DNA of 64,000 nt from Allodiplogaster sudhausi (lineage: Eukaryota; Nematoda; Chromadorea; Rhabditida; Diplogasteridae): assembly GCA_945643635.1 (NCBI GenBank), contig CALZFC010000033.1, positions 1,029,001-1,093,000 on the forward strand, written 5' to 3'. Each line of letters opens with the position of its first letter. Position 1 is the first letter of the stretch. The notes under the pieces were generated by a model that was not told the DNA's origin, did no database searches, and worked only from the letters and a program-made list of their open reading frames with translations. Of this stretch, positions 1 to 64,000 are shown one piece after another. The translations under genes and the position numbers were made by a program.

Positions 1-1153
1 TCTCCCCTGGGCCAAAAGCTAGAAGGGGGGCCTGCGTTCCCGACACACCGGGCTCCGCCGGCAGCGCCAGTGCGCCCAATTCTTGCGGTGCCAGTGCATC
101 CGCCAGGCCGGGCCCCGCCGGCGGCGCCAGTGCGCCCAATTCTTGCGGTGCCAGTGCATCCGCCAGGCCGGGCTCCGCCGGCAGCGCCAGTGGGCCTCTG
201 GTGACAACCCCAGTGGGTCTCCGTATGTCTGTCTGGCCCTGTTGTTGCTCTTCTGACAAGAGACCTCGCAGTCTCGCCACGGCTTTCTCACATCGTTCCC
301 TGGACACTGAAACTCTGCCTTGGTGTAAATCGATATCATAACCCAACCATCTTCCTGCAGTAGATGGTGTCCAGTGCGACTTAGCCTCTGACACATAAAC
401 CCCTAATCCAACCAGATCCGCTCTCACCCTTCTGGCCGCTGCTTCGCACTCAGCTTCGGTTTTGGCTAGAACAATTCCATCATCCAGGTACAAACAACAA
501 CAAATCCCTTGTCCCCTCCAATGCTTCACCAGGGTGCGGAATAATTTAGAAAAAACAAAAGGCGCCGAGCTAATTCCAAAGGGAAAAGCCGCAAACTGAA
601 ACCACTTTGTTAATCCATCTATCTCCAGGGAGAAACCAAGAAACTTTCTATCCTCCTCAGCCACCGAAAGATGATGATACCCAGTTTCAAAATCGAAGGT
701 AACCATGAACTTCATGTCCGCTAGATCGAACCAGATGGATGACAAATCCTCATAACGGAAAGAAGTCTTATGGAGAAATTTGTTGAGGGCACTGAAGTCA
801 TGAATGAGCCTTTGCTTCTTACCTGTCGTAACCACTGAGAGGGGAGACACCACTGCTGGCTTGCTCTGCACCTCCTTAACTGCTCCCGTGCTCAGCCACT
901 TGAAAACCTCCTGCACCAGAAACGTCTCCTCCCTTCTCGCGGACTCTCTATTGCCTGGAAAAGTCACACGAATAACATTACTGTCACAGTTGAAATTCAA
1001 ACGATATCCATACCGAATAACTCCAAGGACAAAATCAGAGGCCCCGATAGACTCCCAAAATCCAACTCTTTCTCGTAGACTGACAAAGGCCACCGCCTTA
1101 TCAAAACCTGGAAGTAGCTGGGGCCGCCGTACAGTCCGCACTGATGTGCCCAT
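1..1153 (-). CDS. DIRS/PAT-like retroelement reverse transcriptase (partial, runs off left edge)
   Basis: An open frame reads leftward from a possible ATG at 1153 to the window edge without a stop. It holds a reverse transcriptase of the tyrosine-recombinase retroelement type (DIRS/PAT/Ngaro). Visible blocks in order are SPLSVV and RLIHDFSALN, then TFDFETGYHHLSV, then FAAFPFGISSAPFVFSKL, then the catalytic YLDDGI box, then a W-P-S...WLGYDIDL segment typical of this superfamily. Beyond the RT core the frame enters 20-residue Ala/Pro/Leu-rich repeats encoded by the 60-bp tandem repeat at 49-192. RNase H, methyltransferase and tyrosine recombinase, expected downstream, would lie outside the window. 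The frame overlaps the end of the upstream gag frame by about 50 bp in a different phase, as is common in these elements. RT class is assigned from motif style only, so a Gypsy-like origin is the less likely alternative. Confidence 0.75.
   Translation of the reverse strand, partial: MGTSVRTVRRPQLLPGFDKAVAFVSLRERVGFWESIGASDFVLGVIRYGYRLNFNCDSNVIRVTFPGNRESARREETFLVQEVFKWLSTGAVKEVQSKPAVVSPLSVVTTGKKQRLIHDFSALNKFLHKTSFRYEDLSSIWFDLADMKFMVTFDFETGYHHLSVAEEDRKFLGFSLEIDGLTKWFQFAAFPFGISSAPFVFSKLFRTLVKHWRGQGICCCLYLDDGIVLAKTEAECEAAARRVRADLVGLGVYVSEAKSHWTPSTAGRWLGYDIDLHQGRVSVSRERCEKAVARLRGLLSEEQQQGQTDIRRPTGVVTRGPLALPAEPGLADALAPQELGALAPPAGPGLADALAPQELGALALPAEPGVSGTQAPLLAFGPGE
49..192. repeat. 60-bp tandem repeat inside retroelement pol
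   Basis: Two near-perfect 60-bp copies (61-120 and 121-180) with partial copies on both sides. They differ by only a few bases. The period is a multiple of three, so the RT frame stays open and encodes a 20-residue repeat. Confidence 0.9.
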
Positions 1154-1811
1154 ACTGGTTGCAACGATAGCAGAGCGGGCCACTGCGCTGGCGCCGGAAC
1201 TGGTCTTCTTGTCGGCGCTGGTAGAAGCGGGGCGCAGCCTGCGCATCGGCTGCGCCCCCTTGACGAAAGGGCTGCTGAGGGGAAAACCGAGGTCGCTTGG
1301 CGGGAGAGGCAGAGGAAGCAGCCATGGCAGCCACCATAGCCATCTGCATGGCAGGGGCAGAGCTCCCGCTGGAAGAAGGCCCCGTCGTCTCGAAAGTCTT
1401 CATTTGGTCGTGCCAGCGGAAGACCGCTGGATTCTTGTCTGCCGCCGTGAGAAGGGAATTCCGACCCTTGAGCTCCTCCGATGCAAGGACCAACGGCTTT
1501 AGCTGTCCCGCCAGCGCCATAGCGTTCTCGATGTGGTTCAAGATGGCCACATTGAAGTCCAGTTGGGCCTGGTACGACACTGAACGGACTCGCGGGGGGA
1601 CATGATGGGCTGGCTGTGAGGCCGGGGCCAAATGGGGTTTGAGGAGGTCCGCCAGATTCTTGACTTGTTCCTCTGAAAAGGCCGGGGCGGAAGATGCGGA
1701 TGTGCCTGGGGCATCCTCTCCTCTTCCGTCTTGCTGCCCTTCCATAACTGAGACTGACGAAAACCAAAACCAAGAGGTGTCAAAAATAACCACACCACCT
1801 CTTACGGACAC
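1101..1811 (-). CDS. Retroelement gag-like protein with CCHC zinc knuckle
   Basis: A 236-residue frame lies directly upstream of the RT frame on the same strand. Near its C-terminus it carries a retroviral-type zinc knuckle, CYRCNQYGHISADC, which fits C-x2-C-x4-H-x4-C. The middle is Ala/Ser/Gln/Arg-rich (SSASPAKRPRFSPQQ and a run of RQ/RR residues), typical of nucleic-acid-binding gag proteins. A second in-frame Met at about 1749 (MEGQQDGRGED) is an equally good start. Expected role: packaging of element RNA. The ORF is intact, so the copy may be young, although integrity of the rest cannot be judged. Confidence 0.7.
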   Translation of the reverse strand: MSVRGGVVIFDTSWFWFSSVSVMEGQQDGRGEDAPGTSASSAPAFSEEQVKNLADLLKPHLAPASQPAHHVPPRVRSVSYQAQLDFNVAILNHIENAMALAGQLKPLVLASEELKGRNSLLTAADKNPAVFRWHDQMKTFETTGPSSSGSSAPAMQMAMVAAMAASSASPAKRPRFSPQQPFRQGGAADAQAAPRFYQRRQEDQFRRQRSGPLCYRCNQYGHISADCTAAPATSRF

Positions 1812-1949
1812 TTGAGCGTAGAATGAAGACTAACCCCCTTGCTATTTCATAACCCATAACTCACGTGCTAATCCGCTCGCTACCGCTTCGCGCCCCTCTG
1901 CTCATCTCTGAGAGGGCGCGCATTCAAACCCCAAATAACTTGCCAACGG

Positions 1950-3114
1950 CGGCAATTAGTAATGTTCACCCGTTCACCCGCGTTCACCCACGGGTAAGGT
2001 TCACCCTGCTTATAGTAAAGTTCACCCAGCTTATTGTAATGTTCACCACACTTATATTAATATTCACCCAAAGCTTTCTGCCTATCAATTCATTCTTTTA
2101 CACTTATTAGGATTATCGTTTGGTCCCAAATAAGGAAGGAGTTCGAACCTATAACTCACACACTATATCATTGGACTTCTCATCAGAGACATCGATGACT
2201 TGCACCCTAAGGTGAGAGTAGAGCATCTCTGCTACTCTGTTGTCCCTCTCCACTCCGTTCACTCTCTCTTCTTCCTCTCCATCTCCCCCTCCATTTCTTT
2301 TCGCTTCCGGTCTCCTCTTCTTAATCTCTATCCCTCCCCCTCAGGTGAGGTAGTGCGGTACAAATGCCGTCACCACTTCCGCTTCGAATGCGGGAATGAC
2401 TGCGACGAGCCCGTGAGCTGCGTCTGCTCAAGTAGTGTGAAAAAGCTACAGAAAGTGAGATAGCAAGAGAGAAAGAATGAGGAAGAGAGATTGTAAAGTG
2501 AGACTGCGTATTAGCTGAGGGAGGAAGTGCTAGTGATTCGTGGCACTTCACGCGCTGTGAGCAGGCAATGACCTTCCTAGCTGATCTTCACTTCCGGTGG
2601 TCTCCAGATCTCTTCATCCACCTCCCATCTGATGGCTTCTGTCCTGGTGCATGGTCTGCAGTTCATCGGAGTCGTTGAAAAATTCCCAAACGAGCTTTTA
2701 CTTGCGACGGGAGTGGCAGACAGCAGATTACGAGCACCATTGCTGAGTAGGATAGTCCACTCCTCTAGGCGCCATTCCCTTCCCTTACATACTTCGCCAG
2801 TGTCTTCTATCACTGATTCCTCGCTTCTAGCCTCCCCTTGTCTGATTGTGAATCTCCCCTTCTATTTCCCGTATCCCTTTACTCCCTCTTCTCACTATAT
2901 ACTCTGTTTCATACAGCAACACGTAAAGATGAGGAGGAAAAAGAGGGTGGAGAGTGCAAAGACACAAAGAAGGGTAATCACTACTAAACTATAACTGTGG
3001 TGAACATTACTATAAGCTGGATGAACTTTACTATAAGCCGGGTAAACTTTACCCGTGGGTGAACGCGGGTGAACGCGGGTGAACGGGTGAACGGGTGAAC
3101 ATTACTAATTGCCG
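1950..3114. mobile_element. Non-autonomous DNA element with ~110-bp terminal inverted repeats
   Basis: The block at 1950-2052 reappears in inverted orientation at about 2998-3114. Both termini read CGGCAATTAGTAATG inward, followed by tandem GTTCACCC motifs, ACGGGTAA, and spaced GCTTATAGTAAAGTTCA segments ending at TGTTCACCAC. The arms differ by small indels, mainly in the number of GTTCACCCG copies. The roughly 940-bp interior has no convincing gene and is pyrimidine-rich in part. This fits a TIR-bearing DNA transposon derivative (MITE-like). No clear target-site duplication was found, and the superfamily is unknown. Confidence 0.75.
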
Positions 3115-3296
3115 AAAACTTCCTATCGCAGGAAATGTAGTTTTCATCGTTTCTTATAATTTCCTTTCTGTAAAGCTTACGTAGACTGACGTTGGCATGT
3201 TTCCCATTATTTTTGTGCTTAAAACTCTACTAGAATGCTATATTTGAGACGGAATGAGCGGCTTCTCAAGCCGATCTTATAAATAGAGCAGCCAGA

Positions 3297-6200
3297 ATGT
3301 CTGCCGTTTCACGACCCATATCTCAGTCGATTTCACACTCTCAAAAGCAAAAGCCCGTTGAATGGATCGCATCACTTATCCAGCGGTATCAGGATCAGGT
3401 AGTTTCCCTATTTCTTAGCTTGTTTACTTGTTTCGTTGGGATGATTTCGTTTGCATTATGATTGTTTAGCTGCCTACCCGAACGGGAAAGACTCTTGATC
3501 GCGAGTGCCGCGAGCTATTGAACACCACCCATTCTTGTATTGTTAACGTGTCCAAACATCATCTTCATCTGGTTGTTCACGCCCTCGTCCGCGCTCTGAA
3601 AGCCGTCAATGCAAGTGTTAGTTTAAGTATTTCGTCCATGGATGTGACACCTAATAAAGTAAATAAATAAAGAAATAATATGTTTAATCATTGCAGAAAT
3701 GGACTTCTCACATTACGCTATCTCAATCGCGTTTGGTCATCTTAGAGACTCTGCTGGAGTGCTTACACGAAGCACAGGCTAGAATTTTTTGGAGCTCACA
3801 ACAATTCCAATTACCGCTAGTAATCATCTTCAGCCCATCCCCGGCCGTAATATGGAAAGAGAAGCTTGCATGAAAGCCGTTCTCGATGAGATGTGGCTAA
3901 TAATCTCTGCTGTTCCTTCCGCCGCTAGTTAGTTTTCAATGAAATATTTGGTCGCACTCTTACTGTGGTTTTTTGGTGCAGCACAGTACTTATCTTTTAT
4001 CTTAGGAGACAAGGCAATCGCTGTTGTCTCAAGGGTGGGGGACCTGGCAGCGTCTGTCTTGATTGCCAGAGCGGAGCGAGCTCTCTCCACCATGCAGGTC
4101 TTTCTCATTTTACAGCATTCATCATGATAATACTAATTTCATTCCTCGACATTTTTTTTAGGATGATGAAGCTAGTGAAGACGCAATTTCCCACGCACTC
4201 TCACACATCACGCTAATGTCTTATGGCACCCTTGAGCTTGATGTACTCGTCAAATTCATACAAATGGTTACTTATTTCATCGTTCCAACAATGTTCTCAT
4301 TCATGTAAATATGGACACTGCTTCAAGGTGACGAGTTGTTGGCCTCCTCGGAAAGAACATCTGGAAAGTGTCTGCTCCATGATTTCGTCTGTAATCTGGA
4401 AGTGGATAGAGCGATATCCCGAACACTTTTCGACATTGCAGCACTCGCCACAGGAGCATATCACTGGTGCAGTTCTTTCTCCTTTCCTGGAGTGGTGATG
4501 AACGAGAATTGCAGAAGTTATGGACACTTTATTCATGGCCATGAACACTGCGGATCTGCGTCGGCGAGCAATTTGCTGGCCGGTACAAATGATGCTCATC
4601 GCTGTTTCACCCGTTCGTTTTTTCTTTATTCATCTGCGAAAACAAACTTTAGCTCTAAAAAGCACATGATCTTGGAGTTTAGCTTCGAAAAAAATTGTGT
4701 TATCAGACATCTTACAAAAAAAATTATGATTGTAAATTTTTGTAGTGCTCTCTGGAAGCAATTGCACATGCGGACCAAGAGGGCGTCAATCTGCCTGAGG
4801 CCATTGTCTTGAAGGTCAGTTCTGGTCTACTTGGAGTGATAGGAATAGACATGGTTGTTTGCAGAGACAGTTCGTGGACCAAGTGACGTGGTGCGTGCAG
4901 TCGGCGGGGACGGGGGCAGCGGGGGGCAGCAGCCGCTCTCCCTCCAGTGCGCAGCTACACGCAGCCTGCCATGCCGCTGTCCATCTCTGCAAGTCTGCCA
5001 CTTATGTCAACCTCTCCGACTTCTTCGTCTTCAACGTGGTCCAACAACTCGTCGAGCATGTCAAGGTCTTCGTCTTCCTCTCGTTTTCATTAGTACATTT
5101 CACGTTCTTTCTGTCCATTCCTTCTGATTCATTCTGAGAAGGTTCAGGTTGTCTTACTAACTGGAGCCCGCCCCCGTGAGATGGAGAGGTCCGTGCTGGT
5201 TGACTGCTTCGTCGCTCTCTTCCGTCTGAAGTTCGACAACGACGTGTTCCGTGTCTGCCTCTCTTCTTCTCAACCTCTTCTCCAGCTCGTCCTCGTTGAG
5301 GCACTCACTATTATTGCATCTCAGGTACTTTTATCTATCCAATCTTGTGTATGAAATGAAAACCTAGATATTTCGTCTGTGTAATGTAGTTTTAATCCTG
5401 CATTACAGTAATGAGAAAGTAGCTTGAACGGTCTTTCCCTAGCACCGCCTGCACTGGTGGCCCCGCATCGACATGCTGATGTCCCGCTCAGAACAGCTGA
5501 GGACTCTGTTGCTGGCAGTGCTGGACAAGGTGGTGGAGGCCGAGCAGCCGCCCGCTGCTCATCTCCCTCTCGGAGTCTCGCGGGTCGGTATCGTCACTGC
5601 CGAGGTCAGGGGGAGACTGCCAAACCGAGAACACTCAAATATTCGATGCACGATCATTTCGATGCCCTTTGACACGGAAACTTCACTCATGATAAAAAGT
5701 GAAATGAATTGTTAGAAACATTCTCATTTTCATCCCACTAGGTCAATTTTTGTTTAATTAATTGAAGTTAAAGTGCATTGGATTAATATCCATATTCTGT
5801 TGTGACGGTAGTGTGGCGGTTAATTTAAGTGCCTGTGCAGTATGGCGTGTTATTGTTGTGGGTGCGACATGTTGTGCTTGTAATGGTAGAATAGCAGCGG
5901 GGGCAGACATCCCCGGAGATTAGGGGGGGGGGGGACAATGTTTTGATGCTGTACGATGACAGGAAATTGGTAAACTAAATTGCAGGAGGGAGGGTGTCTG
6001 CTGAAAACTGCAAATTGCACGAATGTGTGATAGTTGCATGATTGCCTTATCGAATCGGTTCGGTGGTCTCCTCCTTGGTTCGACAACCACACTTTTATTT
6101 CTTTCTTTTGCACCTTCCGTACAGAATGTGCTGAATTAAGTAGTAATTCAATAGATATTTGTCCGTTGTGAATCCAATTTAAACGTGATGCAGGAAAAAT

Positions 6201-9200
6201 TGGACTTGTTTTAGAGTTGGCAGAAAGTGTCGGGCCGTTGGAGAGTAGAGAGGCCGAGTTCCGGATCCGTTGGAAGCGCTCCATCATCTGGAGATGCTAC
6301 AACTCATCACACCATCCTGGTTGCCATTATTCGGCTCATAACTACTCAACCTACTCTTCTTATACGTAACAAAGTTAGTCTCATTCTCTTGAGTAGCAAG
6401 GTCTTAAAGTAGATTGGAGTGAGTTGTTAAGAGTGAAGAGACATGCATCGAGTCCGTGGTGGCGAGTCTGGTTCTGCTGATCGACCACCCCTCTCTGGCC
6501 ACTCATTCCATGCAAGCTCTCCTCGCTCTCCATCGAGTCATCCCTGAGTGGAATTGTCTCTCTCCCTCTGCTGCTCTCACCACTTTCTTCTCTGTCAGGT
6601 ACATCTCTTTTTATATATTTTTTCAATTAATTTAAAAATAAACCAAGCTCACAGTTTACTTTTTTTAAGTTCTCACATGATGTTCTCCGTGTGCCAGAAG
6701 CTTATCCATCTTCAAATTGCTCACGCAGAGAGTGTTATTCATTGGTTGAAAGCGATTGTTAAGAAGAGGTACGAATGCCACAATTGAAAGAAAAGAAAAA
6801 CATATATGCATATTCCCAGTTATGATATTGTACAGGAATGATTACCTACGGGAGAACGCTGATGTTATCACAACTGAAATGGTCGATGGAATCACTGCAC
6901 AGTCAATCGTCAAATTTGAGGTTTCTTTTTTTTACGTTTAAAATATGAATCCAATGTAATTAGCTGTTTTGGTGCAGTAAAGCATGTGGGGATGTAATTT
7001 ACTGTCCTTTTTAAGAGCTAGTAGGATTCAAATTTGTTATTCTCTGAAAATGCTTCTTTTTTGCAGGTTGTATGTTTCCTGTACTTGTGGAGTTGTTCAT
7101 CAGAGCTGGTGCTGTGCTGCGTCTCTCTCTTCTCCCTTCACTCTCGCCAGTGCTCTCGTCTCCATCTGCAACTCCCCACTGACTCTGCCGTCCTCTCTCG
7201 CATTATCTCCTCCCAACCGGCTGCAGCCATCTGCACTGCTGGACGCATTGCGTTGCAGAAGAGTGTCTACCGTATCATCCGGTTGGTTACTGTATTCTCT
7301 TTCAAGTCTAATTTGCAAAGACTTGAAATGCAAGCAGAAAATACTTATCTTTTAGCGGTCTTCCTCACTCGAATGCAGCTTCCTCAGAGGCGTGGCATGA
7401 GACTTTTCGAGTGTGGGAGTTGTTTACGAATCAACTCGTCCAAGGATGCAAGGACCACTCCGACTTTGTGGATCACGTCGCTAGGGTTTGATCACTTTTC
7501 TATTCTCCTCTCGCATGAACTGAAACTTTTTTTTCTTTCTTCATTCTTTAGGTGACCACCGATTCGTCGGATGCCCATGCATTGGTGGAGACGTGGAGCA
7601 GCATGAGTGGCTTTCTCTGTGCATTCTCCCATCTCATCGCTGTCAAAGAACCCAATCACGTGTCAACGTTAGTCTCTCTCTCTCTTTCTTTCTCTTTATT
7701 GTCTGCCATTTGTTCATTTGGTGAGGAGGTGAATAACTTATCCGTTTAAGATACCTGACCCGCCTTCTGACTGTTCTCCGAATGGAAGAGTCGCAGCCAG
7801 GGCGGGATGTTATGTGTAAGTGTGTGAAGGAGCTGTGCAGTTACGAGATCGACAGCAGCCTGGACCAGCAACTTCTTCAGGTACGGTTCAATCCATTTTC
7901 TCGGTCGACCCAAAAACGGTGATATGATTTAGTCGATCTCTTCACTTCTTGCCGTGAACGCTTCGCATTCTTCCTTCGTCGAACATGTCATCTACATTCT
8001 AAAGTTGGTTTTAATAGCATCATCACATACGGTAGCGAATTGTATTGAGGAACATTCTGGGTCGCCGGCAGTCCTTGGTTCTGCGAGTGGACAGCACGAG
8101 TCAGATGCTCAGTGCTCTTCTGCACAGCCAAGGGGCTCCTGATCGCAGTGCTGCTCATAAGCTGGTTCCTTTTCTTTTCCGTCTCATTTTTAGCTGCGTC
8201 AATTATTACTAGCGAATAAATGATGGTTTTAGACATACACTCGTAAGTTGTGTTCCCTGCTGCAAGTGGTGGTCTCGAATGGCTCTGCCCGCCGTCTTCC
8301 CTCGTCTCTGCAATCTCGCATGCTTGAGTCTCTCTCTGCCTGCGTCTCCACCCTCCCCCCTCCCTCCCCCTTCTCTCCTACTCGTGCTGATCTTCTACTT
8401 CCTGTTCTGGGTGCCCTCACTCGACTCCTCAGCAATATCTCTATTCCTGTCCCAGCCGCCATCTTTAACAAGTTTGTGTTGAAGCTCTGCAATAGTACTG
8501 CTTATACCAAATTTCGGTTGTTGTTATAGCAAGGAGATGTTCGTTGAGGTTACTGAGCGAACTGATGGATTCGTTCCAAGAGTGTTCTCTCTCTCGCTCC
8601 TCCCCTCTTCTCTCTCGCAACCCCCTGGAAGACATGGCCAACTCATCTGTGGCTGGTGAGCTCTCTCGCAAGTGCAATGATGCTGTGTTGGGTGCCCTTG
8701 CTGCACTCATCAATGCGAATGCTGAACTCGGTCAGTTCTTTTATATCAATGGTTGCTCCTACCTACATCTATAGAAAATACGATTTGTAGTAAGATAGCA
8801 TTGGCATTGATGAGTGCTATAATAGGAATCCCTCGAGTACTGGAGATAGCATGGAATGGAGAGTGGAAGGCGCGTGGATGGTTGTTGGCCACTCTCTGCC
8901 GCCTCCTTTCTGAACACGCCCCCAACTCGGCTGCTTCTCCGATCGACCGCCAGGTGCTCTTTCTCTTCTCTTGCTGGGATAGCATGGAATGTCTTGCAGG
9001 GCGCCTTGGTGGAGATGCTCCGTCTGCTGCCCAGCAAGGCGGACGATGGCTCTCTTCCTCTTGTTTCCGCACTCGCCAATTCACTCCCCAGTGATTCTAC
9101 CGTACGCTCACCTCTCTATTTTGAGGCCGATTACAAAAAGAAATTGATATTAGTTAATGAAAATGAATAGGAGCGGCTGTGTCACATGTTGGTAGCGGCC

Positions 9201-12200
9201 TTCAGCGAGAGGGACGAGCTGGATTCTCTTCTCTGGAGTGTTTTATGGCAAGAGGCGGAGTCGGCGCTCTCCCCTTCCACACTCTTCCGGTCTCCTTCTT
9301 TCTTTCTTCTTATTTTTCAAATACTCTTTTTAGGGGCTCAACGTTTGCTGCCCGACTAATCTCGTGCAGCCTCCGCATCTTCGGCCACTCCTACCTGCTG
9401 CGCACTCTCCGCCCCCTTCTGGAACAGCAGACCTCGAATGGCAATCCCTTGCTTGAAGGGGGCGAGGAATCTCTGAGTCTGACGATGGAAGGGGCGGAGT
9501 TGGCCTTCGATCTGATCATCTCTTCTCTTCCTCTCTGCCCCCATCGCTTCCGTGTAATCTGTCGCCACATCTACAATGTCATCAATGGCAGATTCCCAGG
9601 CATAGGCCTCAGTGCTCTCGGAAAGATTCTCTTTCTGCGATTCTTTAACCCTGCCATTGGTTTGTTATGATCTTGTCTGTTTTTTTTTATATCCAGGCCT
9701 TGTTGTCCAGATGGCTACGGTGTTTTCTTGATAATAAGAACAAGCCTAATCATAAGCATTTCAGTCTTATGAGATATGGATGGGATTACGTTGTTTGTTG
9801 AGTGTCCCCATTTGAACTGCAAGTGTGGAACCGTCGTCCCTCTCCGGTGGTCTCTCGTCGTCTGACTCTGGTCTCGAAGATTCTGCAGACAGCTGCGAAC
9901 CGCCCTTCCACGTGCCGTGATCCGTGCCTCTCTCCCTTCATCCCTCTTATCAATCAACGATCCGATGCTCTCAATCAGTTAGATTTCCTCATGTTAACAA
10001 TTGAAATTGAATTGTCTTGTTTGAGATTCCTGGGTGAGCTAGTGGAGGAAGTGCCATGCGAAGAGCTGCCTCAGCTGACGGTTCCTCCATCTGCCAACAT
10101 TCCACTCATGCTCAATCTTCATTCGCTCTTTGCTTCTGATCAGGCAGAGGTTTGCATCCAAGTGAAACAGCTCATTCTTCATTCTTGTTTTACATGATAT
10201 CCTTATGGTTTCTATCAAATCAGTTATTGTTTAAAGAAGGGTTATGCATTGCTTCTTAAGCTTCTCCGGCAACTGCGCTTCACCTCTTCTGGGGCTGCTC
10301 TGTTCTCACGAGTGGATGCAGTTCTGAAGTCCTTGCCAGCGGATGTCCCTCTCCCTCCAACCCCTGCTGAGACACTCGATCCATCTCTGCCTTTCTTCAT
10401 TCAACTCTCCACTGGTTCTCCCCCCGTCTTCGCCATCATTCTTCGCAGGCTACAGTTCGTCTGTTTCTTTTTCTTTGAGAGAACCTAAAACGGAGACTAT
10501 CGTTGGCTACGGAAGGAGCGACTTGGCTGTAGTAGCCATCACAGTTATGCATTTCGAAACTGCTCGCTTGCAGAAATGTTGAATTGGAAAATGCAGCGAA
10601 GCAGATTTCTGAGAAGTGTGGCCGTTCTAAATGGATCTGTCTATTGGACGGACTCAGCTGCTATGATCCACCCAATCTGGTTGGTTTAAAGAGAAAAAGT
10701 AAGAGGTTGTGGGAATGGTGCATTGTAGATGAAGCTGTTCTCCGCGGATTCATTCGCCCACATCCACCGCATCCTCGTTCTTCACTGCTCCACGCAACTT
10801 TTCAACAAGCTCAACGACAACTTTTCTCTTTTACAAACGGTTAGCTAATTTCCATTGATCTTCATGAACATTTGTCTCATTTTCAGCTGGATATCCATTT
10901 CGACCCGGCTTCATTGCGTATCCCATTCGACTCCCTCCCCTTCCTCTCCCGTGCCATTCTCTCTGAGCCAACGCACTCCTTCTCTGCTACTCTCATCACA
11001 ACACAAGACATTGCAGTGACAGTGAAAGTTAGCTTCCTCAGAACCTTGCAGTAACAGCCACTCATGGGTTGGTGTTAGTTGATGGACAACATGCTCATCA
11101 TAAGCGGGGAGCGTGGCTGGGGCGAATCGCCCGCTCTGGTCACCGACTTCTTCCAATGCACTGACTTTGATCAGGCAAGTTTCATTCTGGGTTGCCATTA
11201 GTTCTTTCTATCACCACTACAATAACTTTTTTTCATATTTAAATGAAATGCTTTATTAGCTTTTGCGCTATCTATAATTTGTCGGCATTGTAGGCATTCC
11301 TTGTATGTTTGGGTACAAGCAGATGGGGATTATAATAATATGGTCTCTTATTTAGGTTTCATATTTTTTTGGTAATCTTTCACAAGTCTCAAGAATGTTT
11401 ATCCGGAATGTTGAAGTCGCGGATCTGTATGTGGGAATAAAAAGTGAGTTACTTAAATTTAGATGGAACTGTTGTGGCCTGACGTGGTGACTCTTGTGCA
11501 GGGAGAGAATCTGATCTCCTTGCAGTGCGATGCTCCCTCTTTGCTATCTCACATCTGCTCCGAGAGAACTCGGGTACTCTTTTTACGCGGGTGCTCGGGT
11601 ACTCTGTCCTTGTCATCTATTTTATTTGATAATTATTAGCGAACACCGAACGCTTTTTTAATGAACAAAAAAAAAAGAAGGAAAACGTTACTAGGCTTTT
11701 CAAGTTGCCTTCTATTCTGCATATCTTAACCTTTGAGGTGTCACGCCAGGAGTCGGGAGGAGTTCTGGCCCCCCTTAGGGCTCATTCTCTGCAGCTTCTC
11801 TCACTAGCCTTCGTCCACCTCGCTGATAGTGACATCTCCGTCCGCTCCACTGCCTACCGTCTCCTTAGCAGTCTGGCCGCCACTCTTCAGCTTCCCGCCT
11901 TCACCTCACTGCAGGTTCCTTTTTAGTCTGCTTTAGGTTGTTTGAGATGTTTGTTGTGAACTGTAAAAGAAGAGTGGTGAGAGGAAAGAGTTGCAGGAGT
12001 CTCCTTGCGTGTTCGTACCCTCTGCGTGCTGTCGCTTCCTGTCTTCCACGGCAGTCTGTCTAGTGAATGCAGAGCATGACTTGCTGGGAGTGTTGGTTCC
12101 TCGTCTGCTGGAGCCCTCCTCCGTGTCCCTCATGGCCTCTCTCTGCGAGTGCTGGTCTTCCGTCGCTCTCCTTCGCGAGGAGACCCGCTCTGAGCTCTTC

Positions 12201-12419
12201 GGAGCCCTGACGTCTGCCACTGCCGCCGGCGGTCCAGTTGCAGCCGCTCTCTGCGATGGAGTCTGGCCGAAGATTGGGAAACTCGATGATGTCACTCTCC
12301 ACACTTTACTTACGAGGTTTGATTTCAACAGTTGTTAATTTCTCTCTCTGTCTCTCTGTCTCTCTCTCTCTCTCTCCAGACTGCAATTGTTTTGTCCCCT
12401 GTCGGCAGCCCTATCTCTG

Positions 12420-12454
<35 letters not shown>

Positions 12455-14848
12455 CTCTCCCCTCTCTCTCTCCCTCTTCAGACTGCAATTGTCTTGTCCC
12501 CTGTCGGCAGCCCTGTCAGTAGTGCAGTCGGTGTCGGCTGGCGGGGATGGCCTGGCTGCTCTAATCATGGAGGCTGCCCTTGCCCAGTTGCATTCGTCCC
12601 CTTCCTCCTCTGCTTCTCCCTCTTTACTCTCTCGCCTTCTCGCTTTCCTACTTGTTCTCACCTTCGACACCACTTCTCAATTCTGTTCGTTTGTTCTAAA
12701 CTAGTTGAATATTTTCTGAAATTGCTGCTGTTGGAAGAGTACCAAAAGGTTGTATTTAGTGGATGCTCAGCTGGCTAATCTCATGCACATTGTTGTGTGT
12801 GTAGCGGGGAACGGGAGCGCTTTCCAGAGAGCCGCCACCTTCGCCCTCGTCTCTAATGTCTTCCATTCCTTTGGATCCAATCCAAGTCTCCATCTCTCTG
12901 GTTGGTTATGCAGCAAGAATCTATCATGTCCAGTTATTAGCTTAAAATTTTTTTTAAGTTATTGATTTAACAATTGAACGTAGATGAACTCCGTCGCTCT
13001 CTGTCACTCTTCGTTCGACAGCTCTGCTCAGAGGAAGCTATGAGACTTTTCCGGATTTCTGGCCTTGAATGTGGCCAGAACGTTGTTCACTTCGCCATGC
13101 AGTACATTGACTCTGATACGAGGTTACTGCTTGTCCTTTTAAGTTTCCCTTAGGAATATGTTTTCTTGTTTCTGTTTCTCCATCTCTCCCTTTCTCACGC
13201 ACCCTTCCCGTCTGATCTCTATTCTCTCCAAAGATCCGACCGTGATGGAGAAGAGTACGATCGAGACGATGACTCCTTGAGTTCTAACTCCGCGACGGCT
13301 TCCGCATCTTCATCGTCCCCCCACGCGGACCTCCACCAGATTCTCAATCTCATCATCGCTCTTGTTCAGGTCTTCTTTACAAAGTTGCTTACTCTGATGA
13401 CCAATTACTTTTGGAGAAGAAACAATGTGGCTCTGAAAAAATAGATGTTGACTTTCCTTAAACATTTCATTTGGCTGCTGCAATATTTAATTAAAAGTAA
13501 TGTTTGTCCCTTAAGGATCTGCAAGCCGGTTTGCCCTCTCCTCGTGATTGGCTTTCTGACTGGCGAAGCCTCGCTCGTCAATGGGCCTTCGCTGGCACTG
13601 GAGAGGTTCAGATTCGCTCCCTCATTGCGTATTCTTGCCTTGCTGACACCATCTCCGACCAAGAAGTCAAGGCTGTCGTCCAGCTTCTTGTCCAGGTTGG
13701 TTTTTCTCTTATCTCTCACTCCATTCTCTCTCTCTCAATCACTCACTATTTCTCGTTCTCTCTCTCTCTACCTCTCTCAATCACTCACCCTCTTTCTCTC
13801 TCTGTCTCTCTTTCTTTCTCTCTCTCTCTGTCTCCCTCTGTCAGGTAGTGAAGCGTCGTGAGTCGGTGTCGGCAGTAGCGGGAGTGTCTCTGTCCCTGAT
13901 CCGTCTGCATACCCTGACTGCCTCAAACTCTCCAGTGCATCGTCTAGTCTTCTGGGTGTGCGTGGTTCTGTTCCAGCTGGAGAATGCGACAATCTACGAG
14001 CACGTCGTTCTCCTTCTCCATGCCAACATCTCCAACCTCGACCACATGGGAGTCTTCGAGCATACGGTAGGAGTGGTGAGGGAGGTAGATTGAATCTTGT
14101 GTGTGGCAGAGCCTGGAACGTCTCGCAATGGATGCGCGCACTCCCCTTGAATGGGACCTAAAGGCGCTGGATCAATGTGCCGGCCTCTCGTTTCGTGCTA
14201 ACTTCAACTTTGCCCTGGTCGGCTATCTTCTGAAGGGTCTGCGACAACCAACTCTCTCACTCAAAGTCATCCAACTTCTCCAGCTTCTTCTTAAGATATC
14301 TGCTAAGAGCAATCAACAGTTAGTTCTCATACTCGTAATATCGCTTGTTATTTTGGTTTTATTACAATAATTGGCGAAAAGGAGTATGTGTCAATATAAG
14401 CATTTACTTGGTTCGATTGTTTCACAGTAATCCATACGTGCTGACGACGGAGAATGTTCCTTTCCTTCTGGCTCTGCTTCCCTTTGACGACAAGATGCAG
14501 ACTCGCTTCCGTCTGACCTGGGCCGTAGAATCCGGAGGGACCGCCACCCGGGCCGTGCTTTCTGCCCCTTGGAGCACTTTCGAGGATCCAACAGAAGAAA
14601 CACCACGAGATGGAGATGAAAGGAGGGAGAACGGAAGGCTGTCGTCGCAGCGAGAAAACACAGCCTCGGCCTCTCTCCTCCCGTCGTCGCTCTCTTCCAA
14701 TGCAGTCACCACCAGCCAGATCGGATGGGGAGAGGAAGAAGAAGAAGAGAGCGGTCCACTCCTCGACCCTTCCATTATCAGTGGAGAGCAGACTCAGGCA
14801 CTAGCTGTCACTGTACTTGTCAGTCCGTCTCTCTACCATCTCCCTTTC

Positions 14849-14941
<93 letters not shown>

Positions 14942-15414
14942 CTCTCTCGTGCTTACAGGCTATCCTTGCCCGCAGCTGCCCGAATGTCCACATCATTCTG
15001 GACTACCTGCTAGAGGCCGTTTCTGTCTTCCCGGCAGTCGTCCCTGTCGTGTATGTTCCACTCCTCTCTGGTGGTGTTTCTTACCTTGCTGTACCGTATT
15101 AAGTGAGTGTCTGCTGGATCAGCGCATCGTTGGCCTTGTCCAGTCGTGCCAGTCTCCTCGGATGCTCTCAACTGTCGTTCGTCTCATTGAGTCTTCTGCT
15201 TCTGGAGATGCCGGAGGCCCCCAACAAGCCGTGTTCTTCCTCCAGCAGTGCGGTTTCGCCGGGCTCTGGAGATATGCCGGGGCCTTTCTCTCTCCGGTCA
15301 GTTGCTGCCATTTGTATAAGTGAATATTCTTCTTTCCCTTTTCAGCGAGCTTCCCTCCAGGCGATCAACGCAAACTTGTGTTCTTGTCTGGAATGCATTC
15401 TGGCTTCCCTCTAA
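3297..15414 (+). CDS. NF1: Neurofibromin, Ras GTPase-activating protein (multi-exon)
   Basis: Neurofibromin accelerates GTP hydrolysis on Ras. It carries a central RasGAP domain followed by a Sec14-PH module and a long HEAT-like C-terminal region. The N-terminus at 3297 reads PVEWIASLIQRYQDQLPTRTG, matching the start of animal neurofibromin. The RasGAP region (about 9040-10450) has the arginine-finger block TLFRGSTFAA, GAVG-like ALGK, FLRFFNPAI and VSRRLTLVSKILQTAANR. Further 3' are Sec14/PH-like exons (10580-11180), then HEAT-region blocks SDISVRSTAYRLLSSLA (about 11830) and TPLEWDLKALDQC with ANFNFALVGYLLKGLRQP (14140-14250), and near the end FLQQCGFAGLWRYAGAF. Stop codon TAA is at 15412-15414, with AATAAA at 15458. 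There are more than 30 exons, many introns are very short, and several are (CT)n-rich. Exon ends in the 4-8 kb part are the least certain. TATAAATAG lies only about 15 bp upstream of the ATG, so the true 5' end may differ. Confidence 0.93.
12330..12482. repeat. (CT)n arrays with duplicated exon-like segment
   Basis: Two CT-rich tracts flank two copies of a segment reading AGACTGCAATTGT.TTGTCCCCTGTCGGCAGCCCT (first near 12379, second near 12480). The second copy, with CAG before it, is the NF1 exon edge. The first looks like a local duplication of the intron-exon border and could act as a decoy acceptor. Confidence 0.65.
14836..14950 (+). repeat. (CT)n microsatellite in NF1 intron
   Basis: A nearly pure CT dinucleotide run broken by single CCT interruptions, lying just upstream of the acceptor for the exon encoding the LAILARSCPNVHIILDYLLE segment of NF1. 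Confidence 0.95.
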
Positions 15415-15848
15415 ATCTTTTCTTTAAACCTTGAAAGATTTCATTGTTATATACTAGAATAAACATATAGATAATAATATATAACTATATTAGTGATAGT
15501 CGCTTGTTGCTAGTTAAGTGAAGATATGATTGCGATACGTTTATGTAACATTTGGTAAGATATCAATAGTATTTGCTAACTTGATGAATGCAGATTATAT
15601 AAGTATTTGATTACTCTTGCCGGTTTCTACACGGTCTGCTGTTGATCTCACAACTGTAAATAAGATATCAAACTGTGTCACAGCTGTTCATATTCCCATT
15701 TTGTCAGCATTTGCACTGAATCATCATCTTATTTATGCTCGATTGCTCGCGTGCTCTCCATCTAGTCATGGGATTCCATTCGAAGATCTCTTTCTCTCTC
15801 ACTCTCTCCCTCTCTTTCTCTCCGTCAATATCTCTCTCTCTCTCTATT

Positions 15849-15879
<31 letters not shown>

Positions 15880-16121
15880 GTCATTCTATCTCATCCTCTT
15901 TTGCTCGCTAGCTGTCTTTTTCTGTTAGTCTCTCCCATCTCTTATTTATCCTAAAACTAGAGCAACGAATTAATGATGCGGTATTGCAATAAGGTCCAGG
16001 GATAAAGGCGTGTAAACTGTAACCACTGGGCATCCTTCACTTACGTCCGTCATTTTCCGGAAGTAGGAAAATATTATACTTTTGAATTTTGGAGGAAATT
16101 AGCTTAATGTACCTCTTGTAG
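15415..16121. other. Intergenic: NF1 3' end to Pelota
   Basis: Holds the NF1 polyadenylation signal AATAAA at 15458-15463, an AT-rich stretch to about 15600, and a CT-rich tract at 15790-15890. No gene was recognised. Confidence 0.7.
15458..15463 (+). promoter_or_regulatory. Polyadenylation signal of NF1
   Basis: AATAAA, 44 bp after the NF1 stop codon, with AT-rich sequence following. Confidence 0.7.
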
Positions 16122-18582
16122 ATGCGATTATTCAAAAGAGGCATCGAGAAAGGTGGTCCGGGGTTCGTTGAAGCTTAGCTCTCCTTGCCATCATTTAGGA
16201 GGATAGAAAGAGCTAACTAAATATTCATTCAGGTATGTCGGCCTCATCCCAGAAGAGGCGGAAGACATGTGGCACATCTACAACTTGATAAGGATCGGGG
16301 ATATCGTTCGCTCCAAGACGATTCGGAAAGTGAGGCAGTACTTTCACTTATTTTACAATTTTCCTTGTGATTTCAAAGAGCATCGAATAGAACGAAACCC
16401 TCTAATAGAAGAATTCTATCTAACCCTCCTCTGAAAAGACCACGACTGGTTGTTCTGTTTGGAGGTGTTCGTCTATATGACTTTGACTTATAACTATTGA
16501 GAGAAGTAGAATGGATTCCTCTTTCAGGTGGTGTCGGAGTCAGCCACGGGGACAACCTCCAGTCATCGCGCCCATACAACTCTCACTGTTCGAGTGGAAG
16601 CCATCGACTTTGACCCGGGGGCATGCGCCCTCCATCTCAAAGTTAGTTGGCAGAAAAGAAAGATGAAGAAGTAGAAGAGAGATATTTATAGTGAGAGAGA
16701 GAGATAAGAAAGTCATCATTGTAACAGGGTCGAAACATAGTGGAGAATGAGCTGGTTAAACTAGGCGCCTACCATACTCTTGATCTGGAGCCGAATCGCC
16801 AGTTCACTCTCGAGAAGAATGAATGGGACACTATAGATCTCGGTTGGCCATTATTTAATTCACTAGGAATAGTGCTTTTTATTCCTTTTTAGCAAGTAGG
16901 ACAGTGCAAGAATGGGATAGAGAGAGAAATAAAGAGACAGAATGAGTGAATGAATGCTGACTCTGCCAGAGCGACTGGATGTCGCTCTGGACCCGGCCAC
17001 GGGGGCAGATGTGGCTGCGGTTGTAATGCACGAAGGACTCGCACATGTCTGTCTCCTCACTCAGGCCATGACTCTCGTCAGGGCCAAGATTGACATGCAG
17101 GTCCGTCTTCTTCCTTCATTACCATGGATCATATACTGGGATGCACACCACCGCCGTGAGGAAGGGGAAATATCTAGTTGTATTAATGAAAAATGTCTAA
17201 TTGTTAGACTAGTAGCTGATTGGCTTAAATATCAATATTTCTTTTAGAGATGAAAATTGTTTAATTCCTTTGCTTTTGTTCCATGATATGAAATGGTAAT
17301 CTAGCATTGTCTGGCATTGCTCTCATTAGATTCAACTCGAACTACAATGCCCATTCGTTTTCTGCTTCTTTCAAATTTATCAATTTTAGGTGCCTCGTAA
17401 ACGGAAGGGAATCACATCGCAGCATGAAAAAGGCATTCAGAAGTTTCTAGACGCCGTTTGCTCTGCTATTTTGCGCCACGTCAATTTGCAAGTATGTTCA
17501 GTTTTGTCTTCATGATATTTTCCTCTTCCTCTCTCTCTCTCTCTCTCTCTCTCTCCTTCCATATTTCTCCTCTCCTCAGACAGTGAAGTGCGTTCTGGTG
17601 GCTTCTCGGGGATTCCTGAAGGAGCAGCTGATGGCTCATCTCATTGAGTACGCGGAGAAGGAGGGGAAGAAGTTGACTGGCGAGCAGCGAGGGAAGTTCC
17701 TCCTCACGCACTCCTCCTCTGGTTTTAAACACGCTCTCAAGGAAGTCCTCGAGGATCCTGCTGTCGCTGCTCGGCTCGTCGACACTAAAGTCAGCCTTGT
17801 ATCAGCGTTGCTCGGGTTCTCTCTGTCTCTCTCTCTCTCTCTCGTTCTCGCTCTCTTTCTCTCTCACCTTTTTTCATGTGAAATAAATGTAGTATTGAGG
17901 CGCAAGGTGAAGTGCGTGCCTTGAATGTCTTCTTTGAACTGATGGCGACTGAGCCGGCCCGTGCCTTCTACGGCTACAAACACGTGTTGAAGGCAAAGAA
18001 CGAGAAGGTTTCCCCTCGTTCATTCTCCACACTTTCTATTCTTCTCTTGCTTGAACAGGCAATCGAGACCCTTCTCCTCTCTGATTCTCTCTTCCGCTCC
18101 CAGTCAATTGCCGAGCGAAGACGGTATGTTCGACTCGTCGAATCTGTCAGAGATGAGGTGTGGAGCCGTCTTCAGTTTCGCTTTCCACCCACATTCTCCC
18201 TTTTTTCTATAGATCTTATTTCTCTTTATCATCACTGGCAAATCTTCTATACCATTCAATGTGCAGTTTCCTTCTTTTCGACATAGTGTGACCACTTAGA
18301 AAATATTATCTTTCCCAAAGAAACGGCAAAAGGATGGATGCTGGCGCTGACATTTTCTCATTTATTATCACTTGAAATGATCGGGAAGAGTGACGTGCTG
18401 AACATTTATGGTCTCCCTTTCCTGCCCTTTTGCCTTCTTCCGACACTAAACTGATCAATATTTTCATGCCATCTGACTTGTATATTTTCTCTCCCTAGCA
18501 AATTATCTCTCCCCACTCTCTTTTTCCCCCTCTGTCTCGCTCTTCTCTCTTTTTCTCACTCTGTCTCTTTCCTCCATCATAG

Positions 18583-18620
<38 letters not shown>

Positions 18621-18834
18621 CCTCGTAGTCTCACTCCTCTCTTTCCAGAATGGAACGGTGCTGATCTTCTCGTCCCTGCACGTGTCTGGCGAGCAGTTGT
18701 CTCAGTTGACAGGCTGTGCTGCCATTCTCCGTTTCCCCATGCCAGAATTGGAAGACGAGAGTCTCTCGGATGAAGAAGACCCCGCGAGAACTGAACCCGA
18801 AGGATGGGGGAGGCCCGAATCCGCTCTCTCATAG
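16122..18834 (+). CDS. PELO: Pelota, ribosome-rescue factor (multi-exon)
   Basis: Pelota/Dom34 binds the A site of stalled ribosomes with HBS1 and starts no-go decay and ribosome recycling. It is an eRF1 relative that lacks the GGQ hydrolysis motif. The first exon (16122-16162) gives [14 protein letters not shown], spliced to [19 protein letters not shown] at 16233. Later blocks are [100 protein letters not shown] and [15 protein letters not shown], then the acidic tail [12 protein letters not shown]. The stop codon is at 18832-18834. All three domains of the family are present and the joined length of about 400 residues is normal. No GGQ is visible, as expected. The (CT)n run before the last exon serves as its polypyrimidine tract. 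Confidence 0.95.
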
Positions 18835-19418
18835 CAACCAAGCACTCCCTTTTATAGTATTCACCTCTCTTTCTCTGTCCTCTCTGACACGGGGGATAGC
18901 CACGGTATTCGGGAGAAGCGGTATGGCCATTTCTAAAGATATGCTCGCTGAGCGGGCAGCATGTTTTTCAAAGACTAATTGCGGGATCGACCCCCGTTCT
19001 GTCCTCGGTTAGTGATGGATGGATAGTAGAACCCTTCCTCTCGCAGATTGGCCTCACTTTTATTGCCTTTCTTGAGTTGTCGATCTTTCTTACTCATTTG
19101 GTTATCACTTTTCGTTTGCCTTTTTCTCTTCATGCTCTCTAATCACTTTCTCGGTGACATCTCATTTGCCTGCCTTTCTGTTCCCATTTGAGATCAAGCA
19201 AAGTTTATATCGCGACAGATTGTTAATGATACTGAACTACTACTATTCACACAGCACTGCTGATTCAAAGCAAAAAAAAAACTACACCCATAATATGTAA
19301 AGAATGAGGAAATATTTCACAAAACAAGGATGTTTGTACTATATAAATTAAATATATCAACTTGGCATAGATGAATGAGATGAGTAAATGAATGAGAAAG
19401 CATTACAAGGAAAATGAA
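18835..19418. other. Convergent intergenic region between Pelota and XBP1
   Basis: The two genes face each other tail to tail. TTTATT at 19058-19063 is an AATAAA signal on the minus strand, suitable for XBP1. The stretch 19200-19400 is AT-rich. No gene was seen. Confidence 0.6.
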
Positions 19419-20896
19419 TTAATAAACGGAATGGCCAAAGTGTCCAATGTCAGAGACGAGAACGTCTTGGAATGGATCGTCGAAGAAGCCATCGGGTTCG
19501 AGGGACTCTGAGATGGAGGAGGGGGAGCAGAGAAGGGGGTCTTGGGTGCCAATGAGGACTGGAGAACTACCTGGGTGGTCTACCAGCTTCAGCTCCTCTT
19601 CCCATCCCAGCTGGTCGTCCTCTTCCATCCTCACGAAATGCGACTCCATCGGTTCTTCCTTGACAAGAGACGAGTGAGACTCAGCCGGAGAGAAGGAGGA
19701 AGAGGCTGCCGAGGGGGACCATGCCTCTGTCTCCGAGTATCCCTCCGGGTACTCCTCATCACCTTCTGGCCCGATGCCGAGCTCGGCGCACAGCTGGTCG
19801 ATGTCGATGTCGCCGAGATCTTCGAGGACGGCGTCGATGTCGTCTGGAGGGAGGAGAGGTGCAGCAGATGAATGAGCTGCAGGAGGAGAGTTGCGTGGTG
19901 CGGCGGCCGGTACGGCGAGTGAGCCTGAGCCCTCTGCTGGGGTCCACTAATGGATGCGGCTGATCCAAGGGTGTCACTCGTCGCGTCTGCGCTCTCCGCT
20001 TCTGCCTTGACTCTCACTCTTCCCTCTCCTCCCTCCGCCAGGACTCGGCCAGGCACGGCTTGTTCTTGCTGGAGACGGAGTTCCTGCTCGAGGCGGTTCA
20101 GGCGTGCATTCAGGGAGGCATTGTCTGCCCGCAGCTTGCGGTTCTCTTCCAGAAGCAGACGCACTGCCCCTTCCAGACCCGATGTTCGCTCCTGCAAAGC
20201 GATCGATGACATACTTTTTACTCGTAAACCGGTAGAGTGGGCAGTTCCTTTCTCAATAAACGAAGCCAGATCTATTCCTAATTCGCAACCCAAATAATTC
20301 TCACCAAGTTCACCCCGTACCCCCCTTCCATTATTGATCTGGAATGTTCACAACTTCGCTCCCTCTATTCATATCCGGCTCTAATGCTCTCAATAATCGC
20401 TCTGTTGACCACTCTCTGTAAACTTAACATAGCACTCCATCCTCTAGTGAGCATAGACGAACCCTAACTTATGTAAACATTCATTGCAAGGACAATGATT
20501 TCACCTTTGACCTAGATATCCACCAGCTTCGAAAGAAACTCAAGGACGGACATGAGATTCACCATGGTTGTAATGGGGAAAAGATGAGTGCGAAGGGATT
20601 TTGAATAAACTGACTTTCTTCCTGTCGCGAGCAGTCTGAGCAGCAACTCTATTCTTCATCTTCCGTCTGGCCATCTTCTGTTCTGCAGTCAGATCTGTGA
20701 GTCTCTCTCGGCGTCTGGGTTTAGTCGCTGTGCGCGGAGTGAGAAGTTCTTCTGGATCGATGGAGAGTTCTCGAGGAGAGGCAGGGAGCGGCTTCGCTGT
20801 TGTCACTGTAGCGGGAGTTCGCTTCATGATCGTGCCACTCGCGACGGGACGGACGATCGATGAAGCAGGCACAAGGTATATCCGTGTTGGAGCCAT
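19419..20896 (-). CDS. XBP1: XBP1 bZIP transcription factor of the unfolded-protein response
   Basis: XBP1 is the IRE1-controlled bZIP activator of ER-stress genes. Exon 1 (20615-20896) gives MAPTRIYLVPASS, then a basic region with KMKNRVAAQTARDRKK, the XBP1 signature. Exon 2 starts at 20191 and continues with a leucine zipper (ERTSGLEGAVRLLLEENRKL onward). The 23 bases at 19937-19959 form an IRE1-type intron. If they are removed, the frame shifts into a long acidic domain (DDIDAVLEDLGDIDIDQLC and later EEDDQLGWEEEL) ending at the TAA at 19419-19421. If they are kept, the frame runs to a stop near 19631 through a Ser/Thr/Pro- and basic-rich tail. The span given is for the spliced form. The conventional intron between the two exons is 20192-20614. 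Confidence 0.95.
19937..19959 (-). promoter_or_regulatory. XBP1: IRE1-cleaved 23-nt intron with twin stem-loops in XBP1 mRNA
   Basis: On the minus strand, the two cleavage sites sit in seven-base loops that match C-x-G-C-x-G-x. The first is CAG|CCGC in stem GGAT/ATCC. The second is CAG|CAGA in stem CCC/GGG. Removing 23 nt (not a multiple of three) changes frame from GSAASISGPQQ to GSAEGSGSLAV and opens the acidic activation domain. C. elegans and Drosophila are known to use 23-nt introns at this place. Both loops, the spacing and the frame effect agree, so confidence is high. Confidence 0.93.
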
Positions 20897-21642
20897 CTCA
20901 GAGGGGGCAGAAGGGCGGATGCCCCGGACACTTCAGACGAGCTGCGAGCGCTCCTTCCTTCCACTCAATGTACACGTCAGCACTGACGGGTAGACACACC
21001 ATTGGGAGCAGAGAGGGGCGGGGCTTAGCAAGAGGAGAGAGTGCACGGGGAAGAGAAGGCAGTGATGAACAGAGGTGAGCGAGAGAATAGGGAAGACAGA
21101 GAAAGCAGCCACCATATGTTTGACAGAAAAGCAGAGACGCTTCCCGAAATGATGCAATCAAGATCGTTTTTAGGCATAAACCTGTACATCTATTTCAACA
21201 AACAAAGGGAAATTACACATATTTTATCACAAGAACCAAAACTGGAAGAAAGCATAATTATTATCGCATACTCTGGCACGAATCTTGGGACTAAAGCTAA
21301 TTCACAAGTGATCTTTAGGGCTTGTGCCTGCAAAATCACTGCTAAAGTGACCTTAATTTTAATAAAATAATTCACAACCACTTCATTAATAGTTTGTTGA
21401 ATAACCAACTCGCATCGGTAGAGCTGAGAACACTGCACAGTTATCGCTGAAACATAGACCGAAACTGGATCCTATAAAATGCTTCAAATGGCATGAGAAA
21501 AGTAAAGTGAATGCTCGACAGATGAAAGTTGTACGAGGAAAGAGGAGGCAACGAGGAGCAAAGCAGAACTGATCAATATACACACCGGGAACAATATAAC
21601 TGTATACTCTATGGAGATTAACGAAGACATATATGAGATGTA
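20897..21642. other. Intergenic: XBP1 upstream region and DnaJ 3' region
   Basis: The XBP1-proximal 250 bp is GC- and purine-rich with the UPRE-like site. The rest is AT-rich and is presumed DnaJ 3' UTR. No further gene was recognised. Confidence 0.55.
20973..20979 (-). promoter_or_regulatory. UPRE-like TGACGTG element upstream of XBP1
   Basis: TGACGTG on the minus strand, about 75 bp upstream of the XBP1 ATG. It matches the core bound by XBP1 and ATF6-type bZIP proteins. A CCAAT (minus strand, 21001-21005) lies about 22 bp further upstream and is followed after nine bases by ACCCG, an imperfect echo of the ERSE layout. Possible auto-regulation is inferred. It could also lie in the 5' UTR. 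Confidence 0.4.
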
Positions 21643-23683
21643 TTAAAAAAGGCCGAAAAAGCTTCCCCTCGGCTTGCCAGAGGGAGAAACGTCAGTTTGG
21701 TATCGCGCTTGGGAAATTTGGATGACGGAGTCGTAGAGAGATTCGCGATTCTTGAGAGTCTCGACTATGAATGAATCTTCCTCCTTCAGTTTCTGCTCTG
21801 CTTCCGCAAATCTACAAGTCGAAACGAGCTTTTCAGAAGAAAAAAACTCAATGAGAAAAAGCGGAAGAGTAAAAAGCTTTGAGAGAAGAAGAAAACGAGC
21901 CAACTTTCTCTTGGCATCGGCGTATTCTATCTGGAATTGAGCCATGGCAGTCTTTTTCATGAGAAGAATGGATTCAAACTTCGCAATCTCTTCCATCGGA
22001 TTTAAGCATTGCTCGTTCAAGGGAAGGAACGTCAGTGAATACCTTCAATCAACTAATTAAAGATAGAATTCAAAGAGGAAACTACCAACTTGACTTGATT
22101 CAGCCAGTTGTCCCCGTACACACAGAGAATATGAGACCTGGAGTCGAGGAGCTGAGCTGTCTTTAAAAAAAAAACATATAAATCCCAAAATAATTAAACC
22201 TATTAACGATTCTAAGGAGCCACAATCACAAAATAAAAATCCATTGTGAACAAAATGAGTTCTTGAAAAGAAAGGAAACCTGCGATTCCAAAGTGTCCAG
22301 ATAATGGAAAGCCAACGGTGTCTCACGGTCTTCCATGTGAAACTTCATAGGAACGAACTCCTCGAGATTTGCAATCTGCTGAGGAACAAAGAACATCACC
22401 GCTTGGGTGCATGACTTCTTCTTATGACTCTCCTGAAAACACACAAATTGCCTCCTGTTTAATTCATAATGACAAAGCGACAAATTCAACGTCTTTTTAA
22501 CTAATAAACCTAAATATAAACGTGTGAAATGTTTTTGAACAAAAGAGCAACCTGGATCAACCTAACGCCGCCTTCTTTATCGAACAGAACCAGCTTAAAC
22601 TTGCTCATCGAAGTGGACTTGCAAACAATGGAAACCCCGTGCTCTCGATATTGATCAATGACATCAATTTTGTAGAAGGCTGCCTCCTCAAAGCAAATGC
22701 AATTACGAAGAATATAATTTGATTAGGCATGGACCACAGAAGTAGAAAGGTTCCAATGAAATGAAGAAAAGTCTGGGTAAGAATAAAGAACTGTAACTAG
22801 CCTGCTTGCCAACAGAAGCAGCGACGGGTCTGCCGGGCTCGAGAGAAACTGCAGTTGTGTCACAAGGTGTTCCGTCGGACAGATGCCGAGCCTGTGCCAG
22901 AACTCTAGCACCGATCTGAGTTGGAATCGGCACTCCTAATTTCGAGAACAGAGCGCCGAAGACACGACCAACTCCACCCAATTCGGAAACGTCGAATCCT
23001 GGAGATATTATGATAGGAGATGTTCAAGCACTAGGATATGTATCGTTTGCGAAACAACCGGATTCGTTTGGAAAAAAAAGAAAAAAAAAAACAGAAAAAA
23101 AGAGAAACCGTCGAAGTCGAGTTGGGAAGAAGAAGGCCCGCTCACGTCGTACTGTCGACGCTTGTTCGGATCAGAAATGACTGCGTACGCGATGGAAAGT
23201 TTCTTGAAGTGTTCTTGAGCTGCAAATAACCACGTTGCCTGTCTATACAACAAACCATAAGCACATTCTTTCTCAAATTATTAATCAAACCCACAATTAA
23301 ATCTAAAAGTAAACATGGTAGAAGTACAGTGTTTACATTGGTCTAAATTTTGGCAGAGACCGTTCTGAAAAATTGCCACGGTATAGTGGAGACCATCCCG
23401 AAAGTTATATAGAAACACTCAAAACCACATGATTCTCGTCATGTTTTAATTCGAAAGAGACTGTACTCTTCCGACTTTTGTTGTTGGACCTTCCAAATCG
23501 AAAAAAGTATAAAAAAGAATTGGCCAAACCTTTTTCATCACCAGGATTGCGGTCTGGATGATACTTGAGAGCGAGTTTGCGAAAGGCGGTCTTGATCTCA
23601 GCCTCGCTAGCCCTCTTGTCAACCCCGAGCAGTTCGTAGTAGTCCTCATGGGTAGCATCGTCATCTTTCCGAGACGGTGACAT
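21643..23683 (-). CDS. DnaJ-domain co-chaperone, ARG1-like (multi-exon)
   Basis: The N-terminus at 23683 is a full J-domain: [20 protein letters not shown], then [15 protein letters not shown] with the HPD motif that stimulates Hsp70 ATPase. Exon 1 (23530-23683) joins an exon starting at 23219: [20 protein letters not shown], then RRQYDVSG. Later exons give [19 protein letters not shown], then [46 protein letters not shown], and C-terminal coiled-coil exons ([19 protein letters not shown] and [19 protein letters not shown]). This order (J-domain, a middle segment beginning LGVPIPT, a VYGDN block, a terminal coiled coil) is that of the ARG1 (Altered Response to Gravity) class of DnaJ proteins known from plants and some animals. 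The partner Hsp70 and the cellular role are not known from sequence. The stop codon is at 21643. Confidence 0.85.
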
Positions 23684-24012
23684 TCTTCAGAACAAACTTA
23701 TTAGCGAAGCTACTCTTACATAACACTTTTAATCACAAATACACAACAATTTTGAGCAAATGCTTGAGTCACCACCGTTTCCTGGGAACATCTGAAAATA
23801 AGGTCCGTCAACTTTTTCAAAATAAAACCATACCGTATTTAAAATAAACACGACACACTATTTTTCGGCTAATTTTTAATTCGGCGACTCTTCATCTGAC
23901 AACCCTTGCCTGGAATCATGCCGGATCATATTTAGATTAATTTATTTTGTAGGAAGAGAGCAGAAGTCGCTATTCTAATAGTCTTGAAGTTTGAAAAGTC
24001 ATATGCTGAGCA
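23684..24012. promoter_or_regulatory. Divergent promoter region between DnaJ gene and PWP2
   Basis: About 330 bp separate the two start codons, and the sequence is AT-rich. No TATA box or recognised factor site stands out. The compact head-to-head arrangement suggests shared regulatory DNA. Confidence 0.5.
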
Positions 24013-27000
24013 ATGGACATCAATTTCAAGGTTTCGTGAAAATTTTGTTTTCCTCTTGTCAGCTTCGTAGATTTACCTTAACTTAGTTTTCCAACTTGTT
24101 GGGCGCTGTGTTCAAGAACGGCAACGTTCTTTTCTCACGGGACGGAAACTCTGTGATAAGTCCGGTCGGAAACAAGATATCCATTTTCGACCTTAAAAAG
24201 TATGTTTTTTTTTCTTCTCTTTATTTGATCGTTCGCTTTATTTAAACGTTAGAATTTTTCGAGTATACAGGTAAACATGGAATTTGCAGTAATGTTTCGC
24301 GCACTCTGTCAGTGGAGTCTATCTACAACATCACAAGCATCTCAGTCAATGAGATGTGCTCTCATCTTGTGCTTGCCAATGAAGGTACCTATTTACATGT
24401 TGTCACTTTCGTATTTGTTGTGTTAGTATTAACTAGCTGTGATCCCCTCAACAGTATTTGTTGGTACTACTTCTTTTTTCCTTTAGTTAACGAGATCCTC
24501 TATGTGAACATGTTGACTGAGACCGTGGTCTACCGGTTTCGGGCGAACAGAGCTGTCAACGATATCAAGTTTTCAAGCGATGCTCAGTTGGTGGATTAGA
24601 GGATTTGAAAGCATTTCAATGTTTTTTTAATACATAAAATTCAGGCATTGCGCAATGACACGCGGTGGGGATCTTCAGCTACACGAGGTTTCGTCTTCTG
24701 GGGGGTGCACATTCACTCCCTTCCTGCTTCGTTCGTCTATCCAGATGTCCACAAGTGACTTGACATGCATAGATTGGTCAAGTGACTCGAGGTTTCTTTC
24801 ATTGTTACCATTCTCTACAGATGACAGAGATCTGCTTGAGGTTGGTAGTCGCTGGCTGTGAAGACACACAAGTTCGCATAGTTGGCTCGAAGAAGATCTG
24901 CAACGTGGCTGTCTACGCAGTCGCCGCCCACAAGGCCGAGCTCGTTGCTGTCCACTTCATCAAACCCACTTATGACGTTCGTTTGATTTGTGGCAATGGA
25001 ATGAAGTCATCAAATTATAAAAAGGAAGATTGTAGGTGGTTTCCATCGACAGACGAGGATTCGCTAATGTCTGGAAGTGCAATTTGACTGAGGAGGACAT
25101 TGTTTATGGCAACTGGGATAAAAATGATGATGTAAAGAAGATGAGATACGAGAAGGAAGCAAGGTGAGTTCAGTCTTCTATTCAATGTATTTCGCCATCA
25201 AAAGCGACAACATTCCATTATTTTTCAGAGCGAATATATGCGACTTGACAGGAAATCGATTCGTTGACGTGACCGCAGCTACCTTCCACTCCGTCTCCAA
25301 AGTACTTGCCGTTGCTTTCTCCACCGGAGTTTTTGTGATGGTCGAGATCCCCTCCTTCGCTGTCATCCATTCACTCAGGTTCTTCCTCATTCATTGGCAT
25401 GCGGTGAGTGCAAGAACGTATCTTTTCTTGCAGAGTGTCCGATTTGCACATCTCCACAGTGTCGATATCGCCCTCCGGGGACTGGCTGGCACTTGGGTGT
25501 GGAAAGGGGTCGGCTGCGCAATTGGTGCGTGTCTGCGAGAGAGAGAGAGAGAGAGAGACGACCGTCTACAATTGACAGGTGGTGTGGGAATGGCAGAGTG
25601 AGAGCTATGTGATGAAGCAGCAGAGTCACTCTCTCCGCGTCCTGGCTTCTCGTTTCTCTCCGGATGGCTCTCTTCTGGCAACGGCCGCCGAGGATGGAAA
25701 AGTCGGTGCTTTATTTCCCATTTTAAAGCCATCTTAGAATATGTTTTTTTCCGATTCCGTGAAGTATACAATGCAGAAGTCGGTTGCAGGTGAAAGTGTG
25801 GAATTGTCGGAATGGCTTCTGTGTGGTGACCTTCGATGAGCACTCCTCAGCTGCGACTGCTCTGGCTTGGACTCAGAGTGGAAAGGCAATCGTCTCCGCT
25901 TCTCTCGACGGAACTGTCCGTGCCCGTGATCTCAAGAGGTTTCTTCTTCCGCATTTCCCTATCACTTTCCAACACCCATCCCCAGTCTCCGCACTTCAAC
26001 AAATAACATTACTGTTCAATGCTCCGCTCGATATTCACTTGTCCAGATACCGTAACTTCCGCACTCTCGTGTGCCCGGAGCCGCAGCAGCTGAGTTCTTT
26101 GGCAGTGGATTCCTCTGGAGATGTGGTGATAGCGGCAGCCCGTGAAGTGTTCCAATGCTTTATCTGGAGCCTGCAGAGTGGCCAGCTTCTGGATGTCCTC
26201 TCTGGCCACTCTGCCTCCATTGCTTCCATCGCTCTTCAGGGCAACTCACTCGCCTCTGTCTCCTGGGACAAAACTGTCAGGTGCAACTATTTCCACTTTT
26301 CAATGCTGGCCTGCTTTCAATCGACCGTGATTGTTGCAGAATGTGGAATATCGTGGACTCATCGTGCGAGACGGTGGATCTGACTGCGGAGGGAGTGGCA
26401 GTTGCCTTTTCTCCTTGCTCGCCCCTCCTGGCTGTTCTCTCTCTCGACTCCACTATCTCCTTCTTCCACTCCTCTTCCCTTGCCCAGACCGGAATCATTG
26501 AAGCTAGAGCCGATCTGGACGCCGCGAGACTCCGCGATGAAGTCATCAAGAAGGAGACGTCCGGCATGAGCAAGTTGGCCTCCACTTTTTTCGTCCTCTT
26601 TCCAATTTGAAGTTTTTTTGTATTTCATTGACTTCTGCTCTGATAATACAATTGAGTAGCTCCTTGTAATGTCCTAATTGGAGATCATTCACACACATGT
26701 TATTCTCTCCGGACGGGGTGCTCCTCTTGGTGGGAGGTCAGTCAGTCCACTTCTGTCTCTATTCGGTCGAGAATCGAATGCTACTCAAGAAATTCACTCT
26801 CACCATCAACAGAAGTCTCGATGGAGTTGTGGTTTCTTCTTTATTTCTCGGCACTTTTCTAAAAGAGATACATTTGTGTTCTTTGACCTCATCTATTCTC
26901 ACTGCAATCTCACGATCGTCAGACATATCTGTCATTTCTATATTATCAGTGTTATTCTTTTAATCCTGTTCTAAACTGAATTGTCCTCTCTCAAAAGAAC

Positions 27001-28142
27001 TTATTCTTTCCCTTCGAGATTACACTGATCTTTTAACGTTGCAGATGGATGTAACTCGTCGTCAGATGAGTGAATTCGGCAACATGGCACAAGGGGATTT
27101 CTCGGATATCGAAGACGAAGGGGGCAAGAAGGCGATTAAGCTGGCTGGCACCAGACACTCCGACAAGGGCGAGCGGGCTGCCCGGCCTGTCGCTGAGGTT
27201 CACGATCTCAGCTTCTGTCCCACCGGTACTCACTTCAGTCCTTTTCACTGCATCTGTCACTTTTGTTTCACATTTGTATGTTGATCTCCTAGATGGAATG
27301 AATACTTGGCTTGTTGTTTTAAGGTCGACGATTCTGTGTCTCTTCACCCGAGGGAGTCTCCGTTTATTCCCTCGACAGACAATCCGCCTTTGATCCCTTC
27401 GAACTGGAGAAGGCAACTACAAAGGAGGAAGTGCTCCAGTCAGTCCGCTCCTTTTTCTTACCTTACTCTTGTCATTATATGAATTGGATGATGTGTAGGA
27501 GACTGGAGGGAGATGACTTCACGGGGGCCATCAAGGGAGCCATTCAGCTGTCCGAGTTCAAGCTGCTCCGGAAGTGTGTGGAGGGAACTCCGCTCGAACA
27601 CAGTTTGTCATTCTTTCCTGTCTATCTTGCACTGTTGACTGTGCTCATTGTAGTCGACTTGGTCTCTCGTTCCCTGTCGACAGCTTACGTGGAAAGACTG
27701 ACCAAGTGGATGGCTGACCCTGCTACCGTTGCCGACACGAAACACGTCCACTTTTACATGGTTCGGAATTCTCCCATATCATCTCATTCTGAAAGAGAGT
27801 TGCTTAGTAGGAAAGATCTTGCAGAGATGGGTTCACAGTCTGCTTCGTGTGCACGCTTCTTCCCTGAAGGCCAAGGGCGACTCTGCCATCTTGACTGGCC
27901 TCCAGCAGTCCATTCTTCATCACTACAACAACATCTCTTCCCTGTTTGTTGCTTTCTGTCTCATTTCGCGAGTTAATCTTTTAATTTGTTTGTGAATATA
28001 TAATACTAATACCTGAAATGAAAGGAGGACTACTAATGGTTCTTGCAGTGCCGCGAGGAACAAATATTCTTTGGAATATTTGATCAATGCCAAGCAGTTG
28101 AAATCAAAGGTGAAGAAGGAGGAACCGATGGAGATCTCATGA
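24013..28142 (+). CDS. PWP2: PWP2 (UTP1), small-subunit processome WD40 protein
   Basis: PWP2 is a nucleolar tandem-WD40 protein of the UTP-B subcomplex needed for early 18S rRNA processing. The N-terminus is MDINFK spliced to FSNLLGAVFKNGN, followed by DGNSVISPVGNKISIFDLKN, the family signature. Conserved blocks further on are HSLRVLASRFSPDGSLLAT, AEDGKVKVWNCRNGFC, WTQSGKAIVSASLDGTVRA, LLDVLSGHSASI and SVSWDKTVRMWNIV. After the propellers come VTRRQMSEFGNM (about 27050), the helical domain RLEGDDFTGAIKGAIQLSEF, and the final exon RNKYSLEYLINAKQL ending in EEPMEIS with TGA at 28140-28142. An alternative frame at the last exon (GDLMSFIR) is less likely because the chosen one matches the family tail better. 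It has many exons with short introns. Confidence 0.95.
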
Positions 28143-28351
28143 GTTTCATTCGTTAAACAGTTGTTATTGTTGTTGCTAAATCAGAATATGTTGTTGATGG
28201 TTTGTTTCGTTTGTTGTCGTTTGTATAAACCGATAGATAAAAAGTGGAAGACTGCATCAGGCGTTGGCGTGTTTCCTTCTTCCTGGTTCAACTGGCCTAG
28301 TTATACTTTTTGCGAACGAGGACGAATGCATTCTGCAGCACTTGAGCTTAG

Positions 28352-29833
28352 ATGCCGAAAGTAATCTCTGTGGGCGGGGCATGGCACTCTGCTAGCATCC
28401 CAGGAGCCGATCTTGGCGACGAGAATCTTGCTTTCCTTGGCACATTTGAGGAGTTCCTGCCTCAGGAATGCACGACAGCGAAAGTGAACAAGAGGGGGGA
28501 AGTCATCAAGAGTCAACCGAAGAAGCGCAAGCAGGTTTATAGTCATGGCTCGTGTTTTTTCTTTCTCGTTCTTTCTATTTTTGTTATCAAGGACAGTTTG
28601 CAGAAAAAGTTTCCTGAGATATCGGAAACGGATGGAGAGGCAGCTCTGAAGAAGGCAAAAGTGGTAGCAAAAGATTCCAAGGAGAAAAATACCGTAGTAA
28701 AGGGACCGAAGCAAAAGAAGAGAACTGCCAAGGAAGAAACCAAGAGCGTGGAGGGAGTATCGATAGAGGAGAAAGGAGAGGACAAGAAGGAAGCCGAATG
28801 CAAACGAAAGAAGAAAAAGAACAAGAAAAGGCTGAAACAGAAAGGAAATCAGGAGGTTGGTGCTATTTTTCCTTTCGAGTTTATTTGTATTTTTTTGTTC
28901 AAAGGATGACTCCTCGGTCGGAAATAAAGAGGAGCAGGAAGGAATTGAAGAGAATGAGAGCGGCGTAGAAGAGGAAAAGGAAGTGGACATGGAAGAAGCA
29001 AAAGAAGAGGTTGACATCTCCGCCTGGACGGAATTCTACTTACCTCAACTGATTCTTGACAACATCCGCTCCCTCGGGTTCGCTTTAGATCTCTTTTATA
29101 CGAAAGTTATGATATTTGCCGCAAATCATTGGAACATCGCCGTTCCTTTTAGTTTCGCTTCTCCAACCGAAATCCAACGAGCAGTTCTTCCATCGGCAGT
29201 GAGGGATCGCCTAGATGTGCTGGGTGCAGCAGAGACAGGAAGTGGAAAGACTCTGGCGTTTGTCATCCCCCTCGTGGCTCGTCTGCTCGAAGAGGAGAGG
29301 AAGGGGGCGGGCCCGAGGGGGCTCATCCTTGCCCCCACCAGGGAACTTGTCGTGCAAGTCAGAAAACATGTCGATGCCATGCTAAAGGGCACTCCATTCA
29401 GGGTTTGTTCACTACATATTTAATACCTCATTTTGTAATGCTTATGTATCTAAACGTTTCTTCCCCTCAGGCTGCCAGCATCGTGGGAGGTCTCTCGCTA
29501 CAGAAACAGGAGAGAATCATGAAGCATCGGCCGGATATTGTGGTTGCTTCCCCTGGTCGTCTGCATGCTCTGATGAAAGATGTAAGAGGAGGGTTCATTC
29601 TGATTTGTCTGAGTTCTTGTTTCCAGGCTCCCCGTGGTTCTTACTTGGCCGATCTGAGTGGACTCTGTTGTCTGGTCATCGATGAGACCGATCGAATGGC
29701 AGAGAAAGGACATTTTGCGGAATTGGAGCACATTGTCGCAGCGGCTAACAAGTGGGCAGCTTAGTTTACTCCTGTTTGATCGTTTGATGTCTCTTCGTCT
29801 TTGATTTCACTGCTTCATTCTCTCACTCTCTAA

Positions 29834-29866
<33 letters not shown>

Positions 29867-31241
29867 CCGCTTTTTCTGTTTCGCACTATTTATCGGCTTT
29901 TTTTGTTCCTAGGGCATCGCCATCCCTGCAGACTCTGGTCTTCTCTGCCACTCTAACCTTTTGCCATCTTCCCTCTCGTTCTGGAATGGAGACGCAGACC
30001 ATGAAAGAGAAACTTCGTTAGTTTGTATCTTAATTTTCACCGGTTGGTTTAATCATTTTCACTACAGAACGACTGGTGGAGGTGACTAAACTGAGAAAAC
30101 AGCGTAAGATCTTCGACCTCTCCACCGCGGGGGGTGTTGCTTCAACTCTGGTCGAATCGAGACTGAACTGTGATGGATTGCATTCTAAGGTGCGGAGGGG
30201 GGGTGGGGGTGTCTTCTGTTTCCTTCCCCCAGGGAATACAAGCCACTGTCGAGGCCCAATGGGTGGGAACGAAGTATTGCGCCCGGAAACCAGGGTAGGG
30301 TTGGCTCAAAACGGGAGTTTCTGCCAGTTTCTGCCTGAAAAACGTGGTGGGGTATGGGGAGGCTCGAAATTGGGATGGGTCTGTCACATCGACAGTACCT
30401 TTTTCCTCAAGGACACTTCCCTGGTATACCTCCTCCGTCGCTACTCCGGCCGCTCTCTCATCTTCTGCAACTCTGTGGATGCTACTCGTAGATTGCATGG
30501 AATCCTCAGCAAGCTGCGCATCTCTCCTCTTCTTCTCCATGCCAAGATGCTCCAGAGGCAACGACTCAAGAATCTGGAGAGATTCGCTGGTTGGAGTCTA
30601 ACCTTTTTTTCCTCTTGCGCCAGTTATAGAGACAGTTGTTAAAGCATCAATAATTTATCTATAAATGGTGAGGTATATTTAACTGGCCGACTATGCTTGA
30701 TGTTGGAGCGAAAGCTAAAATGTTGTTTTGAGAGATCCCGGACAGTGTCCTCCTTGCTACGGATGTGGCTGCCAGAGGACTCGACATCAAAGGAATCGAT
30801 CATGTCTTCCACTACCAAGTGCCGAAGACTGCCGAGGTCAGCACTTGTCATTCTCTGCTACCCCCTCCCCCCTCCACCTTCCTCTCTTCCTCTACAGATC
30901 TACATCCACCGAAGTGGCCGAACTGGTCGTGCCTCTGCTCGCGGTCTCTCCATTCTCCTCGTCGACCCAAGCGAAGCCCGCTTCTACCGGCGGATTTGCG
31001 CCAATCTTAATAGATGTTAGCTTTTTCACATTTATTGTGGTGTTTACGGCATTGGGTATATGACTGTAATAATGGCCGTGTGGCTTTTTTTTTCTTCTCG
31101 ACATCTGATAGTTTTTCAGCCGACGATCTTCCCGTGTTCCCAGTTGATTGTGAGTCCCTCTTCAATGCGTTGAGTGAACAAGTGAAGATTGCTTCTGAGC
31201 TGGATTCCGTTGAGCATCGTCTACGCAAGGTTTCGTTCTTT

Positions 31242-31283
<42 letters not shown>

Positions 31284-31375
31284 GCTCTTTCTTTCTTTAC
31301 TGCTCTCTCTCCCTTTCTCTCTCTCTCCCTTTCTCTCTCTCTCCCTTTCTCTCTCTCTCCCTTTCTCTCTCTCTC

Positions 31376-31429
<54 letters not shown>

Positions 31430-32009
31430 GCTCTTTCTTTCTTTCTCTCTCTCCCTTTTTCTCTCTCTATATTACTCTGTTTCTTTCAGAAGTCACAACG
31501 AGAATCATGGTTTGTGAATGCAGCTCGTGAAGCCGATATCGACTTGGATGAGAGGTTTTCAGCTATTTCAATTGAAGGTCTTTCAGTTTGATAAGATGTG
31601 AGTCTAGAAAAATTAAAGTAAACATAATAAATGGCTGAGCAATAAATGGAATGATTTGAAGAGAGAACGAGTCGAGTGCAACGAAGGGAGAGATGGCGAG
31701 ACTGGCGAGGGAGGAGAAGGCGTTGAATGGCTCACTCCGCGCTCTCCTCGCCACGGGCTTGCCCCAAGTTGACAGAGCTAATCTCCCTGTTAGTCCGTTA
31801 TATTTGTGATTATGCACCTATGGATTACTTCCTTTTAGCAAACACGGTACGTCAACCGAGAATTGGTGGCCAGGTTTGACGGGAAAGCAACGAAAGAGGC
31901 GATGAAGAGTGTGGAGGTGAGTATGAAAGAGGCAGCGGAGAAGAAGAAGAGGGCCAGGCTCCTTCTCTCCTCCCAACATCTCCGCATCAGGAAGGGCAAG
32001 GCGAAATAA
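28352..32009 (+). CDS. DDX24: DDX24 (Mak5-like) DEAD-box RNA helicase
   Basis: Nucleolar ATP-dependent RNA helicase of the DDX24/Mak5 family, linked to 60S ribosome biogenesis. It starts [15 protein letters not shown] at 28352. A long Lys/Glu-rich region follows (28590-29000), then [12 protein letters not shown] and [19 protein letters not shown] (Q motif). Helicase motifs are AAETGSGKT (Walker A), [19 protein letters not shown], and VIDETDRM in place of DEAD (the DExD-box reads DETD). SAT is in LVFSATL, and the RecA2 motifs are [22 protein letters not shown] and HRSGRTGRA. The C-terminal exons read [20 protein letters not shown], then [17 protein letters not shown], ending in RKGKAK with TAA at 32007-32009. 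It begins about 210 bp after PWP2 on the same strand. Several introns carry (CT)n tracts. The exact join around 30590-30740 is uncertain. Confidence 0.93.
31240..31485 (+). repeat. CT-rich array with 16-bp CCCTTT(CT)n units in DDX24 intron
   Basis: A pure CT run, then about five copies of a CCCTTTCTCTCTCTCT unit at about 31308-31390, then more (CT)n and a TCTTTCTTGCTCTTTCTTTC segment that also occurs near 31278. The two flanking TTGCTCTTTC copies suggest internal duplication. Confidence 0.85.
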
Positions 32010-32605
32010 GACTTCCCACCTGCTTCCTTCTTTACACTGTTAGCGAACTTGAGAAATGCTTGTTACAATAGTTGTTACATGTTTTGGTTGCTTATTGTTT
32101 GAAATTTGTAAAGAGATTAATATGAACAGTGATATCTCTTTTGTTTCCTCGACTACAGATGAGTAATGGTCTGAAAGCGAGAGAGAACTGGGAAGAAGGG
32201 AGAGGGGAGACACCGAAGGGCCGGGCATAGCTGCCTTGGAAGCAGAAGAGGCGGTGAAGGAGCAGAGGACGAGGACCGTGAATTCCGGCGGCGGCTACCC
32301 GTGAGGCCTGCCGCCGCCAAATCTTGAATATGAATTTTTCCGGGGAAATAAAGATCATTTGAAAAAAATTTGGAAGTTCGTGGTAGAAATCACCAAATTC
32401 TCCAGAAACTATATCGCATAAGTTAAACTCATAGGACAATTGCATATTTACCAATAAAGTTCGTGAAACGTTCGTATAGTCTGTTGTACTTTTCCGAAAA
32501 ATTTGCTGAATGCTGCATTACCTGGCCTATAAAAAAGGGATTCCCCTTAACATTGATCATTCTTACATTCGACCGGACGAGGACTTCTTCCATCTTCGAA
32601 GAAGA
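32010..32605. other. Intergenic: DDX24 to SH2-kinase
   Basis: Contains AATAAA at 32347-32352, a possible DDX24 polyadenylation signal. Otherwise no gene was seen. Confidence 0.55.
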
Positions 32606-34944
32606 ATGGGCGACAATGCTGAAGCCAAATCGGGCAGGAAACGCGTTCGTTCATTCTCATCCTCTCTCATCTACATTTTATTAATTAATTGAAGCAAGGA
32701 GCTGAAATAAAAGAAAATATAGGCGCAACAGATTAACTTATTTGTAGAAGAAGGAAGCAGAGAGGACGATGGACGAGAATGACAAGCAAAAAAAGGAGAC
32801 GAAAGGGAAGGGCAAGGAGAAGGTTCGTAGATCTTGCCGCTATGTTCCTACAGTATTCCTGGCGATCGTTGCAGGACGACTTGACAGCGGATGTCCGATC
32901 CGTGGACTACTATCACGGGCTGATCACTCGAGTGGATGCGGAAGCCATCCTCAAGAAGGAGGGCGACTTCGTGCTCCGCAAGACGGAGAGGCAGCCTGGT
33001 TCGTCTCTCTCCCATTGGGGAATCAATTCACTCACCAGCCGCTCTCCATATTCAACTCCACTCGAAAGTGAACATTATATATTGATTGGCCAAAATGGGG
33101 AATTGCAGGCGTCATCGTCTTAGCGCTCACAGTGAAGACAGAAAAGGCAGTGAAACACTTCATGATCAGCCAGGTCTCGTGGATCAGAGAAGCTGACAGT
33201 CGTGAATTGCAGAGATTTATACGTTATAAAAGAAAAGTATTAATAGGATCCTACTGGTGGATACTACGTGGACGAGCACCGTGAGAAGACCGTCGGAGAG
33301 CTCATCAATTGGCACAAGTTCGTCTCTTCTTCTCCATCAGTCAGCCCAAGGAACGGACATCTTTATCCACCTTGCAGATCGACAAAGACGCCGCTTTCTT
33401 CGGTGTCTAACGCGAAGCTGAAGAGGGGCATTCCGAAGCCAGCTTGGCTCATCAACCACGACGCCATCGTCCTCGTCAAGAAACTCGGCGAGGGTGCCTT
33501 CGGAGAGGTCTGTTCATCTCGATTATTATTTCACCCAACAAAACAGATTTAAAAAATTTAAAACTGGCGGTCTTTGGTTTCAGGTATTTCTGGCGGAGTT
33601 CACCTCGGAGAAGGGGGTCGAGAACGTCGCGGTGAAGACCATGCGTGTTGAGGTCGTTTCCTGCTTTTCTTTTTCGTCTTACGAAAAGATTATTTGATAG
33701 TATTTAAGGCGACTCGTGAGGCTCGGAACTCTTTTCTGAAAGAGGCTCGCATGATGCGGAAGTACAACCACAAGCACGTCGTCAAGGTTTCACACTATAA
33801 TCCTTTTTCTGTAATCTTCAAGAGTGTCCTGCATTTCACTGATCTTAGATGCTGGGCGTGGCAGTGCATGAACACCCCCTCATGATCATCATGGAAGTCT
33901 GCGATGGTTCTGTTCTTTCTCTGTTTTCTCTGCTCGTCTCGCTCCCTCATCTTCTCTTGCCAATCTCACCCTCTCTCTTTTCAGGCGGCAGTGTCTTGAG
34001 CTACGTGAAGAAGAACGCCAAGACAATCAAACTCGACACCAAACTGCGCTTCGCGATGGAGGTCTGCATCACAATTTCAGTGTATTGTTTTTTTATCGCT
34101 TTTTTATTAAAAGTAAACTTAACTTCTTAACTTCTTTGGTTGCAGGCGGCGGACGGTCTGGGCTACCTGGAGACGCAGAAGTGCATCCACCGCGACATCG
34201 CAGCCCGAAACTGCCTTCTCTCCAGCACCCACGTTTCCAACTTTTCATTTCTATTTTACTAAAAATATTAATTAATTTCAATATATCTGTCTTCTTTTGA
34301 GCTGGTGAAGATCTCTGATTTCGGAATGAGTGAGAACAACACAATCGTCCATGACGACACCCTCGACAAGGCAAGCTATGCTTTCATTCCTAATACAGTT
34401 ATGTATGTCTCAGGTTCCCGTGAAATGGCTCGCTCCCGAGACGCTTCAGGATAAGATCTACTCGCTCAAGTCCGACGTCTGGGCTTACGGCATAATGGTT
34501 ACCATTGATTGCTTCCTTTTACTACATATGTACATACATACGTATGTATGTATGTATATACATATGTACATACGTATACATGTATATACGTATGTTGAAC
34601 TTGTAGGATGTCTTTAATTTGTAAGAACATTCAGGTCTGGGAAATCTATGCGAATGGAGCAGAGCCCTACCCCGGACTCACTCGGCTTCAGACCCGCGCT
34701 AAGATCGTCCTCACCAACTACCGGATGTCCCTGGCCGATGTACGCCGTTTGCTTCCTATTTCTCACCTTTTTATAACTTCTTGCATATTTTTTTTAAATT
34801 TAAAATGATCTGCAGGAGGCACCTGCGGAGGTCAAGAAGGTCTGTGCGGGATGCTGGGAGAAGGAACCCACAGCCAGGCCTTCGATGTCCGACATCTTCA
34901 AGCAACTCAAGGAGCTCTGGGACTCGCAGAAGAGGGAGGAGTGA
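32606..34944 (+). CDS. SH2-domain non-receptor tyrosine kinase, nematode Fer-like type
   Basis: A compact cytoplasmic tyrosine kinase: a short Lys-rich N-terminus ([13 protein letters not shown], then [17 protein letters not shown]), one SH2 domain, one kinase domain, and no F-BAR or SH3. The SH2 reads [17 protein letters not shown], then GDFVLRKTE (the FVLR arginine binds phosphotyrosine) and [20 protein letters not shown]. The kinase has the glycine loop [14 protein letters not shown] (ATP lysine), HRDIAARN catalytic loop, [32 protein letters not shown] and [12 protein letters not shown]. The stop codon is at 34942-34944 and AATAAA at 35097. This architecture is strongly expanded in nematodes (the SPE-8/KIN-type Fer relatives). 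The activation loop between DFG and PVKW contains no tyrosine, unlike Fer/Fes. One intron (34371-34413) uses a GC donor. Confidence 0.93.
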
Positions 34945-35554
34945 GATCCCTTCTTCCATCCCCTCTCTTCTACTCGGTCTTCATTCCTCGTCCGTTGCCC
35001 CGCTCTGCTATGCGATAAAAAGGGATATCGCTGTGGACCTTGCCAAGTTTTCGCATTATATATTAATTTTATGTTACGCACATTTTCATAACTGTAAATA
35101 AAACGAATGCGTGCAAAAGTAGAGGTAAAAGGGACCATGCACTGAGTGTTTCACAGTAGTACATTAGGACCATTTTGGACGTTTGTTGTGGTAGCAGGAT
35201 TTGAAACCCTAAAATTTTTTAAAGTTAATCCTACATACCTCCTTGAAAGCCATCTCCAGGTGACCGCTTGGAACGAGACTTATCCCGGAGAATGGGAAAA
35301 GAGCAGAGATAGTATCTCGTCGACTATTTCCAGTCACAAGGGGGGAAGTCCCTGTCGGATTTAGAGGAGAGTTCGTGGTAAGGGGAGAGACAGAGAAATG
35401 AATGAAAGAGCAAGACAGAAGCAAAGGGAGCGAGAGAAAGAAAGAGAAAGAAAGTGAGGATGAGGTAGACTGAAGACAGAGTGACTCTTGGATGCTGCCT
35501 GGCTGGTCTTCCTTCTTTGGGCGTCGCCGGCCCTGCAGGATAAACAGGAGAAGC
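34945..35554. other. Intergenic: SH2-kinase to GT92 gene
   Basis: AATAAA at 35097-35102 likely ends the kinase mRNA. A purine-rich GA stretch lies at 35380-35460. No gene was recognised. Confidence 0.55.
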
Positions 35555-37937
35555 ATGGCCGAAATGGTTATTTGCCTGTTTATTTTCAATGATAAGTGGC
35601 TAATATTTTTCAGCTAATAATATTGTTATAGATAATGGATATTGAATTAATAAAAAATGAATGATGTAGTAACAAATAGGTGTTCAAACTGTGTGCGAGT
35701 GTGGCGGCAATGCTGTGTGGACTGGCCTTCTACCAGAGAACCATCAACATGTGGACACTCAAGAACCTCGGAGACGCGTTCCTGACCAAGGACATCGGCT
35801 CCAGGATTATCATACTCGGCACTTTCCTACGGGAAGCGACTGAACTCAACCTCTCAGGCACTTTTGCGGTCAGAGAGAGAAAGAGAGAGACAGAGAGGGT
35901 GGTGGAGGGGAAAGTCTATGAAGAGAGAGGAAAACATTTACATAAGGCTTTTTTTTAAATAATATAATTGTTCCTGAGGTAATTCATTTCCTCGGAGACG
36001 GCCGCCTTCCACACGATTTGTATTGCATCAGCAATGGAGGAGAGAACTCTCCATTCGTTAGCAGTGCACATATTCAGAGAATTAATCAAGGTTAGAGTAT
36101 TCATTCTTTACTTTGATTCAGAATTGAAAGTTCTTCAGGGAAGCGAGCAGCAAATGATATCTGTTCATGGGCCGGCCATCTGGCCGAGTGTGAGATTCGA
36201 CCGGACCAGTCCGGCTCTTTCCGGTTACGTGTTCTCTTCACAGTTACTCTTTAACATCAAGTGTATCTCTCATTCTCTCTCTCTCTCTCTCTCTCCGTCT
36301 CTCTCTCTCTTTCTCTTTCTCATCTTAGTCATCTTTCTTTCTTCAGCCTTGGGGTGACAGCAGACTCAGCTGATGCTCTTGTTCTGCAGCCCCCTCCTCC
36401 GCAGTCCTCCAAGAAGAAGCATGATCTGGTTGTCTGCGTTGCTCCCATGTACATTTACACTGACTGGGAGATCATGCTGACTGGTACAGTTTTGCTTGCC
36501 TTTTATAGACATTCTACTATTTAGTATAATTGTCAACAGAACTGATTGCACAGGAATCGAAACGTGGCTTGCTCTGGGTGCGACAAAGATAATAATCCCT
36601 ATTCAGTCTGCTTCTACTACAACCTACCGCATTCTGCAAGCATACGAAAAGGAAGGTAAGATTGGGAGGTCATGCTTCTCTATTTCACATACCCTCTCCT
36701 CTTTTTACGCTCTCTCCCCTTGTCTGTATTCCTAGCACTCCCTCATTCGCTCTTGCCCATGCTATACTATCTCTCCAGCACTCTTTGTCAGCCTCTCTCA
36801 CTCTCCTCCACACATCTCTTACCATGGCCTTCTTCCCTGGCAAATGTTCACTGGTAGTAGTCCGCCCGATATCGGTTGCGTAGTTGAGGGAACCAACAGC
36901 TCAAGCCTGGCTTCCTTAGCTTTGCGCAGTGGCGATAACGTGACCAATGAGGCTTAGCCGAGGTGCGTTTATTGCTGGTTGAAAACTTTTCCCAATTACC
37001 CGCTATGGCTCCTGAAACATGGATGCCATATGCAATTTTTGAACGCCCGAAGGGGCAAAATGTTCTGAAGGGCTGGGAGGTTTAGGAATCATAAAAACAG
37101 GATTATGTGTATCTGAGACTGCAGGTCTGGTTGTCATTCGTCACTGGCCCAAATGGCCCGTCCTCTCGGATACCAATCCAAATGGTCTCGTTTTGAGCAG
37201 AGGAATTGAGGAGTCTCACGTCAACTGCCTCTTCTATGTCAAACCATTCGCAGACATGGTAACTCTTTCTCTCCACATGGCAGTTGAATGAGTGCATGAT
37301 TAGGTAGTGTTCACGGACATTGACGACATGCTGCTGCCCGTTGATCCTCAGACGGCCGCCCCCGGGGGCAATGTCCAAATCCTTAAGGTTTGGCTCGTTT
37401 ACATCGAATTGTAAACGAAGACCGAAGTGTCCACTTGAGAGCCTCTTTGCCGAGCATCCCCAAGCGGGTTCTCTTCTCTTCGAGCACCGTGACACCCAGC
37501 TCCGTCTGCCTTCGCAGGAGGCAGGTCGTGCATTCTCACTCTTTATCTCATTGAATACGTGCCTCAATGTACGATGTCTTGTATTTGTTGTTCATTTCAA
37601 TCTACCAGTCAATATTCTGATATTTTTGATTTACGTATTTAAATGCGTATATCTGTGCTTTCTTATGTATGACTAACACAAAAGGGGACCGCTCTGTTTC
37701 TATCTAAACATTCAAACAATCATTTCAGCTGCAAATTCGCTTGCGGAATTCAACTTTGACTTTCTGGACGGGTCTCGCAGCAAGCAGAACTGCCAAGTGT
37801 GGAGAATGAAGACTCGAGTGGTCGTCAAGGCAGGCAAGTCATTGAGAGAGAGGAAGAGAAGGTGAGAAAGAAAGAGAGGGAGAGAGAGAGGGAAAGAGAG
37901 AGATAGTGCAAGAGAAGGAGAGATAGAGAGAGGAGGA

Positions 37938-37990
<53 letters not shown>

Positions 37991-38063
37991 AGAGAGAGGA
38001 AGAGAAGGAGAGATAGAGAGAGAGAGGGAGTGCAAGAGAAGGAGAGATAGAGAGAGGAGGAGA

Positions 38064-38100
<37 letters not shown>

Positions 38101-38283
38101 TGGAGAGAGAGAGATGAAGAGAAGGAGAGATAGAGAGAGAGAGGAAGAGAAGGAGAGATATAGAGAGGAAGAGATGAAGAAGAAGAGAGAGAGAGAGAAA
38201 GATACAGAGAAACAGAGAGAGATGAAGAGAATGAGAGAGAGTGAGATAGAGAAGAAGAAGAATAAAAGGAGAGAGAGAGAGAG

Positions 38284-38346
<63 letters not shown>

Positions 38347-39614
38347 AAAAGAAAGAAAAAGAAAGAAAGAAAGAAAGAAAGAGAGCGAGAGAGAGAGAGA
38401 GTAGGATAAGGAGGGAGAGAGGACGAGAAGGAGAGAGTAAGAGAAAATTAGAGGGTGGCTAAAAACATGAGAGCAAGAGATAAAAAAGTTGTACATAAGA
38501 TAAGCGCGGATGACGTGCGGAATGACAGGTCGAGTGGACAGCGTGAACATGCACGAGACGGGGATCCACCGCCTCGGCTTCGTCCAGACTCGCGTGCCCT
38601 GCCGGCTCGGCCACTTCTACCACCTCCGCCACTCCCATTCTTTCGTGGCCGACCCGGCTGCCATCTCCCTCCAGCCACTCGCCAAACTGCTCAATAAGCA
38701 CGCATCTCTTATTTCCCCGTTCATTTCCGTGTTCATGCAGAAGCCGTGCATATATTGGCTATAGAGGAATGATCCTGTATGTCTAAGAAAGCGTAACTTG
38801 AAGTTGTATATTGTTTGAATTGAAATGCTGTGGATTTAGAGAGTGGTCCTCACGAGTGTCCTCGACCTTCTCCGCTCTCTCCTCGGCCCCCCTCAACCGC
38901 TCCTCCACCGAATCATTCGTCGACTTTGACCGTTGTATGTCTGCAATCAACGAAGAGCACTGGACTCTACGCGTCTCTCGCTGTCTCACTCCTCACGTCT
39001 GCTTCTCTCGTCTCCAGAGGTACCCAATCCATGGCAGACCCCTCACAGCCCGCCTCTCTCGTCTCCAGAGGTACCCCAACCCATGCCACCACCGCTTTTG
39101 CCTTGTAGACCCCTCATAGCCCGCCATCCTCCTTCCTTCCCCCCAGAGTGGCCCCCTTGGGAACGCTTTTTTCCTTTCTTCTTCCACCACACAAAACAGC
39201 GACGCATTGCCTCTCGCGCATTCATCTGAGGAGAGGCTCCCGGCACAAGAATTATGTGTTAGACATCTACATAGAAGGAGAAGACCAGGAAGGCAGCTCG
39301 AAGCAGAGACATTCAAGTGCATCCCCCCTCTCTCTCTCTCTATCTCGCCCTCTCTCTCTCTCTCTCTTTCTCTCTCGCCCTCTCTCGCTCTCTGGGTAGG
39401 AGGAGCAATGCAATGCGTGTGCTGCAGAGACGTGGAGTGCGTGGCTGCGCGTGCGGACTACTCGTTCCATCGAACATCTTCAGTGGCAGGGGGAGGCCCT
39501 GCCTCGGGCGCCTTCCTCATCACGGCCCATAACCTCTCTCTCGTGCCGTCGGACACGAACTGTGAGGCTCCTGTTCCGAAATTCACTTCAGGAGATCACT
39601 TCTTTGCTCCTTGA
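35555..39614 (+). CDS. GT92 (DUF23) family glycosyltransferase (multi-exon)
   Basis: Glycosyltransferase family 92, the fold of C. elegans GALT-1, which adds galactose to core-fucosylated N-glycans. These are Golgi type II membrane enzymes. The proposed start (35555, MAEM spliced to VFKLCASVAAMLCGLAF) gives a short N-terminal signal anchor but is uncertain. The catalytic part is clear: DLVVCVAPMYIYTDWEIML, IETWLALGATKIIIPI, YRILQAYEKEGLVVIRHWP, NPNGLVLSRGIEESHVNCLF, VKPFADMVVFTDIDDMLLP with the D-x-D-D metal/nucleotide motif, LLFEHRDTQLRLPS, EFNFDFLDGSR, and GRVDSVNMHETGIHRLG. C-terminal exons include FDRCMSAINEEHWTLRVSRC and YSFHRTSSVAGG, ending DTNCEAPVPKFTSGDHFFAP with TGA at 39612. Exon joints between 38700 and 39400 are tentative. 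A U4 snRNA gene lies in the intron 36656-37124, and a GC-AG intron spans 37834-38528. Confidence 0.87.
36918..37056 (+). ncRNA. U4 spliceosomal snRNA, nested in a GT92 intron
   Basis: The block starts AGCTTTGCGCAGTGGCGATA, as U4 does. It has the 15.5K-binding kink-turn stem (CCAATGAGGC ... GCCGAGGTGCG), the single-stranded TTGAAAACTTTTCCCAAT stretch typical of U4, a central hairpin (TATGGCTCC pairing with GGATGCCATA, one bulge), the Sm site AATTTTTGA, and a short 3' hairpin GCCC-GAAG-GGGC. The length of about 139 nt suits U4. It lies on the same strand as its host, wholly inside intron 36656-37124. No obvious snRNA proximal element was identified upstream, so whether it is expressed from its own promoter is open. 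A pseudogene is possible but all structural parts are intact. Confidence 0.93.
37850..38460 (+). repeat. (GA)n/(GAAA)n purine array in GT92 intron
   Basis: About 600 bp of GA-dominated purines on the sense strand, including a minisatellite-like GGAGAGATAGAGAGAG pattern and a pure (GAAA)n run at about 38288-38345. It fills most of the GC-AG intron. Confidence 0.95.
39003..39120 (+). repeat. Imperfect ~60-bp tandem duplication in GT92 intron
   Basis: TCTCGTCTCCAGAGGTACCC occurs at about 39005 and again at about 39058, each followed by similar AATCCATGGCAGACCCCTCA / CAACCCATGCC...GACCCCTCA text. It probably lies between the last two exons. Confidence 0.6.
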
Positions 39615-40945
39615 TCATTTTAAACAATTTTTATTACGTTCTACTTTTTGTATCCCAAGCGGGTCGCATGATTTCTTTATATTTTTATTTTCTAGCCGAT
39701 TGATCTTCCTGTTATCATCTTCGCATCTTCAATAAATCATTTCAAGAATGAAAGGCGTGCCTTGTTTTTTTTAAATAGATATGTATGCATTTATGTATTC
39801 ACATAAGTGAATTGATGCCGCCACTGCTTGCGATGCAAAAGAGGAGAAAACGATTGACCGGGAGAGAATCGGAGAATGGCAGCGAGAGATAGAGATGAGA
39901 GAGAGAGAGTGAGAGAGAGCGGGAGAGAGAGATGGAGGGAGAGAGATGGAGGGAGAGAGAGATGGAGGGAGGGAGAGATGGAGGGAGAGAGAGATGGAGG
40001 GATAGAGAGATAGAGGGATAAGGAGAGCGAGGGAGAGAGAGAGCGAGGGAACGTCATGCAAATAATGAGGATAGGTATGATTATGAAGGGAAAAAATATG
40101 AGAAAGTGGAATGAATGTCTCTGTTCGACAACTTTAGACGACAATCTGCAATGTCTTTGACAGAGAGGCAACCATTGGCAGCCCAGCCATTCTTCTCTCT
40201 GAGGAATAAGAAGATAGAAAGAAGAAGAGAGAGAGAGAGAGAGGGACAGAGAGAGAGAGAGAGAGGGACAGAGAGAGAGAGAGGGACAGAGAGAGAGAGA
40301 GAGAGGGAGTTAGAGCGAGAGACAGATAGAGGTATAAAGATACTGAGAGTGGATGGTGGTGAGAAACAACAGAGGGATAAGACATAGTGGAAGAGTATAA
40401 GTGGGAGAGAAGTGAAATATGTATATGATGTCTTGTAGTTCTCTTCTCTTCTTTTCTTTTCGCTTTTCTCTCTCCTCTGCCTTCACCCCAAGCAATGCCT
40501 CAAATCTCCCCCTCTCGCCATCGATCCTCGCTGCTATTTCGGCCCTTCTCATCCTCATGAAGAAGAAACCAATTCTGTCACTCCTCTACTACGCTACTCA
40601 CTCACTTTCGCATTCTTTGCTCATTTCCCTCTCTGTCTGATTTCTCGTTTCTTTCTCGCTCTCTTCCTCTATCATCATCTGAAGCAGTCCCTTCTGGGCC
40701 TGGTGCCATTTCTTCGTTCGTTCTTTTTGTTTTAACGAGACGGCTATGCTAACAATTTCCCTTCCTTCAAAAAACTGTTTAAACTGTCTTAACTGTCATC
40801 GGGCTGCAATCAATAATTGTTGAATTTCCTTGACGTTAAAATAGATTGTTAATGTGCTAACCTTGTATATTCGTTGGATTTCCCTGAAAGAAATGGTTGA
40901 AGAGAGGGATGCCGAGGAGGCGGCCGTGACTGCAGAGGCCGCCAG
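39615..40945. other. Intergenic with (GA)n arrays, GT92 to K2P channel
   Basis: Holds a GA/GGGA-rich tract at 39880-40050 with about 25-bp GATGGAGGGAGAGA-type units, and a second at 40210-40320 with GGGACAGAGAGAGAGA units. No gene was recognised. The K2P 5' UTR is expected near the right end. Confidence 0.7.
39731..39736 (+). promoter_or_regulatory. Polyadenylation signal of GT92 gene
   Basis: AATAAA about 115 bp after the stop codon. Confidence 0.65.
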
Positions 40946-41116
40946 ATGAGAGACGAAGTGCGCTCTTGCTGTCTCCGTACCACCACTTGCATTCGGAGGG
41001 TTAGAGGGCCATCTTCATCTCTCTCTCGCTCTCTTTCTCTCTTCCTCGCTCTCTCTCTCTCCCTCTCTGTCTTCCTCTCTTCTCTCTGTCCCTCTCTCCT
41101 CCATCTCTCTCTCTCG

Positions 41117-41171
<55 letters not shown>

Positions 41172-41196
41172 TCGCTCTCGCTCTCTCTCTCTCTTC

Positions 41197-41238
<42 letters not shown>

Positions 41239-42865
41239 CTTCCTCTCTTCTCTCTCTCTCCCTCTCTCCTCCATCTCTCTCTCGCCCTCTTTCTCTCTCA
41301 CCCTGTCCCTCTCTCTCTCTCCTCCATCTCTCTGTTCAGGTGACTGCCTTCGTCATCTCCCATGTCGGCCTGTGCTTCCTGGTGGCAATCTACGCTGTGC
41401 TGGGAGCGTTGATGTTCCAAGCGATAGAGTATCCCGAGGAGCTGCTCTTTCAGGGTCACATCCGCAACGACACTTGGCTCGTCAGTTCTCTCCCTGTTTT
41501 CCTCTTCATCTTCCCTAGTTGCCTCTCCCTTTTCACCTTCTTTTTCCCCAGCATTCTCCGCTATTCCAAGCAATATTTGTTATGTTTGTACCTATGTATA
41601 TACATACATACATATGTCTCTTGATGAAAGTGCTACAATAAGAGCCTTCAGCAGTGGCATACGTACATATGTATATTGAAAGCTGTAGTTGGTCTGCTTG
41701 AGTTGGTGGACGAGTTGTACGAGTTCATCCGCCAAAGCGAAGTGATCGAAGAGCACGAAGTGAAGAGCAGAGCTCACGAACTCTTCAAGCTGTTCGAGCA
41801 TCAACTCGTCAACGCCGTCAACTTCGAAGGTCCCTTTACATTTTATTTTTGCTGTTCATTGGTTACGATAAATTTGTACATATGCAAATATATCAAATTC
41901 TTATTGCTGAAATCTGTGGAAAAGTCAGGTTTCGATGAGAATGATGACGTGCGAACGAAGTTCCAGTGGACATTCTCAGGCGCACTCCTCTTCTCCATCA
42001 CAGTCTTCACCACGATTGGTCAGTCCATTCCGAGTCTCTCTGCCATGAACACTGCCTTCTCTCCATTTCATCATTTGGCAGCTCGCCAAGAGCTTCTTTC
42101 GTGGCTTCTCCCTTAGGCTGCAGAACAATCAATGTTTATCCCTTAGGGGCTTTAGCCGCTTTCTTCTTCTATTCCCGCTTACTTTACTCGTTCTCTCACA
42201 CTGTGAATGCAACGTCACAATGAGTGAGAAGGAGGAAGGGAGAGCAGAGAGAGAGGGAGAGAGAGAGAGCGAGAGAGAGAGAGAGCGAGAGAGACAGTGG
42301 GAGACAGAGATATTGAAAGAAATGAAAGAGCGAGGAGAGACAGAGAGAGAGCGCTAGGAAGAGTCACAAACGACTTCCGTCTCCCATGTATGATCGTCGG
42401 TTCTGGAAACTCTGGTTCAGAGCAGACAGATAGAGAGAAAGAAAGAGGGAGAGAGAGAGGGAGAAAGAGGAAAAAGAGAAGGAAAGTGAGGAAACATTAG
42501 TGCAATGTATGAAACAGTAAGCATGGAATGTTGCAGCAAAGAATATGTACATACATTTAAACTGCACTAATTTATGTATATCTCATCAAATATTATATGT
42601 TATGTGCCGTCATATCATATTTGATGCATGAATAAATAAATAAAAAAATTAGGATAATGTGATGACTTTAGTAAAAGAATGTCTTACCTAGCATAAGAAA
42701 GTGAAGAGAGATTCCACTGCAGGCTACGGGCACATCTGTCCCAAGACTGTACTCGGCCGGCTCATGACCATCTTCTATGCAATGGTCGGCATTCCACTCA
42801 TGCTGCTCTGCCTCGCAAACATCGCAGAGAGTCTCGCCAGTGTCAGTTTTGAGAGCGAGCGAGCG

Positions 42866-42908
<43 letters not shown>

Positions 42909-45900
42909 AGAGAGAGAAACGAGCGAGATAGAATGAGTGAAAAGTTAAGTGACTATCTTTGAAGGTGTTCACGTACATCTACTTCAAAGTATGCTGTGCG
43001 TATTGCCGGTGGCAGAAGACCCGCCGTCGAATTCGCCGTGCTGCCCTCTCCTTCCGCTACCATCCGAATGCTGCTGTCAATATTCGGAGAGGTTCTCTCT
43101 TCCTCGTTCTTTTTCCCATTGGTTTCCTTTCCTCTACCTTGTTTTCCCTTGTAAATTTTGCTCTATCTCTTTCCCTCTCTCCCTCTCTCTCTCTCTCTCT
43201 CTGCCACTCTGTCTTTCTCTGTCTCTCTTTCTTTCTCTCTCTCTCTCTAATTCTCAGCCCAATCCGGCCGCTCTAACCAGCGCTACAACACTGTCCGCCG
43301 CAATCCTTCGCTGAATCGTTCAAAGAACTCTCGGTATGGACCATCAGACACGAAAAGTGTCCGGTCATTTGGAAGGTGTGGATGCACATTTTATTCAATG
43401 TCATTTTATTTCTAGTAAGTGTTTTTTTTTCGTTTTATTAATATAAATGACAGAAATTGATTAAAAGTATTTAATGGATTGATAAAATGAATAAAAAGAC
43501 TGAAAATGCAGATATGACAGCGCGGCCGGCCGTTTCGATCGAGTGGACACGATGTCCCTTCCCGGCAAGCGGAAGATTTCTCAGACTTCCCGCAGCCCCA
43601 ATGGCACTCTCAAGTCCGGAGCCACTTTCCCGAGAAAGTCCGTTTTCTTTCTTCTCGATCCTTTCTGTTATGCCATTTTTGTATTGACTGATCAAAGAGT
43701 AAAGGAAGAAGATATCATTTTGAATTGGAGAATAACAATGATTTCTCCTTGAGGATGCAACTACAAAAGTCGAGCACTACGCTGAACATCGACCATCTCG
43801 AGATGGAAGAGAGGAGAAAGAGAAGGGCCGGCCAACGTTTCTGTGTCTCCCAGAGTCCCGCCAGGGAGTACAAATGTATCTACTTCGTACTGTAGTGTCC
43901 CATTTGTAACTACAGTACGGCTCAGCGGCCAGGGGTCTCGGCTAGAAGAGCCGCTAAAGACGAGAACCCTGGCCGCTGAGCCGTTCTGTATGTACATACA
44001 TACATATGTATGTGCATTTTGATTAGTTTCTGAGGGTTTTGCAGTTGCCCGCGGAGAAGACGGCTTGGTGGACATGAAGACCTTCTGTAACACTTCCGGC
44101 CTTCACGAGATCGTCCACGTTCACTCAGAGAAGAGGTATTTCACAGTTTTGTATTATCTTGTCGTTATTTTGTCTTTTCCCTTTCTCCCTTGATTAGCTG
44201 TTTGTTGATGCCCTTGAATGTCCTTTCCTTGCAGCCGCAACGGCCGTCGCCGCCGAGAGCGAAGGGGTCCTCACGGAGTGCCGAATGTCGTCATCTCCAG
44301 GTTCTCTTCCTTCCCCTCCCATTCAATGAACTCTCCCTCCCTTCTAGAGCTGCGGCTCGACGATTCGATGAAGATCGCAAGGCAGCCTCGGACATCGAGA
44401 GAGAGGACACTTCTGCCCAGGTCAGCCGAGTCATTCTACGTCACTTCTCTTTCAATCTCGCACTCTCTCTCTACCTCTCCCTCTCTCCCTCACACTCTCT
44501 CTACCTCTCCCTCTCTCCCTCACACTCTCTCTACCTCTCCCTCTCTCCTTCACACTTTCTCTTTCTCTCTGCACTCCAAGTTCCCGCTCTCTCTCTATTC
44601 TAACATCTCTCGTCTGGAATGGATGGCAGGCCCTGGCAGCATTTTGTCGTCTTTTCTGCAAATCCCCTGAGAAATTTTCAATCTCGAACTTAACATGAAG
44701 AGAAAGAGAGAAGGGGAGAGGCACAGGGGAATCGCTCTTATGTCTACTCTCTCTATCTTGGTCTTGGTTCACTATTGACACGCCATCCACTTATAGAGGG
44801 CTATCTCACATTCTCACCCTCACCCTCTTCTCCGTTACAGACAGCAACTCTCACTCTCACCCTCCTTCCCCTATTGAGGGTCATCTCAGACTCTTACCCT
44901 ACCCTCTTCCCCATTATAGAAAGCGGCTCACACTCTCACCCTCCTACCTCGATAGAGGGCCATCTCGCATCCTCACCCTCACCCTTTTCCCCATTATAGA
45001 GAACATCTCACACTTTCACCCTCTTTCCCCTATACATTTCACAATCTCAATGTCTTCTCCTTATAGAGAGCCATCTCACCCTCTTACCTTCATTCGTATT
45101 CAGCTTCCATTCTCAGTCTCCCTCTCTTTTAATCTGTGCTCACACTCTTTCATTTTCTAGAACTGTTTCTGCTCACCTACCCTCCTTATCATATCTTTCC
45201 ACATAACAAAACAAATTCTTTATGCAGCAATAATACAAAACAATACGAGATGGCGTAATTATTTCTTCATATAATTGTGACCGCAGCAGTTATCCCAACT
45301 ATCACATTTTCTTGAAGCTTTCCTTCTCGGATGACGACGACAATGTTGAACGGAAGAGAGAAATGAATAATCGATTCGATCGATTGGAGAGATTGGAGAG
45401 ATTGGAGAGACTCGACCGATTAGAGAAAGAGAGACACGAGAGACTGGACAGAGAGATGCAGCCATCCAGCAGCCAGCATGGCAATCTCTCGTCCCCCGCC
45501 ACGGGAGAGGGCGGGGGAGGGCGACCGCCAGCCGCCAGGAAGCAGCCTTCTCTTGACAGCAGCATATCCAGGAGGTATACAACACACATTTTAAGCTTGA
45601 TTCAAAATGAAATTACAGATTACGCGGTGAAATGGACGGCCGCTCCTATCGTTCCGCCGGCTCTGAAAGATCGGACGACCTCTCTCTACACTCACTCAGA
45701 AGACAAGGTCTCTCCTCTTTCTCTCGTTCTCTCTCCCTCTCTCTTTCTCTCTCTCTTTCTCTCTTTTACTCTCTTTCTCTCTCCTATCTCTCTGCTGCAG
45801 GAGGCGGTGGTGGATACGGCCGCCCGGTGAGTGAGAAGATGCCGGTGACAGTGGGAATCTTTATTGTATTCGCCTTCATCACTGGCGGGGCCATTCTCTT

Positions 45901-46688
45901 CTCTGTCTGGGAGAACTGGAATATCTTCGACGGCGCCTACTACTGCTTCATTACTCTTAGGCACCTTTTTTCTTTCTTTTCCTCCTTGATTAGTGAATAG
46001 ATCTTTATCTGATTTTCTTATTTAATTTGGCTTGAGATTTAAGGAGTGTTTTCTATTTGATATCTTCAGCACAATCGGATTCGGCGATATCGTGCCGGGC
46101 CAGGCACTGGACGAGGGCAGCCAGGAGAAGCTGCTTGTCTGCGCCCTCTACCTCCTCTTCGGAATGGCTCTCATTGCCATGTGCTTCAAACTCATGCAGG
46201 ACGACGTCGTGCAGAAGGCGCGCTGGCTCGGCCGGAAGATTGGCATTCTCGGTCCCGTGCTTTTCTCTTCCCTAACAAATTCACATACAACTAGAATTGG
46301 AATTATATACGAATTTCCCATTATATATGTTATTATAATAATTAATATTACCATCTCCGTCGTAGTAGTTTTTCGTTAAATAATTGATTTTGGACTTAAA
46401 TTTTATTGAAGTGAAAGAGGACTACTCGGAGTCAGAATCCGAATTGGACGACGACGTCGTTCTTGAAGAAGACGAAGAAGAAGACATGTTCTCCGAAGAA
46501 AAGACCGACCCTGTCAGATTATTCTTTTCCTCGTACTTTTATTTTTATTCCAATTATTTACCTACTAACTGCATGATACCATACGGTAAACATACAAGAT
46601 AATATTTGAGGAAAAGCGCACGACCTCCTCGGGGTCGTCGAAGAGAGAAGAAGAGCACCAACGACCGAGAAGAAGCGCCTTTCGATAG
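40946..46688 (+). CDS. TWK-type two-pore-domain (K2P) potassium channel
   Basis: Background K+ channel subunit with layout M1-P1-M2-M3-P2-M4. It starts [18 protein letters not shown], spliced at 41341 to M1 ([20 protein letters not shown], then [10 protein letters not shown]). The extracellular cap has the glycosylation site NDTW. P1 is TTIGYGH, its glycine codon split by the intron ending at 42720, and M2 includes [18 protein letters not shown] long cytoplasmic loop of roughly 300 residues follows, Ser/Arg-rich, with a coiled-coil-like repeat of [17 protein letters not shown] at about 45380. M3 starts at about 45845 ([17 protein letters not shown]), P2 is TIGFGD, and M4 reads [20 protein letters not shown]. 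The acidic tail [20 protein letters not shown] precedes a last exon with TAG at 46686-46688 (joint tentative). The loop is unusually long for a K2P. Exact TWK subtype not assigned. Confidence 0.92.
41010..41336 (+). repeat. (CT)n array in first K2P intron
   Basis: About 330 bp of CT repeats with TCTTCCTCGCTC interruptions that recur roughly every 40-60 bp, ending at the acceptor TGTTCAG before the M1 exon. Confidence 0.95.
42245..42480 (+). repeat. Purine-rich GA tracts in K2P intron
   Basis: GAGAGAGAGCGAGA-type runs in two blocks (about 42245-42300 and 42425-42480) inside the intron between P1 halves. Confidence 0.85.
43886..43989 (+). other. Two overlapping strong hairpins in a K2P intron
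   Basis: Hairpin A pairs 43886-43895 with 43910-43919 (CGTACTGTAG/CTACAGTACG, 10 bp, perfect). Hairpin B pairs 43912-43934 with 43967-43989 (ACAGTACGGCTCAGCGGCC onward, 23 bp with one mismatch) around a 32-nt loop that itself contains TCTCG/CGAGA. The right arm of A overlaps the left arm of B at 43912-43919, so only one can form at a time. It lies in the intron before the exon encoding [13 protein letters not shown]. Confidence 0.8.
44461..44550 (+). repeat. Three perfect 30-bp tandem repeats
   Basis: The unit begins CACTCTCTCTACCTCTCCCT and occurs at 44461, 44491 and 44521 with almost no change, inside a K2P intron. Confidence 0.85.
44790..45080 (+). repeat. Diverged tandem array in K2P intron
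   Basis: A degenerate unit of about 55-60 bp built from TATAGAGGGC, ATCTCACA/CTCTCACCCTC and CTTCCCCATTA. It is seen at about 44797, 44870, 44925, 44955, 44995 and 45065. Confidence 0.65.
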
Positions 46689-47499
46689 TTTGACGTGAAA
46701 ACCCAGCCATCTTAGGAGTATTTAAATTCCACTCAATTGTTTTATATCGGTGACTTTGCTCTTTGTATATGAATTGCACTGGCAAAGCTCTGCTTTTCTT
46801 CTCCTTCCTTTTCTCTTTTATTTGTTCATGGTATTCTTCCTCCTTCTCGAATATCCTCTGGCATGCGAGGTCTTTCTTCTTCCGTCTCAGTCGCCTCTCC
46901 CTTTCATATTCATTCTTCTTCTTCCATTTATTCCTCTCTAATTGGCATCTCCTTTACTATTGTATATCTCCAGTCACTGCTAACGTAATCAAGAAGTGTT
47001 GATGTAATGGGTACTTTCTCTAATGAAGCCTTCATAATTCAATTGCTTCTTTCCCTTTATCCGCTGATTCAACTCGTTATCACGGCTTGAAAGAGCCGAA
47101 GTTAATCCTCATTTTGTGTCTTTCCACGTGCATTTGAATAGAGTTCATGTAGCACGCGTCTTCAGCTGAAGAATCTCCTTGATTCCCGTTCATTCGAAGT
47201 GGAATCCCCTCAAGGGCTGCTTTTCCATTCCTCACTTCAACAACTCTCGTCTCCTTTCTTTGCTTGTGTGGATGTTGTGATTGATCTCTTCTGTGTTACG
47301 GTTACTTCTCCACTCCCATTGTTCGATTCACATTCCCTTCATTTCCCGTCACCATCACAGCTTCTTTTGATTCTCGTGGGCTGTGAGAATAAATTCAGTC
47401 AGCCCTTTTTGCGAGTTATTGCGACAAACAATAATTGGGACTGATGAAGAGAGGGGGGGTTTAGGGAACGAGCAAGAGAGAGAGGGAGAGAGATAGAGA

Positions 47500-47541
<42 letters not shown>

Positions 47542-47763
47542 GGGGGGGGGGGGAAAGAGCGAGAGCAAAACAGTGAGAGAGCGAAACGCAGAGCATGAAA
47601 GGAAACGAATAAGAAGAAGATGCGAATGGGGTGACGCCGACATGAGTAAATCGCCTTGTTACTCGTTCGAAAAACGGCAGACTCGTCTACGCCCCTTCCA
47701 TTGTCCTTTCCAGGTCTCGAGGCGAAGACTTCCTTCTTCGCACTCATCATAAGAAGAAGAAAG
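46689..47763. other. Intergenic after K2P, with (GA)n tract
   Basis: Contains AT-rich DNA, a short CGGCTTGAAAGAGCCG hairpin near 47083, and a GA run with a G10 tract at 47470-47560. No gene was recognised. Confidence 0.6.
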
Positions 47764-48441
47764 ATGTGGAAGAGGGTTGTGGTGTTCCTGGTTCCCTCTC
47801 TTCTTCTTCTTCCATTCTCCTCCAGCATTCTCTTTGCTACTAAGGTTGTTCCTCGTGAAGGGGACAGTCAGCAGCTCCCGAACCACATTCGCCTTCGAAG
47901 AGGAGAATCAGTGAACGGTTTCTTATTTTATTTTCTCTCTTGCTCGCCCTTTCATTTCCTTTTCAACATCTGTAGAAGCAGCGAGATTTAAAAATATTTG
48001 CAAAGATAAAGTGTAGTGATTGCTGACTTATCTAAGCAGATTTGCACTGCTCCTTCGAAGAACTTCCCTAGATTACAGAATCAAATTGTGTCGTTCCTCT
48101 GTGGAATGTCCCTCTCTCCACAGGCTCAGCTCATTCTCACAATCAGCTTTGTCTTCAACATCTGCCGCACTTTCAAGGTCTAAGGTTTCGAGCTAACAAT
48201 TGACATTTCTCTGGAATAGACAAATTCATCGATTACTTTTAAAAGATGCACACAGTTATCACCATTTCAAATAAGATTGATAATTACGTTATGCATCTTT
48301 TCCGTTTCTGTGTCAATATTATTTGCCTTGATATGAATGTACTGCTATCTTCTTGAGAGCAGAGCCACTGCGAATGTCTTCGTCTTCTCTTCTCTTTTGG
48401 CTGCTTCCCACTGCTTCTTCAAGGAGAATGCCACTGACTGA
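47764..48441 (+). CDS. Tentative three-exon small secreted protein
   Basis: The first exon encodes MWKRVVVFLVPSLLLLPFSS, a textbook signal peptide, followed by a polar stretch ending LRRGES before a GTGAAC donor. A second exon (about 48047-48180) would give ICTAPSKNFPRLQNQIVSF and a further cysteine-containing hydrophobic segment, ending NICRTFK before GTCTAAG. A third exon (about 48361-48441) would give SRATANVFVFSSLLAASHC and a short tail to TGA. All joints are phase 0. No family is recognised. The four cysteines and the small size suggest an exported peptide. It may instead be the 5' end of another gene or chance, since the surrounding 8 kb is otherwise gene-free. Confidence 0.3.
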
Positions 48442-48783
48442 ACAGCAGCTTCAACTATTGTAAATTCAGGCAAATGGACATACTTTATAGGTTACTAATA
48501 GATCAACGAGTTATAAGAGTGCGAGTAGACACTTCGAACATATGCAATTATTTTTGAACACATTGAATATTATTAAAGTTTTTGTTAATAAACATGATTC
48601 ATGCGGAAAGCTGAAAAATCCAGAAAATGTAAAGATTAAGAAAGAGAGAAGGGAAAAAAATGGGAAATGAAAGAAGTAGATAATGGAATAGAAGAGCATC
48701 GCAAGGAAAGGTCGAGAAGAAAATGAGAGAATACGAAGAGCACAAGGGCAAGCTATGTTGTCGCCTCTCTAACTATAAGGTCT

Positions 48784-48850
<67 letters not shown>

Positions 48851-49889
48851 TCTTTTTCACTCTCTCTCTCTATCCCTTTCCCTCTCCCTCTCTGTCTCTA
48901 TCTCCGGAGCAACAAGGAAGTGCTAAGAATCGCCCCGGGGAGCCATGACAATCCGCTCCTCATCAAATGTCTACAAATTCGCTTAAGCCAACAAATGGCC
49001 TCTTCTTGTTGAAATCGGCCTTGCAATTTTTGACATTTCCTTCTTAGAGTTGACGAAAGATTAGAAAAATGACATCATATCAACTTTTCTTCTAATAAAC
49101 AATCATAAATGTATCTGAATTATCTTCCCCAAATACGAAGAGAGAGGGTTGAGTAGGCGGGGGCTCAGTTGGGTGTGCCTGGGTAGTGCCGTGGATGGCC
49201 CCTCCCCCCATGGTGTCCCCAGATGGTGTTCGGAGAGAGTCTCCTTCTTATTTCTTCTCTTTTTTATTGCAAGGAAGCCACGACCATGACTCCTTTCTCC
49301 TCCTGAGAATTCCTATCAGATTCTCTTCCATTCAGTTACTTTCTCTTTCTTTGCTTTGCCTTTCCTCCCCCTGACTGTTTTCGATAACTTCTAACATCTT
49401 TGTTTTCAGTAATCTGATCTGAAAAGTTGGCCCTCTTTTTTGCACTAATGTCAGAACAGTTGAACGCTGAAGGCCGTCCGATGCGAGTGGAAAAACATTC
49501 ATAGAATTCTAAGCTATAGACAGTTAAAATTGCTAATATGTTATGAATTCTATCAGGTTCTTTTATCCCCTTCTCTATTGTTATTGCACCCTTCAAATTA
49601 GATCCTCTAAGAAATCAGCTATTATTGTAAAAAAAAAAAAAGTTATGCTGCCAGCCGTGGTCACGGAATTGAGAATTGCGTCAGGGCAGTCAGAGGAGGA
49701 GCAGAGACTCATCTCTCTTCTATTCCAATTCCCTTTTTTCTTTCCTCCCTGAGTCTACACCTCTTCAAATTTCTATAATAAGCAGTTGATGTCATGGATA
49801 GGAAAGTTGTTCAGCCAGCTACAATTGTATCTTGCTCATTTTACATTACAAGATCACGTTCTCTCTCTCTCTCTCTCTTTGTCTCTCTA

Positions 49890-49925
<36 letters not shown>

Positions 49926-50276
49926 TTTCCACTCTTTCTCCCATTCAACATCATTCATTTCCTCCTCGTGTCCTGTTCTGGCTAATCCTCTTCAATCCCC
50001 TTCAATGATGATTCCTGGTTCATTCTCAACTCGCTCCTCGAGTAATTCGCATCGCTGAGTCCATCTTCAGATCTTCTTTTGGATAAACAGTAAAGCACGA
50101 CATCCCTGCTGTTTTTTTTTTGCTTTTCCAATCTCACTCTGCTTCCCTCACTCTCTTTCTCTTTCTTCTCTCGCCCCTAATTCTATCTCTTTCACTCTAC
50201 CTCTTTTTCCATCCTTCCTGCTCACCCTTCTCTGTCCGTCTCAATCCCTCGCTCTTTCTCATTGTCAGTAAAGTAT

Positions 50277-50316
<40 letters not shown>

Positions 50317-52069
50317 ACAAGCTCATTCATTGAAATTCTTCCCCTTTCCCACACTAAAATCGTACTCGTCATGATTCCTGCAAAACAGGAAAGCGCATGG
50401 CGGGAGACATTTCCATAATTACTACGAACGATGTTGTTGTTCTGGCTGACGGTTTAAAATGCTTGGAAGAAGCAACTCCCTGACTTGCTTTGTTCTCTTT
50501 AGGTGGAGTATTGTTATGCATATTTTTTGTATGTGGATTTATTTATTTTTATATACTTTTTTGCATATGCTTATCTGTCTTATCCATCAAGTTTCTTGAC
50601 TTTGCCTTCTCACTCTTCATGGTTTACGGTAGTGCAAAATGAATGTTATTCCTGGCATTGATCTGTTTTCTTTCCAAGACCTCATAATGTTATTATCCAT
50701 TCGAATATATATTTTCACGTTCCGCTCCGAGTGCCCCTCCGTGTTTCCCCTTCTCCTTTGCTTCTCTTTTCTCAACTCTTCTCATTGGCCTTTGAACAAC
50801 AAATATTCGCCTACTAATCAATTCGCATTTATTTAAGTGTAAATGTCTAAAGCTTACCCGAAGGACTTAAATAAGACTTTACATATCTCTACGATTTAAA
50901 CCGAAGGAACTACTCGTTTGAAAAAAACCTCTCTTGAACACTCTCTTACTCTCATCAATATCGTTGGCAAATTTCTTGCAGGGAAGATTAAAGAGCATAT
51001 ATGAATCCGTTGATCTTTAATCGGAATGCTCCAATCTCTACATGAGTTTGCCTCGAATGGCCGTGTTATTCCATCATTCCATTTCTTGCTCTCTCAAGCA
51101 ATCGCCTTTGTTTGTCGTTGTGCAGCCACCGTGCGCCTCAAGGAAAGGAAAATGTAAATATCTCTTATTTATCTCCATGAATGCGCTTTGCAGAGCTGTA
51201 TAAAAGCGTAAAGTTGTACTTGTCTTTGAGTCTTTCCCCATAGCAGAGGAAGAGCGCGCAGCCGATACTAAGCGGGGTTAGCTGTCCACCAAGGAAATCG
51301 GCCGTAGAGTCGGAGTAAATGTGTCGAGTATTGGAATTGGCATCCCAGTGCAGTCCACTTCTCCAATTTCCTCGATTAAATATATCTCCCGGCTACAACT
51401 CACAATATTTACGCCCTTTTCTATTCTCGTCAACAATTTCCAGCTTCATCGTCCGCCCGCAATTCACACGGCCAAAATGGTAATTTCCCTTGACTTGACT
51501 TATTGTTAGGAAACATTCTGTTTTCCTTCATTGCCAGGCCTTCCTCTCTCTTTTGAGTGAAGAGGCAAACTCAATTATACTCGTAACACCTGAAAGGTCT
51601 CTCTATATAATGTCCAAATGCTCAAAAGATGATATGATGACCAGGTCATTCCGTGTGGAATGTCACTCGCGAACGGCTGGACGTTCTCTCATTTCTTGCC
51701 TTGCTTAAGCTCTCGCTTCGTATTTTCTACTCCACGGCCTTTGGTTTTGTTTCGATTTCTGATTTTTCTTCACACTTCATTTGCTCCTTCTTCTCTGTTC
51801 TTTGTCTTACAATTCGCTTTCGCTGTCTCACTTTATCCATCTATATGTATCTCTCTCTTCTCTCTTGCTCTCTCTCTCTCTCTCTCTTTATCTGTCTCTA
51901 TATCGCTCTGTTTCTCTCATGCCCGCTACTACATATTTCTCTCCCCACTTTCCTTCTTATTCTTTTTCTGCTTTCTTTCCTCCCTGATGACATGTCACAC
52001 CAAGCTTCATCCCCAATTCTCTTCCAAATGGAGAACACTCCAGACATGCTCCCCCACCTTCTCTGTCAC

Positions 52070-52122
<53 letters not shown>

Positions 52123-53518
52123 GCACTGTCTCTGCCTTTCTCTCTTTCTCTCCTCCCCCATTCCATTGTCTCTCTTGTCCTTCTCCCAGACTTATCTCTG
52201 CAGATGTTTCAGTGGCTGCATTGGCTGAGCTCGATCTCATGTGAATCTCCTTTCTGAATCTCGATTGCCACCTTCCTTCTTCTCCTTTTAGTGGCATAGA
52301 CAATCTCTCTTTCCTACTAGGGTATACGCCTTTCTCAGAATAGCCATCCCATGTGGTCACAGGGCAAACCAGCAATTTTTTTCGAACTGAATTTTCTTTA
52401 AATACTGAGCTATAAAAAAAAGATTTTTAATTGCATTTCACCTTTTCCCTGAACTACATAGTGTATGTACATATCTATGTGTATATATTAAAACATATGC
52501 AAAATATACAAAGAAATGAGAATTTCTTGAGATATTTCTTGGTTGACGGAGGGCATTGTGACTGACTCCGTCTTCCGCCTCCCCGACCAGCACAAGTTGT
52601 TGATATTAGCTGACCAATCCGCCGTAATCATATATGCAATGACATTTGTCGGCTTGTCCTGGCCATTCCCCTAACCCCCCCCCCCCCCTCCCTTCCCCCC
52701 GGAAGGCTCTTTCCTTCTTCCTCGTATTGCACCGCCTCGGTTTACTCTTACATCTCTTTTTTTTTGCCCGCGCCAGTCACCTTCCCCCTGGTACTTTGCA
52801 CTCCATTTCATGCTGATATCATTGAGTTTATTACTGAACACTCTGATGGCGAAATATGTTTGATACAGAAGGAAATCTTGAGAGATAAAGAGAGCAGTGA
52901 ACAGAACAGGACAGCAGAGGACGAGAGTAGCAAGGACAGATTTCAATAGCTACCAGCTATGCCTTTCCGGGCTGCCGTTCTCTTTCTCTTCTCTTTCTCA
53001 TTCTTCTCCCTTCTTCTCTAAACTGCCTTTCCTTTTCTCTTCGCTCCAATTGGAGTCTCAATCTGAGCTCTCTTCTTGTCATCTATTCACTAATCTTTCT
53101 CTCCCCCCCCCTCCTAATATATTTGTCACCTCTGCTTCTTCCATTCGCATTTCCACTTTCGGCAGGCGAATTCGCGTACGGAAAAGGCAAAGCTCTCTCC
53201 GACCCTCGCCTACTCACTCATCTTTTCTACACTCCCTCACTCACTCTTCATCTTCTCTAGTTCGCTCTCTCTCTATCTAGTATATCTCTTGTTTTTTGTT
53301 TCTTTCCCTTCTCTAGTTCACTCTTTTTCTCTCTTCCCCTTTCCATCTCAATCCTCATTTGTTGCACAATTTTCATCAACTGCGTACTTTGTGAACGCTT
53401 TCCTTGACTGACCTTCCACCGCCTCCAGTCAAGTATTAGTGGCCGTGTACTTTAGCTTTTTCAACTCTGCATGCTCCTCTCCCATTAGCTTTCACCCCAT
53501 TCTCTCTTCTCTCTCATA

Positions 53519-53557
<39 letters not shown>

Positions 53558-54872
53558 CTTCATACTCTCTCCCCTTCTCTCTCTCCTCTCTTCTCTTCTA
53601 GCCGTCATCATCCCTCATTCCTTCCCCTTGCCCCGCACTGCCACACCGAGCACCGCTCATTTGTTTCTCTCATGTTTTCCTCGAATCCATTCGTTCAGGC
53701 ACCGCTCTCTCTCGTCTCGGCTTCACCCTTTTTTTATTATTTTCTCTTCTCCGTCTCCACCTCCCTCTCTCTCCACCCTCCCTCTCTCTTCTCCTTCCCT
53801 CTTTCCACTCTCTCTCTCTATTCTCCCTCCCTCTCTCCACCTTTTCTCTCTCCACCCTCCCTCTCTCTCTTCATTCCCTAATCTCTCTCTTTGAGATGGT
53901 TCCGCTTGTTGTGGTGCCCCATTAACGCTCTGATGTCTCCGTTGCCCACCGTGCAACGTGGGGCGAAGATGGATTTTCGGTTGTTTTGCTTACTCCTCCT
54001 CTGGCATGCCTGGAGTAGTCGTTTTCTGCTGCTTCTGAGCTCTGGCAGACGTCTCTGAATGACCCTTGCGCCTCCCTTTTCCCGCCTTCTCTCTCACTAT
54101 CTGCCATAACAAAAGGTCTCCCCGGTCAATTGGTAGAACTCTGATCCGAAGGCGACCCGAAGCAGTAAACGACATAATTATGCAGAACAGGGCGAAAGGA
54201 ATAATTATACTTCTTAAGAAGCACTATGTATGTATTTATGTGCATATTTTTTTCTTTTTGAGCACATGTTAATTTATAAGCTTACCATTATCCATCAGCA
54301 CTACTTTTCGGGAGATGTATGTAGTGCGTTATTTGGTGTATTCTCAGGACATCAAGTAGTATTAGACAGACAAGGAAAGACGAGGAAGAGTGTAAGGAGA
54401 AAAGAGAGAATGTGAGAATGACGATTAAAGGAGGAAATGGACTGGACAGAGGAAAACGGAAAGAGATCTTTGTAGAACAGAAAAAATGCCAAGAAGAAGC
54501 AGTTTGAAATGAAGGAAAACAAGCACTGCCCTGAAGGTGGAAGTGACACTCTGCTTATAGTCATTGAACTTTCTTCTCTCCTCTTCCCACCCTCTCCCTT
54601 ACTCTCTCTCCCTCTCTCTTCTTTCTCTCACACTCTCTCTCACTCTCTTTCTCTTCTCTCTCTCACTCCCAAATATGCACATATTTCCTGCATGTTACAA
54701 TACTTGATGGGTTGGTTTGAAACCAGCGATTTTTTACTTGCCTGTGTGCCCAAGCTGCCGTTCTGCATGTTCTTTCTATATTTATTCAGGGTTTTTTTGC
54801 AAATCAGCCCCGACAAGGGAGGGGCGACGTCTTCGCCAGCCGCTGAAGGACGTGTTTCTCTCCTCAGGCACC
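48442..54872. other. Long gene-poor CT-rich spacer
   Basis: About 6.4 kb with many (CT)n runs (48780-48900, 49860-49925, 50275-50315, 52070-52130, 53520-53560), a C13 run near 52674 and generally pyrimidine-rich text. A TATAAAAG lies at 51199-51206. No protein-coding exon could be supported. The long open frames here are low-complexity Leu/Ser translations of CT repeats. Confidence 0.6.
51199..51206 (+). promoter_or_regulatory. Orphan TATA box with downstream hairpin
   Basis: TATAAAAG with no coding exon found downstream. About 60-100 bp later, GCCGAT at about 51260 can pair with ATCGGC at about 51296. This could mark a small RNA or a distant 5' exon. Confidence 0.25.
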
Positions 54873-56069
54873 ATGGAAATGGCCGAAGTGACAGCTCTGT
54901 TCTCTCTCCTTCTTTTCTTCTTCTGTCTTCACTGGTCAGTTCTGAGCGTCGCCTCAGGCATATAAATAGAGAGAATGATGGATTCTCGAGTGAGAATGTT
55001 CGCTACTCTTCTAGCAGTTGCCTAGCACGCCAAGTTGTATGGCGGAAGGCAATAAAGGATAGTGATGAGGTTCGAAATGTGGATGAAAATAGAACATCTG
55101 AGTGATAGAAGAAAAGATCGTGTGCCACTATTCTAACTCGATCCATTGGATTTTCATAGACAATCGTTAAAAGGGGAGAACTAGAGACAACTAATTCATA
55201 CCGCTTATGAAATATATACATGTACATACATCCTTGCAATATCTGAAAGCAAATCGAATTGTAGCGTCGGCAGTGAGGTGGCTGGCTCTCATCCAATCTA
55301 TGCTCTCCTGGAGAAGAAACCAATGCCTCCGGGAAAACCTCTTCAAGTGTACTTTGGAGTCTACGTGGAATCGCTGGGCAACTTTCGCTCCACTGAAATG
55401 GTTTCCTTCTCTTCCATCAATTATGAATGCCTGCAATGAAATGAACAGCTCCTTAACGAGTGAGTGAGCTTGCAGACATTCGACATGGACATGTACATCT
55501 ACTTGAGTTGGCAGGACTCTACTCTACGACACAACAAGACTGACTACGTACTCATTAATGGTAAGACGAAGGGAAGACAGAGAGATAGAGAGAGAGAAGG
55601 CGAGAGAAATGAGAGAGAGAGAAGGCGAGAGAAATGAGAGAGAGAGAGAGAAGGCGAGAGAAATGAGAGAGAGAGAAGGCGAGAGAAATGAGAGAGAGAG
55701 AGAAGGCGAGAGAAATGAGAGAGAGAAGATAAGAGAAATGAGAGAGAGAGAGAGAAAGAGAGAGAGATAGAGAGAGAGAGAGAAGGCGAGAGAAATGAGA
55801 GAGAGAGAAGAAAAGAGAAATGAGAGAGAGATGACGAGAGAAATAAGAGGGAAAGAGCGAGAGAGGGAGAGAAGACGAGAGAAATGAGAGCGAGAGAGAG
55901 AGAGGGAGGCGCAAATGTCTGCCGATCTGTAATGGTGGGTGCAAACTTCTCAAAGGCCGGCAGGCCTAAATGAAATGGGCTTAGAAAAAGAAGGGAGTGG
56001 GCATGCAGCCTTGGAGACTGGCACAATTTCCGAAGAGTGGGAAGTGGTAAAGAAGTGAGGGAGAGAGAG

Positions 56070-56125
<56 letters not shown>

Positions 56126-58833
56126 TTAAAGAGAAAAGCTTGCATAGAGAGAAGGCCGGTTTAATCAAATAAAGAACTCTCCTGAGTTTATCCTTTAATT
56201 TAATTATGCTTTAAATTAGAAACACTGCTTATATGTATGTAGGATCGATAGAACTAGTATGTATGTTCACACGTTCCTATGTTTTCGGGATTTTTAGAAA
56301 CTGAAGCTTTCTAATGCTTAAATATGTATGTATGTGCAAACAGTTGAATTGTACTATTCTTACTACTGAATAGACAAAATAGACAATTATCTTACTGAAT
56401 AGACAAAGACGTGCTGGACGAGATGTGGTTGCCCGGCTTGTACTTCGCGAATGCAAGGACGGCGTACTTCCACGAGGTCACCGTCCACAACTTCAACATG
56501 TTCATCGACCGGGAGGGCACCGTTGCCTATGGAACCAGGCCAGTCATCCCTTGGCTTGACCTTTGACTGTGTACGGTTGGTTTGCAAATGGAAAACTTCA
56601 AAAATGTTTTATTGTATTAATAGGCAGTAGGAGAAATGTTATGGAAGAAGTAACCTGCTGAATTTATCGTTTATATTACACTTCTTTTAAAATCAGAGAC
56701 CGCGCTCATCGTGATGTAACTCTTTCCTAATTCAATTTTAGGGTAACTCTGAACGTCGCTTGCAATCTCTTTCTTCAAGATTATCCTCTGGATCGTCAGG
56801 CGTGTGCCATCAAAATTTTAAGCTGTCAGGAAATGTTTACTAATATATTTTACTCTTCAAAACAAGAATTTTAGTTATTCCAGTGCGGAAAATATTTCCA
56901 ACGTAATTATTAAAGTAGCTTGCAGATGCACACGTGAAAGAGGAAATGAATGTGACGTGGTTCTCGGAGGGGGCCATCCGCTACAACCCTCAGATCAATC
57001 TGCCGGAATTCCATATCATGTCACTGAATCACGAGTATTGTGACGGCGTGTTCCACTACACAATCACACACAATTCGTCAAGAATTGGCTAGATTATTAT
57101 TTTTTTCATATTCTCAAATGTCAACCTGAAAAAGATATACACAACTTAAGAACTAACAAGAACAAACTTTCTAAGAATTGTATTCGAATAAAAAAAATTG
57201 AAATTGAAAACTGAAGAATGCAGGCGATTTCTCTTGTTTGATGGGCGTTCTTCGCCTGCAAAGAGCCATTGGCTTCCATCTCGTGCAGGTTCACTTTTCA
57301 TTCCCTCTCTTCATTAGAAGCCACTTCAATCCCTGCAGAGCTACATCCCGACGGGGCTCATCGTAGCCATCTCGTGGGTGTCTTTCTGGATCGACCGTAG
57401 AGCCGTGCCTGCCCGGGTCAGCCTCTCCTTCACCACCCTCCTCACTCTCTCAACGCAGGTCCAGTACAAGTTATTCCTGCACTTTCGGGCTGAAGGCTTT
57501 TGCATAAAGTACAGAATGGGACTACTGATTGTTCCTTTCAGGGAAACGGGATTCGCTATGCGTTGCCGCCCGTGTCCTATGCCAAGGCAATTGATTACTT
57601 TTATGGAGGTCGACCATTTTGTAGCTCTCAAATACACTCACAGTTTATTAAAGACTTTCACTTCTCTTTGAGAAAGGAGTCACAAAAATAAATCAAGTGG
57701 CGAAAGCTTTCGGTTTCCATATTTTGTCATAGATTATTCATTTTTAATATGGTGTCTGCTTTCCAATGGGAAGAAGATAACTCTTTTGAAATGTCTACTT
57801 TCAGTGTGTATGCTGTTCATTTTCGGAGTTCTCTTGGAATTTGCCCTGGTGAATTCGTTCATGAGAAGGGCGAACAAGTACTCTCACCTGGCGGAGAAGT
57901 TGCACAGCAACGGATTCAGCAGCTACTGTCAGCACTCTTATTCCATTCATTCCATCCTAACTCTCTAGCGATGTGCATACTATCGAGCAATTCGGCACTT
58001 AATATTACAAGCTAAAAATTTATGTTAAACTGTCGTAATATTAAATACTAAAACAATCGCGAGGGAGCTCTAGGCGGTGGCGAGTTCGACTCGGACCTGG
58101 AGGACGGGAAGCCGGGAGGGGGGCCGTATTATGGACATGTAAAGAAGAGCAGCGCCCATCTCATGTACGAAGCTCTCCGCTACTCTCGCAAGGCCCTCGC
58201 TGTAGATCAACTCGCGAGGCTGCTCTTTCCATGTCAGCCAACTCATTCATTTTATTTCTCCTTTTGAGTCTTCTCTGCTTCAATATCTTTACATGGATAA
58301 AATTGGAATTCCGTATTTTCTTAATCAATGTTTTTTTTTCTTTGGCAATTGCACAAAAACTGTGAGACTTAGTTCTACAAAGTACAAAAACAAAATTTTA
58401 GTGAGGAAATAACTGGTGTTTGACTTCTTGAGCAATTCTCGTTTCTTCGTCCTTAATCCTGCCCTTTCCATCCGGAATCGCCCACTTCCCATCTCTGCTC
58501 CTCACTTTTCTCTTCTTCTCTCCTCTCCAACATAATCTTCACAGTGCTGATCTTTTAGGTCCTCGGGAATTTGACGCCATTGGAACCTAATATTCATGCC
58601 CATGACGCTGCCTTTTTAAGAGCAAAACCCTTGCAATATGAGAAGTCGCCCGACGAAGAGATTCCGGAGAGTTCTAAAAGGAGTGAAGGAGAAGAGGAGG
58701 GCGAAGAAAAGAAAGAAGAGAAAGAGAGAAAGAGAGCAATGACAAATGGTTCATTTCAGTGACGTTTGCTCTGTTCAACAGCGTGTATTGGATCTACTAC
58801 TTGAATCGACCGGAGGAAGAGTCTCCCTTGTAA
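54873..58833 (+). CDS. Cys-loop ligand-gated anion channel subunit (GluCl/glycine-receptor-like)
   Basis: Pentameric neurotransmitter-gated chloride channel subunit. It starts [20 protein letters not shown] (signal peptide, good CACCATGG context), then joins at about 55275 to [20 protein letters not shown] and [20 protein letters not shown]. The extracellular domain continues [18 protein letters not shown], then the Cys-loop [15 protein letters not shown] with exactly 13 residues between cysteines, and [18 protein letters not shown]1 is [19 protein letters not shown]2 begins [19 protein letters not shown], where the PAR before M2 marks anion selectivity. M3 includes [19 protein letters not shown]. 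An M3-M4 loop with [16 protein letters not shown] leads to M4 [11 protein letters not shown] and TAA at 58831. Ligand not predictable. The splice in loop C near 57088 is unclear. Confidence 0.92.
55575..55910 (+). repeat. GA minisatellite in receptor intron
   Basis: Repeated GAAGGCGAGAGAAATGAGAG units of about 24-32 bp, at least eight copies with variable (GA)n spacers, inside the intron after the YVLIN exon. Confidence 0.9.
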
Positions 58834-59190
58834 TCTTTGGTTACTGATTATCAAAATTTAATCGCCCAATTTGTTTTGAAAAAAAAATTTTTTTTTTGCT
58901 AAGTGGAAAAGTTTTTTTGAAATTTGCATATGTGAAGAATATGAATTACGAGTGTTCGTCAATTAGTTGTGCCAAAATAAAAAAGGGTCTAAGCAAACTT
59001 TTATCTCATTCTTCGATCTCGTTTTTCTGTATTTACCGCATATTTTATAATGGCTGCGTGGTATATTTTTTTTTACACTTTTGTTGTGCAGATTGGATTT
59101 CACATCAAATATCCTCACTCATGATTGTTTTTCTTCCTTAACCTTAGACAAAGTTATTTTTTAAGCCATTGCTAGAACATTTTTAAGCCA

Positions 59191-59234
59191 TTTTAATAAT
59201 GCAATATACTTGTATTAATATTGCATTATTAAAA
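59191..59234. repeat. Perfect 17-bp inverted repeat
   Basis: TTTTAATAATGCAATAT at 59191-59207 and its exact reverse complement at 59218-59234, separated by 10 nt. AT-rich, downstream of the receptor gene. Confidence 0.9.
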
Positions 59235-59904
59235 TTGAAGCTCTGTGATTCATCCGAGTAGATAAAATTATGGATAGTGTGGCTATTTTAAATGAGTAAA
59301 AATTCTCATCTTTATTTAATTTATGAACCTCCTTTAAATAATAATAATAATAGGATTACTCTCTTTGCATCAATAGAATGTAAGGCACGCAGCAAAAGGA
59401 ATGGAGATCAAAGAAGGCAGTGTTGTGAGTGATGCTTGAGGTACCAAAGAAAAGCTGCTCATTCCAAGAACAACTTTGTCGTATTTCCATGATCTCTGAG
59501 CATTTTCACCTGCATGCCATTTATTATTCTTCTGGATCTCAACATCTCACTCTTTTCATCCTGTCTACTTAACATCCTACCTTCTCTCCCTCTCTCTCCC
59601 TCTCTCTCTCCCTCTCTCACTCTCTCTGTCTCTCCCGATCTCTTACTCACACTCCCTTGCCTTCACCATTTGTTTCCAGTCCATTTAAAGTGCGCGTGTT
59701 TTAAGCAATAAGTGACGCGATGAGGAAGTGTGGCTTCCTTCTGTTTCTCGCTTCCTCGTTCCAGAGAACTCTTCCGGTTTCCGCCTTCTTCTCTCCACGT
59801 ACAAGATCGTGTTCATAACTTCACTGTCCATTGATTGTCATGGATGTTCATCCGATCCTCATTTCAAAGATGAAGAGGGAACCACTGGGATGTAGTAAGA
59901 GAGC

Positions 59905-59938
<34 letters not shown>

Positions 59939-59960
59939 AAGAGAGAGAGAAAGAGAGAGC

Positions 59961-60007
<47 letters not shown>

Positions 60008-60301
60008 GGAAGGAAGTAGAAAGATGCTGAGAGCGAAACTTATGAAATCGCGGATAATGAGTGTGGTAGTAATGTTTTAGACCGGGAAAGAGAGGGGATG
60101 AGTTCCACCAGAATTGCTTGATGCCTGAAGTAAAGGGCATTTCCTGACGAAGAGTAGACAACAGGGTCTTGTCGCCAAGGGCAGCACTGGAGAGAGAAGA
60201 AAAAGAAATAAAGGGAATGCGAGGGGAAGACAGAAAGACAGACGAGGGAAAAAGGGGAAGAGAGAATGCGAGAGAGAGAGAGAGCGATAGAGAGAGAGAG
60301 C

Positions 60302-60339
<38 letters not shown>

Positions 60340-61199
60340 CATACATATGATCGTGTGGTGCTCTTGCTTACCATTAGAGTGGGGACTCATGAAGGCTGGC
60401 TCACGCCTTTAGCTTCCGTTTCATATGAGTGTGCTCTCTCCGTTCCTCTTCCTTATTCTCTTTCTCTCTCAACATTCAAATATGACTTTCTCCCATAAAC
60501 GAATGCATGAATCAGATGCCTGAGGGCGTCACTGTCCCTTTCCAACTCCGTCTTGCAACTCTCTGTCTCAAACTCTCTTTCTTTCTCTCCACTCTCTCTT
60601 ATCTATCTCTTCTTTTCTCTCTATCAATCTCTTTATCTCTTCTTCTGCTAAAGAGCAGCCGCGAGATCTTGCGCAGGGTGAGTGATGTTGTAGTAAAAAG
60701 ATGACTGCTACGAAAGACGAGAGCAGTCTTCGGCTCAATTTTACTCTGCCACTTTTTTCCCCTCGTTCTATCTTCCTCTCTCTCCCTCTCGATTTCTCTT
60801 CAGCCCTTTGTTCCTCCAATCACTCTATCACATATGTATATACATACATATGTATGCGCATGCATGGATATGCATCCCGCTTCATTCTCGCCTTTCTTAA
60901 CTTGTTCGCACCAGTTATTTCAATTCTGCATTTTCTTATGCTCCTGTTTTTCGTTATCTTACTTACATACAAATCCCTATGTATTTTTTATTAAGGCGTA
61001 TCTTTTGAATAAAAGAAGTTTCGTTATGACAATAAATTATGTTAAATTCAAAATATGAGTGGATTGAAAATTAAAAGAGAAATGTTTCCCCTGATCACGA
61101 AGGAGCCTTTGCACCTTCTGAATTATTAGCGACAATGCACACATCCATGCACCATTCGTAGATAGATGGCTTCCATAAGAGATGTGTTGGGAGGAATGA

Positions 61200-61237
61200 T
61201 AGAGAGAGGAAAAGTGAGAGATGCAGAGAGGGAGAAT

Positions 61238-61283
<46 letters not shown>

Positions 61284-61351
61284 GACAGAGATGCAGAGAG
61301 GGAGAGGGACAAAGAGAGAGGGGAAGACTGAGAGATGCAGAGAGGGAGAGG

Positions 61352-61387
<36 letters not shown>

Positions 61388-61445
61388 AAGACTGAGAGAT
61401 GCAGAGAGGGAGGGAGGCTGAGAGATGCAGAGAGGGAGAGGGACG
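61200..61445 (+). repeat. GA minisatellite with GATGCAGAGAGGGAG units
   Basis: The motif AGAGATGCAGAGAGGGAGAG is repeated five times (about 61217, 61288, 61332, 61395 and 61419) with (GA)n spacers and GACTGAGAGATGC joints. Confidence 0.85.
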
Positions 61446-62104
61446 ATTGTCAGGGTCGGTGTGTCCCTCCTAATGATGAACCCCTCTCTGCACTTGTTTC
61501 AAGTCCTCCAACTAAAGGTTGTGTTCTGCCATTCGGAGGCAGAAAAGCTTCTTCCTGCTCTGTTTTTTTTCTTCTGTTCGTGGTTTTTTGCCATTAGAAG
61601 ATAGCAAGCCACGCCGTTCTTTCTCGTGCTCTATTCTTTCTCTCTCCTCCTCTCTCCCTCCCATTCTCTCTCTCTCTGCTTTTCTCTCTTTCTCTCTCCC
61701 CCTCTCTCCCTCCCATTCTCTCTCTGCTTTTCTCTCTTTCTGCATTTCACTCTCTCTTTCTCTCTGTCCCTCTCCTCTTCTGTGCTTGATTGTGAGTCGC
61801 TTCCGACTTTATCCTTTCCGGACCATCTGCTTAATCCCAAATTAAATATCGGGAGGAAGGAAAGCGAGAGCAAGAAAAAGGGAGAAGATCGAGAAAAAGC
61901 GCGAAAACGATAAAAGTGAAGGGAGCTACAAAATCATGGCGCCGAATTTTCTTTCCTCAGCCATCGGAATTCCAAGTTGGAGCGGCCAGCACAGAGCAGC
62001 TACGAGATAAACGTTCGTAATCAAATTGCTGGCTGCGACTTGCTCTCTTCCAGTGGCAGAACATGAAGGAGACCAACTCGCTGTGATCCTCCCCTTTCTC
62101 ACTC

Positions 62105-62250
62105 CGTCTCTACTCTCTCTCTCCCTCTCTCTCTCTCTCGTTCTCTCATTCTCTCTCTCTCGTTCTCTCTCTCTCTCTCTCGTTCTCTCAATCTCTCTCT
62201 CTCTCGTTCTCTCCAATCTCTCTCTCTCTCGTTCTCTCAATCTCTCTCTC

Positions 62251-62301
<51 letters not shown>

Positions 62302-62310
62302 CCGTCTCGC
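62105..62310 (+). repeat. (CT)n array with TCGTTCTCTC units
   Basis: A CT run interrupted every 20-30 bp by CTCGTTCTCTCAATCTCTC, six or more times. Confidence 0.9.
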
Positions 62311-63358
62311 ACCTTCTCTTCACTCTCTCGCTCAATCCCGTCTACCGCCCCTTTTCCCGCGCCTCCTTCTACCAGAAGCATTCAACAGCATTCGTGAGCT
62401 CCGCCCTTTCTCCTTTGCCAAATGCATCTTTTATTTTCATCATATTCTTTTATTCTCTGCTTCATCATTATATTTCTCTCTCCTTTCTCTCTCTTTCTCC
62501 GTTATCCTCACACTCTTTCACTCTCCTTCACTCTTTTTTCGCTATATTGTAGCCCTCCCCCTTCTGCGACTAGATTCCTTTCAATCAACTTTTGGACACT
62601 GCTCCTTGCACGGTTACTGTCTCGCTCCATTGGTAGGAGTACAGTAACCACGAGTGTACGTTACACTATAAATTAGAGATAGGCTGGCGACGGCAAAGAA
62701 GGCGCTTCTCGTGTGCGGGCGATGTGGATTGGCATCCGGGAGGAGCAGAGGCTGAAGTTGAGAATCACACTCCCCCTCTGGCTGCATGCAGGTTCTCTAC
62801 CGTATTCCTCTTTATGCCACAATACACCCAAAAAGACATCTATGTATTTCTGGCATTTACTGTAAAGGTGGTTGTTGAGGGTGTGGATCGTGGTGTGAGA
62901 AGGAGCGGCTTTCATGGCTTGAGAAGGCCCTGGCGACCCTTCCGAGTCCTTCTTCCTCTTCTTCTTCTATTTCACTTTCATCTCTGCATTGTCAGTGCTG
63001 ACGACTATTTCCACATTGAAGAAGTCGATTCAATGGTTTCTTTTTCTTCCTTTAAAATGTTGTAGAATTGAAGGCCGTGTTTTGCTTGCTGTTAATTGCT
63101 CTTCTTCCATTCTCCTAGGCTAGGCTTCCATCCTCTTTTATCACTCCCTCTCCATAATTCATCAAGCCCGCTCAGTTCATTCTTTGATGTAATCTCCAAT
63201 CCTCAATTTCTTCCCCTCTTCTCATTCCACTCAGCAAGTTCATGTCACAACAAAAGAACAAGTAGTTGTCACCAATTCTTGCGTATTCTTGTGAGAGTCT
63301 GTTTAATTCCAAAGACTCTGGAGGAGAAATGGAGAGTGAGAAGAAGACTTGAAGGAGA

Positions 63359-63402
<44 letters not shown>

Positions 63403-64000
63403 GGAAAGAGAGAAAGAGAGGGCGAAAATGAGGAAGAGAGAGAGAGAAAGTGAGTGAGAGAGAGAGAGAGAACGAGCTTCATCCGTGAATTCTACGGCTC
63501 CTGTTTTGAGAGAGATGAATGCCTGGAGGATGTCCATCAGATGCCCGCTTGGATGAGCGAAGAGAGGAAATGAGAGATAAAAGCAAGAAACGACCTGAAT
63601 GGGCCACGCTCTCTTCTCTCTCACTCTCTCTCTCTCTCTCTCTGTCTTTCTCTGTCTGTTCCTCTTCTCCTGTCTTTAAGCTCTAACCCTCTCTTCTGTG
63701 CCACAGTTTCCTCAGCACAATGAAATTGCCCTAGCATGCATTCGTTTTCTCTCTCACTCTCTCTCTATTTTTTTCTCTATTTCTCAAAGTCTCGAACCCG
63801 TTCTGCTCCTTCCGAACTCATCTTATTCACACATCGAATGAATGGGAAGCGAACTGCTACTGACACAATGAAGAGAGACGAAAACAAGACAACCAATGAG
63901 TAAATATGTATCGGTGTAATATAGGGATTGCTAAATAAGGCAAACAGATGTACCAATATAATTAGAATAGAAATAACACACGATTGAACATGGACAAATA

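Follow-up and report, generated by a model that had tools for sequence, protein, structure and literature searches.

A nematode XBP1 gene with an intact-looking IRE1 splice switch, and a sign of selection on its unspliced reading frame

The stress-splicing switch of XBP1 is well known and common to animals, and the intron that it removes is 23 nt long in C. elegans and in Drosophila. The human XBP1 intron is given as 26 nt (PMC6624018). For the cleavage sites, CNG/CNGN in a 7-nt loop (the stroke marks the cut) is the rule stated for S. cerevisiae Ire1; the XBP1 sites are described as 7-nt loops, and a zipper-like RNA structure is reported to keep both XBP1 exons together (PMC6037481). The unspliced form has a biology of its own. 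In mammals, the signal recognition particle recognises a region of the nascent unspliced protein (XBP1u) termed HR2, bringing the XBP1u mRNA to the ER (PMC4456659, PMC6624018). HR2 is reported to be conserved in Drosophila, where deletion of HR2 together with the pausing region reduced splicing and did not abolish it, and the same source names L246 and W256 among the residues of the human pausing region (PMC4138184). Mammalian XBP1 has also been treated as a case of dual coding, to judge by the title of Nekrutenko and He 2006 (a reference in PMC2329644). No report of HR2 or of dual coding of XBP1 in nematodes was met among the titles and abstract openings covered, a sample that leaves most of the subscription literature outside.

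The locus described here lies on the minus strand of a 64,000-nt stretch of Allodiplogaster sudhausi DNA, which in its whole length we call the window, and judged by its sequence it is a two-exon XBP1 gene. We put at roughly 94% the probability that the locus is a nematode XBP1 (xbp-1) gene whose IRE1 splice switch looks intact and uses the two-isoform mechanism proposed below. Its parts are the following.

20615..20896, minus strand: XBP1 exon 1, coding, with the ATG at 20896; N-terminus and bZIP basic region
20192..20614, minus strand: conventional GT-AG intron of 423 nt, borders GTCAGT...TTTGCAG read directly
19960..20191, minus strand: exon 2, part common to both isoforms, from the leucine zipper to the IRE1 5' cleavage point
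19937..19959, minus strand: predicted IRE1-excised intron CCGCATCCATTAGTGGACCCCAG, 23 nt, with cleavage after the third base of each loop
19631..19959, minus strand: tail of the unspliced isoform, basic and Ser/Thr-rich, ending with codon 280 and the stop
19419..19936, minus strand: acidic C-terminal domain of the spliced isoform, with the stop that ends the 343-aa protein

The preliminary description had named the gene XBP1 from the letters alone, and the searches bear the name out. A protein database search, in which 7,995 candidates were scored, gave 119 proteins at E up to 0.001. The best named matches were three Pristionchus records, two of them called X-box-binding protein 1; other nematodes and metagenome records without names came next, with many fish and a few arthropods after them, a ranking that makes a diplogastrid nematode the most likely host. 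The protein passes the Pfam bZIP_1 cut-off (34.2 bits vs 27.6), and removal of the 423-nt intron puts the leucine zipper in frame with the basic region. It is probably because this intron splits the bZIP that a Pfam bZIP_1 search of the genome gave seven matches without the XBP1 gene of the window among them. A PDB search with the protein gave generic bZIP chains, mostly of the Jun, Fos, CREB and Maf types. An ORF at 23405-23686 (minus), which has the strand of XBP1 and lies upstream of it, contains HPDRNPGDE and is presumably, by that motif, a DnaJ J-domain look-alike. The heptamer TGACGTG, which we label UPRE-like from the consensus, occurs at 20973-20979 (minus), 77 nt upstream of the XBP1 ATG, and is identical in both XBP1 copies described below; it was considered as a site of XBP1 auto-regulation and set aside, there being 11 such heptamers in the window in both orientations, itself included.

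At the splice element, the minus strand has the loops CAGCCGC (19962-19956) and CAGCAGA (19939-19933) where the preliminary description had placed them, with 23 nt between their cleavage points, and reading both ORFs recovers the frame switch that it had proposed: removal of the 23 nt turns an ORF of 280 aa (stop ending at 19631) into one of 343 aa (stop ending at 19419), with a basic, Ser/Thr-rich tail giving way to an acidic one. The "short GC stems" that it had put under the loops hold for the 3' hairpin, where CCC pairs with GGG, but not for the 5' hairpin, whose stem of UGGAU and AUCCA is not pure GC. A scan of both strands of the 64 kb for pairs of CNGCNGN hairpin loops, with stems of 3 bp or longer and 18-30 nt apart, found one pair, that of XBP1. 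Chance pairs numbered 0.01 per 64-kb strand in Markov-simulated sequence (mean of 100), a pair at exactly 23 nt appeared in 1 of 5,000 exon-2-like random sequences, and the twin-loop pair is not likely to have arisen by chance. Scanned against Rfam at gathering scores, the window gave no match at the splice element; its one hit was a U4 spliceosomal RNA gene at 36918-37056 (plus strand, 113.9 bits).

Folding of the RNA around the site, which the preliminary description had suggested as a check, gave a mixed answer. In three nested folding windows, the minimum free energy (MFE) topology has both hairpins inside a 7-bp exon-exon closing helix, made up as follows.

19974..19980, minus strand: closing helix, 5' arm CGAGUGA; pair probability 0.89-0.98 for 6 of the 7 pairs, 0.37 for the outermost
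19951..19967, minus strand: 5' IRE1 hairpin, stem UGGAU with AUCCA, 7-nt loop CAG/CCGC; stem pair probability about 0.6
19930..19942, minus strand: 3' IRE1 hairpin, stem CCC with GGG, loop CAG/CAGA; a 6-nt register competes
19916..19922, minus strand: closing helix, 3' arm UCACUCG

In the 3' stem, the 6-nt loop (P 0.53) is favoured over the canonical 7-nt loop (P 0.24), and the canonical form with two 7-nt loops lies 1.9 kcal/mol above the MFE. A 68-nt cut without part of the closing helix adopts a different fold that is no stabler than those of shuffled sequences (z +0.86, with 159 of 200 shuffles folding at least as well), and RNA stability was accordingly rejected as proof of the element. 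The predicted fold is thus only moderately supported, and sequence, spacing, frame and conservation, rather than RNA stability, carry the case for an XBP1 switch.

A second copy allows conservation to be read. When the genome was searched with exon 2 as DNA, two matches came up, the window and contig C43 (at 97%), and a search with the XBP1 protein led to the same two contigs. The second copy lies at C43:1929895-1931366, and about 8 kb around XBP1 is collinear between the copies at 91.5%. Their substitutions are distributed along the gene as follows.

5' flank: 11/152
Exon 1: 15/282, 13 of them silent
Intron 1: 33/418 (7.9%)
Common part of exon 2: 8/232, 7 of them silent
23-nt IRE1 intron: 0/23, the loops being identical too
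Wider RNA element, 19991-19918: 1/74, at its edge
Dual-coding stretch: 6/306
Spliced-only stretch: 7/212
Past the spliced stop: 10/113 (8.8%), plus gaps

Both proteins have equal lengths in the two copies (280 and 343 aa), and the two-copy alignment is free of indels from 20191 to the spliced stop. Since the lengths are equal and neither an indel nor a stop interrupts it, the acidic frame is maintained in this pair, and the decay of that frame, which the preliminary description had singled out as counter-evidence to its claim, is not what this one pair displays. Its statement that the switch is conserved in this genome likewise agrees with the second copy, in which the 23 nt are unchanged and neither frame is interrupted, and with the presence of IRE1, RtcB and archease on two contigs each. 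These matches are at exon level. The exons of the IRE1 KEN domain gave one match on C262 and two on C18, and both loci contain the KEN motif RAMRNKKHHY; SVRDLLRAMRNKKHHYR, present in both, is the nuclease motif, which we take to represent the catalytic nuclease residues; RtcB was matched on C352 and C92, and archease on C150 and C56. Stop codons inside one IRE1 match and three RtcB matches are taken for introns read through. The two-copy pattern of XBP1, IRE1, RtcB and archease fits a whole-genome duplication such as the one reported for the diplogastrid Allodiplogaster sudhausi (PMC12325724); alternatively, the copies may be diverged, uncollapsed haplotypes.

Among homologues, the spacing of the encoded loop footprints, read from the proteins, is that of a 23-nt intron in 19 of 22 and one codon shorter in 3, with 6 of the 29 sequences of the hydropathy survey described below left out for want of a second footprint. 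Neither the acidic tail nor the unspliced tail, when searched alone, matched a protein in a large database at E up to 10, so neither is independently identified by homology. When the acidic tail of the window was aligned with single nematode records, its score was reached by 5 of 1,000 shuffles for P0005 (Mesorhabditis), 19 for P0011 (Auanema), 40 and 140 for P0017 and P0021 (Ditylenchus) and 14 for P0038 (Dirofilaria). For the unspliced tail, the corresponding counts against P0005, P0011, P0017, P0021 and P0038 were 799, 619, 300, 49 and 419 of 1,000. This suggests a weak similarity of the acidic tail to other nematodes that is mostly frame-specific, P0021 being the opposite. The public records also fit the expectation in the preliminary description that gene prediction would miss the spliced protein: those of Pristionchus (P0001, P0003, P0004) have unspliced-type tails, and in the hybrid P0005 model from Mesorhabditis belari, the peptide encoded by the IRE1 intron is retained ahead of an acidic tail, which the model probably reaches by way of a spurious conventional intron.

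What our analysis contributes beyond that description is an HR2-like stretch and an indication that the unspliced tail is under selection. The stretch is the following.

19847..19894, minus strand: HR2-like hydrophobic stretch ATLLLQLIHLLHLSSL in the unspliced frame, with an 11-residue hydropathy peak of 1.97

The stretch is positioned like the mammalian HR2. Hydropathy was surveyed in 29 of 120 sequences (119 homologues plus the window) that contain the splice-site peptide, recognised by the motif SA[AVE][SF][IVF], the other 91 having been dropped beforehand. Tails with under 15% Asp+Glu were classed as unspliced-type, which covers 25 of the 29 (window included) and leaves 4 acidic ones. In all 25 unspliced-type sequences, the window included, the peak within the first 70 residues of the tail exceeds the highest upstream peak, and it reaches at least 1.6 in 24 of them (window included; P0028 has 1.52) vs none of the 4 acidic tails. 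Such a stretch is thus found in 23 of 24 unspliced-type homologues. The early peak also exceeds any in the rest of the tail in 21 of the 23 tails long enough for the comparison, the exceptions being P0028 and P0036. An arrest peptide is not clearly present in the unspliced tail of the window. The spacing of human L246 and W256 is matched by eye by L266 and W276, ten residues apart near the C-terminus, but unlike in mammalian and Drosophila XBP1u, nothing else of the pausing region is recognised there, and the likeness may be due to chance because three Pristionchus tails (P0001, P0003, P0004) end without the Trp of L-x9-W.

The sign of selection comes from the silent changes between the two copies. 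Of the 23 changes in the common exons, 20 are silent. Of the six changes in the dual-coding stretch, a single one leaves the spliced protein as it is, and it alters the unspliced frame; 5 alter the protein in the spliced frame and 4 in the unspliced frame. There is hence one spliced-frame-silent change per 76.7 sites in the dual-coding stretch vs 20 per 137.3 upstream (Fisher P 0.0013, Poisson P 0.00017), where the upstream rate would predict 11.2. Against the spliced-only stretch, with 4 changes per 47.7 silent sites, the contrast is weaker (Fisher P 0.07, Poisson P 0.012). Because spliced-frame-silent changes are rare in the dual-coding stretch, the unspliced tail seems to be constrained too, and a constraint on both overlapping frames is supported on the one pair of copies, with few changes, that makes up the sample of the test.

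That the unspliced frame is open proves nothing alone, since synonymous recoding of the spliced frame leaves an unspliced tail at least as long in 39% (usage-based) or 67% (own codons shuffled) of cases. These figures speak for a tail without a function of its own, in which the open frame and the hydrophobic stretch simply follow from the acidic frame and its codon usage, a reading that we consider unlikely. It also draws on the recoding test of the peak, run with the spliced protein held fixed and 20,000 trials per null, in which a peak as high near the splice site arose in 4.4% of usage-based recodings (0.8% with own codons shuffled), and on the stronger stretch further down the tail in P0028 and P0036, 2 of the 23 comparable unspliced-type tails. 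It does not account well for the single spliced-frame-silent change where 11.2 are expected, nor for its effect on the unspliced frame. The sole substitution within the HR2-like stretch is silent in the unspliced frame, where Ile stays Ile, and changes the spliced one, and among the homologues, the peak after the splice site stands above every upstream peak in 24 of 24 unspliced-type sequences and is at least 1.6 in 23 of the 24. Gene conversion, or a locally low mutation rate, could in principle produce low divergence in the dual-coding stretch in place of selection on two frames, and a sample limited to 6 changes over 306 nt in a single pair of copies gives this some room. Conversion would, however, depress all classes of change alike, and protein-altering changes are not suppressed in the stretch (5 of 6 change the protein of the spliced frame, at about 5 per 226 replacement sites vs 3 per 376 in the upstream exons), which makes gene conversion unlikely; divergence is 8.8% just past the stop, and we rate this explanation as quite improbable. 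That the bZIP is real and the IRE1 element a relic, with splicing lost and the acidic frame open by descent, would suit a predicted fold that is not unusually stable, but is very improbable given that the second copy, for all its divergence (7.9% in intron 1, 8.8% past the stop), shows no change in the 23 nt and keeps its 343 aa open without indels, in a genome with IRE1 bearing its nuclease motif, RtcB and archease on two contigs each.

Here we propose, tentatively and while leaning somewhat against it ourselves, that nematode XBP1 is truly dual-coding and that its unspliced tail is selected as an HR2-like device for co-translational ER targeting, even without a recognisable vertebrate or insect arrest peptide. 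If so, recruitment of XBP1 mRNA to the membrane by the nascent chain would either predate the known arrest peptide or be separable from it.

For the switch as a whole, we infer cleavage, ligation, ER recruitment and activator function from established XBP1 biology. In resting cells, the mRNA would be translated as the 280-aa unspliced form, and as its tail emerges, the HR2-like stretch would probably bring the ribosome and the mRNA to the ER membrane via the signal recognition particle. Under ER stress, IRE1 would cleave both CNG/CNGN loops, the exons would remain paired through the closing helix after cleavage, and RtcB with archease would ligate them, the removal of 23 nt shifting the frame to give the 343-aa activator with its acidic tail. 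Very probably, the 23-nt piece is indeed cut out of the mRNA under ER stress and the switch is a working one.

As such the switch is ordinary, and the evidence on dual coding and HR2 is a modest addition to it. The switch bears out textbook biology, in a genome whose routine annotation probably contains the unspliced protein only. The duplicated XBP1 offers a natural experiment with two copies, in which the dual-coding stretch resists silent change, and with an HR2-like stretch in this nematode and in other records, the delivery of nematode XBP1 mRNA to the ER by its nascent chain becomes testable.

Set beside metazoan XBP1 and C. elegans xbp-1, the locus shows no essential difference. Common to them are the bZIP, two CNG/CNGN loops around a short frame-shifting intron, a spliced acidic tail that replaces a different unspliced tail, and IRE1, RtcB and archease in the genome; the intron is 23 nt here vs 26 nt in human XBP1. 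As in mammalian and Drosophila XBP1u, a hydrophobic stretch follows soon after the splice site in the unspliced frame. As in dual-coding mammalian XBP1, both overlapping frames appear to be constrained; unlike in the mammalian work, the gene here is that of a nematode, and the constraint was measured between two copies in one genome.
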